A stretch of DNA of 64,000 nt. It comes from Sphingomonas edaphi. Its GTDB lineage: Bacteria > Pseudomonadota > Alphaproteobacteria > Sphingomonadales > Sphingomonadaceae. A program made the position numbers and the translations under genes. The DNA is taken from NCBI RefSeq assembly GCF_003583725.1, contig NZ_QXTF01000001.1, positions 62,001-126,000 of the forward strand. Direction: 5' to 3'. Below the pieces are notes generated by a model that saw only the letters and a program-made list of their open reading frames with translations, was not told the origin of the DNA and ran no database searches. Positions 1 through 64,000 of the stretch are shown here, piece by piece. Within the stretch, counting starts at the first letter, position 1. Every line of letters begins with the position of its first letter.

Positions 1-580
1 CGAGTAGTGGGTTCTTCTCCGCCTCATATTCCTTCGCGGAGGCCGCTCCGACATAGCCGACAAGATGCCCAACTGCAGGACCGGTCGGATAATAGCGAGA
101 AAAGCCACGCATCGGCTGGACGCCCGGCAATTCGGGTAGCCTGACCGTAACTGCGGCATACTGATCGTAAGGGACGTTTTCGGCGATCTGGACAGGTCGG
201 AAACCCTTGGCGTCCTTCAATTCCTTGATGATCCGGTCGACGTCATCAGGTGTAAGCTTGAGGATTTGCGTTAGGGTGCGAAGCGTCTCGGTGGGACGGT
301 CCAACTGGTCGGGGATGATATCGACGCGAAAATCGGAACGGTTGATGGCGATTGGCTTGCCAGCGCGATCAACCAGCCAGCCCCGCCGAGGAGGAACAAT
401 GATCAGCTGGACCCGATTACTTTCGGACAAGAGCTGATAATGCTCGTTCTGGGCAACTGACAGATAGCCGAGACGGGCAAGCAGTGCCGCACCGAACGCC
501 GCCTGTGCTCCTCCGACAAGCATCATGCGTCGTGAAAAGGTGATCGATTGATGGGCTGCGGTGAAGCGCTTTGCTTTCAT
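1..580 (-). CDS. mrdA: Penicillin-binding protein 2 (transpeptidase), N-terminal part, cut by window edge
   Basis: Peptidoglycan DD-transpeptidase of the elongation machinery, working in the periplasm with RodA and MreBCD. Reading the minus strand from the ATG at 580 gives an open frame of 193 codons to the window edge with no stop. It begins MKAKRFTAAHQSITFSRR, followed by one membrane segment (about residues 19-37, LVGGAQAAFGAALLARLGYL) and then NRVQLIIVPPRRGWLVDRAG, the typical start of the PBP2 pedestal domain. The catalytic Ser domain lies outside the window. The ATG overlaps the mreD stop (ATGA), so translation is probably coupled. Identity rests on the N-terminal pattern and on its place as the fourth gene after mreBCD. 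Confidence 0.9.
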   Translation of the reverse strand, partial: MKAKRFTAAHQSITFSRRMMLVGGAQAAFGAALLARLGYLSVAQNEHYQLLSESNRVQLIIVPPRRGWLVDRAGKPIAINRSDFRVDIIPDQLDRPTETLRTLTQILKLTPDDVDRIIKELKDAKGFRPVQIAENVPYDQYAAVTVRLPELPGVQPMRGFSRYYPTGPAVGHLVGYVGAASAKEYEAEKNPLL

Positions 581-1104
581 CGCCCAAGCCTCCACCGATC
601 AAGGCGGGCCGCGATGTAAGCGGCAATCGGAAAGCAGAGTACCGAGACGAGAATGGAGGGGCCTGCCGACATGCTGAGCGGAACGGATGCCCCCATGATT
701 GCTGCGATGCGCCATTGCGCAAATTCGGCCAGCCCAACGATAACGCAGGCGATCGCCCACTCGATCCAATAGTCGCGCCACATGGTCCGCCGGTCGAGGA
801 CGTCCATGGCGATCATAACCGCCGACCAAACGGCCACAGATAGCCCGATGGGAGTTCCCGTAATCAAATCGTTGGCGAATCCCAGCGGTGCGGCCCACCA
901 TGCCGGCCAGGCGTCAGCGCGAAGCAGCCGCCAACCAATCAGCATCAGCAATCCCGCGTCGGGCCACCAACCCCGCGCGGATACGATCGGCAGGACCGCG
1001 ATTAGGGACCCCAAGACGACCGTTGCTGCAGGTACATAGTCAGCGCCAAGCCGGGGCCCTCGACCAATCTGTGCTGTCTTATGGCCAAGCGCGGACCGGA
1101 CCAT
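577..1104 (-). CDS. mreD: Rod shape-determining protein MreD
   Basis: Integral inner-membrane partner of MreB and MreC in the cell-elongation complex. The 175-aa protein has the length and look of MreD: several hydrophobic spans from about residue 25 to 165 and the motif-like stretch AAPLGFANDLITGTPIG near residue 92, where the family has a conserved G-x-x-x-D-L-x-x-G-x-x-x-G pattern. Its start overlaps the mreC stop by one base and its stop overlaps the mrdA start, as expected in a tightly coupled mre operon. MreD sequences are poorly conserved, so position is strong support. Confidence 0.9.
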   Translation of the reverse strand: MVRSALGHKTAQIGRGPRLGADYVPAATVVLGSLIAVLPIVSARGWWPDAGLLMLIGWRLLRADAWPAWWAAPLGFANDLITGTPIGLSVAVWSAVMIAMDVLDRRTMWRDYWIEWAIACVIVGLAEFAQWRIAAIMGASVPLSMSAGPSILVSVLCFPIAAYIAARLDRWRLGR

Positions 1105-1988
1105 CAGAGCGTTCCGCTATCGGGACGGGACGCGACCTCCAGTGCGGCCGGCTCGTATGGCGGTACAACGATTGCAAAACTCACGCGTGCCGGATCGGCG
1201 ATCGGAACAGCAATCGCGCCGTCATCGTCGAGCCGGATGACTTTCGCGATCGGCACGAGGGGAGGATATAGCCCACCGGTTCCCGATGTGATGATAACGT
1301 CGCCCGGTTTGAACGGGTTTTTCCCGACCTCAAGTGGGCGGACGTCAATCGTGCCGTCTCCGCGCCCGGTCGAAATGACAGGCTGGCCACCACGGAGAAT
1401 ACGGGCGGGCACGATGTTGGCCCGATCCGTCACCAGCAAGACACGGCTTGCGAGCATTCCGCTTTCGATCACGCGACCAATCAGGCCTTCGGGCGCGCGT
1501 ACCGGCATGCCGATTTTCACGCCGTCGGAACTGCCGACCGAAATCACGGCGAAGCGGCGTGGACTCTCGAACGACGAGCCGACAACGCGGCCCGCCGCGA
1601 CCGCCTGTTCGGTCCGCTCGCGAAGCTGAAGCGCGGCCTTGAGCTGCTGATTTTCCTCCAGGATGGCGCGCGCTTCAACCATGCGGCGCATCAAGGCTGC
1701 CCGTTCACGCTTCAACTGGCCATTCTGGTTGGCCGCGTTCCAATAATCACCCGCGCCGCCGACCAAGCCGGTGACGGTAGTGGTTACTTCGCTCAGGGCG
1801 CCGGAGATCGGTGCAGTAACGTCAAGAGCCGCACCGCGAACAACCGCATAGCTTTGCGGGGCCACCAGCGACAGGATAAGCATGATCAGGCCAGCCAACA
1901 GCCCCCCGACAACCGCCAGGAAACTGAAGAACAGGCTGTACTGCGCACGCCTGGACCAGCCCGGGCGCGGTCCCGCCGAGGCCGCCAC
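1104..1988 (-). CDS. mreC: Rod shape-determining protein MreC
   Basis: Periplasmic scaffold that links MreB/MreD to PBP2. The 294-aa protein has one N-terminal membrane anchor (about residues 18-42, LFFSFLAVVGGLLAGLIMLIL), then a coiled-coil segment (about 88-125, rich in Leu/Glu/Arg), then the beta-rich MreC domain with recognisable family stretches such as SVGSSDGVKIGMPV, GLIGRV and SGTGGLYPP. It follows mreB by 8 bases and overlaps mreD. The C-terminus is short, without the long Pro-rich tail some alphaproteobacteria carry. Confidence 0.95.
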   Translation of the reverse strand: MAASAGPRPGWSRRAQYSLFFSFLAVVGGLLAGLIMLILSLVAPQSYAVVRGAALDVTAPISGALSEVTTTVTGLVGGAGDYWNAANQNGQLKRERAALMRRMVEARAILEENQQLKAALQLRERTEQAVAAGRVVGSSFESPRRFAVISVGSSDGVKIGMPVRAPEGLIGRVIESGMLASRVLLVTDRANIVPARILRGGQPVISTGRGDGTIDVRPLEVGKNPFKPGDVIITSGTGGLYPPLVPIAKVIRLDDDGAIAVPIADPARVSFAIVVPPYEPAALEVASRPDSGTL

Positions 1989-1996
1989 AGCTTAGC

Positions 1997-3192
<1,196 letters not shown>

Positions 3193-4965
3193 ATGTCAAT
3201 AAGAAGGCTGCCCTCCGAGCTCATCAATCGCATCGCGGCCGGCGAGGTCGTGGAGCGGCCGGCCAGCGCTCTCAAGGAACTGGTCGAAAATGCGCTGGAT
3301 GCGGGTGCCCAAACGGTCGCGATTCGGCTGGCAGCTGGTGGGCTCGACCTTGTCGAGGTGACCGACGACGGGTGCGGAATGGGCCCTGCCGATATGGCGC
3401 TGGCCCTTGAGCGTCATGCAACCTCGAAACTCCCGGACGATCATATCGACGAAGTAACGAGCTTTGGCTTCCGGGGCGAAGCGCTTCCTTCCATCGCGAG
3501 CGTGGCGCGGCTGACGATCGAAAGCCGTCCGCTCGGTATGGATGGATGGCGTATCATGGTTGATCATGGCGAGCGGGCAGGCGAGGGGCCGGCTGCTTTG
3601 CCACCGGGTACCCGGGTCCGGGTTGAGGGGTTATTCGACAAGGTACCTGCCCGGCGCAAATTCCTTCGCTCGCCTCGAGCCGAATATTCAGCCTGCCTTG
3701 ACGCGGTGAAGCGCCTCGCGCTGGCTCGGCCCGACGTGACATTCAGCTTGGACCACGATGGCCGTCGGAACCTGGCTGTACAAAAGTCCGACGGACCCAC
3801 TCGCGTAGCAGCACTGCTCGACCGCGATCTCGAGCGTCACGGTCTCGGCATCGATTGTGTTCGGGACGGTTTACGCCTCACGGGCGTCATCAGCTTGCCA
3901 ACGTTCAATCGCGGCATGGCCGACCATCAGTATCTATTCGTCAATTCGCGGCCGGTGAAAGACCGCCTCCTCGTCGGTGCGCTTCGTGCCGCCTATCGAG
4001 ATTTGTTGGCACGCGATCGTCACCCGGTTGCGGCGCTGTTTGTCGAACTGCCGGCATCTGAAGTGGATATCAACGTCCATCCGGCCAAGACCGAGGTTCG
4101 TTTCCGAGACCCCGCCGCGGTGCGAGGACTGATTGTTGGCGGGCTCCGGGCGGCACTCGACGAGGCAGGCCATCGCAGCGCGGCGCGCGAGCAATTCGCG
4201 CAGCCCGTTGCATGGCAGGTCGAACCAACGCCGACGATACATGCGCCGCGCGCGGTCGATCATGGCGGGCTATTCGACCAACGCGCCGCGACCAGCGAGC
4301 ATAGCGCACGCGTATTGGACCGGACGCTCGACTACCGCACCCTACCGGCGGCACGGGCCGAAGCGGCCGTGGAGCCAGTGCCATCCTTTCCGCTTGGCGT
4401 GGCACGTGGGCAGGTTGCATCGACCTACATCGTGGCGGAGGCGGAAGACGGTCTTGTCATCGTCGACCAGCATGCGGCCCATGAGCGGCTTGTCCTTGAG
4501 CGGATGCGTCGCGCTTCGGAAGGTGGAAGCGTTGCCAGACAGTCATTGCTGATGCCAGATGTGATCGAGCTGGAAGAGCCAGATTGCGACCGATTGGAAG
4601 CGGCGGCGTCGGAGCTTGGCGAACTCGGCCTGGATCTAGAGCGGTTCGGACCGACGGCTATCCTGGTTCGCGCCATCCCTGCGGCGCTCGGCAAGACGGA
4701 CGTTACCGGTTTAGTTCGGGACGTAGCGGCAGAGCTTTCCGAACTCGGCACATCGCTGACGATCAGGGACCGGCTCGACCACGTCGCGGCAACCATGGCG
4801 TGTCATGGTTCGGTCCGGGCAGGGCGTACCTTGTCGGTATCTGAAATGAATGCGCTGCTTCGTGAGATGGAAGTCACACCGCACTCCGGCCAATGCAACC
4901 ACGGCCGCCCGACTTGGGTAAAGCTCGCCCATGCCGATATCGAGAAGCTGTTCGGGCGGCGATAA
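3193..4965 (+). CDS. mutL: DNA mismatch repair protein MutL (endonuclease type)
   Basis: MutL couples MutS mismatch recognition to strand processing. The 590-aa protein has the GHKL ATPase motifs ELVENALDAGA (29-39), DDGCGMG (58-64) and GFRGEAL (92-98). The C-terminal dimerisation domain carries the metal-dependent endonuclease motif DQHAAHERLVLE at about 425-436, ACHGSVRAG, and CNHGRP at about 568. Strand incision is therefore expected from MutL itself, as in bacteria lacking MutH. The linker (about 330-395) is short and low in conservation. A weak terminator-like stem (4956-4961 with 4976-4981, followed by a T-run at 4989-4995) lies just past the stop. Confidence 0.98.
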   Translation: MSIRRLPSELINRIAAGEVVERPASALKELVENALDAGAQTVAIRLAAGGLDLVEVTDDGCGMGPADMALALERHATSKLPDDHIDEVTSFGFRGEALPSIASVARLTIESRPLGMDGWRIMVDHGERAGEGPAALPPGTRVRVEGLFDKVPARRKFLRSPRAEYSACLDAVKRLALARPDVTFSLDHDGRRNLAVQKSDGPTRVAALLDRDLERHGLGIDCVRDGLRLTGVISLPTFNRGMADHQYLFVNSRPVKDRLLVGALRAAYRDLLARDRHPVAALFVELPASEVDINVHPAKTEVRFRDPAAVRGLIVGGLRAALDEAGHRSAAREQFAQPVAWQVEPTPTIHAPRAVDHGGLFDQRAATSEHSARVLDRTLDYRTLPAARAEAAVEPVPSFPLGVARGQVASTYIVAEAEDGLVIVDQHAAHERLVLERMRRASEGGSVARQSLLMPDVIELEEPDCDRLEAAASELGELGLDLERFGPTAILVRAIPAALGKTDVTGLVRDVAAELSELGTSLTIRDRLDHVAATMACHGSVRAGRTLSVSEMNALLREMEVTPHSGQCNHGRPTWVKLAHADIEKLFGRR

Positions 4966-5221
4966 GTCGTGTGAACGCCGCGCTGAAATTTTTTTCGCAG
5001 CGAAAGCCTCTGAAATTTAAGCGGAACCATTCGCTGGGGCGAACCATTTAGCGGGTCCGTTCATCCGGCGGTCAGTCGCCGCTGACGATGAGCGCATGGG
5101 GGCTGCCGTTCCACCGGCATCAACAGGAAATTGGCGGAATTGTCCGGATTTCGGGCGATTCCGGCGATGAACCCGCTTGCCCTTTTTCTTCCGGGAGGAG
5201 GGCGCAACAATGGAGTGTTTT

Positions 5222-5776
5222 GTGAAAAAGATCCTTACCGCGACCGCTGCTTCGGCTGCTATCCTGGCTGCCACGCCGGCCTTCGCCCAGGCTGCGCCAG
5301 TCGGCGCCCCAGCCGGTGCGCGCGTCGAAGCGCTCGTCGGCTATGACTCCGTCAAGGCACTTGGCGAGGAAGATGGCGGCGTTCTGTACGGCATTGGCGC
5401 CGGCTACGACGTTCCCCTTTCGTCTGCTGTTTCGATTGGTGCCGACGTCGAAGCCACCGATTCCACGCAAAAAGTCGGTGATAGCGACGTAGCTTCGGTG
5501 AAGGCCGGCCGCGATCTTTACGCGGGCGGCCGCGTCAACTTCGCAATCAGCCCGACCGCCAACGTCTACGCCAAGGGCGGCTACACCAATGCTCGCTTCA
5601 AGGCGTCAGACGGTGTCGATAGCTATGCCGAGAATTTCGAAGGCTACCGCCTCGGCGCGGGCGCGCAGTTCGCGCTTGCTGGCAAGAGCTATGTCGGCGG
5701 CGAGTATCGTTTCTCCGACTATGAAGACGGTCTCAAGCGCCACCAGGTCGCGATGACGGTCGGCACCCGCTTCTAA
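5222..5776 (+). CDS. Small outer-membrane beta-barrel protein, copy 1 (porin family)
   Basis: Predicted 184-aa OmpA-like/OMP beta-barrel protein with a signal peptide (VKKILTATAASAAILAATPAFAQ, cleavage after AFA-Q). The mature part alternates polar and hydrophobic residues, contains GARVEALVGYD, VYAKGGYTNARFK and YVGGEYRFSDYE, and ends in the outer-membrane C-terminal signature VGTRF. I chose GTG 5222 because it aligns with the start of the paralogue at 6037 and has GGAG at 5212-5215. ATG 5210, four codons earlier with GGAGGA upstream, is a real alternative. Specific function is unknown. Confidence 0.85.
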   Translation: MKKILTATAASAAILAATPAFAQAAPVGAPAGARVEALVGYDSVKALGEEDGGVLYGIGAGYDVPLSSAVSIGADVEATDSTQKVGDSDVASVKAGRDLYAGGRVNFAISPTANVYAKGGYTNARFKASDGVDSYAENFEGYRLGAGAQFALAGKSYVGGEYRFSDYEDGLKRHQVAMTVGTRF

Positions 5777-5799
5777 AGCTAGCAGGTAGCATGACAGGG

Positions 5800-5831
5800 T
5801 GGGCGGCCGCTTCGGTGGTCGCCCCACTTTC
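5800..5831 (+). terminator. Rho-independent terminator after OMP copy 1
   Basis: The stem 5801-5810 pairs with 5815-5824 (GGGCGGCCGC / GTGGTCGCCC, two G-T pairs) around a TTCG loop and is followed by CCACTTT. It separates the first OMP gene from the second, so each is probably its own transcript. Confidence 0.75.
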
Positions 5832-5883
5832 ATATTTCGACGTGTTTACAGTTATTTACTAAATTTTGCAGCGTTACTTCTGT

Positions 5884-5909
5884 CTAAAAGTTGAGTGGCC
5901 GACTTTTAG
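5884..5909. repeat. Inverted repeat upstream of OMP copy 2
   Basis: CTAAAAGT (5884-5891) is repeated inverted as ACTTTTAG (5902-5909). With one wobble the stem extends to 10 pairs around a 6-base loop. It sits in the AT-rich promoter area of the second OMP gene and could be an operator. An 8-base arm with a free spacer is expected about this often by chance, so support is weak. Confidence 0.35.
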
Positions 5910-5984
5910 TTGAAAATCCCGCATTCTGTCGGTTTGCAGAAGAATTGATTGCCTAAAACGCAGTACCGCAATATGCGCCCACCG

Positions 5985-6013
5985 CCCCGAGACGGCTGCC
6001 GCCGTGCTCGGGG
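5985..6013 (+). promoter_or_regulatory. Strong leader hairpin before OMP copy 2
   Basis: CCCCGAGACGGC (5985-5996) pairs with GCCGT-G-CTCGGGG (6001-6013): 12 pairs, one bulged G and a TGCC loop. It ends 11 bases before the GGGAG ribosome site (6025-6029). No T-run follows, so it is not a terminator of this gene. A 5' leader stem that stabilises an abundant OMP mRNA is one possible role (inference). Confidence 0.5.
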
Positions 6014-6036
6014 TTGCTATATGTGGGAGTATACAA

Positions 6037-6603
6037 GTGAAAAAGTTTGTTTCGCTGCTTGGCGTTTCGGCCGCGGCTTTCATTGCCACTCCGGCCGCTG
6101 CACAGGTTGCAGTGCCAACCGGCGCGCGCGTCGAAGCCCTCGTGGGTTATGACGCAATCCGTATCGACCTCGAAGATTTTGGCGTGGATGAAACCGTCAA
6201 GGATTCGGGTGTTCTTTACGGTCTCGGCCTTGGCTACGACTTCGCCGTGGGCGGCGTTTCGCTGGGTGCAGATCTTGAAGCTACTGACTCGACCGCCAAG
6301 GAAGGCGACGAAGACACCGGTTCGCTGAGCGCTGCTCGCGACCTCTACGCTGGTCTTCGCGCGACGTTCCCGGTCAGCCAGTCGGCGAACGTGTACCTCA
6401 AGGGCGGTTATACCAACGCACGCTTCAAGGCGGAGCTGGATGGCGAGTCCGAAGGCGAGAACGCTGACGGTTTCCGCCTCGGTGCCGGCGCGCAGTTCAC
6501 GCTGAGCGGCAAGGCCTATGTTGGCGGCGAATATCGCTATTCCAACTATGAAGCCGACCTGAGCCGTCATCAGTTCGCGCTGACCGTAGGCACCCGCTTC
6601 TAA
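6037..6603 (+). CDS. Small outer-membrane beta-barrel protein, copy 2 (porin family)
   Basis: Paralogue of the gene at 5222: 188 aa, the same signal peptide design (VKKFVSLLGVSAAAFIATPAAAQ), the shared cores GARVEALVGYD, YGLGLGYDF, NVYLKGGYTNARFK and YVGGEYRYSNYE, and the same end VGTRF. The GTG start at 6037 is preceded by GGGAG at 6025-6029 (spacing 7). It differs from copy 1 by a few added acidic residues in an apparent loop (DIRIDLEDFGVDETVKD region). It has its own leader region and terminator, so the two copies may be regulated differently. Confidence 0.88.
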   Translation: MKKFVSLLGVSAAAFIATPAAAQVAVPTGARVEALVGYDAIRIDLEDFGVDETVKDSGVLYGLGLGYDFAVGGVSLGADLEATDSTAKEGDEDTGSLSAARDLYAGLRATFPVSQSANVYLKGGYTNARFKAELDGESEGENADGFRLGAGAQFTLSGKAYVGGEYRYSNYEADLSRHQFALTVGTRF

Positions 6604-6621
6604 GCGATTGTCTGAACGTGG

Positions 6622-6655
6622 AAGGGGCGCCCGCTTCGTCGGGCGCCCCTTTTTC
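6622..6655 (+). terminator. Rho-independent terminator after OMP copy 2
   Basis: The perfect 10-base stem GGGGCGCCCG (6624-6633) / CGGGCGCCCC (6640-6649) with loop CTTCGT is followed by TTTTT (6650-6654). One of the clearest intrinsic terminators in the window. Confidence 0.92.
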
Positions 6656-6718
6656 ATGCGCTTTCAGCTGAGACAATTCCGCAGAAATCTGCTATTGCTG
6701 TCCTCGGGGAGAATGGCG

Positions 6719-6892
6719 ATGAGCGAACAGGACAAGGGCTATTTTGCCCGACGAGCCGCCGAAGAGGCGGAGCAGGCATTGTCGGCAACCAATCCCAAGG
6801 CGCGGGAATCCCACCTTCGGCTGCAGCGTGTTTATACTGAACGCGCTTCGATTGGCGACCGGTCTCCAGAGCAACTCGAGGGGCAGGACTAG
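6719..6892 (+). CDS. Conserved small protein (57 aa), unknown function
   Basis: A hydrophilic, helix-prone 57-aa protein (begins MSEQDKGYFARRAAEEAEQA, with HLRLQRVYTERA in the middle). Short proteins with this YFARRAxEE...H-x-x-L-x-x-x-Y layout are common in sphingomonads, but I know no function for them. ATG 6719 is chosen because GGGGAG at 6706-6711 is 7 bases away; ATG 6713 would be too close. It ends 4 bases into the convergent ilvC-like gene. Confidence 0.7.
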   Translation: MSEQDKGYFARRAAEEAEQALSATNPKARESHLRLQRVYTERASIGDRSPEQLEGQD

Positions 6893-7854
6893 TCCTGCAG
6901 CCGTTTCCGGCCACTTTCGACACGAAGAGTGCGAGCCGTCTCCCGGCTCTCCCGAAGAAGGGGGTAGCCAGACGCTTCCTCGTCCTTGAGCGCGTTTGCA
7001 AACTGGCCTGACCTAATTTCTTCCAGGATGGCGCTCATCCGGCTGCGGACAACGTCATCGACAATCCGCCGTCCGCCCATGACCGCACCCAATTCGGCAG
7101 TATTGCTAATCGCTTCACGCATGCCCGCGATGCCACGCGCTTCGATCAGTTCTGCTAGAAGCTTCAGTTCGCCGACACATTCCATGTAAGCCACTTCCTC
7201 GCTGACGCCCGCCTCCACCAGCGTGTCGAAACCGGCAATGAGGATCTCAGGAACTGCGCCCCAAACCACTGCCTGCTCATTGAACAGGTCCGCTTCGCAT
7301 TCTTCGGCAAAACTGGAAGCGAGCATTCCGGCGCGCCCGCAGCCAATCGCCTTTCCGTAAGCCAACGCGAGCATTTCAGTATCGCCTTTGGGATCCTGGG
7401 CGACGGCATAAAGCGCGACCATGCCTTCACCCACTTCGTAAAGGGATCGAAGAGCGGTCCCTGGCCCTTTGGGCGCGACCATGAAAACGCTCAGATCAGA
7501 TCGCGGAACGATGAAGCCGAAGCGGATCGCCAGGCCGTGGCTGAAACCAAGGGCGCATCCCTCTTTCAAACCGGGCTCAATCTCACGGTAGATCGCGGCG
7601 AGAGTTTCGTCGGGGGCCAGCAGCATTGCCACATCAGCGGCGCTCACCGCGTCTATCAGAGGCGCGGTTGCTATGCCGTCGGATGCAGTTTTATTCCGAG
7701 TGGATGACGCTTCGCGCAATCCTACGACGACGTCGACGCCGCTATCGCGAAGGTTTAGCGCTTGCGCGCGACCTTGATTGCCATAGCCGATGATCGCGAC
7801 GCGTAATCCGGCAAGCGGTGCGGAGTCGATGTCAGCGTCGAGCTTACGGTCCAT
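6889..7854 (-). CDS. ilvC: Ketol-acid reductoisomerase-like protein (divergent IlvC)
   Basis: Class I KARI converts acetolactate to dihydroxyisovalerate using NADPH and Mg. The 321-aa protein keeps the Rossmann motif GYGNQG (23-28), FSHGLAIRFG with the active-site His, VAPKGPG with the active-site Lys, the metal ligands in EADLFNEQ, ECVGELKLL, and the Ser in AISNTAE. It is unusual in having NQGRAQA where nearly all have SQGHAHA, GPGTALR where class I has GPGHTVR, and a C-terminus unlike the family's. It starts 9 bases after miaA. The acetolactate synthase genes ilvB/ilvN, often between miaA and ilvC in sphingomonads (recollection), are absent. It could be a functional but fast-evolving KARI or a repurposed paralogue. 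Confidence 0.8.
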   Translation of the reverse strand: MDRKLDADIDSAPLAGLRVAIIGYGNQGRAQALNLRDSGVDVVVGLREASSTRNKTASDGIATAPLIDAVSAADVAMLLAPDETLAAIYREIEPGLKEGCALGFSHGLAIRFGFIVPRSDLSVFMVAPKGPGTALRSLYEVGEGMVALYAVAQDPKGDTEMLALAYGKAIGCGRAGMLASSFAEECEADLFNEQAVVWGAVPEILIAGFDTLVEAGVSEEVAYMECVGELKLLAELIEARGIAGMREAISNTAELGAVMGGRRIVDDVVRSRMSAILEEIRSGQFANALKDEEASGYPLLRESRETARTLRVESGRKRLQD

Positions 7855-7863
7855 CGACTTGGC

Positions 7864-8793
7864 CTACTCCGACATCAGAAGCAGCGCCAGCGCACGCTCA
7901 ACAGCATCACCGTCCAATGGATCGCTGAACCGTGGCCAGTCAGGAGGAGGCTGATTGGCGAACCATGTATATTGCCGCTTCGCATAACGGCGCGTCGCCA
8001 GTTGTCCGGCCGCAATTGCCTGTTCTTCAGTAAGAGAACCATCGCACAGTGCCGATAGCTCCGGCACGCCAATAGCCCGCATGACGGGGAGTTGCGGATC
8101 CAGTCCGCGCTTGAGCAACGTCCGAACTTCGTCGATCGCGCCGCTCCGGACCATGTCGCTAAACCGGCGATCGCAGCGATCCGTCAGCCATGGCCTTGGC
8201 GGTAACAGCAACAGCGGGCTGACCGCGACCCCGTCGGCAATGCCGCCTTCCTTGTACTGCTGCCACTCGGAAAGGGTGCGTCCCGTAGATTTCACGACCT
8301 CGAGCGCACGCGCGATGCGGGTCGTGTCGCCGGGATTGAGCGTGGCCGCCGCTACCGGATCGAGTGGCGTGAGCGCGGCCAGGTTTTCCGAAACGCTTGC
8401 AGAGCGCACCTGAGCTCGAACATCGGGCTCGATCTCAGGAACGGGCGCGATCCCTTCGAGCAAAGTACGAAGGTACAAGCCGGTCCCGCCAACCAGGATG
8501 GGCAGTCGCCCTTCAACGTGAAGCTTATCGATTTCAGCTGTCGCCAGCGCAGCCCAATCTGCGGCGGAACAGGGGACGGCCCCGTCGCGAATGCCGTAAA
8601 GCCGGTGTTCCGCTCGCCGAAGATCGTCTGCCGATGGCGCCGCGGACAGGATCGGAAGGTCGCGGTAAATCTGTGCACTGTCGGCGTTGATAATGACGCC
8701 GCCGCTGCGTTCGGCAAGCGCGAGTGCTAGCGCTGACTTGCCGCTGGCGGTCGGACCGGCAATGACGACGACGGGAGGCTTTTCCGTGACCAT
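7864..8793 (-). CDS. miaA: tRNA dimethylallyltransferase
   Basis: MiaA adds the dimethylallyl group to A37 of tRNAs reading UNN codons. From ATG 8793 the protein is 309 aa, with P-loop GPTASGKS (13-20), INADSAQIYRDLPI (substrate loop), GGTGLYLRTLLEG and a C-terminal RRYAKRQYTWFANQ tRNA-binding stretch. The frame is open 21 codons further upstream, but MVTEKPPVVVIAGPTASGKS is the normal N-terminus. No clear Shine-Dalgarno is visible. The start overlaps that of the divergent serB by 8 bases. Confidence 0.95.
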   Translation of the reverse strand: MVTEKPPVVVIAGPTASGKSALALALAERSGGVIINADSAQIYRDLPILSAAPSADDLRRAEHRLYGIRDGAVPCSAADWAALATAEIDKLHVEGRLPILVGGTGLYLRTLLEGIAPVPEIEPDVRAQVRSASVSENLAALTPLDPVAAATLNPGDTTRIARALEVVKSTGRTLSEWQQYKEGGIADGVAVSPLLLLPPRPWLTDRCDRRFSDMVRSGAIDEVRTLLKRGLDPQLPVMRAIGVPELSALCDGSLTEEQAIAAGQLATRRYAKRQYTWFANQPPPDWPRFSDPLDGDAVERALALLLMSE

Positions 8794-9652
8794 TGCCACG
8801 CTGATAGCAGCCGGACGGCTCGACGAAAGACTGTTAGAGGCAGCCCTTGCTCGCATTCATTCGGCCGAGTTCACCCGATGGATCGACCGAGGGGATGCGG
8901 CAGACTTTGAAAGCCCGTTGCCTCCGCAGGAACTGAGACAGGTTCTGGAAGGGTGGGAAGGGGCGGACGTTATCGTCCACACCTCGGGGCCACGTCAAAA
9001 GCGACTACTCGTCGCGGACATGGATTCAACGATAATCGGCCAGGAATGTATCGATGAGTTGGCCGACTATGCCGGCGTGAAGCCTCAAGTGGCAGACATT
9101 ACCGAACGTGCAATGCGTGGCGAACTGGACTTTGCTGGTGCACTTGCAGAACGGGTTGCCTTGCTTGAGGGGCTGGAGTTCGAAACCATCGCGCAATGCC
9201 TTGCCGAGCGCATCCGCCCTAATCCCGGCGCCGAAACACTTGTCAGGACGATGAGCGCGCTTGGCGCAACCACCATCCTCGTCTCGGGCGGATTTACAGC
9301 CTTTGTCGAACCGATTGCCCGGAAGGTCGGTTTCGATCGGTTCGAAGCAAATGTGCTTGAAGTCGCGGCTGGAAAGCTGACGGGTTCAACTTCCGGCCGG
9401 ATCGTGGATTCACACGTGAAGCAGGAGGTCTTGGTTCGAGCCTGTGAAGAACTCGAGCTGCGACCGGATGAGACGATGGCAATTGGCGATGGAGCCAATG
9501 ACGCGCTGATGGTTATGGCCGCCGGACTGGGCATTGCCTACCACGCTAAACCGGTCCTTGCGGAGGTGGCAGACGCCTGCCTCGAACACCACGGACTTGA
9601 TGCCTTGCTTTGGGCACAAGGAATCAACCGCGCACGTTGGATTGAGGACTAG
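8786..9652 (+). CDS. serB: Phosphoserine phosphatase SerB
   Basis: Last step of serine synthesis, a HAD-family hydrolase. The 288-aa protein has the nucleophile motif DMDST (D78), ILVSGGF (motif II), and motif IV GDGANDALM (234-242). The N-terminal ~70 residues form the usual small regulatory-like region. GTG 8786 is chosen over the longer frame because GGGAGG lies at 8773-8778 and the preceding sequence codes miaA on the other strand. Convergent with the Sel1-SPOR gene, with a 4-base overlap at the end. Confidence 0.95.
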   Translation: MTIATLIAAGRLDERLLEAALARIHSAEFTRWIDRGDAADFESPLPPQELRQVLEGWEGADVIVHTSGPRQKRLLVADMDSTIIGQECIDELADYAGVKPQVADITERAMRGELDFAGALAERVALLEGLEFETIAQCLAERIRPNPGAETLVRTMSALGATTILVSGGFTAFVEPIARKVGFDRFEANVLEVAAGKLTGSTSGRIVDSHVKQEVLVRACEELELRPDETMAIGDGANDALMVMAAGLGIAYHAKPVLAEVADACLEHHGLDALLWAQGINRARWIED

Positions 9653-10551
9653 CGCGCCACGACCGCGAAGCAGGGCTGAGGCGCAAGGCGGGCGCAGGCT
9701 GCGGAAGCGTCGGCGCGGGTCCTGAATGGTCCAGCCTGCAACCGGACCACGGCTCCGGCTGGAATATAATAAGGCTGCAGTCCGCCCAGCTTGGTCGACA
9801 TCTTTGAAAAAAGCGACTGCGCGGACGACCGCTGGCTGAAAGCACCTAGCTGGATACGCCATGCGCCACTGGCTGCAGCAGGAACGGGAGCGATTGGCGG
9901 CGCAAGCGCTACCGCCACCTTGCTCGGCGTCGACTTGGCAGGAGCTTTTGGCTTAGTAAGAGCCTTTGGTTGGGCGCCCGCGATGTCGGATGTCCGGACG
10001 GCGGCGAGCTTTTTCGCCAGCGCCAAGCCCTTTTGCCTCTGATCAAGTGGCATGATCTGGTCCATGTCAGCCAAGGTCGCCTTGGCCTGCGCCAACCCCT
10101 GAGCTGCGGACCGGCTGACGTAGGCATAGGCAGTGACGGGGTCAGATGCGATGCCGTCGCCATTGTAAAGCGCGGTCCCGATCAGCAGTAGCGCACGCGG
10201 CTCGCCTGCCTCCGCAGCCTGCCTTAGCCACCTCATCGCGGTTACCCGATTGCCGTTTTGAAAGAGCAAAAGGCCCAGCGTTGCGGCTGCGTCGTTATGG
10301 CCTTTGCGGGCCGCCCGCTCGAGCCAGCTTTGCGCTTGGGCCAGATCCAGGGGCACGCCTTTACCGAGACGATACGACTGCCCAATATTAAACGCCGCGT
10401 CGGCATCCCCTTGCTCTGCCAGGGGTCGCCAGATTGCCACGGCGCCCGCCGCGTCGCCCTTCTGCCAAGCATCGATGCCGGATTTAACGTCCTGGGCCGT
10501 GGCCGGGATCGCGGCGGCGCTAATCGTCAGGGCAAGCAACAAGGTTCGCAT
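9649..10551 (-). CDS. Sel1-repeat and SPOR-domain periplasmic protein
   Basis: A 300-aa exported protein: signal peptide (MRTLLLALTISAAAIPATAQ), Sel1-like TPR repeats (about 25-165; e.g. GDADAAFNIGQSYRLGKGV, GHNDAAATLGLLLFQNGN), a Pro/Ala/Lys linker (about 190-222), and a C-terminal SPOR domain (about 228-300, beginning WRIQLGAFSQRSSAQSLF). SPOR domains bind glycan strands stripped of peptides at the division site, so a septal role is likely by family. It is divergent from parA, whose operon also ends in a SPOR protein. Confidence 0.88.
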   Translation of the reverse strand: MRTLLLALTISAAAIPATAQDVKSGIDAWQKGDAAGAVAIWRPLAEQGDADAAFNIGQSYRLGKGVPLDLAQAQSWLERAARKGHNDAAATLGLLLFQNGNRVTAMRWLRQAAEAGEPRALLLIGTALYNGDGIASDPVTAYAYVSRSAAQGLAQAKATLADMDQIMPLDQRQKGLALAKKLAAVRTSDIAGAQPKALTKPKAPAKSTPSKVAVALAPPIAPVPAAASGAWRIQLGAFSQRSSAQSLFSKMSTKLGGLQPYYIPAGAVVRLQAGPFRTRADASAACARLAPQPCFAVVAR

Positions 10552-10692
10552 TAATCCAGTCCCGGGTCGAGGTTTCCTTAACCCTAGCTCCTCTCTCGGG
10601 CGGCGAACAAGGTCGGGCCAATATTAACCAGTTTTTAGGGCCTTTGCTGTCAGGTGAGCATCGAATGACCGTCATTTGGCGAGGGGAATAGA
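10552..10692. promoter_or_regulatory. Divergent region between two SPOR-associated units, with a CtrA-like site
   Basis: A 141-base gap between the minus-strand Sel1-SPOR gene and plus-strand parA. TTAA (10624-10627), seven bases, then TTAG (10635-10638) is one base off the TTAA-N7-TTAA pattern bound by CtrA, the alphaproteobacterial cell-cycle regulator. A near match of this kind occurs by chance, so this is only a candidate. Confidence 0.35.
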
Positions 10693-11418
10693 ATGCGCGT
10701 TCTGGCAATGGCATCGCAGAAGGGCGGGTCGGGCAAGACGACCTTGTCCGGTCACCTAGCGGTGCAAGCGCAACTGGCGGGCGCTGGTCCCGTCTGCCTT
10801 ATCGACATCGATCCGCAAGGTTCGCTCGCCGACTGGTGGAATGAACGACAGGAAGATATGCCGGCCTTCGCGCAGACAACTGTTGCGCGCCTCGCATCGG
10901 ACCTGGAAGTGCTTCGCCAGCAGGGCTTCCGCCTCGCCGTGATCGACACGCCGCCGGCCATAACCATGGCGATCCAGTCGGTTATCGCCGTTGCAGAACT
11001 TATCGTCATCCCGACTCGCCCGTCGCCGCATGACCTTCGTGCCGTCGGGGCCACCGTCGACCTGTGTGATCGCGCCGGCAAGCCGCTGATCTTCGTCGTC
11101 AACGCCGCGACGCCTAAAGCCAAGATCACTTATGAAGCCGCAGTTGCACTCTCGCAGCATGGCACGGTCGCCCCAGTTACGCTTCACCATCGCACCGATT
11201 TCGCAGCTTCGATGATCGACGGACGTACGGTGATGGAGGTCGACCCCAAGGGTCGCTCGGCTCGCGAAGTTGTCGAGCTTTGGGATTATATTTCCGACCG
11301 CCTCGAAAAGAATTTCCGTCGCACCGTGTTCGCAGCCCCGAATGCCGCCCCCGGCATCGGTGTCGCTGCCTCGCCGCGTCCCGTCGGTGGCTTCGGCCGC
11401 CGCGTTGTTGGCCAGTAA
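10693..11418 (+). CDS. ParA/MinD-family ATPase
   Basis: A 241-aa P-loop ATPase with the deviant Walker A motif QKGGSGKTT (about 9-17), the A' motif IDIDPQGSLADWW (about 37-49) and Walker B LAVIDTPP (about 86-93). This class forms ATP-dependent dimers on DNA or membrane and positions cargo. There is no parB or chromosomal parS context, so it is not the chromosome partition ParA. The last ~28 residues are a low-complexity Ala/Pro/Gly tail. It is followed by an RHH protein and a TPR-SPOR lipoprotein in one operon, so the cargo may be an envelope or division component (inference). Confidence 0.88.
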   Translation: MRVLAMASQKGGSGKTTLSGHLAVQAQLAGAGPVCLIDIDPQGSLADWWNERQEDMPAFAQTTVARLASDLEVLRQQGFRLAVIDTPPAITMAIQSVIAVAELIVIPTRPSPHDLRAVGATVDLCDRAGKPLIFVVNAATPKAKITYEAAVALSQHGTVAPVTLHHRTDFAASMIDGRTVMEVDPKGRSAREVVELWDYISDRLEKNFRRTVFAAPNAAPGIGVAASPRPVGGFGRRVVGQ

Positions 11419-11430
11419 GGAGTGAACGCG

Positions 11431-12105
11431 ATGGGAGAACCCAAGGCATTCGCATCGCTCTCTTCGGGTCTTTTGGCTCGCAAGGGTGCTGCACGGCCCG
11501 CAATGCGCCCCCAAGGCTTCGGCCAAGGCGGCAGCGGCCTGGAAGATCTGGGCTGGAACGACATGGGCTTTGAACCGCCCAAGCCGGCGCTCGCACCAGT
11601 TCGCGATGACGAACATGATGCATTCGGCGATGAACTGCCCGAACAGCCTCTGCGTAATCCGATTTCGGCCCTGACGCCGATCGCTTCGCCGGTCCACGAC
11701 CAGCAAGCGGAAATCGCCGAGCGCTTTGCCGCCCATGACGAGGATGGCGAGGACGAAGACGGCGAATATGTCGACGAGACCGCCGAGATCTATGATCCCG
11801 AGGCAGAAGAAGCATTGCAAGCACCGGTCGCCAAAGAACCGGCGCCGATTGTCGCAATGCCAATCCCGGTCCGCGCTACGGCGCCAGTCCGTCCGCGCAA
11901 GCCACGCGCTGCCCCGGGCAGCAAAGGCAAGGCGGCATTCACGCTTCGTCTGGATCCGGCGCGACACCTGAAGCTGCGCCTTGCCTGCGCCGTCGACGGC
12001 CGGTCGGCTCAGCAGCTCGTGACCGATGCGCTGGACCAACTGCTCGGTGCGATGCCTGAACTGGAATCGATGGCCGAACGGGCCCCGCGAGCGAAGCGGG
12101 CCTGA
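11431..12105 (+). CDS. Ribbon-helix-helix-like protein with long disordered N-terminus, ParA partner candidate
   Basis: This 224-aa protein is acidic, Pro-rich and probably disordered over about residues 1-165 (with an EDGEDEDGEYVDE-type run). A compact C-terminal segment, AFTLRLDPARHLKLRLACAVDGRSAQQLVTDALDQLL, looks like a ribbon-helix-helix (one strand, two helices). ATG 11431 is used because AAGGAG at 11417-11422 is 8 bases away; the GTG at 11422 overlaps that site. It follows parA by 12 bases. Small RHH proteins often pair with ParA-type ATPases, so this could be the site-recognition partner. No function is known to me. Confidence 0.7.
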   Translation: MGEPKAFASLSSGLLARKGAARPAMRPQGFGQGGSGLEDLGWNDMGFEPPKPALAPVRDDEHDAFGDELPEQPLRNPISALTPIASPVHDQQAEIAERFAAHDEDGEDEDGEYVDETAEIYDPEAEEALQAPVAKEPAPIVAMPIPVRATAPVRPRKPRAAPGSKGKAAFTLRLDPARHLKLRLACAVDGRSAQQLVTDALDQLLGAMPELESMAERAPRAKRA

Positions 12106-12130
12106 ACGAACGAAAGTAGGGGACGAAGTC

Positions 12131-13525
12131 ATGACCAACCCGAAGCGCCTTGGCGCCGCACTGACCGCCGCATCGTTGATGGCCGTTGTGACGGCCTGCG
12201 CGGGACCCGGGTCGTCGGGCACGAAGAGCGCCTCGATTTTTGGTGGTAAGGTCGACTCGTCCAACATTGCGCTTGCCACCCGTGCCCAGGTCGCCCTGAC
12301 GTCGAACGATCTCCAGAACGCCGTTTCGCTCGCCGAGCGGGCTGTCGAACGCAGCCCGAACGACGCCGGCTTTCGTGCACTGCTGGGCAACTGCTACCTC
12401 GCTTCGGGCCGGTTCGCGTCGGCGGAAGCAGCCTATCGCGACTCGTTGACCCTTGTCGGTACGCAGCCGCAGGTGGTGTTGAAGCTGGCGCTAGTCCAGA
12501 TTTCACAGGGCAAGACGGAAGACGCCAAGGCATTGCTTGCCGCCGCGCAAGGTTTGCTCGATGCCGCCGATACCGGTCTTGCCCTGGCTCTTGCGGGCGA
12601 TCCGCAGTCGGCGATTTCGATACTGGAGCCGGCAGCCCGTGCGATCGGTGCTGACGCCACGGTTCGCCAGAACCTCGCGCTCGCCTACGCCTTCGCCGGT
12701 AACTGGGACCAGGCTCGTGTCGTGGCCAGCCAGGACGTCCCGGCGGATCAGCTCGACGGTCGCATCCAGCAGTGGATGGCGCTCGCCAAGCCCGCCCGGC
12801 AGTCCGACCAGGTCGCTGCCTTCATCGGCATTCGTCCTGTCGCCAGCGATCCAGGCCAGCCGGTGCGCCTTGCGCTGAATAAAGTTGAAAATGTTCGCCA
12901 GGCCGCAGCAGAACCTGTGACGCCGCAGCCTCAGCAGGCCTTGGTTGCCGCGGTGCAGCCCGCGCCGGTCTATGAAGCGCCGGTCATGGTTGCCGAAGCA
13001 CAGCCGGCGACGGTCTATGAGGCGCCGGTCGCAGCTGTCACGAACCCCACACCGTCAGTTGAACCCGTTGCCTTGCCGGTCGCGATGGCCGCTGCTGCTG
13101 AAACCGCTCCGCCGGTCGCCGATTACGCCGCTGCTCCGGCATCACCGATTCGTCAGGCCCGCCCGGCGCTATCGCCGGCCGCCGTCCGCCTCTCGGACTC
13201 GCTGCCGTCCATCCGTCGAGCCGCGCTCCCTAAAGCGAAGCAGGCTAAAAGCCGCGCTGTCGTCCAGTTGGGAGCTTACTCCTCGCGCGATCGTATCGAG
13301 CTTGCCTGGAACAACGCCAGCGCCAAGTTCTCGTCTCTGCGTGGTTACACGCCCGTCAGCGCTCGCTTCGACAGCGGCAAGGGCACTGTCTACCGCCTGT
13401 CGGTGAAGGGATTCGCCAGCGATCGCGATGCCATCCAGCTTTGCTCGTTGCTGAAGCGCCAGGGTCGTGCCTGCTTCGTCCGCGCCGTGTCGAACGACAC
13501 GCCGGTACGGTTCGCTTCGCGCTAA
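12131..13525 (+). CDS. TPR and SPOR-domain lipoprotein
   Basis: A 464-aa predicted lipoprotein: signal MTNPKRLGAALTAASLMAVVTAC with lipobox V-T-A-C (Cys at about 23). TPR-like repeats follow (about 45-230, e.g. NAVSLAERAVERSPNDAGFRALLGN), then a Pro/Ala/Val-rich linker that holds a 15-residue tandem repeat (A-Q-P-A-x-V-Y-E-A-P-V, DNA period 45 at 12967-13030). A C-terminal SPOR domain begins VVQLGAYSSRDRIELAW. The start at ATG 12131 has AGGGG at 12118-12122. It is third in the parA operon. SPOR plus TPR suggests a scaffold that sits at septal glycan. Confidence 0.85.
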   Translation: MTNPKRLGAALTAASLMAVVTACAGPGSSGTKSASIFGGKVDSSNIALATRAQVALTSNDLQNAVSLAERAVERSPNDAGFRALLGNCYLASGRFASAEAAYRDSLTLVGTQPQVVLKLALVQISQGKTEDAKALLAAAQGLLDAADTGLALALAGDPQSAISILEPAARAIGADATVRQNLALAYAFAGNWDQARVVASQDVPADQLDGRIQQWMALAKPARQSDQVAAFIGIRPVASDPGQPVRLALNKVENVRQAAAEPVTPQPQQALVAAVQPAPVYEAPVMVAEAQPATVYEAPVAAVTNPTPSVEPVALPVAMAAAAETAPPVADYAAAPASPIRQARPALSPAAVRLSDSLPSIRRAALPKAKQAKSRAVVQLGAYSSRDRIELAWNNASAKFSSLRGYTPVSARFDSGKGTVYRLSVKGFASDRDAIQLCSLLKRQGRACFVRAVSNDTPVRFASR

Positions 13526-13528
13526 ACG

Positions 13529-14425
13529 CTAGTTCAAACGCGACGCGGTCAGGAGGTCGAGGCAAGCCATCCTGACCGCAACGCCCATCTCCACCTGCCG
13601 GACGATCAGCGAACGGGTAGGGTGGTCAGCAAGCGACCCTTCGATCTCGACACCACGGTTGATTGGGCCCGGATGCATGACGACCGCACCTTCTGCGGTT
13701 TGAGCAAATCGATCTTCGGTGAGGCCGTAGCGCGACAGATATTCTCCTGGAGCGTCGCCTAGGTCTTCCTCAAGCCGTTCGCGCTGGACGCGCAGCATCA
13801 TCACGACATCGGCGCCCTCGACCGCTTCATCGATCTGCATGGCTTCCATCGAGGAAGGGATTAGGGATTCGGGGCCAGCCATGCGCAGGTCGGCACCGAG
13901 GCGCTTCAACAGCAGCGCGTTGGAGCGAGCGACGCGGCTGTGCTTCAAGTCCCCGCAGACGGCGATTTTCAGGCCTTCGATACGTCCGAAATGCTGTCGA
14001 ATCGTGGCTGCGTCGAGCAGTGCTTGGGTTGGATGTTCACCGACGCCGTCACCGGCGTTGATAACCGGGCAATCCATAATCGCTGCAACGCTGGCGGGAG
14101 CGCCACTAACACTATGGCGGATTACAAGTATGTCGGGCCGCATTGCGTTGAGCGTGCGGGCCGTATCCTCCAGCGTCTCACCCTTCTTGATGGAACTGTG
14201 CTCGACCTGCATCGTCACGACCTGCGCGCCGAGGCGGTTGGCGGCGATTTCGAAGCTGAGCAGCGTTCGCGTCGAATTTTCGAAGAAAGCGTTGACGATT
14301 GTCAGTCCGTCGAGCCGGTGGTCGTTGCGCCGGGGCTGCCGATTATAGGAAAACCATCGCTCGCCTTCGTCGAGGATGGTCGCGATTTGGTCGTCGCTGA
14401 GACTATCAATGGAAAGCAGGTGCAT
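13529..14425 (-). CDS. pyrB: Aspartate carbamoyltransferase catalytic subunit
   Basis: Second step of pyrimidine synthesis. The 298-aa protein has the carbamoyl-phosphate motif FFENSTRT (47-54), the 80s loop SSIKKGETLEDT (78-89), HPTQALLD (131-138) and the aspartate-site region MLRVQRER. It begins MHLLSIDSLSDDQI, about 10-15 residues shorter than many relatives. An in-frame stop lies 15 bases upstream, so no longer start is available. It follows ruvX by 12 bases. The dihydroorotase gene pyrC, which often follows pyrB, is not here: the next gene is convergent. Confidence 0.96.
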   Translation of the reverse strand: MHLLSIDSLSDDQIATILDEGERWFSYNRQPRRNDHRLDGLTIVNAFFENSTRTLLSFEIAANRLGAQVVTMQVEHSSIKKGETLEDTARTLNAMRPDILVIRHSVSGAPASVAAIMDCPVINAGDGVGEHPTQALLDAATIRQHFGRIEGLKIAVCGDLKHSRVARSNALLLKRLGADLRMAGPESLIPSSMEAMQIDEAVEGADVVMMLRVQRERLEEDLGDAPGEYLSRYGLTEDRFAQTAEGAVVMHPGPINRGVEIEGSLADHPTRSLIVRQVEMGVAVRMACLDLLTASRLN

Positions 14426-14437
14426 TAAAGCCGCCCA

Positions 14438-14920
14438 CTAACCTGCGGGCGGCAGATTGACCAGCGCGTCGATCGCACCTTGGAGGATATGGGCAGCGGC
14501 GTGCGCGTCGACCTTCTCCGCCCTTTTGGCACGGCTGATGTCGGCTTCAATCATCGCCCGTTCGACGGCGACCGTCGACCAGCGCTCGTCCCACAGCAGC
14601 AAGGGGAGGGCGAGGGGATGAAGGTTCCGGGCAAATGCGCGGACCGACTGTGTGCGAGGAGAGTCTGTGCCGTCGAGATTGAGTGGCAGGCCGACGACCA
14701 AGCCGGCGATGCCATGCTTCGAGATAGACGCCTTCAGCGCTTCCATGTCCGCCGTGAACTTCGTCCGGCGGATCGTGCCGGCAGGAGTCGCGAAGCTCCA
14801 GCCGGAATCGCAGGTCGCAAGGCCAATGGTCTTGGTCCCGACGTCGAGACCCAGCAGCCGGCCGTGCGGAACGGAAGCGGCGAATTCCGCGGCAGTGGTG
14901 GCAATCAGCGGGTACGCCAA
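14438..14920 (-). CDS. ruvX: Putative pre-16S rRNA nuclease / Holliday junction resolvase-like YqgF
   Basis: This 160-aa RNase H-fold protein of the YqgF/RuvX family processes pre-16S rRNA ends. It shows the strand motif [17 protein letters not shown] (about 22-38), the central [10 protein letters not shown] (about 75-84), [17 protein letters not shown] (about 107-123) and the C-terminal Asp in [17 protein letters not shown]. The gene overlaps the end of the DUF3089 gene by 16 bases and precedes pyrB, a common alphaproteobacterial order. Confidence 0.93.
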
Positions 14921-16014
14921 GTGGCCAGCCTCCGCTCAGCATCCGCACGGATCGAGCCCCAGAAAAGCGCATAGTCGTACACGTGGTAATTGTTGCCAGG
15001 CAGCACATAGGGGCCGAGGTCGGGTACATCGCCGTCGATCAGCAGGAACCCCTTCGAGCAATGCGCGCCAACGATGGAGGGCGTAAGGGTCGCCTTGGCG
15101 AACTCGCCATCGGGAACGAGCGTGCCGAGGTTCGCACCGGAGGCTGCCCTCGCGCCCTGCGTCCCGGTCAGCGGATTGACGCAGAGCATGTCCGCTCGCT
15201 TACGCTTTGCACCCGTCAGACCGGGTGTGCCTACCCAAGCATTGAGGACCAATGTCGGGTTTGCCGGGTCGCGGAAGCTTTGCCAGCTCAGCACACAGCC
15301 CGCCTGGCCCGGGGTATTGCAGGGCTGGAGACCCGTGGCCGGAAGGTCCGCGGCAACCGAAACAGGCCAGCCGCCGACATAGGCCGCAACCAATCGGTCC
15401 TTCAGCGCATCCTTGCGGTCAGCGAGGAGGTGAAGGAGGTGCAGTGACCCCTGGCTATGGCCGGCAAGAATGATTGGCCGGTCGGCCGGCTGGGCGGCAA
15501 GAAAGGCATCGAACGCGGAGCGCACATCGCGGTAGGCCAAGTTGAGGGCTTTGTGGGCGTCCTCACTGGTCAAAAGGAAGGCTCCGAACGCGGCCTGCCG
15601 GTAGCGCGGCGCCCAGATATCCGAGATCGCGTTGAACGCACTGGACTGGCTCTCCACGAACAGCTGCGCCCGCCGTGACGGCTCGCCCCCCGCATCGAGC
15701 GGAGCATTCCAGCGGTCGCGTTCGAGATAGGTTGTAGGGTGTATGTAGAAGGTGGCCGCCGGCTGGGGCGACCGGGTCGAGACGACGCCTTCGGGCACCC
15801 ACCGCGATGAATCGTTGGAAAGACCCGGCTTGGTGATCCAGCTGGCATCCTTGGAATAGTCAGGTCCGGAAACGGTAGGCGGTTCCTGAAAATGGCCCTG
15901 CGGTGTTGCCTGGCGGATGAGAACGCGGTCGCCGAACTGGAATAGGGCAAACGCCCCGGCAACGGCGAGAAGGACGAGGATGAAGATGAAAATCAGAAAA
16001 CGGCGGGCACACAT
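14905..16014 (-). CDS. DUF3089 alpha/beta-hydrolase-like protein
   Basis: A 369-aa protein anchored by one N-terminal membrane segment (about 5-26, [22 protein letters not shown]). DUF3089 features follow: [19 protein letters not shown] (about 88-106), [21 protein letters not shown] and the lipase-type nucleophile elbow GHSQGS (about 192-197). A late [12 protein letters not shown] may supply the His. By family it should be a serine esterase or lipase outside the cytoplasm, with unknown substrate. It is the first gene of the unit with ruvX and pyrB. Confidence 0.85.
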
Positions 16015-16073
16015 AGGCCAAGCGCGTTAGGAAAAGGCCGGGGAGGGCGCAAGCGCCGCACACCGGTTAAGCC

Positions 16074-16280
16074 TTACCGAGGAAGGAACGGTTCCTGCAG
16101 CTTTCGTTCCGCTTCCTTCGCACGGAGTTCGTCCGAGCGCATCGAGCGAGCGGCGAGGACATCCCATGCCGCTGCACAGCGGTCGAGGTTTTCGCGGACG
16201 TTCTTAAGTGGCTCGGAGCGCGCTTTGTCGCGCGCCTGTTCGGCCTGCAACTGGTAGAAGTGGGTAGAGTTCGAGGTCAT
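16074..16280 (-). CDS. Small hydrophilic protein (68 aa), unknown
   Basis: A 68-aa charged, helical protein (MTSNSTHFYQLQAEQARDKA...NVRENLDRCAAAWDVLAARS...). Small proteins with this F-Y-x-x-Q-A pattern and R-E-N-L-x-R-x-x-x-A-A-x-A-W are frequent in sphingomonads. No function is known to me. It lies 57 bases downstream of csp on the same strand, separated from it by a strong hairpin (16301-16324). Confidence 0.7.
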   Translation of the reverse strand: MTSNSTHFYQLQAEQARDKARSEPLKNVRENLDRCAAAWDVLAARSMRSDELRAKEAERKLQEPFLPR

Positions 16281-16300
16281 GGATACTCCTTGAGTGTCGA

Positions 16301-16324
16301 CCCGGCTCTCCCCCGAGAGCCGGG
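16301..16324. other. Perfect 10-bp hairpin between csp and the small gene
   Basis: CCCGGCTCTC (16301-16310) and GAGAGCCGGG (16315-16324) enclose a CCCC loop. Neither strand has a following T-run, so it is not a classical terminator. It could be a 3' stabilising or partial-readthrough structure for the csp message. Confidence 0.6.
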
Positions 16325-16336
16325 CCTGCCCCGAAA

Positions 16337-16540
16337 CTAGACTTCCTTGACGTTGGTCGCGCTTTCGCGGCCACGACGGTCAGGAGCCAGGTCGTAAGTG
16401 ACCTGCTGGCCTTCGCGCAGGGTGCGCAGGCCGCCCGCTTCAAGAGCGGTGACGTGAACGAACGCATCGTTGCCGCCGCCGTCCGGAGTAATGAAACCGA
16501 AGCCCTTGGCGTCGTTGAAGAATTTTACAGTACCTTGCAT
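16337..16540 (-). CDS. cspA: Cold-shock protein (CspA family)
   Basis: A single 67-aa cold-shock domain that binds single-stranded nucleic acid and acts as an RNA chaperone. RNP1 is KGFGFI (about 12-17) and RNP2 is DAFVHV (about 25-30), after the opening MQGTVKFFND. I use the internal ATG 16540 because the longer frame adds non-conserved residues. About 250 bases separate it from the divergent DUF4153 gene, leaving room for the long leader usual in csp genes. Confidence 0.93.
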   Translation of the reverse strand: MQGTVKFFNDAKGFGFITPDGGGNDAFVHVTALEAGGLRTLREGQQVTYDLAPDRRGRESATNVKEV

Positions 16541-16789
16541 TATTTGGGTCTTTCCCATTCGGGCGGTTCGCCATTCGATCCGCTTGCAGCTAGAGAGGCG
16601 AAGAGGAAGGAGATAAGGCGCCAAGCGCCAAAAGACCCGCGTCAAGCGACTGGTAGCACCGCCCTGATAGCCGGTTACTGACAATTTTGCAAAAACGCAG
16701 ACCGTGCCGTGGCATTTTCGCCTCTACGCCGCTCCATTCCAGCAACGAGCGGAGCGACAGTTCGGGGTGACAAATAGGGGGGTAAAAGA
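16541..16789. promoter_or_regulatory. Divergent region csp / DUF4153
   Basis: A 249-base region with no credible gene. It must contain the csp promoter and leader (minus) and the promoter of the DUF4153 gene (plus). I do not see a cold-box or other named element I can defend. Confidence 0.35.
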
Positions 16790-18529
16790 ATGGCCGAGCG
16801 ATTCGATAGCGAGGACCGCGCATGGCCCTCGCGGCCGTGGATCATGGCGGCTATTGGAGCCGTGGGCGGACTTGTCATTCACCTCCTGACCGACGGCCAC
16901 ACGGGCTATAACCAAACCTTTCCCGTGTGGAAGCAGGCGGCCACCGCCTTCACGGTCGTTGCGACGATCGCCTTCTTGCTCACCGTTGAGCTTCGACGCT
17001 GGACCTGGTCGGCCGGGTTCGCGCTCTGCTGGGGCGTGGTGATTGCGCTCGTTGGCTGGTTCACCTCCCAGTACAATCTCCAAGGCGAAATCATGGAGTT
17101 CCCGTTCCTGTCGGGAATATTGGCAGTGCTGGTCGCTGCGCCCTTGTTCCAGACGATCCGCGACGAAGCGGCTTGGCGGTTCCCCTACGCCCGGCTGCAC
17201 CGGCATGCATGGACCGACGCGGTCATTGGCGCGGCCAGCCTTGCGTTTACCGGCGTAACGTTCCTCCTCGCCTGGCTGATCGCTTCGTTGTTCGACGTGA
17301 TCGGGATCGACGCGCTTAAAGACCTGCTGAAAGAGGAATGGTTCGGCTGGACGCTTGCCGGCTTCGCGTTCGGAGCGGCTGTCGGCCTGCTGCGCGAGCG
17401 CGATGCACTGGTGGCGACGCTGCAGAAGCTGGTGATGGTGGTGTTCTCAGTCCTTGCGCCGGTGCTGGCGGTCGCGCTGGCGGCATTCCTGCTATCGTTG
17501 CCGTTCAAGGGGTTATCGGGCCTATGGGATTCCGACATTCCAGCCACGCCATTGCTTCTATTGTCGGGAGCGGGCGCAATCCTGCTGGCCAATGCGGTGA
17601 TCGGCGACGGTCGCGAAGAGCGCAGCAGCAACCGCTGGTTGCAGTATACGGCGCTCGCGCTGGTGCTGACCGTCTTGCCGCTGGCGATCCTTGCCATGGT
17701 GTCGATGGGCCAACGGATCGGGCAATATGGCTGGACCCCCGAGCGAATGTGGGGCGTCGTGGCTGTCGGGATCGCTGTGGCCTATGGGCTTGCGGCGTGG
17801 TGGGCGGCCGGCAAGGGGCGTCTCGGTTACGACGACAAATTGCGGCCCCTCCAGACCAAGCTGGCGATCGGCCTGTGCGGGCTGGCCTTCTTCCTTGCCC
17901 TGCCGATCGTCGATTTCGGGGCGATCAGTGCAAGGTCGCAGCTGGCTAGGCTGAATAGCGGACAGGTCAAGGCGGAGGAATTTGACTGGACGGCCATGGC
18001 GTTCGATTTCGGGCCAGAGGGGCGGGAGCGGTTGAAGGAAATCGCCAGAGCTGGCGAAGCCAAGCAACGCCAATTGGCGGGAACGGCGCTCAAAACGAAA
18101 AATCGATGGGATCTGTCGCGTGAAACGGAAATCGTGGAGCGTCAGGCGGATATCGAAAAGAAAGTGCGGTTGCTGTCACCCGACATCAGGTGGAGCGATG
18201 AACTCAAACGGCGGGTTTCGGCACTTGGCGATTGCAGCGAACGCCAGCAATGCGCGCTAATTCGGCTTGCCCCCGACAAGCTAGTGCTTTTGCGAACCTA
18301 CGCTGATGAGCGCTATCTATCCGCATCAATCATCGATCTCGCCGTCTCGCTGCCTTCAAGTGCGGGTGCCGTTAAGACGCCTGATGTTGTGGAGATCGTG
18401 GCGACGGACACGCCGGCGATGAAGGACGTCGACCTTGGCAAAGCGAAGATCGAAATCAGGGACGTTGCCATCCGGCAGGTCTATGTCGACGAGAGGCCGG
18501 TCGGGCAGGGGGTCCGAATAAGCCGTTGA
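16790..18529 (+). CDS. DUF4153 multi-pass membrane protein
   Basis: A 579-aa protein with about ten to twelve hydrophobic spans in the first ~395 residues (e.g. [50 protein letters not shown]). A soluble C-terminal part of about 185 residues follows, with a Cys pair (CSERQQC) and a beta-rich end. The arrangement fits DUF4153, a family of unknown function found mostly in Proteobacteria. It is followed after 32 bases by gatC, probably co-transcribed by proximity only. Confidence 0.75.
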
Positions 18530-18561
18530 AGGGCGCGCGGCGCCCTGCTAGCCGCGCGCTC

Positions 18562-18849
18562 ATGTCCGTGAACGCAGATCAGGTGCGGCATGTCGCCAAA
18601 TTGGCCCGCATTGCCATGAGCGATGCCGAGGTCGAGGCGATGGTGCCCGAATTCAACAATATCCTTGGCTGGGTCGAGCAGCTTGGCGAAGTCGATACCG
18701 ACGGGGTCGAACCGCTGACCGCCGTCATCGACAATCATCTTCGCCTCCGCAACGACGTCGTCAACGATGGCGATTGCCGCGATGCGGTGCTTAAGAATGC
18801 GCCCGACGCGCAGCACGGCTTCTTTGCGGTTCCGAAGGTGATCGAATAG
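18562..18849 (+). CDS. gatC: Glutamyl/aspartyl-tRNA amidotransferase subunit C
   Basis: The small stabilising subunit of the GatCAB complex that makes Gln-tRNA and/or Asn-tRNA from the misacylated forms. 95 aa, with typical [19 protein letters not shown] (about 6-24), [11 protein letters not shown] and a C-terminal [12 protein letters not shown] 18562 is chosen because the upstream in-frame residues ([10 protein letters not shown]) are not conserved. Its stop overlaps the gatA start. Confidence 0.96.
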
Positions 18850-20330
18850 TGGGCGAGCTTAATATCAAGACCATCGCCCAGCTCCGCGACGGGTTCCGTG
18901 CGGGCGAATTTTCAGCGCGTGAAATCGCCGAGGAGTTCAACGCCGCGGTGGAAGCCGGACGCGCGCTGAACGTCTACACAGTCGAAACGCCGGAGAATGC
19001 GCTGGCCGCGGCCGACGCAGCCGACCAGGCGCGTCAGTCGAGCGATCTGAAACCGCTGTCGGGCATTCCGCTGGGCATCAAGGACCTGTTCGCGACGGAA
19101 GGAGTGGATTCCACTTCGGGCTCGAACATCCTCAAGGGCTTCAAGCCGCCGTACGAGAGCACGGTTTCGGGCAAGCTCAAGGCGGCGGGCGCGGGCATGC
19201 TGGGCAAGCTCAACATGGACGAGTTCGCCATGGGATCGTCCAACGAGACCAGCGCCTATGGTCCCGTGATCAGCCCATGGAAGCGCAATGACGGCAGCAA
19301 TGCCGCGCTTACGCCGGGCGGAAGCTCGGGCGGTTCCTCTGCCGCCGTCGCCGCAGGTATGGCACCGGGCGTGACCGGCACGGATACGGGCGGATCAATC
19401 CGCCAGCCAGCAGCCTTCACCGGCATCACCGGCATCAAGCCAACCTATGGTCGCTGCAGCCGCTGGGGCATTGTTGCCTTCGCAAGCTCGCTCGACCAGG
19501 CAGGGCCAATGGCCCGCGACGTGCGCGATTGCGCCATCCTGCTTGAGAATATGTGCGGGTTCGACCCCAAGGATGCGACTAGCCTCGACCTTCCGGTGCC
19601 ACAGTGGGAAGCAGGGTTGTCGAGCGACCTCAAGGGCAAGAAGGTCGGCATTCCGGTAGAGTATCGGATTGACGGCGTGCCCGAGGAAATCGACGCGCTG
19701 TGGGACAAGGGCGTGGAGTGGCTGCGCGATGCCGGAGCCGAGCCGGTCAAGATCAGCCTGCCGCATACGAAATATGCGCTGCCCACCTATTACATCATCG
19801 CGCCGGCCGAAGCCTCGTCCAATCTCGCCCGTTATGACGGCGTCCGTTACGGCCTGAGGGAATCGCCGGAGGGCGGCAACCTCGACGCAATGTATGCAGC
19901 GACCCGCTCGGCGGGGTTTGGCGCAGAAGTGAAGCGGCGGATCATGATCGGCACCTATGTGCTGTCAGCCGGCTTCTACGACGCCTATTTTACCAAGGCG
20001 CAGAAGGTGCGGACGCTGATCAAGCGCGACTTCGCCCAAGCGTTCGGTGAATGCGACTTCATCCTGACCCCAACAGCGCCGTCGGCAGCGTTCGGGCTGA
20101 ATGAGAAGATGTCGGATCCGCTCGCGATGTATCTGAACGACGTGTTCGCCGTTCCGGCGAGTTTGGCAGGCCTTCCGGCGATGTCGGTTCCGGGCGGGCT
20201 GGACAGTCAGGGTCTGCCGCTAGGCCTGCACCTGATCGGTCGTGAACTGGACGAGCAGGGCATCCTCAACGCCGCGCTGGCGATCGAAGAACGGGCCGGA
20301 TTTACCCATCGTGCGGAGAAGTGGTGGTGA
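18849..20330 (+). CDS. gatA: Glutamyl/aspartyl-tRNA amidotransferase subunit A
   Basis: Amidase-signature subunit that releases ammonia from Gln. 493 aa with the catalytic triad Lys78 ([10 protein letters not shown]), cis-Ser159 (PGGSSGGS) and nucleophile Ser183 ([10 protein letters not shown]), at family spacing. The GTG start at 18849 shares a base with the gatC stop. Second gene of gatCAB, translationally coupled on both sides. Confidence 0.97.
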
Positions 20331-21790
20331 GCGACTATCGTATCCAGGGCGCCACCGGCGATTGGGAGGTCGTGATTGGCCTGGAAGTTCATGCGCAGGT
20401 AGTCAGCAACGCCAAGCTCTTTTCCGGCGCAGCGACGGCCTTCGGCGCGGAGCCAAATACGCAGGTATCGCTGGTCGATGCGGCGATGCCGGGCATGCTG
20501 CCGGTTCCAAACCGGGAGTGCATCCGCCAGGCAGTTCGCACAGGGATGGCGATCGACGCGCAAATCAACAAATGGTCGCGTTTCGACCGGAAGAACTACT
20601 TTTACGCCGACCTTCCGCAGGGTTACCAGATCAGCCAGCTGTACCACCCGTTGGTGGGTGAGGGGCAGATCACCGTCCTTCTTGACGAAAAAGATGAGGC
20701 GAGCGCCAAGACGATCGGCATCGAGCGGATTCACGTCGAGCAGGACGCGGGCAAGCTGATGCACGACCAGCATCCGACGATGAGCTACGTCGATCTCAAC
20801 CGCTCAGGCGTGGCGCTGATGGAAATCGTTTCCAAGCCAGACATGCGTTCTCCAGCGGAAGCAGGGGCATATCTCCGGAAGCTCAGAGCAATTCTCCGCT
20901 ATGTCGGCTCATGCGACGGCAACATGGAGGAAGGCTCGATGCGCGCCGACGTCAACGTCAGCGTGCGGAAACCCGGCGAGGAATTTGGTACCCGCACCGA
21001 GACGAAGAACGTCAACTCGGTGCGCTTTGTCATGGCGGTGATCGAGCATGAGGCGCGGCGCCAGGTGGACCTCATTGAGGAAGGCGGCCAGGTAGCGCAG
21101 GAGACGCGTCTTTACGACCCCGACAAGAATGTCACACGGACATTGCGGTCCAAGGAAGATGCACACGACTATCGCTACTTCCCCGATCCCGACCTGTTGC
21201 CGCTGGAGCTTGAGGACAGCTTCCTCGAGGAATGCCGGGCGTCGCTGCCGGAGCTGCCGGATGCCAAGCGCAAGCGGTTCGAGGCCCTCGGCATCACCGC
21301 TTATAATGCGAGCGTGCTGACGGCCGAGGTCGAGACGGCGCGCTGGTTCGACTCACTACTGGATGCAGGCGCTGAACCCAAGCAGGCGGCAAATTGGGTG
21401 GTTGCCGAACTTTTCGGGGCACTCAATCGCTTGGGTAAGTCGATCGAGGACAGCCCTGTCAGTGCGACCCATGCAGCCGAATTGCTTGGCCTTGTTGCCG
21501 ACGGAACGATCAGCGGATCGATCGCCAAGACGGTCTTCGAAAAGATGATTGAAAGCGGCGACGGTGCGTCCGCGATCGTCGAGCGAGAAGGCCTGAAGCA
21601 GACGAGCGACACGGGCGCGATCGACGCAGAGATCGACAAGATCCTGGCGGCCAATGCCGATAAGGTCGCGGAATATAAGGGCGGCAAGCAGCAGTTGTTT
21701 GGCTTTTTCGTTGGCCAGACAATGAAGGCGATGCAGGGCAAGGCCAACCCGGGCGTTGTGAATGAACGGTTGAGGGCCAAGCTGGACTGA
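20327..21790 (+). CDS. gatB: Aspartyl/glutamyl-tRNA amidotransferase subunit B
   Basis: The tRNA-binding and kinase-like subunit of GatCAB, 487 aa. It shows [13 protein letters not shown], the [18 protein letters not shown] cradle motif, [28 protein letters not shown] and the C-terminal YqeY-like helical domain ending [18 protein letters not shown] 20327 overlaps the gatA stop (GTGA), with GGAGAA at 20315-20320. GTG 20321 and 20324 are possible alternatives. Confidence 0.96.
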
Positions 21791-21813
21791 TCCTGCGGGC
21801 GCGAGGAGGTTTG

Positions 21814-23439
21814 ATGCGTAAATTTCTGTTGGCTCTCGCGGCCACGACTGTTGGCGTTAGCCCATCGTTCGCTCAGTCAGCCCCACCGCCCAAGCTGGTC
21901 GTCGCCATCTCGGTCGACCAGCTTTCGTCGGACCTGTTCGACGAATATCGGCCGCAGCTGTTTGGCGGCATCGGCCGCTTGGCGCGCGGGACGGCGTTTC
22001 GCAACGGGTACCAGGGACATAACGCCAGCGAGACCTGCCCGGGCCACTCAACGATCATGACTGGATCGCGCCCCTCGCGTACCGGAATCATTGCCAATTA
22101 TTGGTTCGACCTTAGCCAACAGCGCAGTGACAAGGGCGTCTATTGCGCCGAGGACGAGCGCGTGCAGGGCAGCAGCTCGACCGCCTATACGGTCAGCCCC
22201 TATCACCTGCGCGTGCCTACCCTGGGCGATCTACTGAAGGCGGCGCGGCCTGGCTCACGCAATGTCGCAGTCGCCGGCAAAGATCGCTCGGCAATCATGA
22301 TGGGTGGACGAGCACTCGACCAGCGCTGGTATTGGGACGGGAAGACGTTCGTTACCGACCTTAAGGGCGTGGCGGTGCCGCGATCAGTGATTGCCACCCG
22401 CACCGCCGTCGCGCAGGCAATCGCGCAGGATCGTCCAGCGCTGCAGATGCCGGCGCTTTGCCAGCAAAAGGCGCGGATTGTGCCCATCGAGGGCGGCGGG
22501 GCACCGGTCGGCGGCGGCGCTTTTGCGCGCAAGGCGGGCGACGCGCGGTCATTCCGAGCTAGCCCAGAGTTCGACGGGGCGACGCTGGCACTTGCCGCGT
22601 CACTGATCGAGGAGATGCAACTGGGGCGCGGGCCATCGACAGACATCATCTCAGTCGGCCTGTCCGCGACCGATTTCGTCGGCCACAGTTATGGCACGGG
22701 GGGCGCCGAAACCTGCCTGCAGATGTTCTCGCTTGACCGCGACCTGGGCGATTTCTTCCGGCTGCTGGACAGCAAGGGCATCGATTACCTCGTGATGCTG
22801 ACTTCCGACCATGGCGGGCAGGACATTCCGGAGCGCAAGCGGTTGAATGGCGTGCCGGGAGCGGTGCGTGTTCCGAGTGATCTCTACGGCAAGGAGATGG
22901 GGAAGACGCTTGGAGCCAAGCTTGGGCTGAAAGGACCGGTGCTGTATGGCGATGGGGCGTTCGGGGACATGTATTTGGACCGCTCGCTGAGCGCGGGGGA
23001 GCGGGCGAAGGCCAAGGCGGCAGCCGTTGCAGCCTATCGGGCGCATCCACTGGTTGAAGCGGTGTTTACTCATGAGGAACTGCGCGCTGCGAAGAGTCCG
23101 ACCGGGTCGCCTGACAAGTGGAGTTTGATCGAGCGCGCGCGTGCGTCGTTCGATGACGAGCGCTCGGGCGATTTCGTCGTGCTTCTAAAACCGGACGTGA
23201 CGCCGATCGCCGACACTAAGTCCTATGTTTCAACGCACGGCAGCCCATGGGATTATGACCGGCGGGTGCCGATCCTGTTCTGGCGCGCGGGGATGGCAGC
23301 TTCCAATCGCGATGACGCGATCGAGACGGCGGACATCATGCCGACGCTGGCAGCAACGATCGGATTGCCGGTCGATGCATCGAAGATCGACGGTGAATGC
23401 GTCGACAACATCCAAGGCGTTACCTGCCCCGTTCGCTAG
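21814..23439 (+). CDS. Alkaline phosphatase, PhoK/PafA-like (Thr nucleophile)
   Basis: A secreted metal-dependent phosphomonoesterase, 541 aa. Signal peptide MRKFLLALAATTVGVSPSFA; metal site SVDQ (D35); nucleophile Thr74 in ASETCPGHSTIMTG; GKDRSA, whose K-x-R stabilises phosphate; then SATDFVGHSYG, TSDHGGQD and STHGSPWDYDRRVP for the remaining Zn ligands. This layout matches the Sphingomonas PhoK/SPAP group rather than E. coli PhoA. ATG 21814 follows AGGAGG at 21804-21809; the TTG just before it is too near. It is 23 bases after gatB, so some read-through is possible. Confidence 0.92.
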   Translation: MRKFLLALAATTVGVSPSFAQSAPPPKLVVAISVDQLSSDLFDEYRPQLFGGIGRLARGTAFRNGYQGHNASETCPGHSTIMTGSRPSRTGIIANYWFDLSQQRSDKGVYCAEDERVQGSSSTAYTVSPYHLRVPTLGDLLKAARPGSRNVAVAGKDRSAIMMGGRALDQRWYWDGKTFVTDLKGVAVPRSVIATRTAVAQAIAQDRPALQMPALCQQKARIVPIEGGGAPVGGGAFARKAGDARSFRASPEFDGATLALAASLIEEMQLGRGPSTDIISVGLSATDFVGHSYGTGGAETCLQMFSLDRDLGDFFRLLDSKGIDYLVMLTSDHGGQDIPERKRLNGVPGAVRVPSDLYGKEMGKTLGAKLGLKGPVLYGDGAFGDMYLDRSLSAGERAKAKAAAVAAYRAHPLVEAVFTHEELRAAKSPTGSPDKWSLIERARASFDDERSGDFVVLLKPDVTPIADTKSYVSTHGSPWDYDRRVPILFWRAGMAASNRDDAIETADIMPTLAATIGLPVDASKIDGECVDNIQGVTCPVR

Positions 23440-23516
23440 CCGATTGAAACGCTTGCCTTTTTCCTGAAGGCGCGTCAGTCATAGCCATCGAAGTCGTTGC
23501 TTCGGGGGAGAATGTA

Positions 23517-24290
23517 GTGCGCCGGTTGGGTATCGCGCTCGTGGCTGGACTGGCGCTGGGCGGCTGCGTCCAGACGCGCCAGTATGCAGACGTCGAGTTC
23601 ACTCCTCCGCAGGGGGATTACAAGCTGCTTGTCATGCGGCCGGACGTTTCGGTCGGGTCGGTTACCACCGGCGGAATGGTCGAGCCGCGCGCGGACTGGA
23701 CCGAAACCGCGCGCGCGAAATTGCTCACGGCGCTGAAGGCCCAGCAAGCAGGGAGGGGCGGCAACGTCATGGTCCTAGAAAAGCGCGATGGGATAGCTGG
23801 CGTTAGCGCGGAGCAGGTCGCCGAATTGGAGCGACTCCACTACGCGGTTGGGAGCTCGATCGCGCTTCATCGCTATTCGGGCGCTTACCTGCCGACCAAG
23901 CGGCGCAAGGGTCTCGATTGGACGCTGGGCGGGGATGCCGTGGCGCTGGGGCAGCGCACTGGATACGATTATGCACTGTTCCTGCACGCCGAGGACAGTT
24001 TCGCTTCCGACGGGCGGGTCGCGCTACAGGTTCTGGGCATCGCGGGGTGCTTGGTTGGCTTTTGTGCGCCGACAATGGGCGGGGCAGGTCAATTCGCCTA
24101 CGCCAGCCTGGTCGACCTTCGAACGGGCAAGGTGGTCTGGTTTAATGTTCTGAGCGCGGAAAGCCAGGTCGCGGGCATCAAGATGGGCGATATCCGCACC
24201 GATGCGGGCGCCGCGCAGATGGTCGAGCGGCTACTGGATCGGATGAAGCCGGGACGTGAGGTCCGTCGCCGGCAGAAGGCCGCGCAATGA
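23517..24290 (+). CDS. Predicted lipoprotein (257 aa), unknown
   Basis: Starts at GTG 23517, with signal VRRLGIALVAGLALGGC (lipobox L-G-G-C, Cys at about 17). The mature part contains YKLLVMRPDVSVGSVTTGGMVEPRADWTETA and TGYDYALFLHAEDSFAS. A short hydrophobic, Cys-containing stretch (LGIAGCLVGFCAPTMGGAGQ, about 173-192) is followed by ASLVDLRTGKVVWFN, which resembles the ends of other periplasmic lipoproteins that assemble into beta-sandwiches. No named family is certain. It overlaps the M48 peptidase start by 4 bases, so the two are coupled. Confidence 0.75.
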   Translation: MRRLGIALVAGLALGGCVQTRQYADVEFTPPQGDYKLLVMRPDVSVGSVTTGGMVEPRADWTETARAKLLTALKAQQAGRGGNVMVLEKRDGIAGVSAEQVAELERLHYAVGSSIALHRYSGAYLPTKRRKGLDWTLGGDAVALGQRTGYDYALFLHAEDSFASDGRVALQVLGIAGCLVGFCAPTMGGAGQFAYASLVDLRTGKVVWFNVLSAESQVAGIKMGDIRTDAGAAQMVERLLDRMKPGREVRRRQKAAQ

Positions 24291-25510
24291 CCGTTCTGGT
24301 TTCGCGCCGTGACCTGATGACCGGGGCAGGCGCTCTTGCCGCGGCAGGACTGGTGACCGGAACAGCGGAGGCGCGGGTCCTGCCCAAGGACATGGTTCCG
24401 TTGATCGGTCCGGGATATCGGGCAGTCGATCAGGACGAAAAGGGCCTGTGGCAGTTGATGGAACGGGTCGAGGAGGAGGTCGCCGGGTCCAACCTGCTCG
24501 TGCAGGATCCGGCGCTGACGGCCTATCTTCGCGACTTGATCGGCAACGTTGGCGGACCGGCAGCGCGGGACATGCGCATCTACCTCGCACGGATTCCCGA
24601 GTTCAACGCCGTGATGTTTCCGACTGGCTTTTCGGTCGTGTTCACCGGCCTCCTGCTGCGCATGCGTAACGAGGCGCAGCTTGCCGGAGTGATTGCGCAC
24701 GAAAGTGCGCATTTCTTGCGGAAACACCAGCTTCGCCAGTGGCGGGACACGAAGCGCAAAACCGACGTCTTCAGCTTCCTGGCCATGGGCGCCGGCGTCG
24801 CAGGCGGGGCAGCGGGGGTGTATGCGGGCGACCTCGTCCGCCTGGCGCAATTCGGCACGATCCTATCGCTGCTCAAATATAACCGGACGCTGGAAGCGGA
24901 AGCCGACGCAATGGGCGTCAGGTTGCTGGCCGAGGCGGGCTATGACCCGATGGCCATGAGCGAGACGTGGGAGCAGTTGATCGGCGAACTCGACTTGTCG
25001 GCGAAATATCGCCGCAAGAGGCGCGACCGTGATTTCTCTCTTTTTTCTACCCATCCGGCGCCGGAGTCGCGCATGGCGGATTTGAAGCTATCCGCAGCGG
25101 AAGTACGGCACGCCGGCCGCCAATACGAAGCCCACCGGGACCGTTATCTGGCGAAGCTGGCGGCGATCCGGCCAACCTTGCTGGACGACCAGGTCAAGCT
25201 CAACGATCCCGGCGCCAGCCAATATGTCGTTGAGACGCTGGCCAAGGATGGGTGGAACGGTCTGCTACGATTTCACGAGGGTGAAATATGGCGGCTGCGC
25301 AATCGCAGGGACGACCATGTCCGGGCCGCTCAGGGTTATGCCGCGGCAACGCTCTATGCCGATGCGCCGGCGGATGCGTGGCGCTGGCATGGGATCATGT
25401 TGATGAAGCAGGGACGACGGTCTGAGGCCAATGCGGCCTTTGCCCGCTATTTGCGAATGGCGCCGAACGCGCCGGACGCGCCATTCGTTCGCCAGATGAT
25501 GGTCAGTTGA
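24287..25510 (+). CDS. M48-family metallopeptidase, Tat-like signal
   Basis: A 407-aa exported zinc protease related to BepA/YfgC. The N-terminus SRRDLMTGAGALAAAGLV resembles a twin-arginine signal. The zinc site is HESAH (138-142), with third-ligand region EAEADAMG (203-210). The C-terminal ~130 residues include a TPR-like WHGIMLMKQGRRSEANAAFARYLRMAPNAPDA. Relatives degrade or help assemble outer-membrane proteins in the periplasm. It lies between two lipoprotein genes with overlapping starts and stops. Confidence 0.9.
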   Translation: MTVLVSRRDLMTGAGALAAAGLVTGTAEARVLPKDMVPLIGPGYRAVDQDEKGLWQLMERVEEEVAGSNLLVQDPALTAYLRDLIGNVGGPAARDMRIYLARIPEFNAVMFPTGFSVVFTGLLLRMRNEAQLAGVIAHESAHFLRKHQLRQWRDTKRKTDVFSFLAMGAGVAGGAAGVYAGDLVRLAQFGTILSLLKYNRTLEAEADAMGVRLLAEAGYDPMAMSETWEQLIGELDLSAKYRRKRRDRDFSLFSTHPAPESRMADLKLSAAEVRHAGRQYEAHRDRYLAKLAAIRPTLLDDQVKLNDPGASQYVVETLAKDGWNGLLRFHEGEIWRLRNRRDDHVRAAQGYAAATLYADAPADAWRWHGIMLMKQGRRSEANAAFARYLRMAPNAPDAPFVRQMMVS

Positions 25511-25521
25511 AGAGGAAATCC

Positions 25522-26151
25522 ATGCGTTTCGGATCGGCAGTCCTCGTGTCATTTTCCGCAATGTCGCTAGCCGCCTGTAGCTCGCTCGAGGGGGGCGGAT
25601 ACGGGTTTGGTGGAGGCTATTCGCTCGTTCGCGCCAAGGAAGTGCGGGTGGGTAACGGATCAATTGCCGTCACGCCGCCGCGCGAGTGGAATAAGCAATC
25701 CACCACCCTGTTCGACGACATCTCCACGGTCGAGGACTGGACCCAGAACGGACCCTACCTCGACACCATCAGCTTCGTGACGGGGATGAAGGACGGGAAA
25801 GCCGTTGTGAGGCAGCGCAGCCGGGATGACCGACAAGTGCCGAAATTCCGGTCGAACATGACCGCCCCGGAAGTCGCCGCGATGATCGAAAGCCTGTTCA
25901 GGGTTCGCGGCGGAACGGTCGATTTCAAAACGACGAGCTTGGTCCCGCGCTCATATCTCGGTGCGAGCGGCTTCCAATATGACTTCGAACATTTGGACGG
26001 AGACGAAGTGCGCCGCCGCGGCCGGGCGGTGGGTGCGATCATCAACGGCCGACTATATCTGGTCCTCCTGGACGCGACCAAATCTCATTACTTTGATGCC
26101 TCGCTGCCCGACTTCGAGGCGATCGTCCGGTCGGCGCGCAGGATTCGCTAA
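25522..26151 (+). CDS. Predicted lipoprotein (209 aa), unknown
   Basis: Signal MRFGSAVLVSFSAMSLAAC, lipobox L-A-A-C (Cys at about 19). A Gly-rich linker (EGGGYGFGGGY) is followed by a mixed alpha/beta domain (VGNGSIAVTPPREWNKQS..., GASGFQYDFEHLDGDEVRRRGRAVG...), somewhat like domains that test solvent-exposed cargo, but I cannot name the family. ATG 25522 has AGGA at 25513-25516; the longer TTG-started frame overlaps the protease stop. Third gene of the lipoprotein-protease-lipoprotein operon. Confidence 0.75.
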   Translation: MRFGSAVLVSFSAMSLAACSSLEGGGYGFGGGYSLVRAKEVRVGNGSIAVTPPREWNKQSTTLFDDISTVEDWTQNGPYLDTISFVTGMKDGKAVVRQRSRDDRQVPKFRSNMTAPEVAAMIESLFRVRGGTVDFKTTSLVPRSYLGASGFQYDFEHLDGDEVRRRGRAVGAIINGRLYLVLLDATKSHYFDASLPDFEAIVRSARRIR

Positions 26152-26268
26152 CTAGCGCAGGACCGGATCAGGCGGAGGTGGCGGCTCGGGCTCGCCGGGC
26201 AGCGGCGGTACTTGCCCTGGCTCCTCGGTCGGCGGCGTTGTGCCCGGACGGGGCGGGCGGCTTGCCAT
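26152..26268 (-). CDS. Possible proline-rich mini-protein (38 aa)
   Basis: ATG at 26268 gives MASRPPRPGTTPPTEEPGQV and then more Pro/Glu to a TAG at 26152-26154. It starts two bases after the stop of the similar frame next to it. Pro-rich short frames are easily produced by GC-rich DNA, so this is a weak call, supported mainly by the matching style of its neighbour. Confidence 0.3.
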   Translation of the reverse strand: MASRPPRPGTTPPTEEPGQVPPLPGEPEPPPPPDPVLR

Positions 26269-26270
26269 AC

Positions 26271-26441
26271 TTAGCTGCCCGGCTCTGGCGCACCCGGCGC
26301 AGGAATATCGACATCCCCGGGAAGGCTGGGCGCTTCGGCGGGCGGGATGGTTGGCTGGGCGGGCTGACTTGGCGGGGCCGGTTCGCTGGGATGGGCCGGC
26401 GTTTCGGGCGGCGGGGCAGTGGGGTTCGGATCCTGCTGCAT
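26271..26441 (-). CDS. Possible proline-rich mini-protein (56 aa)
   Basis: From ATG 26441 to TAA 26271-26273: a 56-aa frame beginning MQQDPNPTAPPPETPAHPSE, about 40 percent Pro, with no hydrophobic segment. GGAG lies on the minus strand 9 bases before the ATG. Short Pro-rich hypothetical proteins of this kind occur in sphingomonads (recollection). Together with the 38-aa frame it is the only content seen in the otherwise empty 26152-26558 interval. Confidence 0.4.
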   Translation of the reverse strand: MQQDPNPTAPPPETPAHPSEPAPPSQPAQPTIPPAEAPSLPGDVDIPAPGAPEPGS

Positions 26442-26558
26442 CGACTTAATTCTCCTTCGAATGACATAACCTCGCCGCGCTGCCGAAGTTGCTCATCCCG
26501 TCGCTCTTGCTCCCGCGCCGATCCTTGGTATAGGCCGCGCACCTTGAATGGCGTCCGC

Positions 26559-26643
<85 letters not shown>

Positions 26644-26724
26644 TTCCGTCATGGAGCCTGTCCAACCGGCAGGCGACATGCGGAATGAGCGCCTAGAAAA
26701 GTTTTTGAAAGCAGGACCGAAGCT

Positions 26725-28287
26725 GTGACCATGAAGACCGTCGAGACGGAAAACGAAGGCCTGAAGCGGGCCTACACCCTCACTATTCCGGCCAAGGACA
26801 TCGACGCGCGCGTCGACGGCGAGATCAAGCGCATTGCGCCGACGGTGCGCATGCCTGGCTTCCGTCCCGGCAAGGTGCCGCCGAACCTGATCCGCAAGAT
26901 GCACGGCGAGGCGTTGATGCGTGACGCGCTGAACACTGCAGTGCAGGACAGCGTGCAGCAGCTGATGGCGGAGAAGAAGATTCGCCCGGCGATGCAGCCG
27001 GAAGTTGAGCTGGACGAGGGCTATGAGACCGGCAAGGACGCCGAAGTCCGGGTTCGCCTGGAAACCCTGCCTGACGTTCCCGCCCCGAAGATCGACAGCC
27101 TGAAGCTCGAGCGCCTGACTGTCGAGACCGACGAGAAGGCGGTCGACGAGCAGCTGAAGCAGCTCGCCGCGTCGCAGGCTCGCTATGAAGACGCGAAGAA
27201 GGGCTACAAGGCAGCCGAAGGTGATCAGGTCGTTATTGACTTTGTCGGCAAAGTCGACGGCGTCGCGTTCGATGGCGGCACGGGCGAAGGCATGGCCGTC
27301 GTCTTGGGTTCGGGCCAGTTGATCCCGGGCTTCGAGGACCAGATGGTTGGTCTCAAAGCCGGTGACGAAAAGCAGCTCAACGTCACCTTCCCGGCCGATT
27401 ACGGCGCCGAAAACCTGAAGGGTCAGCCGGCGACTTTCGACATCAAGGTGACGGCGGTGAAGACCGCGGGCGAGACCAAGTTGGACGACGAGTTCGCCAA
27501 GCAGCTCGGCCTTAACGACCTTGAGCAGCTCAAGGGCCTGCTCCGCGACCAGCAGCAGCAGGAACTGAACGGCCTGACGCGCACCCACATGAAGCGGCGC
27601 CTGCTCGACCAGCTCGCCGCCGACCATGACTTCGAGGTACCGCCGTCGATGGTCGACGCCGAGTATGACAACATCATGGCCCAGCTTCGCCACGAAGCGA
27701 GCCACGAGGCCGATCCGGAAGCCGCGCTCAAGGAAATCGAAGGCGACGCCGAAGAGTATCGGAACATCGCGGTCCGCCGCGTTCGCCTTGGCCTGCTCCT
27801 GTCGGAAATCGGCGCCGCTAACGGCATCGACGTGACCCAGCAGGAAATGAACCGCCTGATCGGTCAGGCCGCAGCGCAGTATCAGCCGAAGGACCGCGAG
27901 GCCTTTGTGCGTTACGTTCAGCAGAACCCAATGGCCGCAGCCCAACTGCGCGCCCCGCTGTACGAAGACAAGGTCGTCGATTTTCTGTTCGGCAAAGCCG
28001 AAATCAGCGAGCGTAGCGTGACGCGCAGCGAGCTTGAAGCTGACCTTGAGAGCGAAGAAGGCCACGTCCACGGTCCGGGCTGCGGCCACGACCATGCGGA
28101 AGCCAAGCCAGCCAAGAAGACTGCTGCCAAGAAGCCGGCCGCGAAGAAGGCCAATGCGGAGCCTAAGAAGGCCGAACCGGCCAAGGCTGAAAAGGCACCC
28201 GCCAAGAAGGCTGCTGCTCCGAAGGCTGAAAAGACTGAAGCCAAGAAGGCCGAGCCGAAGAAAGCTCCCGCCAAGAAGGCGAAGTAA
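26725..28287 (+). CDS. tig: Trigger factor with extended His-rich and Lys/Ala-rich tail
   Basis: Ribosome-associated chaperone and prolyl isomerase. Residues 1-~115 are the ribosome-binding domain with the signature GFRPGKVP (about 49-56). The FKBP-type domain is at about 160-245 (GDQVVIDFVGKVDGVAFDGG), and the C-terminal arms run to about 445. A further ~75 residues then contain HVHGPGCGHDHAE followed by many AKK/PAKK repeats, like a histone H1-type tail. Typical trigger factors are 430-450 aa; this is 520. GTG 26725 has AGGA at 26713-26716; ATG 26731 is an alternative. Confidence 0.95.
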   Translation: MTMKTVETENEGLKRAYTLTIPAKDIDARVDGEIKRIAPTVRMPGFRPGKVPPNLIRKMHGEALMRDALNTAVQDSVQQLMAEKKIRPAMQPEVELDEGYETGKDAEVRVRLETLPDVPAPKIDSLKLERLTVETDEKAVDEQLKQLAASQARYEDAKKGYKAAEGDQVVIDFVGKVDGVAFDGGTGEGMAVVLGSGQLIPGFEDQMVGLKAGDEKQLNVTFPADYGAENLKGQPATFDIKVTAVKTAGETKLDDEFAKQLGLNDLEQLKGLLRDQQQQELNGLTRTHMKRRLLDQLAADHDFEVPPSMVDAEYDNIMAQLRHEASHEADPEAALKEIEGDAEEYRNIAVRRVRLGLLLSEIGAANGIDVTQQEMNRLIGQAAAQYQPKDREAFVRYVQQNPMAAAQLRAPLYEDKVVDFLFGKAEISERSVTRSELEADLESEEGHVHGPGCGHDHAEAKPAKKTAAKKPAAKKANAEPKKAEPAKAEKAPAKKAAAPKAEKTEAKKAEPKKAPAKKAK

Positions 28288-28306
28288 GCCTTAAGCCAAG
28301 CTTGCC

Positions 28307-28348
28307 GAAGCGCCGCCCTTCTTCGTAAGTGAAGAGGGGTGGCGCTTC
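28307..28348 (+). other. 18-bp stem-loop between tig and the glycosyltransferase gene
   Basis: 28307-28324 pairs with 28331-28348 (GAAGCGCC...TCTTC against GAAGA...GGCGCTTC) with two G-T wobbles and loop GTAAGT. No T-run follows, so termination is uncertain. It may be an RNA-stability or processing hairpin. Confidence 0.7.
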
Positions 28349-28382
28349 AGAGCGCCTGGACCGCAGGGGTGGGGGAACAGCC

Positions 28383-29318
28383 GTGAATGACAGCCTGCGC
28401 ATCGCCGTCGTGCTTCCTTGCTATAACGAGGAAGCGGCGATTACGCAGACGATCGCCGGCTTCCGCGCCTCCCTGCCTGGCGCGACGATCTACGTTTACG
28501 ACAATAATAGCCGCGACCGGACGGCGGAGTTGGCCCGTGCTGCAGGCGCGGTCGTCCGCACCGAGCGTCAACAGGGCAAGGGCAACGTCGTTCGGCGGAT
28601 GTTCGCCGATGTGGACGCCGATGTTTACGTCATGGCGGATGGCGACCTGACTTACGATCCCAAGGCCGCGCCCGAGATGGTGCGTATGCTGGTGGACGAG
28701 CAGTATGACATGGTTGTCGGAACCCGCCAGCACGAGGTCGCCGAGGCCTATCGTGGCGGTCACGTGCTGGGCAACCGACTGTTCACCGGATTGCTTTCGA
28801 GCTTGTTCGGGCGCAGCTTCACCGACATCTTTTCCGGTTACCGGGTGTTTTCGCGCCGGTTCGTGAAAAGCTTCCCGGTCCTGTCTGCCGGGTTCGAGAT
28901 TGAGACCGAAATGAGCGTCCATGCGCTCGAACTGCGGATGCCAGTCGGCGAGGTCGAAACGGCATATGGCGCACGGCCCGAAGGTTCAGCGTCCAAGCTT
29001 TCTACCTATCGCGACGGTTGGCGCATTCTGAAGACCATCGGCACCCTCTATCGGGTCGAGCGGCCCGTGCTGTTCTATGGGAGCATCGGCGCGCTCTTCT
29101 GGCTCACAGCGATCATCCTCGCGATCCCGTTGGTGATCACCTATCTCGACACTGGGCTCGTGCCGCGTTTCCCGACCGCGATCCTCGCAACCGGCCTGTC
29201 GATCATTGGGGTGCTGTGCTTTTTCGCAGGATTGATTCTGGACACCGTAACCCGCGGGCGCCGCGAAGTTCGCCGCCTTGCTTATCTTGCCCATCCAGCG
29301 CCTGTGGCAGAAAAGTAA
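28383..29318 (+). CDS. Family 2 glycosyltransferase with C-terminal membrane segments
   Basis: This 311-aa protein is of the dolichol-phosphate-mannose-synthase-like GT2 type. The N-terminal domain has VVLPCYNEEAAI, YDNNSRDRT and the metal-binding DGD in VMADGDLTYD (about 83-92), then FTDIFSGYRVFSRRF. Two membrane spans (about 233-255 and 266-288) end the protein. It probably transfers a sugar from a nucleotide donor to a lipid carrier or cell-surface glycan; the substrate is unknown. GTG 28383 is used, preceded by GGGGGA; the longer frame runs into the upstream stem-loop. Confidence 0.88.
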   Translation: MNDSLRIAVVLPCYNEEAAITQTIAGFRASLPGATIYVYDNNSRDRTAELARAAGAVVRTERQQGKGNVVRRMFADVDADVYVMADGDLTYDPKAAPEMVRMLVDEQYDMVVGTRQHEVAEAYRGGHVLGNRLFTGLLSSLFGRSFTDIFSGYRVFSRRFVKSFPVLSAGFEIETEMSVHALELRMPVGEVETAYGARPEGSASKLSTYRDGWRILKTIGTLYRVERPVLFYGSIGALFWLTAIILAIPLVITYLDTGLVPRFPTAILATGLSIIGVLCFFAGLILDTVTRGRREVRRLAYLAHPAPVAEK

Positions 29319-29332
29319 CTAATCACCCAATC

Positions 29333-29368
29333 GTTCGTCGAACCGACGAACAATGCTGTTCGACGAAC
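29333..29368. promoter_or_regulatory. Clustered inverted repeats (candidate operator) before the TonB receptor
   Basis: The 8-mer GTTCGTCG (29333-29340) recurs inverted as CGACGAAC at 29344-29351 and again at 29361-29368. The outer 11-mers GTTCGTCGAAC (29333-29343) and GTTCGACGAAC (29358-29368) are exact reverse complements. Three copies of one 8-mer in 36 bases, about 70 bases before a TonB receptor start, suggest a repressor or activator site. Confidence 0.6.
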
Positions 29369-29438
29369 GCACTTGTTTGTTACTCTTCCGTTGCAGTGAA
29401 AGACTTTAATTGGTCTTCGCTTAACAGGGAGATAATTG

Positions 29439-32309
29439 ATGGGCCGTTTTGGACATGCGCTCCGGTCAGGAGCAGGCGTTCTTGCGTTGGTCATCGGAAG
29501 CGCGGCAGCGGCACAAAGCAACTTGCCGCCGCCCGAAGCTGCCGAAACCCCGTCTAGCACCGCGAGCGAACCGACATCCGGCGGCGAGATTGTCGTTACC
29601 GGATCGCGCATCCGCCGCGACCCGCTAAGCCAGGAACAGCCCATCACCTTCGTGGACCAGGAGGATATCGCCAAGACCGGCCTGAATTCGGTCAATGACG
29701 TCCTGCAGCGCCTTCCCAGTGCGGGCGGCGGCCTTAACGGCAAGTTCAACAACTCCGGCAACTTCGGCAATCCGCCTGACGGCGGCGGGGTCGGCGCCGG
29801 CGCGGCCGAGATCGATCTTCGGTACCTGGGTTCCAAGCGGACGCTGGTGCTCGTCGACGGCCTGAGGTTCGTCAATGCAAGCTCCGCGAGCGGCGTCCCC
29901 GGCTCGGTCGATCTCAACGCCATCCCGGAAAGCATGATCGAGCGCGTCGAGGTCCTGCAGGACGGCGCGTCCGCGATTTATGGCTCCGACGCCATCGCGG
30001 GCGTAGTCAACATCATCACCAAGACCCGGCAGAAGGGACTGATCGCATCGGCGCAACTGGGCGGATACGACGACGGCGACGGCTTCTCGCAAAATTACCA
30101 ACTGAGCTGGGGCAATGGCGGCGATGGCGCCACTCAAATTGTCGTCGGCGGCAACTATGTGAAGCAGAGCCCAATCAGCTCACGTGATCGCGCCATTTCG
30201 CGTTTTCCAAACCCGTTTCTGACCACCTGCGACGATCCGGCAGGCGGCTGCAGTTCCGGTACGCTGAACGGACGGGTGATCGTTTTCCCGTCGGTTGATC
30301 CTCGAGAAGACATCACGCTGATCAATGCGCTGCCGCCAGGCGTGACGCCGACGCCCGCGGACTACCGTGCCTTCACCAATGCAGACCGATTCAACTTCGC
30401 GCCGTACAACTTCATCCTGACCCCGCTTGAGCGCATGGGGGCGTTCGCCAATGTGAAGCAGGAGCTCGGCGCAGACTTAAACCTTCGTGCGAAGCTGGTC
30501 TGGAATCGCCGCAAGTCGAAGAACCAGGCAGCGCCGCTGCCACTGTTCGTCGGCCCTGATGCAGGCAACGGGAACCTGCTTGATCGAATTTCGATCGATA
30601 GTACCAACCAGTTTAATCCGTTCGGCGTGACGCTGGAGTCCGGGTTCAACCTCGACGGCACGCCCAATGGCAACACTGCCAACTATGCCTTTATCGGTCG
30701 CCGCGTCGTCGAAGGCGGTCCGCGCCGGTACAACCAGACAGTGAAGACTTTGTACGGCACCGCTACGCTGGACGGTAAGTTCGGCTTGATGGGCCGCGAA
30801 TGGTTCTGGGACGTCAACGGTCTCTACGGCCGCAACAAGGCAAAGCAGACGGTGTTGGGCAATATCAACGCCGCTAACCTGGCGCTTGCACTTGGCCCCG
30901 ACGCCGACTGCACCGGCGCCTGCGTGCCCTTCAACATCTTCGGCGGTGCGGGCTCGATCACGCAGGAAATGCTGGACTTCGTCAGTTTCACGCAAAGAGA
31001 CCGCAGCCAGCAGAAGCTGTGGGGCTTCAGCGCCAACGTGTCGGGCAGCATCGCGACGCTTCCGGGGGGCGATCTTGGCATCGCGCTCGGATATGAACAT
31101 CGCGACTATAAGGGCCGGTTCGATCCGGATCCCACGGTCGCAGCAGGCCTGGGATCGGACATTCCTGCGCTTCCGACGAGAGGCGGCTACAACGTCGATG
31201 AGTTCTATGGGGAAGTGAATGCCCCGCTGCTCGCCGACCGGCCGTTCTTCGAGCTGCTAGAGCTGAACGGCGCAGCCCGCTACTCCGATTACAGTCGGTC
31301 GGGCTCGACCGCGACGTTCAAGGGCGGCATCAACTGGAAGCCGGTCTCGGATCTGCGGCTTCGGGGCTCTTATTCGGAGGGGTTCCGCGCGCCGACCATT
31401 GGCGAACTGTTCGGAACGCCGTCTCGCTTCGATCAGGAATTGAACGATCCTTGCTCGGCCGACCAGAATCCGACGGGTCAGATTGCGACCAACTGCGCTA
31501 CTCTTGGCGTGCCGGTTGGCTACCAGCAAAACAACCCGCAGCTGTCGGTGCTGACCAGCGGCAACGAGAATTTGAAACCCGAAAAGTCGAAGGGTTGGAA
31601 CTTCGGCGCAGTCTACAGCCCGGGCTTCCTGCCGCGCTTCTCGATTGAGGCGAACTACTACAACATCAAGATCAAGGATGCGATATTTGCTGCGGCCGGC
31701 GACATCCTCGCCCGCTGCGTAGCCACCCTCGACCCGATTGCCTGCGCCGCGGTGACGCGTACGGCCACCGGGCAGATCGCCCAGATCTCCGGCATTCTCG
31801 ACAACGTCAACGGCATCAACACCGAAGGACTGGACCTCAACATCGCCTATCGCACCGCACCGGCGAGCTGGGGAACGCTTGGGCTGACGCTGAATAACAC
31901 TTTCCTGTTCAACTATGACGTCATCGTCCCGACTGCGGACGGAACGGCCAAGATCAGCCGGGAAGGCACCGAGCAGGGCAGCCCCGACCAGGCCTTCCCG
32001 AAGCACAAGGCGATCGGCATCATCGATTGGGCAGGACAGAATGTCGGGCTCACGCTGACTGGCCGCTATATCAAGAGCGTCCGGGAGTCGCAGGCCGATA
32101 ACAAGTTGAACTCGCGATTCTACACCGACGTGCAGCTGCGGTTCACCGCTCCTGCGTTCGCCGACAATTTCGGCTTCGCGCTGGGCGTGAACAACCTGTT
32201 CGACAAGGATCCGCCGGGCTGCGTCACCTGCGGCCTGAACAACTACGATCCTGGCACCTACGACGTCCCGGGCCGCTACCTCTACGCCCGTGCGACCGTG
32301 AAGATGTAA
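29439..32309 (+). CDS. TonB-dependent outer-membrane receptor
   Basis: A 956-aa receptor: signal peptide MGRFGHALRSGAGVLALVIGSAAAAQ, then the TonB-box region EIVVTGSRIRRDPL (about 47-60). The plug has LPSAGGG, RTLVLVDGLRFVNAS, IERVEVLQDGASAIYGSDAIAGVVNIITK (about 165-194). A 22-strand barrel with FRAPTIGELFG and NLKPEKSKGWNFGA follows, ending LYARATVKM. This is the large RPDPLxQ-type receptor expanded in sphingomonads, usually for glycans or peptides; the substrate cannot be read from the sequence. AGGGAGA at 29426-29432 supports ATG 29439. It stands alone as a transcription unit. Confidence 0.95.
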   Translation: MGRFGHALRSGAGVLALVIGSAAAAQSNLPPPEAAETPSSTASEPTSGGEIVVTGSRIRRDPLSQEQPITFVDQEDIAKTGLNSVNDVLQRLPSAGGGLNGKFNNSGNFGNPPDGGGVGAGAAEIDLRYLGSKRTLVLVDGLRFVNASSASGVPGSVDLNAIPESMIERVEVLQDGASAIYGSDAIAGVVNIITKTRQKGLIASAQLGGYDDGDGFSQNYQLSWGNGGDGATQIVVGGNYVKQSPISSRDRAISRFPNPFLTTCDDPAGGCSSGTLNGRVIVFPSVDPREDITLINALPPGVTPTPADYRAFTNADRFNFAPYNFILTPLERMGAFANVKQELGADLNLRAKLVWNRRKSKNQAAPLPLFVGPDAGNGNLLDRISIDSTNQFNPFGVTLESGFNLDGTPNGNTANYAFIGRRVVEGGPRRYNQTVKTLYGTATLDGKFGLMGREWFWDVNGLYGRNKAKQTVLGNINAANLALALGPDADCTGACVPFNIFGGAGSITQEMLDFVSFTQRDRSQQKLWGFSANVSGSIATLPGGDLGIALGYEHRDYKGRFDPDPTVAAGLGSDIPALPTRGGYNVDEFYGEVNAPLLADRPFFELLELNGAARYSDYSRSGSTATFKGGINWKPVSDLRLRGSYSEGFRAPTIGELFGTPSRFDQELNDPCSADQNPTGQIATNCATLGVPVGYQQNNPQLSVLTSGNENLKPEKSKGWNFGAVYSPGFLPRFSIEANYYNIKIKDAIFAAAGDILARCVATLDPIACAAVTRTATGQIAQISGILDNVNGINTEGLDLNIAYRTAPASWGTLGLTLNNTFLFNYDVIVPTADGTAKISREGTEQGSPDQAFPKHKAIGIIDWAGQNVGLTLTGRYIKSVRESQADNKLNSRFYTDVQLRFTAPAFADNFGFALGVNNLFDKDPPGCVTCGLNNYDPGTYDVPGRYLYARATVKM

Positions 32310-32339
32310 GGCGGTCCTGATTACCGCCGAACGGGGGAA

Positions 32340-32370
32340 GGGCGGCCAGCCATGCGCTGGTCGCCCTTTT
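32340..32370 (+). terminator. Rho-independent terminator after the TonB receptor
   Basis: GGGCGGCCAGC (32340-32350) pairs with GCTGGTCGCCC (32356-32366), one G-T pair, loop CATGC, followed by TTTT (32367-32370). Confidence 0.88.
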
Positions 32371-32455
32371 CCATAGAACCGGCCCGCGGCGCTTGAACAT
32401 TGGCGCGAACCTGACGATGTAGGGTGGGACGCAACGCAAGGATTACCCGTTTCCT

Positions 32456-33109
32456 ATGGATCATCAGGACATCGTTTCCGGTCTCGTTCCCATCGTTATC
32501 GAGCAATCGAACCGCGGCGAACGCAGCTTCGACATCTACTCGCGGCTGCTTCGCGAACGGATCGTCTTCATCACCGGCCCTATCGAGGACCATATGGCCT
32601 CGCTCATCACCGCCCAGCTTCTCTTCCTCGAGTCCGAAAACCCGAAGAAGGACATCTTCATGTACATCAACTCGCCGGGCGGCGTGGTGACGGCCGGCCT
32701 CGCGATACATGACACGATGCAGTACATCCGTCCGAAGGTGGGCACGGTCTGCATTGGCCAAGCCGCCTCGATGGGCAGCTTCCTGCTCGCGGCCGGCGAG
32801 CCTGGCATGCGGGTCGCGCTTACCAACAGCCGGATCATGATCCATCAGCCGTCGGGCGGTGCGCAGGGAATGGCGTCGGACATTGAAATTCAGGCCCGCG
32901 AAATCCTTCGGATGCGGACCCGTCTAAATTCGCTTTATGCCAAATACACTGGTCAGCCGATCGAAGAGATCGAGAAGGCAATGGACCGCGACAAGTTCCT
33001 GGAGGCCGACGAAGCGAAGGCATACGGCCTGATCGACGAAGTTTTCGACCGCCGACCCGACGCGAGCGAGGGCGACACGACGGGTGCCGCCGACATCACT
33101 CCGGCGTAA
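32456..33109 (+). CDS. clpP: ATP-dependent Clp protease proteolytic subunit
   Basis: Serine protease ring of ClpXP/ClpAP. The 217-aa protein has catalytic triad Ser105 (GQAASMGS), His130 (MIHQPSGG) and Asp179 (MDRDKF), at the E. coli spacing of 25 and 49. The short N-terminus ends in a natural propeptide-length stretch ([22 protein letters not shown]). A terminator follows, so it is not co-transcribed with clpX 2.4 kb away, unlike the usual clpP-clpX order. Confidence 0.98.
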
Positions 33110-33153
33110 CCAAACTGTCATTTTTCTTGCGGTCCGCAAGGTGCCGCACTAGT

Positions 33154-33186
33154 CCCCGTCGCGATGTTCGCGGCGGGGATTTTCTT
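33154..33186 (+). terminator. Rho-independent terminator after clpP
   Basis: CCCCGTCGCG (33154-33163) pairs with CGCGGCGGGG (33169-33178), one T-G pair, loop ATGTT, followed by ATTTTCTT. A smaller stem, CTTGCGG-T-CCGCAAG (33126-33140), lies just before it. Confidence 0.82.
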
Positions 33187-33227
33187 GCCGTCCAAGGAAA
33201 GCCCGAACCATCCGACAAATTGCCGCC

Positions 33228-34334
33228 TTGCCTTATCGTAACCTTGGCCAGGAGCTCGATGCTCCGGTGCAGATTCTGCTCGTGACATCCCGCGAATCGA
33301 AACGCTGGGTGATCCCCAAGGGCAATTTCGGCAGCAACATCGCGCCGCACGCAGCTGCTGCACTGGAGGCCGAAGAAGAAGCCGGTGTTCGCGGGGCCGT
33401 TTGCCCGACGCCGATTGGCAGCTTCCGCTATCGCAAGCGAAAGGGGAGTGGCGCGTCGCTCATGGCCGACGTCGACGTATTTCCGCTCGCGGTCAGCCAG
33501 GAACTCGACGACTGGAAAGAACGAAAGCAGCGCGAGCGCCGCTGGTTTCCATTGGCAGAGGCTGCAAATGCCGTCGACGAGCCAGACCTGCGCGATCTTA
33601 TCCGGTCATTCGGTGCCAGTGAATTCAACAAGGCGGCACGCCGAACGGGCGTACTTCATGCCGTTGCCCAAAAATCGAAGGTAGGTCCTATGTTCGCCTG
33701 GTTCCAACGCTTGCTGCCGAAGACCGGTGGCTTCTTCGAACTGTTCGAAGCGCACGCTGTAGCATTGGTCGCGGCTGCCGATGCCACGGGTAGGTTGGTG
33801 CAGGGTGGCCCTGCCATAGCCGAGAATGCCCGCGAGGTCTTTGAACGCGAGCATGATGCCGACCAGATCATTCGTGAGGTACTCAAAACCGTCCGTGAGA
33901 CCTTCCTGACGCCGTTCGATCGCAGCGCGATTACCGCGCTGATCGGTTCGATGGACGACGCGATCGACGAAATGCAGGCTGCTGCGTCTGCAATCCAGCT
34001 CTATGAGGTCCGGGATTTCGACCAGGAAATGAAGGACATGGCGGCAATCATCGTCGACTGTGCCCGCCTGGTAGCGGAAGCGATGCCGTTGCTTCGCGAG
34101 GTCGGTGCGAATGGCGGCCGCCTGCACGAGCTCACCGAGCGTTTGGTGCGGATGGAGGGCCATGCCGACGAAATCCATTCTGCGGGTCTGAAAAAGGCGT
34201 TTCAGGCGCATCGGAACGGAGACGCCATCCAGTTCATCGTGCAGCGCGAGATCTTCAAGCATCTCGAGCGGATCGTCGATGCATTCGAGGACGTCGCGAA
34301 CGTCATCGACGGCATCGTGATCGACCACAGCTAG
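33228..34334 (+). CDS. NUDIX hydrolase and DUF47 (PhoU-like) protein in one continuous frame
   Basis: One open frame of 368 codons holds two proteins that are usually separate. Residues 1-~150 are a NUDIX domain (VQILLVTSRESKRWVIPKGNF, then AAALEAEEEAGV; the Nudix-box Arg and first Glu are not canonical). Residues ~155-368 are a full DUF47 protein (MFAWFQRLLPKTGGFFELFEAHA...), the PhoU-like partner of Pit transporters. No stop separates them. An internal ATG with a ribosome site (33690) may also make DUF47 alone. The TTG at 33228 is only the first conventional start: the in-frame codons just before it read TIRQIAA, which matches family N-termini, so initiation may be at ATC 33210 or ATT 33219. 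Confidence 0.75.
   Translation: MPYRNLGQELDAPVQILLVTSRESKRWVIPKGNFGSNIAPHAAAALEAEEEAGVRGAVCPTPIGSFRYRKRKGSGASLMADVDVFPLAVSQELDDWKERKQRERRWFPLAEAANAVDEPDLRDLIRSFGASEFNKAARRTGVLHAVAQKSKVGPMFAWFQRLLPKTGGFFELFEAHAVALVAAADATGRLVQGGPAIAENAREVFEREHDADQIIREVLKTVRETFLTPFDRSAITALIGSMDDAIDEMQAAASAIQLYEVRDFDQEMKDMAAIIVDCARLVAEAMPLLREVGANGGRLHELTERLVRMEGHADEIHSAGLKKAFQAHRNGDAIQFIVQREIFKHLERIVDAFEDVANVIDGIVIDHS
33678..33692 (+). promoter_or_regulatory. Internal ribosome site and ATG for DUF47
   Basis: AAGGTAGG (33678-33685) lies 4 bases before ATG 33690, exactly where free-standing DUF47 proteins begin (MFAWFQRLLPK). This suggests that DUF47 (33690-34334, 214 aa) is made separately, alone or besides the fused form. 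Confidence 0.55.
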
Positions 34335-34349
34335 GCTACGGCGCTCGCC

Positions 34350-35366
34350 ATGCATGAACTTGCACTGCCGCTACTCGTCGGGCTGATCATCTTGGCGCTC
34401 GCGTTCGACTTCCTGAATGGCCTGCACGACGCGGCCAATTCGATCGCGACGGTGGTGGCGACCAAACTGCTGGGCCCGGTTCAGGCCGTCGCCTTCGCCG
34501 CCTTTTTCAATTTTGCGGCCTATTTCCTGACGCTGGCCTGGCCGCAATTGCATGCAGTCGCGGATACCATCGGCAAGGGGCTGATCGATAAAGACTTGGT
34601 TACACCATCGGTTGTCTTCGGCGCGCTAGTCGGCGCCATGTTCTGGAACGTGGTCACTTGGCTCAAGGGCATTCCGTCCTCGTCCAGTCACGCATTAGTG
34701 GGTGGCATCGTTGGAGCAGGCGTCGCCCATGCGGGCCTTACGGGCGTGCAATGGACCGGTCTTAACAAGACATTGGTCGCGATTGTCCTTTCGCCGACCC
34801 TTGGCATGCTATTGGCGATGTCGATCATGCTTGGGTCGAGTTGGCTGCTTGCCCGATCCAGTGCCAAAAAGGCCGAACGGACCTTTCGGTCGCTCCACCT
34901 GGTTTCGTCAGCTGCCTATTCGCTAAGCCACGGCCTGAACGATGCTCAGAAAACGATGGGGATCATCACTGTTCTCCTCTATTCGACCGGTTACCTCACC
35001 GGCGACTTCGAAGTGCCTCACTGGGTCGCGATCAGTTGCTATATTGCCATCGGTCTTGGCACATTGATGGGCGGTTGGCGGATCATCGAGACGATGGGCA
35101 GCCGCATCACCAAGCTGTCGCAGCACCAGGGCTTCTCGGCGTCGCTCGGTGGATCCGCAATCCTGTTTTCCGCGAGCGCGATGGGCATTCCTGTTTCGAC
35201 GACGCATACCATCACCGGAAGCATCATAGGTGCCGGCGTGGCCCGCCGCGCGTCGGCGGTCCGGTGGGGAGTAGCGCAGAATGTCGTCATGGCGTGGCTC
35301 ATCACCATTCCTGCGTCCGGGCTCGTCGCAGCCTTCTTCTACTGGCTAACGACCTTGTTCGCCTGA
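34350..35366 (+). CDS. pit: Low-affinity inorganic phosphate transporter, PiT family
   Basis: A 338-aa membrane protein with the two PiT signature repeats: FLNGLHDAANSIATVVATK (about 19-37) and SLSHGLNDAQKTMGI (about 190-204). About ten hydrophobic spans. It imports phosphate with H+ or a cation as metal-phosphate. It follows the DUF47 protein by 15 bases; DUF47-Pit pairs are standard and DUF47 is thought to control the transporter. Confidence 0.94.
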   Translation: MHELALPLLVGLIILALAFDFLNGLHDAANSIATVVATKLLGPVQAVAFAAFFNFAAYFLTLAWPQLHAVADTIGKGLIDKDLVTPSVVFGALVGAMFWNVVTWLKGIPSSSSHALVGGIVGAGVAHAGLTGVQWTGLNKTLVAIVLSPTLGMLLAMSIMLGSSWLLARSSAKKAERTFRSLHLVSSAAYSLSHGLNDAQKTMGIITVLLYSTGYLTGDFEVPHWVAISCYIAIGLGTLMGGWRIIETMGSRITKLSQHQGFSASLGGSAILFSASAMGIPVSTTHTITGSIIGAGVARRASAVRWGVAQNVVMAWLITIPASGLVAAFFYWLTTLFA

Positions 35367-35526
35367 CCTTTCCCCTTGCCGGGACGGTTGCGACATTCCA
35401 TATCTGGGACAGGTACTTGGGGCGGGGACGCGCGTTAACGCATCTGCCAGTTTGATTGTGCGATAAACCGGTTTAGCATGACCGGCCGGCCGCGGTGCGG
35501 CTGAGTGACGAGGACAAGGGACCTAA

Positions 35527-36807
<1,281 letters not shown>

Positions 36808-36810
36808 CCG

Positions 36811-37341
36811 GTGGCGAGCGTCACCGCGCCCGCCCGGCTCCTCGACGATAGTTTTCTAAGATTCCTCCCAGCTCCGGTGCGCGAACCGCGCCGGGCCTGG
36901 TTGGCGATCCTGACCGGCTGGCTCCTCAGCCTGGCCGGCAGCATCGTGCTGGCTCTCATCATCAGCAGCGTCGCCCCGGACATGGCTAAGCCCGATTTTG
37001 CTGGGCTGAGCGGCATGTACGCCATTTTCCTGCTGGTCGTGTTTTCGCCACTCCTCGAAACACTAATCATGGGCGGCATCCTGGTGCTGCTGCAACGCTT
37101 CCTGAAGCCGGCAGCTGCCGTCATAACTAGCGCGCTCCTTTGGGGCGTTGCGCATTCGCTAGGCGCGCTGAGCTGGGGCTTCGCCATTTGGTGGCCCTTC
37201 CTCATTTTCTCGACGCTATTTGTCGTCTGGCGCCAACGCGGGTTCTGGATTGCGGTCGGAGTCGTGACCGCCACGCACGCGCTACAGAACCTTGGACCGG
37301 CGTTGATGCTAGCAGGATACGTCAGTCCGGCGTTGCGCTAG
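36811..37341 (+). CDS. CPBP-like intramembrane protein with incomplete protease motif
   Basis: A 176-aa membrane protein, GTG start 3 bases after clpX. Four or five spans carry a pattern like the CPBP/Abi metalloprotease fold: LLETLIMGG (motif 1, normally EE-x3-R; here the second Glu and the Arg are missing), WGVAHS (motif 2, F/W-x3-H) and HALQN (motif 3, H-x3-N). Catalytic loss or an altered site is likely. It sits between clpX and lon, so a link with membrane-protein quality control is possible but unproved. Confidence 0.65.
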   Translation: MASVTAPARLLDDSFLRFLPAPVREPRRAWLAILTGWLLSLAGSIVLALIISSVAPDMAKPDFAGLSGMYAIFLLVVFSPLLETLIMGGILVLLQRFLKPAAAVITSALLWGVAHSLGALSWGFAIWWPFLIFSTLFVVWRQRGFWIAVGVVTATHALQNLGPALMLAGYVSPALR

Positions 37342-37367
37342 GCGCCACCGCTGCCCATATAACGGGT

Positions 37368-39767
37368 ATGACAATTCGTACGCTTCCCGTTTTGCCCCTT
37401 CGCGACATCGTCGTTTTTCCGCATCGCATCGTCCCGCTGTTCGTCGGCCGGGAAAAATCCGTTGCCGCGCTCGAGGCCGCGATGGCCGAGGACAAGGAAC
37501 TCTTCCTGGTCGCACAGCTCGATCCGGGCGAGGATGATCCCGACCGCGATGCCGTCTATGACCTAGGCGTTATTGCCACGGCAATGCAGTTGCTAAAGCT
37601 CCCCGACGGAACGGTCCGCGTACTTGTGGAAGGCGCAAAGCGCGCGCGGCTGGTGAGCCTTCTCGAAGGCGACGGCTACCAGAAGGCCGAAGTCGAGCTA
37701 GTCGACGAGGAAGAGGCCGACGCGACCGAGGCGCAGGCGCTCATGCGGTCGGTAATCGACCAGTTCGAAAACTACGCCAAGCTCAACAAAAGGCTGCCGG
37801 CGGAAACTTCGATGCAGCTCGGAGAAATCGAAGAGCCGTCGATTCTGGCCGACGCGGTGGCGTCCAACTTGTCGATCAAAGTCAGCGACAAGCAGGCGTT
37901 GTTGGGAGAACTCAATCCCGCACGTCGGTTGGAGATGGTGTTTGCCTTCATGGAAGGCGAACTGGGTGTCCTGCAGGTCGAAAAGAAGATCCGCAGTCGC
38001 GTAAAGCGCCAGATGGAGAAGACGCAGCGCGAATATTATCTCAACGAGCAGCTTAAGGCGATCCAGCGCGAGCTGGGCGAGGGAGAAGAGGGCGGCGACG
38101 AGCTCAACGAGTTGGCCGCTAAGATTCGCAAGACACGCCTTAGCAAGGAAGCGCGCACCCGGGCGAACGCCGAGTTGAAGAAGCTTCGCGCCATGGCACC
38201 TATGAGTGCCGAAGCCACTGTTGCCCGCAATTACCTCGATGTCCTGCTCGGCCTCCCATGGGGGAAAAAGTCGCGCCTGAAGCGGGACATTGCCGAAGCG
38301 CAGGCGGTGCTGGACGAAGACCATTACGGTCTCGAGAAGGTCAAAGATCGGATCGTCGAATATCTGGCGGTGCAAGCCCGCACCAACCGGCTGAAGGGGC
38401 CGATCCTGTGCCTTGTCGGACCGCCGGGCGTCGGCAAGACCTCGCTTGGGCGCTCCATTGCCAAGGCGACGGGTCGCGAGTTTGTGCGCCAGTCACTGGG
38501 CGGCGTTCGGGATGAAGCGGAAATTCGGGGACATCGCCGAACCTACATCGGCTCGCTGCCTGGCAAGATCATCTCCAACCTGAAGAAGGCAGGAACGAGC
38601 AATCCGCTGTTCCTGCTCGACGAAATCGACAAGCTCGGACAGGATTTTCGAGGCGACCCAGCTTCGGCGCTGCTTGAAGTCCTCGACCCTGAACAAAACA
38701 GCAAGTTCCAGGACCATTACCTGGAGCTCGACTACGACCTGTCCGACGTCATGTTTGTCACGACGGCGAACTCCCTCGACATGCCGCAACCGCTGCTTGA
38801 TCGAATGGAGATCATCCGGCTTGAGGGGTATACGGAAGACGAGAAGGTCGAGATCGCTAAGCGCCATCTCATTCCGAAGCAGATTGAAGCGCACGGCCTG
38901 AAAGATGGTGAGTTGGAGTTTACCGACGACGGACTCCGCGCTGTCATTCGCCATTTTACGCGGGAGGCGGGTGTTCGCACGCTTGAGCGGGAACTGGCCA
39001 AGGTCGCGCGTAAATCGCTCCGCCAAATTCTTGAGAATAAAACTGAAAAAGTCTCTCTAACCGCTGAAAATGCCGGTGAATTCCTCGGCGTTCGTCGCTA
39101 TCGCTATGGCGTTGGCGAGGAAGAAGACCAGATTGGCGCGGTTACTGGGCTTGCTTGGACCGAGGTTGGCGGTGAACTGCTGACGATCGAAGCGGTGACG
39201 GTGCCCGGCAAGGGTCAAATCAAGACCACCGGCAAGCTTGGCGAAGTCATGACCGAATCCATCGCTACCGCGATGAGCTTCGTGAAGGCCCGCTCGCCCA
39301 GCTATGGCGTGAAGCCGTCAATCTTCGCCCGGAAGGACATTCACGTCCACTTGCCCGAAGGCGCAGTGCCTAAGGACGGACCGTCCGCCGGCATTGGCAT
39401 GGTCACGGCGATGATCTCGACGCTGACGGGTATTCCGGTTCGACGGGATGTCGCGATGACGGGTGAAGTTACTCTTCGTGGACGGGTTCTGCCGATTGGT
39501 GGACTGAAGGAAAAGCTCCTTGCTGCGCTGCGCGGCGGAATCGAGACGGTGCTAATCCCGGCCGATAACGAAAAGGACCTGGCCGAGATTCCGGCATCCG
39601 TGAAGGAAGCACTGGAAATCATTCCGGTTGCCCATGTCGACGAGGTTCTCGCGCGTGCTCTCGCGCAACCGATGTGCCCAATCGAATGGACCGATGCCGA
39701 TGAACAGGCCACTGATCCGATAGTTCATCCGCCAGTCGGGGGTGAGGGCGCGACAGTCCGCCACTAA
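37368..39767 (+). CDS. lon: ATP-dependent Lon protease
   Basis: Soluble homohexameric AAA+ Ser-Lys protease. 799 aa: LonN domain starting [19 protein letters not shown], Walker A GPPGVGKT (351-358), Walker [10 protein letters not shown], sensor region, and the C-terminal protease domain with Ser673 (PKDGPSAG) and Lys716 ([10 protein letters not shown]), spaced 43 as in E. coli. ATG 37368 begins the conserved N-terminus; the frame is open far upstream but in the CPBP gene. Confidence 0.98.
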
Positions 39768-39856
39768 CTGTTTTGACTTACGGGCGGGAACTTGCCTTAA
39801 ATGTTGACCTTCCATGACCGCGAGTCCCCGCGGCGCTCAATCGGGAGCTTTGGAGA

Positions 39857-40129
39857 ATGAATAAGCAGGAACTCATCGGCCATGTTGCCGATCGCGCCGG
39901 ACTTTCGCGAAACGACGCAAGCCGCGCGGTTGAGACCATGCTGGAGGTCATTACGTCGACCTTGAAGCGTGGTGACGAAGTTCGGCTGGTGGGTTTCGGA
40001 AATTTCTCCGTGACGCGCCGCAAAGCTTCCACGGGCCGCAATCCGCGCACCGGGGAACCGATGCAGATCAAGGCGACCTCGCAGCCCAAATTTCGTCCTG
40101 GCAAGGTGCTGAAGGACGCAGTTCAATAA
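39857..40129 (+). CDS. hupB: DNA-binding protein HU (beta type)
   Basis: A 90-aa histone-like dimer that bends DNA. MNKQELIGHVADRAGLSRNDASRAVETMLEV leads into the DNA-binding arm GFGNFSVTRRKASTGRNPRTGEPMQIKA (about 46-73) with the intercalating Pro, and the typical PKFRPGKVLKDAV end. It follows lon by 89 bases, the common lon-hupB order. Confidence 0.97.
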   Translation: MNKQELIGHVADRAGLSRNDASRAVETMLEVITSTLKRGDEVRLVGFGNFSVTRRKASTGRNPRTGEPMQIKATSQPKFRPGKVLKDAVQ

Positions 40130-40201
40130 GATTTGAAAGGTCCGGCAACAGGCTGGACAGGGTCGATGCGCTCGCCTAATGGCGCCCGACCGTTCAGGCA
40201 T

Positions 40202-40276
40202 GGGCGCGTAGCTCAGCGGTAGAGCACACCCTTCACACGGGTGGGGTCACAGGTTCAATCCCTGTCGCGCCCACCA
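40202..40276 (+). tRNA. tRNA-Val (anticodon CAC)
   Basis: Acceptor GGGCGCG (40202-40208) pairs with CGCGCCC (40266-40272), A73, encoded CCA. Anticodon stem CACCC/GGGTG around TTCACAC gives CAC. D-arm AGCTCAGCGGTAGAGC and T-arm AGGTTCAATCCCT are standard. Confidence 0.96.
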
Positions 40277-40325
40277 TGCCTGGAACGAGCAGGTCACTAC
40301 GGACCGCTCGTTCAAGGCACTTTCC

Positions 40326-41042
40326 TTATTGCAGGTACCCCGGCTGGAAGCTGGCCACCCGGCGAAGTTCACTCCAGTCTGTAAACTGGATTTCACGTCC
40401 ACGACGCTTAATGAGGCCTTGCCGTTCGAGGTCAGCAAACACCCGGTTCACGTTGACCGAAGTCTGTCCAGTGATGTCAGCAATCTGTTGCTGGGTGAAC
40501 GGGTTCACCATTGCGTCGTGACGAACGTCGATACCGCTCCGTTCTGCAGTCTCGCATAGCAGGTGGGCGACACGAGCGGTGGAATCGCGGCGACCGGTAT
40601 TGACCAGCCATTCATAGCCGATGGAATTGTGACGCTGAATCAGCTTCCAGAAGAAGCGAGCCAGTTCTGGATTCTCCTCGACCAGTTCGTTGAAGTCTTC
40701 CGCCCGGCCGACCATCACTTCGCTTTTAACGATCGCCTGGATGCCGTAGTCCGCCGCGCCTTCCCGCGGCAGGATTCCGTCACCCGGAAAGCGTAGGGCG
40801 ACGATCTGTCTCCGGCCGCTGCCATCAGTCTTGAATTTCGATAAAATGCCGGACCGGACGAACATCACTTCGTCTCGGGCCACTCCGGGCTCGCGAAACG
40901 GCCGTCGCGGTTCAACCTGTACAACTTTGTGAGGCATTTGCACCAGCATGTCCGCGTACTGCTCTTCCAGTCCAGCCTGGATGAGGCGGTCGCGCAGGCT
41001 CACGCCGGAATCGCCCGATGGGCGTGTCCGTCGAATCGTCAT
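40326..41042 (-). CDS. Crp/Fnr-family transcriptional regulator
   Basis: A cyclic-nucleotide-binding-fold regulator with a C-terminal winged helix. The N-terminal beta-roll shows EPRRPFREPGVARDEVMFVRSG; the HTH is FTQQQIADITGQTSVNVNRVFADLERQGLI, and the end FQPGYLQ is typical of the sphingomonad members. It lacks the N-terminal Cys cluster of Fnr and the clear cAMP-binding residues of Crp, so the ligand is unknown. ATG 41042 gives 238 aa but is only two bases from GGGGAG. GTG 41003 and the upstream TTG 41093 are alternatives, so the start is uncertain. Confidence 0.88.
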   Translation of the reverse strand: MTIRRTRPSGDSGVSLRDRLIQAGLEEQYADMLVQMPHKVVQVEPRRPFREPGVARDEVMFVRSGILSKFKTDGSGRRQIVALRFPGDGILPREGAADYGIQAIVKSEVMVGRAEDFNELVEENPELARFFWKLIQRHNSIGYEWLVNTGRRDSTARVAHLLCETAERSGIDVRHDAMVNPFTQQQIADITGQTSVNVNRVFADLERQGLIKRRGREIQFTDWSELRRVASFQPGYLQ

Positions 41043-41119
41043 TCCATTCTCCCCGTAACCGGAATGCGCCCCGCTCGCCGGTTCCGCAAGCAATTAATCC
41101 AGTCCACAAACCAAGGTTA

Positions 41120-41557
41120 TTAACCCTGATTCGCGTTAACGGAGAGTTGGCTACGTAATTGTTCGAATACTGCCGGTCGCAATTCTCGGCCGGACTTGAG
41201 ATCAGGCGGCCCAGGCCAGCCAGCGTCGACGAATTCTTCTCCGGCGAACGTACGCCGCGTTTCGTAGCGGGGGAAGACGTGGAAGTGAACATGCGGGTCG
41301 ACCATCATCAACATTAGATAGTTGATGCGCTCGTACGAAATCTCGCGAGTAAGCATGGCTTCGATGTCTGCGGTGATTGTCGACAACTCTGTGTGGGCCC
41401 CAGGAGGCAATTGGCCGAATGCAGTTGCGTCGCTCTTGGCGGCCAATACCAGCGAGCCCAATGTCACTTGTTGCGGGCGGAGTAGAACGACCCAATGCTC
41501 ATATTCCCTGACCAGCGTGTTCGGGTATCCGAATTTCGCCATCGTTTCATTCGACAT
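41120..41557 (-). CDS. HIT-family (histidine triad) protein
   Basis: A nucleotide-binding hydrolase or transferase. 145 aa with the triad HVHFHVF (about 91-97). The upstream part (REYEHWVVLLRPQQVTLGSLVLAAKSDATAFGQL) fits the DUF/HIT group that acts on dinucleoside polyphosphates or on AMP-lysine. ATG 41557 (MSNETMAKFGYP) is preceded by AAGGTG at 5 bases; the longer frame adds non-conserved residues. Substrate unknown. Confidence 0.85.
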   Translation of the reverse strand: MSNETMAKFGYPNTLVREYEHWVVLLRPQQVTLGSLVLAAKSDATAFGQLPPGAHTELSTITADIEAMLTREISYERINYLMLMMVDPHVHFHVFPRYETRRTFAGEEFVDAGWPGPPDLKSGRELRPAVFEQLRSQLSVNANQG

Positions 41558-41637
41558 GGGGCACCTTGTGTTCGGGTCGCTTGCCAAGCTGGACCGGCAA
41601 CCTTAAGGAGCCACCGCGCCCCATCAAGGCGTTTTGT

Positions 41638-41715
41638 GGCGATCGTAGCTCAGTTGGTTAGAGCATCGGTTTGTGGTACCGAGGGTCGCGGGTTCAAGTC
41701 CCGTCGGTCGCCCCA
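41638..41715 (+). tRNA. tRNA-His (anticodon GTG)
   Basis: Acceptor GCGATCG (41639-41645) pairs with CGGTCGC (41705-41711) with the extra G(-1) at 41638 facing C73, the tRNA-His identity mark. Anticodon stem TCGGT/ACCGA around TTGTGGT gives GTG. Encoded CCA at 41713-41715. Confidence 0.96.
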
Positions 41716-41749
41716 TTTTTCCTTAGCCAGACAGGCAGTTAGGCGATCC

Positions 41750-42799
41750 ATGAACACCCCTTGGGGCTACCCCGATTTCGACGCGCATGAAGCGCTGCAT
41801 TTCGTTACCGACGAAAAGAGCGGGCTGCGCGCCATCATCGCGATGCATTCGACCCATCTCGGGCCTGCCGCCGGCGGCACGCGCTTTTGGCATTACGCCG
41901 ATGACGCGGACGCTCTGACAGACGCGCTGCGACTGTCGCGGGGGATGAGCTACAAGAACGCTATGGCTGGACTGCCTTTGGGTGGCGGAAAGGCCGTCAT
42001 CCTCGCCGATAAAGACCGGACTAAGTCGCCAGAGATGCTGTCAGCCTTCGGCCGCGCGGTGCAATCACTGGGCGGCAAATATGTGACCGCCGAAGACGTC
42101 GGGATCTCGGTCGCCGACATTACGAAGATCTCCACCGAGACAAAATATATCGCCGGCTTGCCGGTCGAAGGGGGAGAGGTCGGCGGCGACCCAGGCCCGC
42201 ACACGTCGCTCGGCGTGTTTCTCGGCATCAAGGCGGCTGTGAAGCGCGCCTTGGGCAAGGACAGCCTCAACGGCCTGCACATTGCCATGCAGGGCGCCGG
42301 CAGCGTTGCTGGCGGCGTTGCGCGGTTGGCGGCCCAGGAGGGCGCGAGGCTCTCGATTGCCGACGTTGACGTCGGGCGGGTTGAGAAACTTGCCGCGGAA
42401 ACGGGCGGCACCATTGTTTCGCCGGCGGATGTCCTGTCATTGGAGGCCGACGTCGTCAGCCCGTGCGCGCTTGGCGCGATCCTCACAGAGGAATCGATCG
42501 CCGCGCTCCGCACTCCGATCGTTGCGGGCGGTGCGAACAACCAGCTTGCTGCGCCCGGCGACGGCGCCCGCCTTCACGCACGAGGAATTCTCTACGCCCC
42601 CGACTACGTCATCAATGCCGGCGGCATCATCAACGTGTCGACCGAGTATCTGAACGACGGAGGGCCGGAGCTGGTCCGTTCGCGCATCGAAGCGATTCCG
42701 GGTCGTCTCGAGCAGATTTGGACTGAAAGCGCGAGCAGCGGCCGCGATCCTGCTGCCGTCGCCGACGCCATGGCGCAAAAACTGATTGGCCGCGGCTGA
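41750..42799 (+). CDS. Leu/Val/Phe-type amino acid dehydrogenase
   Basis: NAD-dependent oxidative deaminase of the Glu/Leu/Phe/Val dehydrogenase superfamily. 349 aa: HSTHLGPAAGGTRFW (substrate pocket), catalytic Lys81 in LPLGGGKAVI, and the Rossmann start MQGAGSVAGGVARLA (about 182-196). The length and motifs fit leucine or valine dehydrogenase best. ATG 41750 begins right after tRNA-His. Probably catabolic for branched-chain amino acids, interesting beside the odd ilvC earlier in the window. Confidence 0.9.
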   Translation: MNTPWGYPDFDAHEALHFVTDEKSGLRAIIAMHSTHLGPAAGGTRFWHYADDADALTDALRLSRGMSYKNAMAGLPLGGGKAVILADKDRTKSPEMLSAFGRAVQSLGGKYVTAEDVGISVADITKISTETKYIAGLPVEGGEVGGDPGPHTSLGVFLGIKAAVKRALGKDSLNGLHIAMQGAGSVAGGVARLAAQEGARLSIADVDVGRVEKLAAETGGTIVSPADVLSLEADVVSPCALGAILTEESIAALRTPIVAGGANNQLAAPGDGARLHARGILYAPDYVINAGGIINVSTEYLNDGGPELVRSRIEAIPGRLEQIWTESASSGRDPAAVADAMAQKLIGRG

Positions 42800-42843
42800 T
42801 TGAAGCGCGGGCAGGGGTTCGCTAGGGCCATTGGCCATTCGCC

Positions 42844-43563
42844 ATGCACGGTTACGCCAACCCAGCCCGTTTCCTGAAGATTGCCCGGCCCGCTACTGGC
42901 TGGCTGCTGGGCATTGGCCTGGTGCTGTTGCTTGCCGGCGTGATCGGGGGCTTGGTTTTCACTCCCCCCGATTATCTGCAGGGCGAGACGGTCCGCATCC
43001 TTTACATTCACGTTCCGTCCGCCTGGCTCGGCATGGCGGGTTGGGCATCGATAGCCGCCGCGTCGATCAGCCAAATCGTCTGGCGCCATCCATTGGCAGC
43101 AGTGGCGGGGCGCGCACTGGCACCGGCCGGCGCGACCTTTGCCGCTCTATGCCTTGCCACCGGTTCCATTTGGGGTCGGCCGACTTGGGGAACCTGGTGG
43201 GAATGGGACGGCCGGCTAACGTCAATGCTGATCCTTTTTTTCCTCTATCTCGGATACATCGCTCTGGCCTCGGCGGAGCGTGAGCGAGGCGGCGAGGGGC
43301 GCATGGCCGCAATTTTCGGGTTGGTCGGAGCGATCAACCTGCCGATCATCCATTATTCGGTGCTGTGGTGGCGCACGCTTCACCAAGGGCAGTCAATCAG
43401 CGTCGCCGGAGGATCGACGATTGCGCCGGAAATCCTTTGGCCGTTGCCGCTGACCATGCTGGGTTTCACGGCGGTCTTTGCCGCGGTCTCGTTGATGTTG
43501 ATGCGGGCAGACCTTGCCCGCACAAAGCTCGAGGCTCGTCTTCGCCGGAGCGCAGCCGAATGA
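42844..43563 (+). CDS. ccmC: Heme exporter / cytochrome c maturation protein CcmC
   Basis: A 239-aa six-span membrane protein that loads heme on CcmE. It has the WWD motif WGRPTWGTWWEWDGRLT (about 100-116) and axial His residues in YIHVPSAW and IHYSVLWW. First gene of ccmCDEFGHI here. The ABC subunits ccmA and ccmB are not adjacent. Confidence 0.96.
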   Translation: MHGYANPARFLKIARPATGWLLGIGLVLLLAGVIGGLVFTPPDYLQGETVRILYIHVPSAWLGMAGWASIAAASISQIVWRHPLAAVAGRALAPAGATFAALCLATGSIWGRPTWGTWWEWDGRLTSMLILFFLYLGYIALASAERERGGEGRMAAIFGLVGAINLPIIHYSVLWWRTLHQGQSISVAGGSTIAPEILWPLPLTMLGFTAVFAAVSLMLMRADLARTKLEARLRRSAAE

Positions 43564-43691
43564 ACCAGTGGTCCTTCGTCATCGCGGCATATGCCGTCGT
43601 CGGGCTGGGCGTCGCCGGGTTGCTCGCCTTCGCCTTTGTCACGATGCGGCGAGCAGAACGCGCTGCAGATGCCGTAAGGCGCCGGCGATGA
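43560..43691 (+). CDS. ccmD: Heme exporter protein CcmD
   Basis: A 43-aa single-span protein (MNQWSFVIAAYAVVGLGVAG...RRAERAADAVRRRR) with the CcmD shape: one hydrophobic helix and a basic tail. The ATG at 43560 overlaps the ccmC stop (ATGA) and its stop overlaps ccmE. Role: stabilises the CcmABC-CcmE complex. Confidence 0.92.
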   Translation: MNQWSFVIAAYAVVGLGVAGLLAFAFVTMRRAERAADAVRRRR

Positions 43692-44113
43692 TGGTGCGGC
43701 CAAAGCATCAGCGCCTTGTGCTGGTCACTCTCGCAGTTGCGGCCGTGCTTGGCGCCGTCCTGCTCGCGATGTGGGGGCTGCAAGATCGCGCGGCATATTT
43801 CGTGACGCCGTCCGACATTGCTGCCGGAAAGGCAGAGCCTGACACCGCTATGCGGTTGGGGGGAATGGTCGTCGAAGGCTCGCTGGTCCGCGAGCGTGAC
43901 GGCGTTTCGATCCGGTTTGACGTCAGCGACGGCAAGGCTGTGACGCCGGTCGCATACCGGGGGATCACCCCCGACCTTTTTCGAGAGGGTAGTGGCGTGG
44001 TTGCCGAAGGCCGTTTGCAGCCAAGCGGGCTATTTGTCGCCGACCACATCCTGGCAAAGCATGACGAGCGTTATATGCCGCCGCAAATGGCCAACGAAGT
44101 CGCCGCTCGGTGA
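43688..44113 (+). CDS. ccmE: Heme chaperone CcmE
   Basis: A 141-aa periplasmic, N-terminally anchored OB-fold protein that carries heme to CcmF. Span at about 9-28; covalent heme site His125 in LAKHDERYMPP, with FVADH before it. Tandem ATGs at 43688 and 43691 overlap the ccmD stop; either could start the protein. Confidence 0.95.
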   Translation: MMVRPKHQRLVLVTLAVAAVLGAVLLAMWGLQDRAAYFVTPSDIAAGKAEPDTAMRLGGMVVEGSLVRERDGVSIRFDVSDGKAVTPVAYRGITPDLFREGSGVVAEGRLQPSGLFVADHILAKHDERYMPPQMANEVAAR

Positions 44114-46032
44114 TTGCGGAAGCCGGACTGGCCAGCCTTTGGCTTGCGGCGGCGCTCGCGGCTTTGCAACTGGGGCTCGCTGCCGGTCTAGGCGGAACGC
44201 CCGGCAGGCAATTGTCCAGCATTCGGGCCGTTGCGATCGGGCAGGGCATATTGACGGTGCTGGCATTCGCCAGCCTGGTTCTGCTCTTCCTGAGGAGTGA
44301 CATGAGCGTCCTTCTCGTGGCGGAGAACAGCCACAGCCAGAAACCGTGGCTCTATAAGTTCTCCGGCACTTGGGGAAATCATGAAGGATCCATGCTGCTG
44401 TGGGTCATGGTCCTGGCGCTCGCCGGAGCGATTCTGGCCTTATTCGAGCGTCGGCTCGACCGACGCACTCTCGGGGCGACCTTGGGCGCCCAGGCGATGC
44501 TCGCTCTTGGCTTCTTCGCCTTTCTGCTGTTCGCATCCAACCCGTTCGAGCGCCTTAGTCCTGCGCCGGTAGACGGACGTGGTCTTAATCCGCTGCTCCA
44601 GGATCCGGGCCTCGCTTTCCACCCGCCGACTCTCTACCTCGGCTATGTCGGCCTGTCGGTTGCGTTTAGTATCGCAGTTGGTGGCCTTGTCCGCCGCAAT
44701 GTGGGACCGGCGATCGCCCGCGCGATGCGCCCGTGGGTCTTGGCCGCCTGGGTCATGCTGACGCTTGGCATCACCGCTGGTAGCTACTGGGCTTATTATG
44801 AGCTGGGCTGGGGCGGCTGGTGGTTCTGGGACCCCGTGGAAAATGCCTCGCTGATGCCATGGCTCGCTGCAACTGCTCTATTGCATAGTGTGAATGTGCT
44901 GGCGGCGCGCGGCGGCCTTCGTGCCTGGACAATGATGCTGGCGCTCGTAGCCTTTTCGATGTCGATGGTCGGAACGTTTCTGGTACGCTCGGGAATCCTG
45001 ACATCAGTACACTCGTTCGCGGTCGACCCCACGAGAGGTAGCTTCATCCTTGCCCTGCTGACGATCTACATCGGCGGCGCGCTCACCTTGTTCGCATTCC
45101 GTATCGCGACAGTGAAGGAAGGCGCACCGTTTGAACCCGTGAGCCGCGAAGGCGGACTTGTCGCGAACAACCTGCTGCTTTCGGTAATCCTCGGCATTGT
45201 GTTCGTCGGCACCCTTTATCCGTTATTGGCGGAAGCGCTGTCAGGCGAAAAGCTGTCGGTTGGGCCGCCTTACTTCGATGCTGTCGCAAGTCCTTTAGCG
45301 CTCCTGCTTGCTGCGTTGATGGTGATCGCGCCCCAACTTCGGTGGCGGAGGGATGCGGCGCCGGTTCTGCCACGGATAGCGCCCGGGCTGGTTGTCGGCA
45401 GCGGCGTCCTTATGGCAACGATCGTGTTGGCGCCCGGCATCGGCCTGCTTCCGCGCCTTGGCCTGACACTGGGGGCCACACTGGTGCCCGCCAGCCTCCA
45501 GCCGCTCCTGAACCGTTCGCTTCGCCGGACCCCGCTTGCTGTGTGGGGAATGTGCCTCGCTCACCTTGGCGTTGCGGTCTCGATGATCGGAATGGCGTCA
45601 GATAGCGCATTCACTCGCGAACGACTCGCGGCCGCCCGTCCGGGCGACAAGATCGAAGTGGGTCCTTGGCTCGTGGAGTTTCGTGACATTACGCCCGTAG
45701 CGGGCCCCAATTGGACTGCACTGGAGGCAGAATTGAGGGCATCGCGGGGATCAGGCGTTGTGGTTCTCAATCCGCAAAGCCGATTCTTTGCCGAGCCACC
45801 AACAACGACGAACGAAGCGGCGATCGACACCAGTTGGAACGGGCAAATTTACGCAGTCCTTGGCGAACAGGATGGGGAAGGGCGCTGGCAGTTGCGGCTG
45901 TGGTGGAAACCCTTCGTGACGCTAATCTGGTTCGGGGGCTGCCTTATCGCGCTTGGTGGCGCGCTGGCGCTGATTGGCCGATTCTTCCGTGAGCGGAGAC
46001 CGCGTCGCCGGGGAGAGGACGCGTTCGCATGA
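44110..46032 (+). CDS. ccmF: Heme lyase CcmF
   Basis: A 640-aa multi-span membrane protein that ligates heme to apocytochrome c. The WWD motif GWGGWWFWDPVENASLMPW is at about 235-253, with GTWGNHEGSMLLWV and FLVRSGILTSVHSFA as further family marks. The GTG start overlaps the ccmE stop. Confidence 0.97.
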   Translation: MIAEAGLASLWLAAALAALQLGLAAGLGGTPGRQLSSIRAVAIGQGILTVLAFASLVLLFLRSDMSVLLVAENSHSQKPWLYKFSGTWGNHEGSMLLWVMVLALAGAILALFERRLDRRTLGATLGAQAMLALGFFAFLLFASNPFERLSPAPVDGRGLNPLLQDPGLAFHPPTLYLGYVGLSVAFSIAVGGLVRRNVGPAIARAMRPWVLAAWVMLTLGITAGSYWAYYELGWGGWWFWDPVENASLMPWLAATALLHSVNVLAARGGLRAWTMMLALVAFSMSMVGTFLVRSGILTSVHSFAVDPTRGSFILALLTIYIGGALTLFAFRIATVKEGAPFEPVSREGGLVANNLLLSVILGIVFVGTLYPLLAEALSGEKLSVGPPYFDAVASPLALLLAALMVIAPQLRWRRDAAPVLPRIAPGLVVGSGVLMATIVLAPGIGLLPRLGLTLGATLVPASLQPLLNRSLRRTPLAVWGMCLAHLGVAVSMIGMASDSAFTRERLAAARPGDKIEVGPWLVEFRDITPVAGPNWTALEAELRASRGSGVVVLNPQSRFFAEPPTTTNEAAIDTSWNGQIYAVLGEQDGEGRWQLRLWWKPFVTLIWFGGCLIALGGALALIGRFFRERRPRRRGEDAFA

Positions 46033-46556
46033 AGAGCGCCTCCCGTTTCATCCCGCTGCTAGTCCTACTTCTGTTTGTCGGAGCGGTAAGCTGGCGTTTG
46101 GCAGTGCCCAACGACGAAAAAATACCATCGCGTTTAACCGGGCAGCCGCTGCCGCCTTTCGAATTGCAGTCGGCAGTAGAAGGCGTGAAAGGGCTGTCTT
46201 CGCGCGACTTCGCCAGCGGAAAGCCGCGCTTGGTCAATGTCTTCGCAAGCTGGTGCGTGCCGTGCATTGCGGAGGCGCCCTTACTACTTGAACTACAGCG
46301 CCAGGGCGTGCCGATTGATGCCATCGCGGTGCGGGACAAGCCTGTAGACGTCGCGAACTTCCTCAAGCGCCATGGCAACCCGTTCGAACGAATTGGAAGC
46401 GATCCTGAAAGCCAGGTACAGCTGGCATTGGGATCGTCGGGCGTACCTGAAACATTCATCGTCGATGGCCGCGGCATCATCCGATACCAGCATATGGGCC
46501 CGATCGAGGCATCGGATCTCGCCGAGCTTCGTCAGCGCTGGGAGCAAGCTCGATGA
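46029..46556 (+). CDS. ccmG: Thiol:disulfide interchange protein CcmG (DsbE)
   Basis: A membrane-tethered thioredoxin-fold reductase for CcmH/apocytochrome. 175 aa: signal anchor about 7-22, active site WCVPC (Cys76, Cys79), and cis-Pro in SGVPETFIVD. Overlaps the ccmF stop by 4 bases. Confidence 0.95.
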   Translation: MKSASRFIPLLVLLLFVGAVSWRLAVPNDEKIPSRLTGQPLPPFELQSAVEGVKGLSSRDFASGKPRLVNVFASWCVPCIAEAPLLLELQRQGVPIDAIAVRDKPVDVANFLKRHGNPFERIGSDPESQVQLALGSSGVPETFIVDGRGIIRYQHMGPIEASDLAELRQRWEQAR

Positions 46557-46957
46557 AGTACCGGGCGCTCATACTGCTCCTTATGATGGCGGGGCCGGCG
46601 CGCGCGGACAGTGATCTGCCTCCCGCCCGATATGCCAACGAGCAGCTTGCCGATCCGCGACAGGAAAAAGCCGCAAAGGCCTTAATGGAGGAACTGCGCT
46701 GCCTCGTATGCCAAGGTCAGTCGATTGCAGACAGCGACGCCGAAATGGCTGGCGACATGCGAGCCTTGGTCCGGCAAAGAATTGCAGCGGGCGAACGGCC
46801 GGATGAAGTCCGTGACTGGCTAGTCCAGCGCTATGGCGATTGGGTGAGCTACCGCCCTCCGGTAGAACCGATGACCTGGCCGCTATGGGCTGCGCCGATC
46901 CTCCTGATTGCTGCCGGCGCCTATTTGCTGCGCCATCGTTTCCGGAGGCGCGACTGA
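46553..46957 (+). CDS. ccmH: Cytochrome c maturation protein CcmH (CycL-type)
   Basis: A 134-aa short CcmH with signal peptide, redox motif LRCLVCQ (Cys50, Cys53), the three-helix domain (DVRDWLVQRYGDWVSYRPP) and a C-terminal membrane span. It lacks the TPR part, which is encoded by the next gene. Confidence 0.95.
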   Translation: MKYRALILLLMMAGPARADSDLPPARYANEQLADPRQEKAAKALMEELRCLVCQGQSIADSDAEMAGDMRALVRQRIAAGERPDEVRDWLVQRYGDWVSYRPPVEPMTWPLWAAPILLIAAGAYLLRHRFRRRD

Positions 46958-47601
46958 TGGGCTTTGTCTGGCTTGTGCTGCTGGCTGCCTTGCTGGTGGC
47001 GCTTCTTTGGCTACTCAAAGTTCGAGGACCCGTGCTGACCCTATCGGCCGCGGCTATCCTGTTCGGCTGCGCAGGCTATGCGCTGCAGGGGAGACCGGAC
47101 CTTGGCGGCAGCCCGCGTGCGGCAGCCGAGCGAGCAGCCCCCATGCCACTGACCGGGGCGCGGCACGCGCTGACCGGGCAGTTCGACTATGCCGACACGT
47201 GGCTCAATATTGCCGACGCGCTCGCGTCACGAGGCCGCACGGAGGACGCGGCGAAGCTGTTGCAGACGCAGGTAAAGCGTCATCCAGGTGACTATAAGCT
47301 GTGGCTGGGCCTCGGCAACGCGCTTGCTGACCATAGTCGAACGCTCAGCCCGGGGGCGCGCTTCGCTTTTGCGCGATCGGCCGAACTGGCGCCTGGCCAT
47401 CCCGCACCGCTCTTCTTCCTAGGACTAGCAGAAGCCAGGTCCGGCAACTCGGCCGAAGCCGTACGAATCTGGCGTGAAGTCTTGGCCAATGCGCCCGCGA
47501 ATGTCAGCTGGCGGCCGATCGTCGAAAACGGATTGCTGCTGGTAGAGCAGGGGGCGCCGTCAATGACAGCGCCCCCCAAGTCAAATCAGGCGGGTTCGTA
47601 G
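46957..47601 (+). CDS. ccmI: TPR-containing cytochrome c biogenesis protein CcmI-like
   Basis: A 214-aa protein with two N-terminal membrane spans (about 2-20 and 27-44), then TPR repeats (about 75-195, e.g. WLNIADALASRGRTEDAAKLLQTQVKRHPGD). It corresponds to the apocytochrome-binding CcmI/CycH. ATG 46957 has GGAGG at 46944-46948 and overlaps the ccmH stop. Convergent with ald, with a 16-base overlap at the 3' ends. Confidence 0.9.
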   Translation: MGFVWLVLLAALLVALLWLLKVRGPVLTLSAAAILFGCAGYALQGRPDLGGSPRAAAERAAPMPLTGARHALTGQFDYADTWLNIADALASRGRTEDAAKLLQTQVKRHPGDYKLWLGLGNALADHSRTLSPGARFAFARSAELAPGHPAPLFFLGLAEARSGNSAEAVRIWREVLANAPANVSWRPIVENGLLLVEQGAPSMTAPPKSNQAGS

Positions 47602-48686
47602 GGAAGTCCGAGCGCTTCCGCGACTGGCTGGTTGCGAATCTTGCCGCCCGACACGTTGAGGCCATTCGCCAGGTGCGGATCGGCAGCCATCGCCTTCTCC
47701 GCGCCGAGGTTCGCCAGCTTCAGCGCAAACGGAAGCGTCGCATTATTGAGCGCAAACGTTGAGGTACGGGCGACCGCGCCCGGCATATTGGCCACGCAAT
47801 AGTGGATAACACCGTCGACCTCGTAAACGGGGTCGTCATGGGTCGTTGCCTTCGACGTTTCGAAGCAGCCGCCCTGGTCGATGGCAATATCGACGAGAAC
47901 GCTGCCGCGCTTCATCGTCTTCAGCATTTCGCGCGTGACCAGTTTCGGGGCCGCGGCGCCTGGAACGAGTACCGCACCGATGACGAGTTCGGCTTCCTGC
48001 ACGGCCTGCGCGATCGCCGCCTTCGACGCAAAAGCAGTTTTGATCTGGCTACCAAAGTGCATGTCGAGCTCGGCCAGACGGTCGTTGTTTATGTCGTAGA
48101 TGGTCACATCGGCGCGCTGGCCGGTGGCCATTTGCGCTGCGTTAATTCCAGCAACGCCGCCACCGAGGATTGCTACCTTAGCGGGGGCCACGCCCGGTAC
48201 GCCGCCGAGCAGGACGCCGCGTCCGCCCTGTTCCTTTTCAAGGTAGTGCGCGCCGACCTGGATCGACATTCGGCCTGCAACTTCGCTCATCGGTTTGAGG
48301 AGCGGGAGAGCGCCGGAGTTCGACGTGACGGTTTCATAAGCGATGCACGTCGCGCCCGACTTCATCAGACCCATAGTCTGATCGGGATCTGGCGCCAGAT
48401 GAAGGTAAGTGAACAGGAGGTGGTGGGGCCGCAGCATGGCGATTTCGCTCGCCTGCGGTTCCTTCACCTTTACGATCATCTCCGCCTTTTCGAAGACATC
48501 GGCGGCGGTTGGCAGGATCGTTGCTCCGGCCTTCTCATAGGCCTTATCGGAAAAATCGATGCCCATGCCGGCGTTCGTTTCGACAAACAGCTCGTGACCA
48601 TGGGCGACCAGTTCCGCCACCGAAGCGGGCGTCAGGCCGACTCGATACTCGTGATTCTTGATTTCCTTCGGCACTCCGACGCGCAT
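47586..48686 (-). CDS. ald: Alanine dehydrogenase
   Basis: NAD-dependent reversible deamination of L-alanine to pyruvate. 366 aa with MRVGVPKEIKNHEYRVGLTP, the catalytic Lys/His region (KVKEPQ; TYLHLA), the Rossmann fingerprint VAILGGGVAGINAAQMA (about 170-186), and NMPGAVARTSTFALNNATLPF. Divergent from kup across 125 bases. Confidence 0.97.
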   Translation of the reverse strand: MRVGVPKEIKNHEYRVGLTPASVAELVAHGHELFVETNAGMGIDFSDKAYEKAGATILPTAADVFEKAEMIVKVKEPQASEIAMLRPHHLLFTYLHLAPDPDQTMGLMKSGATCIAYETVTSNSGALPLLKPMSEVAGRMSIQVGAHYLEKEQGGRGVLLGGVPGVAPAKVAILGGGVAGINAAQMATGQRADVTIYDINNDRLAELDMHFGSQIKTAFASKAAIAQAVQEAELVIGAVLVPGAAAPKLVTREMLKTMKRGSVLVDIAIDQGGCFETSKATTHDDPVYEVDGVIHYCVANMPGAVARTSTFALNNATLPFALKLANLGAEKAMAADPHLANGLNVSGGKIRNQPVAEALGLPYEPA

Positions 48687-48811
48687 GATACGTTCGCTCC
48701 AAATTGGGAAAGTGGCGGCCCTATAGACCGGCAGTCGCGCGATTGCAGCGCCTTTTTGCCGGTGCTAGGGCGGCCCGCCGCGCCGGAGAGCGCCGTAAGG
48801 GTGTTGCAAGA
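48687..48811. promoter_or_regulatory. Divergent region ald / kup
   Basis: A 125-base gap that should contain promoters for both genes. AAGGG at about 48797 is the best ribosome-site candidate for kup. No operator recognised. Confidence 0.35.
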
Positions 48812-50761
48812 ATGAATGTTTCCGCCGCGGGAAGTGCCGAAATCCCTGTTGATGGCCAGCAACCGCCCCATGGGCATGCGCACGGGTCGTTGTCGAAGCT
48901 CATGGTCGGCGCGATCGGGATCGTGTTCGGCGACATCGGCACGTCCCCGATCTATGCTTTCCGCGAGACGTTTGCGGGTCATCACACGCTCCGCCCCGAT
49001 GCGCTGCACATCTACGGTGTGCTCAGCCTGATCTTCTGGTCGATGCTAATCATAGTGGCACTGAAATATGTCACCATCATCATGCGGGCCGACAATAAAG
49101 GGGAAGGCGGCAGCCTAGCCCTGCTGGCGCTGATCAACCGTTCCGCTGCCCAAGGCGAAAAAAAGAAGTGGACGATGGGCATCGTGATGCTCGGCGTCTT
49201 CGCGACGGCGCTTTTCTACGGCGACAGCATGATCACGCCGGCCATCTCCGTTCTTTCGGCAGTAGAAGGTCTCACCACGGTTCAGGCCGGTTTCGCACCC
49301 TACGTCGTGCCAACCGCTATCGGGATCCTCGTCGGCCTGTTCGCCATCCAGTCGCGCGGGACCGCCAAAGTTGGCTTGCTGTTCGGTCCGATCATGTTGG
49401 TTTACTTTGCGACGCTGGCCGTGCTCGGCGGCGTGCATATCGTGAAGCATCCGGCGGTGTTCTTGGAGATGCTCAACCCGCTTAATGCCTTCAAGTTCTA
49501 CTTCGCCGAGCCGCTTCCCGCCTTCATCGCCATGGGCAGCGTGGTGCTAGCCGTAACCGGCGCGGAGGCGCTTTACGCCGACATGGGCCACTTTGGCCGA
49601 CGTCCGATCAAGTTCAGCTGGCTGTTCTTTGTCATGCCCGCGCTGCTGATCAATTACATGGGGCAGGGAGCGATGTTGCTATCGCAAACCCCCGCCGAAG
49701 CACTCGAGACGGTCAAGAACCCATTCTTCTTTCTTGCACCGGAAACGCTCCGTCTCCCGCTTGTCATTCTGGCGACACTGGCAACCATCATCGCCAGCCA
49801 GGCGGTCATCTCGGGCGCATTTTCGGTCACGCAGCAGGCGATCCAGCTGGGCTTTATCCCGCGCCTGCGGATCACTCACACTAGCGAGCATGCGGCAGGA
49901 CAGATCTACATCCCGGTGGTCAACTGGGCCCTGATGGTGATGGTCATCCTGCTGGTCGTGATGTTCGGCTCGTCGTCCAACCTCGCGGCCGCCTATGGCA
50001 TCGCGGTGACAGGCGCGATGCTTATCGACGGCGTATTGATTTCGGTTGTCCTCTTCAGCTTGTGGAAATGGCCCGCTTGGAAGGCAATTCCGCTGCTCTT
50101 CATCTTCTTCACGATCGACATCCTCTATTTCGGCGCGAACCTGTTGAAGGTGCCGGACGGTGGCTGGTTCCCATTGCTGATCGGTGCCATCGCCTTCACG
50201 CTGCTCACCACCTGGGCCAAAGGCCGCAAGCTGATGATCGACCGGATGGCCGAGGCGAGCCTGCCGATCGAGGTGTTCATCAAGTCCGCCGCGTCGAGCG
50301 CTACCCGCGTACCAGGCACTGCCGTGTTCATGACGACGTCCATGACCGGCGTCCCGCACGCGCTGCTGCATAACCTGAAGCACAACAAGGTGCTGCACGA
50401 GCGGGTGATGTTGCTGACCGTCCGGATCGAGGACGTGCCGTTCGTCATCGGCGATCGCCGGATCGAGACGAAGGATTACGGTTCGGGCTTTTTCCGTGTC
50501 ATCCTGCGATACGGCTTCATGGAGGAAATCGACGTTCCGGCAGCGCTGGCGAAGGTCAAGGGAATCGGTACGGTCTGCAAGATGATGGACACCAGCTTCT
50601 TCCTGGCGCGGCAGACGTTGATCGCGTCGGCCCGGCCCGGAATGGCAATTTGGCGCGAAAAGCTGTTCTCCTGGATGCTCCGTAACGCGGAAAGCGCGAT
50701 GGAATTCTTCAAGTTGCCCACGAACCGCGTGGTCGAACTAGGATCGCAGGTCGAAATTTGA
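48812..50761 (+). CDS. kup: Kup-family potassium transporter
   Basis: K+/H+ symporter, 649 aa. The signature [22 protein letters not shown] is at about 33-54; about twelve membrane spans follow up to residue ~460, then the cytoplasmic C-terminal domain ([37 protein letters not shown]). ATG 48812 is used; the in-frame upstream extension is non-conserved. Confidence 0.96.
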
Positions 50762-50792
50762 ACCATCGCGTCGCCCGCCTGTTGGGCGCGGC

Positions 50793-51359
50793 ATGGAAGA
50801 AATCGCCAACTGGGTCGCTCCTCTAGCCACGACTATTGCCGCGATGATGACCGCGTCCAATCTTGGCTCGCGAGTCACGGGTTTCGGGTTTGCTGTTTTC
50901 ACGGTCGGTTCGCTCGCTTGGCTGGCGCTGGGGATCGTGACCGGGCAGCAAAGCCTTGTCTGGCAGAATATCATCCTGACCGCGCTCAACCTGTTTGGCA
51001 TCTGGCGATGGCTGGGCCGAGAGGCGAAAATCGAGGAGGGCGGGAAGACAGCGCAGCGGGAAAGCCAAGCCCTGCCGGCAGAAACGCTGTTTCCGGCATC
51101 GATGTTGTGCAAGGCGCCGGTTACGGACCGGCAGGGCGCCGAGTTGGGGAAGGCGGTTGATGCGATGGTTGGCGCGCGCACCGGAAAGCTTAGCTATGTC
51201 GTCGTCAGCAATGGCGGTGTGGCAGGCGTCGGAGAAAGTTTCCGGCAATTGCCTTGGAGCGAAGCGGAAATGGCAGGGGACACGATTGAAGCGTCCATCG
51301 ACGCTGCCGACTTCGAACGGAGACCAACAGTGGAACGCGACGAGTGGCCGGCACGATAA
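50793..51359 (+). CDS. Membrane protein with C-terminal PRC-barrel domain
   Basis: A 188-aa protein: two or three N-terminal spans (about 8-75, NWVAPLATTIAAMMTASNLGSR; VGSLAWLALGIVTG; NIILTALNLFGIWRWLG), then a PRC-barrel-like beta domain (about 105-170, LCKAPVTDRQGAELGKAVDAMVGARTGKLSYVVVSNGG). PRC barrels often bind other proteins or RNA; the exact role here is unknown. It follows kup by 31 bases and overlaps the next gene by 16. Confidence 0.75.
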   Translation: MEEIANWVAPLATTIAAMMTASNLGSRVTGFGFAVFTVGSLAWLALGIVTGQQSLVWQNIILTALNLFGIWRWLGREAKIEEGGKTAQRESQALPAETLFPASMLCKAPVTDRQGAELGKAVDAMVGARTGKLSYVVVSNGGVAGVGESFRQLPWSEAEMAGDTIEASIDAADFERRPTVERDEWPAR

Positions 51360-51862
51360 CCGGGCCACTGATCGTCACCGCCAACCTCGGTGACGCCGAT
51401 TTCGCATGGTTGAACGGCCTCCGGATCAAGCATTTTCCGCCCGAACGGAATCAGCTTCCTGCGCACCTCACCATGTTTCACGCTCTACCGCCCTCGGTTG
51501 AAGATGAGGCCAAGCATGAGCTCTCGAGGCATGCGAGCGGCACACGTCCCCAAGCGTTGGTGGCAGGTTTAATGAACTTGGGTGGAGGGGTGGCCTATCG
51601 CATCGTCTCCGACGAACTGGAATCGATCAGGAACGAGATCGCCGCCCACTTCCACGGCATGTTGACGGCGCAGGACGCGGCAGGCTGGCGGCCGCACGTC
51701 ACCGTCCAGAACAAGGTATCCAACAGAATAGCTCTCACGTTACTGGCAGACTTGGAACGGGATTTCCGGCCTAGGCCGTTGGTCCTCACCGGTCTGTCGC
51801 TGCACCGCTATTTGGGCGGACCTTGGGAACCGATCGCCCAATACCCATTCCGCGGCGGCTAG
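51344..51862 (+). CDS. 2'-5' RNA ligase / cyclic phosphodiesterase family protein
   Basis: A 172-aa 2H-phosphoesterase-like protein with two H-x-T motifs: HLTMF (about 42-46) and HVTVQ (about 118-122). It starts at GTG 51344 inside the end of the PRC gene. The family includes RNA ligases and 2',3'-cyclic phosphodiesterases. Convergent with the DUF3775 gene. Confidence 0.82.
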   Translation: MAGTITGPLIVTANLGDADFAWLNGLRIKHFPPERNQLPAHLTMFHALPPSVEDEAKHELSRHASGTRPQALVAGLMNLGGGVAYRIVSDELESIRNEIAAHFHGMLTAQDAAGWRPHVTVQNKVSNRIALTLLADLERDFRPRPLVLTGLSLHRYLGGPWEPIAQYPFRGG

Positions 51863-52269
51863 CTGAGATCGCCGATCCCGTCGCAGCTAAGTTCGAATGC
51901 CGCCATTCCGGATTCGAGCACCGAGGCCAGCATTGGCATGTCCATGAGCTCGTCGACGATATTGTTTTCCTCGGCGGCCGCTTCCAGCGCCTCGTCCCAG
52001 TCGGTGGCGTCATAGGTACCTTGTCCGACCCAGGCGAAAGCCAGGAGTTCCTGAAGCTGGTCGTCGGCGAGGTCTTCGAGAGCATTCGTAAGCTCTTCCT
52101 CGACGCTCGTGTTGATCGAATCGTCGAGAACAGAAAGCGCTTCCTCGCCTTCATCGTCGACGTTCTCGGGAGCCTCACCGCCGTCATAGTCGGTCGGAAC
52201 CTGAGCCTCATACTCCTTCGCGCGAAGAATTATGCGGCAAAGCGTCTCAAGCGGCGTCAGCGGTTCCAT
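51859..52269 (-). CDS. DUF3775 protein
   Basis: A very acidic 136-aa protein beginning MEPLTPLETLCRIILRAKEYEAQV, typical of DUF3775 in alphaproteobacteria, with DQLQELLAFAWVGQGTYDATDWDEALEAA in the second half. Function is unknown. ATG 52269 is preceded by GGAGAG; the TTG two codons before is an alternative. Confidence 0.8.
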   Translation of the reverse strand: MEPLTPLETLCRIILRAKEYEAQVPTDYDGGEAPENVDDEGEEALSVLDDSINTSVEEELTNALEDLADDQLQELLAFAWVGQGTYDATDWDEALEAAAEENNIVDELMDMPMLASVLESGMAAFELSCDGIGDLS

Positions 52270-52392
52270 GTTCAAGGCTCTCCAGTCTTTCGGCTTGAAC
52301 GATGAGATGGGGTGGGGGTTCCACCCTTGTTGACGGGCAGATTCTCCCCACCTATAGGCTCGCCCGCGTGCCGATAGGCAGCGCCCTTTTGG

Positions 52393-52469
52393 GGCGGAGT
52401 AGCTCAGCTGGTTAGAGCAGCGGAATCATAATCCGCGTGTCGGGGGTTCAAGTCCCTCCTCCGCTACCA
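52393..52469 (+). tRNA. tRNA-Met (anticodon CAT, elongator type)
   Basis: Acceptor GGCGGAG (52393-52399) pairs with CTCCGCT (52459-52465) with a G1-T72 wobble, A73, CCA. Anticodon stem GCGGA/TCCGC around ATCATAA gives CAT. The lack of the initiator's three G-C pairs argues for elongator Met. A CAT tRNA-Ile with modified C34 is less likely from the body sequence. Confidence 0.9.
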
Positions 52470-52474
52470 TTCCA

Positions 52475-52840
52475 TCAACGCGAACCGCTATCGTTTGCGC
52501 TATCTCGCCGCCGCCAAGGCGCAACGCCTTCAATTTCAATTTCTAGGCTGAAGCTGAGTAGGGTACGGATCAGGACGATCAAGCCCAGTAGGCTGACGCT
52601 TTCCCAGGTCAGCGGCGCGGTGACGGTCGAAATGATGTCGGCGCCGACGAGGAACTCCAACCCCAGCAGGATTCCGCGGCCGAGGTTGGCGCGGTACTGG
52701 TCATAGGCGGCCTTTCGATCCCCGCCACGGAAGTCACGCGCGAAGATGAGGCTGGCGAGCAGCGATCCGGCGACGATGACGCCGACACCTGCCCATTCCA
52801 GAACGCGGGCAGCAATCTCCATCCAGCTCGCGGTTTCCAT
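52475..52840 (-). CDS. DUF1622 membrane protein
   Basis: A 121-aa protein (METASWMEIAARVLEWAGVGVIVAGSLLASL...) with two or three membrane spans, typical of DUF1622: GAGVGVIVAGS-type first helix, FARDF, then YRANLGRGILLGLEFLVGADII. Unknown function. The start at ATG 52840 is supported by GGAGGGG just before. It ends against the tRNA-Met gene. Confidence 0.85.
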   Translation of the reverse strand: METASWMEIAARVLEWAGVGVIVAGSLLASLIFARDFRGGDRKAAYDQYRANLGRGILLGLEFLVGADIISTVTAPLTWESVSLLGLIVLIRTLLSFSLEIEIEGVAPWRRRDSANDSGSR

Positions 52841-52894
52841 CGGACCCCTCCACCATTGGTGAAGCAATAGTTGGGCGGAATGGCCGTGCTTTGC

Positions 52895-52928
52895 CAAACA
52901 AAAACGCCCGGGCACATGGCCCGGGCGT
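52895..52928 (-). terminator. Strong Rho-independent terminator on the minus strand with no gene upstream
   Basis: ACGCCCGGGC (52904-52913) and GCCCGGGCGT (52919-52928) form a perfect 10-bp stem with a 5-base loop. Read on the minus strand it is followed by TTTTTGTTT. On the plus strand only CCTTTG follows. Since no minus-strand gene lies between 52929 and the next minus gene, it implies a transcript made from the 52929-53200 region. Confidence 0.8.
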
Positions 52929-53089
52929 CCTTTGCGTGACGATTGCTCGTCAGCCCCCTTGGAAGTTTCAATGCGCCTCACCCCCTGACGGGCGATTGGC
53001 ATCCTCCCCGGACTTCCGGCTAAAGCCTTGATCCGATGGGGCTTGGCTACGCCCGGCGGCCGCTGCCTGTCACCCCTAATTGCGCATTG
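52899..53089 (-). ncRNA. Candidate structured RNA, rod-like, with terminator
   Basis: On the minus strand, CAATGCGC (53089-53082) closes with GCGCATTG (52976-52969). Inside, TGAC-a-GG-ca-GCG pairs with CGCCCGTCA, GGCGT with ATGCC, CCCC with GGGG, CGGA with TCCG, ending in GGC-TTTA-GCC. This makes a bulged rod of about 121 nt. A GNRA hairpin (TGACGA-GCAA-TCGTCA) and the terminator follow, giving a ~190-nt transcript. The size and shape resemble 6S RNA, but I cannot confirm a family. It could instead be a proS leader on the plus strand. Confidence 0.4.
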
Positions 53090-53209
53090 CGGACACATTC
53101 TCCATCAAGCTGTTGCCAGCTGGCCACACGGGGACGGACGATTGCCATGCGGGTGACGCCTCTCTAGGACAACGCCGAAACGATCACTCAAGCTTCAGGA
53201 AAATCCCCC

Positions 53210-54532
53210 TTGCGCCTGTCCCGCTGCTTCCTGCCCGTGATGAAGGAAAGTCCGTCCGACGCCCAGATCGTCAGCCACAAGCTGATGCTCCGCGCAGGCC
53301 TCGTTCGCCAGACGGCGGCCGGCATCTATGCTTGGCTGCCAATCGGATGGCGGGTGTTGCAGAAGATCGGCCAGATCGTGCGGGAAGAGCAGGACCGCGC
53401 CGGCGCCATCGAGATGCTGATGCCGACGCTGCAGTCCGCAGACCTGTGGCGGCAGTCGGGTCGTTACGACGCCTACGGCCCTGAAATGCTGCGTATTAAG
53501 GATCGGCACGACCGCGACATGCTGTACGGTCCGACGAACGAAGAGATGATCACCGATCTCTTCCGGGGCGACGTCAAAAGCTATCGCGATCTGCCTCGCA
53601 CGCTTTATCACATCCAGTGGAAGTTCCGGGACGAGGTTCGCCCGCGCTTTGGCGTGATGCGCGGTCGCGAGTTCCTAATGAAGGACGCCTACAGCTTCGA
53701 CATTGATGAAGCGGGCGCTCGGAATAGCTACTACACGCAATTGCTGGCGTACCTGCGGACATTCCAGCGCCTCGGCATCCGCGCGGTGCCGATGAAGGCG
53801 GCAAGCGGCCCTATCGGCGGTGACCTCAGCCACGAATTTATTGTCCTTGCCCCGACAGGTGAGAGCGAAGTTTTCTATGACGCGGCCTTCGAGGAGTTCG
53901 ACTGGGCACAAGAGGCCCTATCCTATGACGATGCAGATGGGCTGAAGGCGCTATTCGAGAAGGTTAGTACGACATACTCCGCCACCGACGAGACGCATGA
54001 CGAGGCGAGGTGGGCCGAGGTGTCACCGGACCGTCGTCGTGAAGGCCGGGGAATTGAAGTCGGACACATCTTCTATTTCGGCGACAAATATTCTGCGTCG
54101 ATGGGGCTGAAGGTCTCGGGCCCTGACGGTTCGATGGTGACGCCGCAGATGGGCAGCTACGGTATTGGCGTGTCGCGCCTTGTGGGGGCGATCATCGAGG
54201 CGAGCCATGATGAGAATGGCATCGTTTGGCCGGAAACGGTCGCCCCGTGGAAAGTCGGACTGGTGACAATGCGCGGGGATGATGAAGCGTCGGTCCAGGC
54301 TGCAGAGGATATCTATAAAAAGCTGACCGCCGCGGGGATCGAAGTTCTCTACGACGACAGGGACGAACGAGGCGGGGTGAAGCTCGGCTCAATGGACCTC
54401 ATCGGCCTACCCTGGCAGCTGGTGATCGGGCCGCGGGGTCTTGCTCAAGGTGTAGTCGAGCTCAAATGCCGACGGACGGGAGAAAAGGTGGAACTTTCCA
54501 TCGATTCCGCGCTTGAGCGCCTCACCGCATGA
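53210..54532 (+). CDS. proS: Prolyl-tRNA synthetase (short form)
   Basis: Class II synthetase charging tRNA-Pro. 440 aa, the compact type lacking the INS editing domain. Motif 1 region [16 protein letters not shown], motif 2 [25 protein letters not shown] (about 143-167), motif 3 [13 protein letters not shown], then the anticodon domain. TTG 53210 begins the conserved [20 protein letters not shown] (TTG read as Met), with AGGA 8 bases upstream. Editing of Ala-tRNA-Pro would need a free-standing deacylase. Confidence 0.96.
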
Positions 54533-55779
54533 TCCTCAATCGCTATGAAAAAATGATCGCCAAACGCTACTTGCTCCCGGGCAAGGGCGAAGGCTTTATT
54601 TTCGTGGTCGCCGGCTTTTCCGTCGGGGCCGTGGCCTTGGGCGTTGCGGCGCTGATCATCGTCATGAGCGTCATGAACGGTTTTCGTGCGGAGCTGTTCG
54701 ACAAGATCGTTGGCCTGAACGGTCATGCGATTATCCAAGGTTACGACGGGCGGCTCGCCGATTGGCAGGGAATTGCCGAAGCAGCTCGAAAAACGCCGGG
54801 AGTGCAATCCGCGACACCGTTGATCGAGCAGCCGCTGATGGCGTCGGCCAATGGCCGGGTGGAAGGCGTGCTGGTGCGCGGCAACCGCCTGGAAGATATT
54901 CGCGAAAATCCCGTCTTGAATGGCAAGGTCGTATCGGGCGACTTGAAAACGATCACGCCGGGTAGCGGGCGGGTCGCCATCGGCGCCCGCTTGGCCGAAA
55001 CGCTGGGAGCATTTCCCGGGGCCGAAATCTCGCTGATTAGCCCGGAAGGGCGCTCCACACCGGTCGGCACGGTGCCACGCATTGTCAGCTACACCGTGGG
55101 TGCGATCTTCGAAGTCGGCATCTTCGAGTATGACAAGGCATTTGTCGTCATGCCGATGGAGGACGCGCAGACTTTGCTGATGCTGGGCGACCAAGTGGGC
55201 ATGGTCGAGGTGCAGGTCGACAATCCCGACAAGGTCGGGCCGACGCTCGCGCCGCTGCAGCCGCTGGTGCAGGGCAAGGGTATCATCGTCGATTGGAGGC
55301 AGATGAACAGTGCGCTGTTCGAGGCGCTCGAGGTCGAGCGTATCGCCATGTTCGTAGTGCTTTGCATCATCATTCTCGTCGCGGCTTTCAACATCGCCTC
55401 GTCGCTCATCATGCTCGTCAGGGCGAAGACACGCGACATCGCCATCCTCCGGACGATGGGCGCCAGCCGCAAATCAATGTTGAAGGTGTTCATGACGGTC
55501 GGTCTGACGATCGGCGCGATCGGGATCGTGATCGGCGTTATCCTGGGCTCGATCTTCCTGTTCTTCCGGCAGAATGTCGTGAACTTCATTCAGCTTGTTA
55601 CGGGCCAAAATCTCTGGGACCCGTCGGTCCGCTTCCTTTCGGAACTGCCGTCTAGGACCGACCCGTTCGAGGTACTAGCCATTATCTTGGTTACGCTCGT
55701 GCTGACCTATCTGGCGACGCTGTTCCCAGCCCGGAATGCAGCGGCCACCGACCCCGTGCAGGTGCTGCGTTATGAGTGA
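54529..55779 (+). CDS. lolC: Lipoprotein-releasing ABC transporter permease LolC/LolE (LolF) type
   Basis: Inner-membrane subunit that extracts lipoproteins for the outer membrane. 416 aa with one N-terminal span (about 24-50), a large periplasmic domain (50-270), and three C-terminal spans (about 270-295, 322-347, 381-402), typical of MacB-like FtsX proteins. One permease with one LolD indicates the single-subunit (LolF-like) arrangement. Overlaps the proS stop by 4 bases. Confidence 0.95.
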
Positions 55780-56446
55780 GCCGGTTCTCGAAACGCGCGA
55801 CCTTCGGCGCAGCTTCACCCAAGGCGATGTAACGATCGAAGTGTTGCGCGGTGTGAACCTTGCCGTCCAGCCAGGTGAAATCGTTGCTCTTTTGGGGCCC
55901 TCAGGATCAGGCAAGTCCACGCTGCTGCAGGCGGTTGGACTGCTCGAAGGCGGGTTTCAGGGATCCATCCGCATCGCGGGCGAAGAGGCTTCGGCGCTGG
56001 ACAATGACGGGCGCACTCGCTTGAGGCGAGATGCGCTGGGCTTCGTCTATCAGTTTCATCACCTGCTGCCCGACTTCGATGCGCTTGAAAATGTCCTGTT
56101 GCCCCAACTGATCCATGGAGCGGAGCCCGATGACGCGCGGGCGCGTGCTGAAGATTTGCTCGGAAAACTGGGCCTTTCGGCCCGGATCGATCATCGACCG
56201 TCCAAATTGTCTGGCGGCGAGCAGCAGCGCGTTGCAGTCGCCAGGGCACTCGCCAATCGTCCGCCGCTGGTTCTGGCCGACGAGCCGACCGGCAACCTGG
56301 ACGAGGCGACGGCCGACAAGGTGCTGGCGGAATTCCTCGCACTGGTGCGGGGCGAAGGAAGCGCGGCTCTGGTTGCGACCCACAATGAGCGCCTCGCTGC
56401 CAAGATGGACCGCGTGGTGCGACTCCATGAGGGGCATCTCGAATGA
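55772..56446 (+). CDS. lolD: Lipoprotein-releasing ABC transporter ATPase LolD
   Basis: A 224-aa ATPase: Walker [10 protein letters not shown] (42-50), Q-loop [11 protein letters not shown], signature [15 protein letters not shown], Walker [13 protein letters not shown]-loop VATHNE. ATG 55772 overlaps the lolC stop by 8 bases and its own stop overlaps gpx. Confidence 0.96.
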
Positions 56447-56922
56447 CCGACATCACCTCAATCCCGGTGAAGGCCGCCGACGGTTCAACGACCGACCTGG
56501 GGCCGCACAGGGGTGAGGTGATGCTAATCGTGAACGTCGCGTCACAGTGCGGCTTCACCCCGCAATATGAAGGACTGGAAGCCCTCCAGCGGCAATATCG
56601 AGATCGCGGGTTCAGCGTGCTGGGGTTTCCCTGTAACCAGTTCGGGGCGCAGGAGCCGGGCGACGCAGAGGAAATCGCCAGTTTCTGCAAGCTGACATAC
56701 GACGTGGACTTCCCAATCTTCGCAAAGATCGACGTGAACGGCGACGATACGGCGCCGATCTACCGCTACCTGAAAGACAATGCGCCCGGATTGCTGGGTT
56801 CCAAGGCGATCAAGTGGAACTTCACCAAATTCCTGATCGACCGGTCAGGAAAGGTCGTGCACCGCTATGCTCCGCAAACCAAGCCGGAAGGGCTGGCGAA
56901 GGATATCGAAGCTCTTCTTTAG
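56443..56922 (+). CDS. gpx: Glutathione/thioredoxin peroxidase
   Basis: A 159-aa thiol peroxidase. Peroxidatic Cys36 in [12 protein letters not shown], Gln in [11 protein letters not shown], Trp-Asn in [10 protein letters not shown] (the catalytic tetrad), and a second Cys in SFCKLTYDV. Cys rather than selenocysteine. It probably reduces hydroperoxides using thioredoxin. ATG overlaps the lolD stop. Confidence 0.94.
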
Positions 56923-56965
56923 CTGGGGATAACTGGCGGGGCCGGGCTGGAGAATCGGGCGGGGC

Positions 56966-56983
56966 TGGCCCATAGTCGGGCCA
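56966..56983 (+). other. Inverted repeat touching the dnaE start codon
   Basis: TGGCCC (56966-56971) and GGGCCA (56978-56983) form a 6-bp stem whose last base is the A of the dnaE ATG. No Shine-Dalgarno is visible here, so the hairpin may occlude or position the start. Confidence 0.4.
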
Positions 56984-59900
56984 TGTCCGGCCCCTACGTT
57001 CCGCTTCGTGTCTTTTCCTCATTCACGATGTTGGAAGGCGCGATCGAACCTAAGGCGATCGCCAAGCAGGCCGCAAAACTGGGCTTCCCTGCCGTGGCAC
57101 TGGTCGACCGCAACGGACTCTATGCGGCTATGCCGTTCGGCGACGCCTGTTTTGCCGAGGGTATCCAGCCGATCATCGGGGCGATGTTGGCGGTAGCACG
57201 GCCTGCCGATATCGGTCCGGTCGGCGCCATTGATTGGCTCGTACTCCTCGCTCAGGACGAGGCGGGCTATAACAATCTGTGCAGCCTCGTATCCGCTTCG
57301 CACCTCGATCGCCCAATCACCGAAGATCCGCATGTATCGTTTGATGCACTTGAGCGGCATAGTGCTGGCCTGATCGCACTGACCGCCGGCGGAGAAGGGG
57401 CGGTTGCGCGCCTTTTTTATGATGGGCAGTCCGACAAAGCCGGAAGCTATGCGGGCAAGCTGAAGGCGCTGTTTGCGGATCGGCTCTACATCGAACTGTC
57501 GAGGCGAGGTAATCCCGTCGAGGAAGCGGCCGAGGTCCGGTTGATCGAGTTGGCCTATGCCATGGAGCTGCCTGTAGTTGCCACCAATCCGGCTCAATAT
57601 TCAGACCCGAGCTTTCATGCGGCGCATGACGCGATGCTGTGCATTGCCGGTTCGACCTATGTCGAGAACAATGACCGGCAAACCTCGTCGCCCGAAGCCT
57701 GGCTCAAGCCTGCACCTGCCATGGTGGAACTATTCTCCGATATTCCAGAGGCCCTGGCCAACACCTCGGTGATTGCCCAGCGTTGCGCGGTGACCGCGCC
57801 CAAGCGTCGTCCTATCTTGCCGCGGTTGAGCGACGACGAAGACGAAACACTGCGCCGTGAAGCTCATGAGGGCCTGGAACGGCGGATTGCCGGAAAGGAG
57901 GAGGACGAAAAGCGGGCGTATCGGGAACGCCTGGACTTCGAAATCGACGTCATCACCCGCATGGGTTTCGCCGGCTACTTCCTGATCGTTGCCGACTTCA
58001 TCCAATGGGCCAAGGCGAACGACATTCCCGTCGGGCCGGGCCGCGGCTCGGGCGCAGGCAGCGCCGTCGCTTGGGCGCTGACGATTACGGACCTGGATCC
58101 GATCGAGCTCAATCTGCTGTTCGAACGCTTTCTCAATCCCGAGCGTGTGTCGATGCCCGACTTCGACATCGATTTCTGCGAAACCCATCGCGACAAGGTG
58201 ATCTCCTATGTCCAGGAGAAATATGGGCGCGACAAGGTGGCTCAGATCATCACCTTCGGGCGACTGAAGGCGCGCGCCGTCCTGAAGGACACCGGCCGCG
58301 TGCTTCAGATGAGCTACGGCCAGGTCGACCGGTTGGCCAAGCTGGTGCCCAATCACCCAACCGACCCTTGGACGCTGGAGCGCTCCCTCAACGGCGTTTT
58401 GGAGTTGGAAAAGGAATATCGCGGCGACGCGGAGGTGAAACGGCTGTTCGATCTTGCGATGAAGCTGGAAGGCCTGCCGCGCCACAGCTCAACCCATGCC
58501 GCAGGCGTGGTCATCGGCGACCGCCCGCTCCACGAGCTTGTTCCTCTTTATCGAGACCCGCGCTCGGATATGCCGGTGACGCAGTTTGACATGAAATATG
58601 TCGAGGGCGCGGGACTGGTGAAGTTCGACTTTCTCGGTCTAAAAACCTTATCAGTCCTGAAGGAAGGCCAACGCCTCCTCGCCAAGAGGGGATTGGACGT
58701 CGATTTTGCGGGCCTGTCGTGGGACGATCCGGCGATTTACCAGCTGTTGCAGCGTGGCGACACCGTCGGAGTGTTCCAGCTGGAATCCGAAGGCATGCGC
58801 CGGACGCTGGCCGCCGTTCGCCCGACAAGCTTTGGCGACATCATCGCGCTCGTCTCGCTTTACCGGCCGGGACCGATGGACAACATACCACTGTTCGGTG
58901 ACCGGAAGAACGGCCGGGTTCCGATCGCCTATCCGCATCCCATGCTGGAAGAGGTGCTCAAGGAAACTTACGGCATCTTCGTCTACCAGGAACAGGTCAT
59001 GCAGGCAGCCCAGGTACTCGCTGGCTACAGCCTTGGCGAAGCCGACCTTTTGCGGCGCGCGATGGGCAAGAAGATCCAGGCGGAAATGGACGCGCAGCGC
59101 GCCCGCTTCATTGAGGGGGCCGCGAAGAACGACATCAGTGCCGCCAAGGCCAACGAACTGTTCGACTTGATCGACAAGTTCGCAGGCTACGGCTTTAACA
59201 AGAGTCACGCAGCGGCATACGCGCTCGTCGCCTATCACACCGCCTGGCTGAAGGCCCATCACCCGGCCGAATTCTTCGCCGCCTCCATGAGCTACGATAT
59301 TCACCAGACTGACAAGCTGGCGTTGTTCGTGGAAGATATCCGCCGATCGGGCATTGAATGCCTGCCGCCGGATGTGAACCGGTCGGAAGCGGCATTTTCG
59401 GTCGAGGATGGTAAAGTTCGCTATGCGCTCGGGGCGCTGAAAGGCGTTGGCGAAAAAGCCATGGAGGCGCTTGTCGCAGAGCGAGACGCTAATGGCCCGT
59501 TCAAATCGCTCGACGATTTTGCGGAACGCATCGATCCGAAACTGCTCAACCGGCGTCAGCTCGAAAGCCTAGCCGCGGGCGGGGCGTTCGATGGCCTCAA
59601 TCCGGATCGCCCGGCAGTTCACGCGGCGGCCGAAACGATTCTGGCCCATGCCGCGTCCGCCCATTCCCAACGGACGAGCGGGCAGGGCGGGTTATTCGGC
59701 GGCCCGGCCGATGCCGGGGTCGCGCCAATTCGCCTCCCTCGGGATGCAAGCTGGACGCTGGCGGGCCGGATGGCGGCCGAACGCGACGCTTTCGGCTTCT
59801 ATTTCTCCGCCCACCCGGTGGATGCGCAGCGTCACCTGCTCTCGGCTCACAAGGTCAGGACATTTACCGAGCTAGCGGCCCTGCCCATGCATGGCGACGG

Positions 59901-60432
59901 CAATCGTTCGTCTGCCCTGATGGCTGGCCTTATCGAGGGCGTGAGGTGGCGGACATCAGCCAAGGGTCGGCGCTACATGATGGCGACGATTTCCGATCCC
60001 AGTGGGCAATATGAAGCCACGGCGTTCGACGATGAACCGTCCAACGACCTGGAAGCGGCAGCCAAGGCCGGCCAATGCGGCCTGATGACCGTCGAACTAG
60101 ACCGGCGTCCCGGCGAGGAAACGCCGCGCGTAACGGTCAAGAAATTCCAGCTCCTCGATAGCCTGGCAAAAAAAACGCGGCTCAAAATGACTATTCGCAT
60201 CTCCGACATTGCTCAGGTTGCTGCTGTTGCCCGTGAGCTAGCCGGCGCCGCCAGCGGGAACGGATCGGTTCGCGCAATCCTGCCGGTCAGCGGCAATCGC
60301 GAGGCGACACTCCTGTTGGGAAGATCGTTCGAGCTCGATGCGGACCTGGCGGCGCGTCTGGAGCGGATATTGGGTGAGGGGGCTGTCGATCTCAGCGCGC
60401 AGGAGCCGCCAAGACTCGCGCTAGTTGGATAA
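56983..60432 (+). CDS. dnaE: DNA polymerase III subunit alpha
   Basis: Replicative polymerase, 1149 aa. N-terminal PHP domain (VPLRVFSSFTMLEGAIEPKAIAK; metal-binding positions partly altered), palm with PGRGSGAGSAVAWAL and catalytic Asp393, Asp395 (MPDFDIDFCE), a third catalytic Asp downstream in TQFDMKYVEGAG or nearby, tau/beta-binding HhH and OB domain (DSLAKKTRLKMTIRISDI). The common proS-lol-dnaE order is kept. Confidence 0.97.
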   Translation: MSGPYVPLRVFSSFTMLEGAIEPKAIAKQAAKLGFPAVALVDRNGLYAAMPFGDACFAEGIQPIIGAMLAVARPADIGPVGAIDWLVLLAQDEAGYNNLCSLVSASHLDRPITEDPHVSFDALERHSAGLIALTAGGEGAVARLFYDGQSDKAGSYAGKLKALFADRLYIELSRRGNPVEEAAEVRLIELAYAMELPVVATNPAQYSDPSFHAAHDAMLCIAGSTYVENNDRQTSSPEAWLKPAPAMVELFSDIPEALANTSVIAQRCAVTAPKRRPILPRLSDDEDETLRREAHEGLERRIAGKEEDEKRAYRERLDFEIDVITRMGFAGYFLIVADFIQWAKANDIPVGPGRGSGAGSAVAWALTITDLDPIELNLLFERFLNPERVSMPDFDIDFCETHRDKVISYVQEKYGRDKVAQIITFGRLKARAVLKDTGRVLQMSYGQVDRLAKLVPNHPTDPWTLERSLNGVLELEKEYRGDAEVKRLFDLAMKLEGLPRHSSTHAAGVVIGDRPLHELVPLYRDPRSDMPVTQFDMKYVEGAGLVKFDFLGLKTLSVLKEGQRLLAKRGLDVDFAGLSWDDPAIYQLLQRGDTVGVFQLESEGMRRTLAAVRPTSFGDIIALVSLYRPGPMDNIPLFGDRKNGRVPIAYPHPMLEEVLKETYGIFVYQEQVMQAAQVLAGYSLGEADLLRRAMGKKIQAEMDAQRARFIEGAAKNDISAAKANELFDLIDKFAGYGFNKSHAAAYALVAYHTAWLKAHHPAEFFAASMSYDIHQTDKLALFVEDIRRSGIECLPPDVNRSEAAFSVEDGKVRYALGALKGVGEKAMEALVAERDANGPFKSLDDFAERIDPKLLNRRQLESLAAGGAFDGLNPDRPAVHAAAETILAHAASAHSQRTSGQGGLFGGPADAGVAPIRLPRDASWTLAGRMAAERDAFGFYFSAHPVDAQRHLLSAHKVRTFTELAALPMHGDGNRSSALMAGLIEGVRWRTSAKGRRYMMATISDPSGQYEATAFDDEPSNDLEAAAKAGQCGLMTVELDRRPGEETPRVTVKKFQLLDSLAKKTRLKMTIRISDIAQVAAVARELAGAASGNGSVRAILPVSGNREATLLLGRSFELDADLAARLERILGEGAVDLSAQEPPRLALVG

Positions 60433-60438
60433 GCGCGA

Positions 60439-61425
60439 TTAGAACGGCTGAGGCTCCTCTTGCTGAACCGGTTCTTCCGGCTCTGCGGACGCTTCGACAT
60501 TAGTCGCCGCCGACGCGGGATCATCCTCAGCTGGTTCAGTGATTGACAAACCCGTCTCATCGGAAACCGTGAGATTGATTTCCGAGGCATCGACATCGGG
60601 CTCCGGCGGAGGCGGCGTCGCGGTCTCATATTCCGTGCCGGGCAATTCACGCTGCGCCTTGCTCGGCGGCGGGGTCTTGTCCTTCGGCGCGGTAGATCCC
60701 TCGTAGACGCAGGCATCGAGGCCGTCGCGGCGGACCTGGCCGATCCTAGCGGCAATGGTGTTGCCGTAGCTTCGGGTGAACCCCTTGGGCGCAATAGCGC
60801 CGCGCTTTTTCGGCAACGGAAGGACTGCGGCGATCCGGGCCGCCTCTGTCGCGCTCATGGCGCTGGCGTCATGTCCGAAATAGCGCATCGATCCGGCATT
60901 GGCCCCATAGGTACCGATGCCAGTCTCAGCGACGTTGAGGTACACCTCCATGATGCGCCGCTTTCCCCACAGGTTTTCCATCAGGAAAGTGAAATAGGCT
61001 TCGGCCGCTTTCCGCGCATAGCCGCCGCCCTGCCAGAGAAAGACATTCTTCGCGGTCTGCTGACTAATCGTGGAACCACCGCGGATCCGACCGCCCGAAG
61101 CATTCCGCTTTGCCGCGTCCTGGATAGCGTCCCAGTCGAAGCCCGAATGCTGGCAGAACTTGCTGTCTTCGGCAGCAATCGAGGCCCGAACCATGTCGCG
61201 GTCCATCTCATCCAGGCTCATCCAATCCTTCTCGATGCCGCGTCCGGCGAACAGATCACCGAGCATTGTAGCCGTAACAGGCGGTGGGACGAATCGGTAA
61301 GCCAGCACCCACAAGATGCTGAAGATGATCAGGCCGAAGACGATCCGGATGAGCCAGCCAAAAAAGCCGCGCCCCTTACGCCTTCGCTTGTACGCCGGAA
61401 TACTGCTGGTTGACCGCTTCGCCAT
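60439..61425 (-). CDS. mtgA: Monofunctional biosynthetic peptidoglycan transglycosylase, with acidic tail
   Basis: GT51 glycosyltransferase that polymerises lipid II. N-terminal anchor (about 22-44), catalytic Glu86 in SIAAEDSKFCQHSG, GGSTISQQTAKNVFLW (about 116-131), and EVYLNVAETGIGTYGAN. The family is normally about 230-240 aa. This one has a further ~95 residues that are Pro-, Glu-, Asp- and Thr-rich and probably disordered, ending EEPVQQEEPQPF. Confidence 0.92.
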   Translation of the reverse strand: MAKRSTSSIPAYKRRRKGRGFFGWLIRIVFGLIIFSILWVLAYRFVPPPVTATMLGDLFAGRGIEKDWMSLDEMDRDMVRASIAAEDSKFCQHSGFDWDAIQDAAKRNASGGRIRGGSTISQQTAKNVFLWQGGGYARKAAEAYFTFLMENLWGKRRIMEVYLNVAETGIGTYGANAGSMRYFGHDASAMSATEAARIAAVLPLPKKRGAIAPKGFTRSYGNTIAARIGQVRRDGLDACVYEGSTAPKDKTPPPSKAQRELPGTEYETATPPPPEPDVDASEINLTVSDETGLSITEPAEDDPASAATNVEASAEPEEPVQQEEPQPF

Positions 61426-61644
61426 GGGCGGTTGCTAACCGGATGAGGGCGCGCCGTCGAGAGGTGGCAAAAGGCAGCGATTCACCGCGAGCGGAAATCG
61501 TCGAACCCAGTCGCAGCTTAGCGATTCGAGTTGTGCTGCGCCCAGGGCGCGAGAACGACCAAGCTGCTATCCGCCGGTTCGACTGATTCCGACGGGCCAT
61601 CAGAAAAGAAATGACGCGTCATCCAGTTTGGGCGGGCGAGTGAT

Positions 61645-63672
61645 TTATTGGTCGAGGAACGACCTCATCTTCCGCGATCGGCTCGGATGCTTCAGCTTCC
61701 TCAAAGCCTTTGCCTCGATCTGGCGAATACGCTCGCGGGTCACGCTGAACTGCTGCCCGACCTCTTCCAGCGTGTGATCGGTGTTCATGCCGATACCAAA
61801 GCGCATGCGAAGCACGCGTTCCTCACGTGGCGTTAGTGAAGCCAAAACGCGGGTGACAGTTTCCTTGAGGTTCGCTTGGATCGCGGCGTCGACCGGAATG
61901 ACTGCGTTCTTGTCTTCGATGAAATCGCCCAGGTGGCTGTCTTCCTCGTCGCCGATCGGCGTTTCCAGAGAGATTGGCTCCTTGGCGATCTTCATCACCT
62001 TGCGGACCTTCTCCAACGGCATGGAGAGGCGCTCGGCCAGTTCTTCCGGTGTCGGCTCGCGGCCGGTTTCGTGCAGGAACTGGCGGGACGTGCGGACCAG
62101 CTTATTGATCGTTTCGATCATGTGGACCGGGATGCGGATGGTGCGCGCCTGGTCAGCGATCGAACGGGTGATCGCCTGCCGAATCCACCAGGTGGCATAG
62201 GTGCTGAACTTGTAGCCGCGACGGTATTCGAACTTGTCGACCGCCTTCATCAGGCCGATGTTTCCTTCCTGAATCAAGTCTAGGAACTGCAGGCCGCGGT
62301 TGGTGTATTTCTTGGCGATGGAGATCACGAGGCGCAGGTTGGCCTCGACCATTTCCTTCTTCGCGATTCGGGCCTCGCGCTCGCCCTTCTGCACCTGGTT
62401 GACGATGCGGCGGAACTCGCTGAGTGCCATGCCGGTCGACTGGGCGATCTCGGCGATTTCGCCACGGATGCGCTCGACGCTGTCGGCTTCAGCGACAGCA
62501 AAAGCGGCAAACTTCTTGTCGATCTTCGCCGCGCGTTCCAGCCAGCTGTCGTCCAGCTCGCTGCCCATGTAGCTGTCCAGAAACGCTTTGCGCGGGACGC
62601 GGTGACGCTCCGCCAGGCGAAGCATCTGCCCGCCGAGCGCCGTCAGACGGCGGTTATAGGCGTAAAGCTGGTCGACCAGATATTCGATCTTGGCCGCGTG
62701 GAATTGCACGCTCTCCACTTCCGCGGTGAGCTGCTCACTGAGCTTCTGATACTTTTTCTCGTCAGCCGCGGCCAATTCCTGGCCGATGCCCATCGCGTCC
62801 ATGCGGGCGTGCTGGAGCTTGGAAAATTTCTTGTAGAGCGCGGTGATGCCGGCGAACTTCTCAAGCGCCATCGGCTTGAGCGTCTCTTCCATCTGGGCGA
62901 GCGAGAGGGTGTTGTCCTCGTCTTCCTCTTCCGTCGGGCGCGGAGTGCGGCGTTCGGTGAGTTCGTCCTCCTCGTCAGCGGACGCCTCTTCCTCGATATC
63001 CTCTTCTTCCTTGATCGACGGTCCAGCGGTCTTTTCACTGATCTCGCCGTCGCCCTCTTCGCCGCCTTCCTCGCTCTCGCTGATCTGTTCGGCGGTCGGG
63101 CCCTTCGACAGCATGGCTTCGAGGTCCAGGATCTCGCGCAGCTGCATCGTGCCCTCGTTGAGGGCGTTCGACCATTCGATGATGGCGTTGAAGGTGATCG
63201 GGCTTTCGCACAGACCCCAGATCATCGTGTCGCGGCCCGCCTCGATGCGCTTGGCGATGGCGATTTCGCCTTCGCGCGACAGCAACTCGACTGCGCCCAT
63301 TTCGCGCAGGTACATGCGCACCGGATCGTCAGTGCGGTCGACCGCTTCCTTCTTGGTCGCGACCGCGGGGCGGGGTGAGCCGCCGTCGTCGATCGGATCG
63401 ACCTCTTCCTCGGGCTCGGCTTCCTTGTCCTCGTCGTCCGAATCGTCGTTCTCGACGATGTTGACGCCCATTTCGCTGATCGCGGACATGATGTCCTCAA
63501 TCTGCTCGGAGCTCATCTGGTCCTGGGGCAGCGCCTCGTTAAGTTCGTCATAGGTGATGACGCCCTTCTTTTTGGCACGCGCGATCAGCTTCTTGATCGC
63601 CACATCGTTGAGATCGATCAGCGGGGCATCGCCAGCTTCCGTCTCGGTTTCGGGAGTTTCAGTTTTCGCCAT
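61645..63672 (-). CDS. rpoD: RNA polymerase primary sigma factor RpoD (sigma-70)
   Basis: A 675-aa housekeeping sigma factor. Region 1.1 starts with [32 protein letters not shown]; region 1.2 has [30 protein letters not shown] large acidic non-conserved region (about 195-260) follows, then region 2 ([58 protein letters not shown]), region 3, and the region 4 [31 protein letters not shown]. It follows dnaG by 11 bases. Confidence 0.98.
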
Positions 63673-63683
63673 TGTGCGCCCGC

Positions 63684-64000
63684 TTACTCATTGCCGGCGA
63701 GAGACGCCAGCCTATCGTTGTACCTAGCCTGTGCCGCCTTCAGCCGTTGTTGCTCGGCAAAGGCGGTTTCGGTGAATTCCTGCTGCAGCCGCTTCGTCGC
63801 ATCCGCCAGCGCCGCCTCGATTTCAGCCTTCGCTACCAACGTCTCGACCGCCAGCCCCAAGTCGCGTCGCGCAAGCTCGGGGTCGCTTCGGATTTTGGTG
63901 AAGGTGAAACCAATGTCGCCGCCTTTGGACACGTCACGCCAGGCAGCTGCCGTATCCTCGCCCGCTAATATGGTAACGATGCCTTCCCGATCAAGCGTTT
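63684..64000 (-). CDS. dnaG: DNA primase DnaG, C-terminal part, cut by window edge
   Basis: An open minus-strand frame to the right edge, ending at 63684. Visible sequence reads [25 protein letters not shown]...[60 protein letters not shown]: the helical C-terminal helicase-binding region of alphaproteobacterial DnaG. Position just upstream of rpoD supports it. The catalytic core lies outside the window. Confidence 0.85.

Follow-up and report, generated by a model that had tools for sequence, protein, structure and literature searches.

The stretch of DNA analysed here, 64,000 nt long and called the window in what follows, contains a DUF1622 gene (52475-52840, minus strand; PF07784) and, some distance upstream of it, the proS gene (53210-54532, plus strand; Pfam tRNA-synt_2b and HGTP_anticodon), whose start codon is uncertain. 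Between these two genes, on the minus strand and divergent from proS, lies what looks like an unannotated structured sRNA gene with its own predicted promoter and terminator. The predicted gene body covers about 140 nt (52899-53040), its 5' end being placed from the -10 box and its 3' end from the terminator, and the DUF1622 gene lies outside this unit, about 60 nt downstream of the terminator. A tRNA gene with anticodon CAT (52393-52466, plus strand) was also observed immediately past the 3' end of the DUF1622 gene.

Two elements reported in the preliminary description were recovered on the minus strand. The intrinsic terminator (52899-52929) has a perfect 10-bp stem, ACGCCCGGGC/GCCCGGGCGT, at 52928-52904, followed by five T (52904-52900), and the GNRA hairpin TGACGA-GCAA-TCGTCA is found at 52952-52937, within a core hairpin GC-TGACGA-GCAA-TCGTCA-C-GC (52934-52954). 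A conserved motif of five G, CCAAGGGGGC (52953-52962; G5 motif), stands ahead of the core hairpin. It is preceded by a middle region (52969-53001) whose sequence differs among relatives and whose pairing is uncertain, with a second G run, TCAGGGGG, at 52988-52981, and by a G-rich segment, GAAGTCCGGGGAGGATGCCA (52997-53016), with complementarity to this genome's SuhB sRNA. Close to the predicted start, a 5' hairpin CGGA-TCAA-GGC-TTTA-GCC-GGAAG-TCCG (53009-53035) was predicted, with probabilities of 0.97-0.99 for the outer pairs; it is partly kept in seven relatives, and its 3' side probably corresponds to the GGCCRYGGTTCRGGGA block found in Sphingomonas.

Upstream of the RNA, a predicted -35 box GTGACA (53068-53073) and a weak predicted -10 box GTAGCC (53045-53050) are separated by 17 nt (GTGACA-N17-GTAGCC, 53073-53045), and both are conserved in alignment A2. 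Further upstream lies a conserved element TGTGGC-CAGCTG-GCAACA (53111-53128, minus strand; consensus TGTKGC-N6-NNNACA), a candidate operator for a transcription factor. On the opposite strand, promoter-like boxes of proS, ATTGCC-N17-CTAGGA (53141-53169), are likewise conserved in alignment A2 and are not part of the RNA gene; they stand between the RNA gene and proS. A plus-strand leader of proS, which the preliminary description had named as the finding that would speak against its proposal, was thus rejected. The intergenic position, together with the predicted promoter and intrinsic terminator, would fit a trans-acting sRNA gene.

The preliminary description had taken the 195-nt interval 52895-53089 as the RNA. 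A real RNA appears to lie inside it, with about 50 nt in excess at the 5' side. The minus-strand fold of this interval was more stable than expected (z -3.41; 1 of 200 dinucleotide shuffles equally good), and the plus strand was also unusually stable (z -2.86; 1 of 200 shuffles), so that the strand is not decided by fold stability alone. The predicted transcript (53042-52895) gave a z of -4.97, with none of 200 shuffles as good, and folded without the helix proposed to close a long rod. This rod, of about 121 nt and closed by CAATGCGC/GCGCATTG, does form in silico within the 195-nt interval, with a mean pair probability of 0.96. However, the predicted -35 box lies downstream of its 5' arm (53082-53089), and seven same-genus relatives retain between 3 and 7 of the 8 closing pairs, compared with 8/8 in the window, the upstream part of this alignment not being certain. 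The rod was therefore rejected, as its closing helix spans the predicted promoter and is not conserved.

Distribution and genomic homes of the RNA

By BLAST, the region matched 35 of 61 genomes, including 34 of the 37 from the same genus; the 35th match consisted of 28 bases in another genus and lay outside the RNA. The core GGGGG-Y-TGRCGA-loop-TCGTCACGC is nearly invariant in 30 genus loci, and a covariance model built from these 30 cores (R1), which matches the window at 52894-52966, found matches in 142 of the 396 genomes of the order, throughout in one family. In the loci examined, the RNA has one of two homes: in the first it is divergent from proS/lolC, and in the second it lies between a divergent hisI and a convergent comF. 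The hisI/comF form was recognised through weak R1 matches in other genera, and a second model (R2) was built from 23 hisI-type loci grouped by gene context. R2 matched 266 of the 396 genomes, 259 of them in the family and seven, weakly, in another family. When both models were combined, matches at E<=0.001 were found in 291/396 genomes, all in one family, a count that excludes these seven weak matches and for which the gene context was not examined genome by genome. As far as the comparison of sequences goes, the RNA family spans the Sphingomonadaceae, and the RNA of the window would be its local member.

All 30 genus loci have a divergent proS gene upstream of the RNA, and in five of them a DUF1622 gene was found beside it. 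A pattern scan of 84,980 species genomes returned at least 119 stretches, the 80 matches listed being mostly from Sphingomonas. Of the 119 stretches returned, 113 had a divergent proS (28) or lolC (85) gene 194-414 nt upstream. The other six were at contig edges (two) or had no neighbour gene or terminator (four, of which two were from Acidimicrobiales and Streptomyces). In some genera proS sits between the RNA and lolC, and in others lolC faces the RNA directly. When 29 further loci were aligned with R2, hisI and comF were present in 28 and lolC in one. Genes of both homes were never seen at one locus among those fetched, and eight lolC-type genomes searched again with R2 (E<=0.05) had no match at hisI. 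In one genome (G017), hisI is 6.4 kb from the proS-linked RNA (C1:2092269, 2098758), its top R2 match being elsewhere; this proximity is possibly a trace of the relation between the two homes.

Several observations connect the two forms. R2, which was trained on the hisI form alone, matched the RNA of the window at 52893-52990 with 39.6 bits (E 8.8e-9), compared with 17 bits for a match to the terminator only on the opposite strand. We also used a model of the hisI form that leaves out the terminator (R3); it is based on sequence alone, since RNAalifold detected no pairs common to the long hisI-type alignment (A7). On 91 lolC-type loci (438 kb), R3 gave six matches at E<=1, of which five were on the RNA and on the right strand (E 8.4e-5, 0.0038, 0.047, 0.065, and 0.11) and the sixth was a stray match; the remaining 86 of the 91 loci were without a match at this threshold. 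The signal shared by the two forms is thus faint at each locus, yet it falls at the expected place. In addition, the two forms have a 5' block in common: of 133 lolC-type pattern matches, 123 carry the motif GGTTCRGGG, allowing one mismatch, no more than 150 nt ahead of the core. The 49 hisI-type loci include 27 with an exact copy, eight with one mismatch, and seven in which nothing was found within two mismatches.

The control region was examined in the same way. Sixteen of the 30 genus loci had the promoter pattern [AGT]TGACA-N15-18-NTAR at the proper position, compared with an expectation of 0.002. So did 79 of 119 lolC-type rows, in which it began 53-65 nt ahead of the GGTTC block. The upstream element TGTKGC-N6-NNNACA was found in 112/119 lolC-type rows, 49/49 hisI-type loci, and 15/30 loci of the window's genus, against a background rate of 0.000-0.002 for each search window and for a pattern that was picked after the sequences had been inspected. 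This element is palindrome-like, 18 bp long, and present in both genomic homes as a candidate operator. The RNA is not tied to one neighbouring gene, as it has two homes and variable downstream genes. The RNA gene has thus moved along with this element, which would hardly be expected if it served any neighbour in cis, and what seems to be a self-contained unit with two alternative homes argues for action in trans.

Homologues divergent from proS-lolC were also found in two 2.1-Mb genomes, probably of Zymomonas, with a local G+C of 0.47 (L075 and L094); these loci have a similar layout and a promoter-like ATGACA-N17-TAGCCT. Outside the family, R1 matched 3 of 289 genomes class-wide (31-34 bits) and R2 matched 39 of 289, with up to 37.2 bits. 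Six of the best eight outside-family R2 loci also scored on the opposite strand, in a terminator-like manner, and none of these loci (L334-L341) had proS, lolC, hisI, or comF within 1.5 kb. The two probable Zymomonas members score in the same range, however (36.8 and 32.8 bits), so that there may be a true distant member among these outside loci. All outside-family matches of R1 and R2 were excluded from the member counts, and further weak matches with none of the four neighbour genes (L064-L066, L086-L089, L101, and L241-L243) were set aside. No match to the RNA was obtained in a plasmid collection.

Structure and covariation

Compensatory changes in relatives, a check proposed in the preliminary description, were found in the core hairpin and the terminator. 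Over 35 lolC-type sequences, 98.1% of the cells of these two elements were paired (97.6% in the core hairpin and 98.4% in the terminator) and 34 cells were double-changed. None of 500 shuffles reached any of the five measures used, and controls slid along the alignment were 27-44% paired. The covariation lies mostly in the terminator, where 8 of 11 pairs showed double changes; the core hairpin showed one U-A to A-U double change and, at a single pair, seven changes from A-U to G-U. The equivalent closing helix of the hisI form had a double change at one pair in 7 of 23 sequences. For this helix and the terminator taken together, the number of pairs with double changes was reached by 27 of 500 shuffles and the number of types by 2 of 500. 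Conservation, covariation, and promoter-like boxes of its own thus support the earlier proposal of an unannotated, terminator-bounded, and probably non-coding RNA on the minus strand.

The 5' part was folded less uniformly. The 5' hairpin was complete in 9 of 16 single folds of Sphingomonas RNAs, mostly together with a variable second hairpin, and its pairs in lolC-type RNAs were left uncounted because the sequence is so conserved. In the consensus fold of 80 lolC-type RNAs, from whose alignment (A9) a false row (L193) had been removed, the 5' hairpin was absent and the G5 motif was paired with a GCCCC in the middle region, a pairing that 63 to 75 of the 80 RNAs can form. The GGGGG itself is present in 30/30 genus rows and throughout the wider lolC-type alignment A8 (35/35 rows). 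For the window, the fold prediction pairs four of these five G with the predicted 5' end, a result that depends on the exact start, and CCGGGGAGGA was predicted to be paired inside the RNA, with an unpaired probability of 0.00-0.09. The G-rich motifs are thus conserved, yet these folds suggest that they may not be free.

Complementarity to SuhB

SuhB has been described in Sphingopyxis (PMC6563040) and was equated here with RF00519 by name. It was found in 13 of 14 family genomes tested, the same genomes that carry the new RNA, with the core GGCAUCCUCUCC in the SuhB loci read; the copy of the window's genome is at G000:C1:1045167-1045242. The new RNA is not itself a SuhB: it had no RF00519 match, it is longer, and the SuhB core is complementary to it, in one clade, rather than similar. 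In the window, GAAGTCCGGGGAGGATGCC and SuhB of the same genome gave a duplex energy of -29.4 kcal/mol, compared with -17.97 (sd 2.63) for shuffles, none of 1000 being as good; these duplex energies ignore the internal pairing of the RNA. When seven genomes of the window's clade were each tested with their own SuhB, 0, 0, 0, 8, 23, 26, and 394 of 1000 shuffles were as good, two further genomes (G003 and G225) having been dropped as they had no SuhB core.

This signal did not extend to the family. The 119 lolC-type RNAs showed no excess pairing with the generic SuhB core (mean z -0.05). In 16 genomes tested with their own SuhB, a set that omits the SuhB-bearing G278, which had no RNA locus entered, none of the nine from other genera than that of the window reached significance (best 21 of 300). 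In the clade itself, an RNA paired no better with its own SuhB than with a swapped one, as 3565 of 5040 permutations were as good. SuhB is patchy in the window's genus, with matches in 18 of 30 further genomes at E<=0.01 and in 3 of 30 above the cut-off; the 12 of 30 genomes with no match at E<=0.01 each carry the new RNA. A role as a SuhB sponge is thus not supported as a family-wide function, and SuhB would be a candidate partner for the clade of the window rather than a general one.

A precedent for such an interaction is CrfA of Caulobacter crescentus, which is reported to sponge the alphaR8 sRNAs SisA-D, with an anti-Shine-Dalgarno core, through a G/A-rich loop (PMC12559287). The likeness, which was drawn from the description of CrfA, lies in a G/A-rich segment that could pair with the core of an anti-Shine-Dalgarno-type sRNA, here GGGGAGGAUGCC against GGCAUCCUCUCC in the window's clade. 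Unlike CrfA, the pairing is clade-specific in our data, and the accessible segment expected of a CrfA-type sponge was not found in the window RNA folded without Hfq or a partner, CCGGGGAGGA being paired. We consider it improbable that the RNA is a dedicated family-wide sponge for SuhB-type anti-Shine-Dalgarno sRNAs whose pairing is too short to be detected outside the clade. The results in six of the seven clade genomes (at most 26 of 1000 shuffles), the presence of SuhB in nearly all family genomes tested, and CrfA itself speak for it. Against it are the lack of a signal in Sphingomonas and hisI-type genomes, the 12 genus genomes that have the RNA without a SuhB match, and the predicted pairing of the complementary segment. 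If the link to SuhB holds, the RNA would join CrfA as the second alphaproteobacterial example of titration of such sRNAs.

Possible mode of action

Our tentative explanation, to which we give somewhat less than an even chance, is a self-contained sRNA gene acting in trans, most likely through base-pairing of its conserved G-rich segments. The gene unit would consist of an upstream operator, a promoter, a structured RNA of about 140 nt, and an intrinsic terminator. Once transcribed, the RNA would act in trans, and the GGGGA after the 5' block and the AAGGGGG before the core hairpin would pair with C/U-rich RNA, either mRNA leaders or sRNAs of the anti-Shine-Dalgarno type. These segments would first need to be freed from internal pairs. 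In the window's clade, the first G-rich segment may titrate SuhB or be titrated by it. In agreement with a role of G-rich segments, runs of at least four G numbered 2.21 on average in 119 lolC-type RNAs, against 0.36 runs of C, and 1.81 in 36 hisI-type RNAs, although two of the G motifs had served to select these sets. The 119 lolC-type rows used for the SuhB, G-run, and upstream-element counts include L193 and, for at least one locus (L203), a second, probably spurious match. Against this explanation stand the weak -10 box, a promoter pattern seen in 16 of the 30 genus loci, and a number of covarying pairs in the closing helix and terminator of the hisI form that 27 of 500 shuffles matched. 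Moreover, the fold predictions pair the G-rich motifs, which lowers the odds of both the base-pairing and the SuhB readings.

Action in trans is likely, and base-pairing through the G-rich motifs is its most probable form, the main rival being a protein partner. CsrB sequesters the protein CsrA, and the G-rich stretches of the new RNA might sequester an RNA-binding protein in a similar manner. The same mean numbers of G runs would suit such a role, as would the fact that GGTTCRGGG and G5 are conserved in sequence although no pairing partner was found across the family. However, there is no candidate protein, the number and spacing of the G runs vary, and a strongly complementary RNA exists in the window's clade. 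We regard protein binding as rather unlikely, even though it is the best of the alternatives. That the RNA acts in cis, as a leader or attenuator of the DUF1622 gene that follows it, was suggested by the same strand and by a start about 60 nt past the terminator in the window, but that gene adjoins the RNA in five of 30 same-genus loci and hisI-type loci have the convergent comF downstream. This possibility was thus rejected as largely refuted, and we give it hardly any weight.

The size, the terminator, the presence throughout the family, and an apparently single copy per genome could also be those of 6S RNA or another housekeeping RNA in a divergent form, and the preliminary description had compared the candidate with 6S RNA (RF00013). 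The likeness is limited to the size class and the terminator, and the long rod with an open-promoter-like central bubble that marks 6S RNA is not supported here, given the position and poor conservation of the closing helix. When the window was scanned with Rfam at gathering scores, four tRNAs and nothing else were reported. No family reached its gathering score for the candidate, and the 6S model had no match in the window. The same genome has a 6S match elsewhere (G000:C1:373646-373798; 47.3 bits, narrowly over the cut-off of 46.4), which shares a few bases with the start of an ORF taken to be 5-formyltetrahydrofolate cyclo-ligase. The gene for this enzyme is the usual neighbour of 6S RNA. 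The identity with 6S RNA was thus rejected. In a permissive search, the best match of the candidate was SorX (RF02784; 23.9 bits against a gathering score of 46.6, E 0.002), a weak similarity that lies largely in the terminator, the 5' part being different. When L082, L227, L075, and L067, four members from elsewhere in the family, were searched at E<=0.1, a single match was obtained, to an Enterococcus sRNA (27.7/100 bits). As the matches outside the family are all weak, and the best of them lack all four neighbour genes, we consider a divergent housekeeping RNA very unlikely.

For a trans-acting, base-pairing RNA, a wider role can be imagined. As a hub in all Sphingomonadaceae, an apparently single-copy gene that moves with its operator between two addresses would provide several G-rich segments that titrate C/U-rich regulatory RNAs such as SuhB. 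We hold this extension to be rather improbable; if it were true, one RNA would set the activity of the anti-Shine-Dalgarno sRNAs of the cell. A structured RNA that most genomes of the family have retained, along with a conserved control element of its own, likely matters to the cell, and few regulatory RNAs of sphingomonads have been described. Sphingomonads are known pollutant degraders and, in a wide sense, include the ethanol producer Zymomonas.

The RNA family is new relative to Rfam 15 and the open papers surveyed. In these open-access texts, SuhB and the Zms set were the only sphingomonad sRNAs encountered. The Zms sRNAs have been described in Zymomonas mobilis (PMC6970203 and PMC7064620) and were considered here by their coordinates, by which none was matched to the new RNA, although one of them may be its counterpart. 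A homologue of the new RNA is present, divergent from proS-lolC, in the two probable Zymomonas genomes. The RNAs at these two loci (L075 and L094) carry three G-rich motifs, namely CAGGGGGATTGG or CAAGGGGGATTGG, TTCGGGGGGAAG, and AAGGGGGTTGACG.
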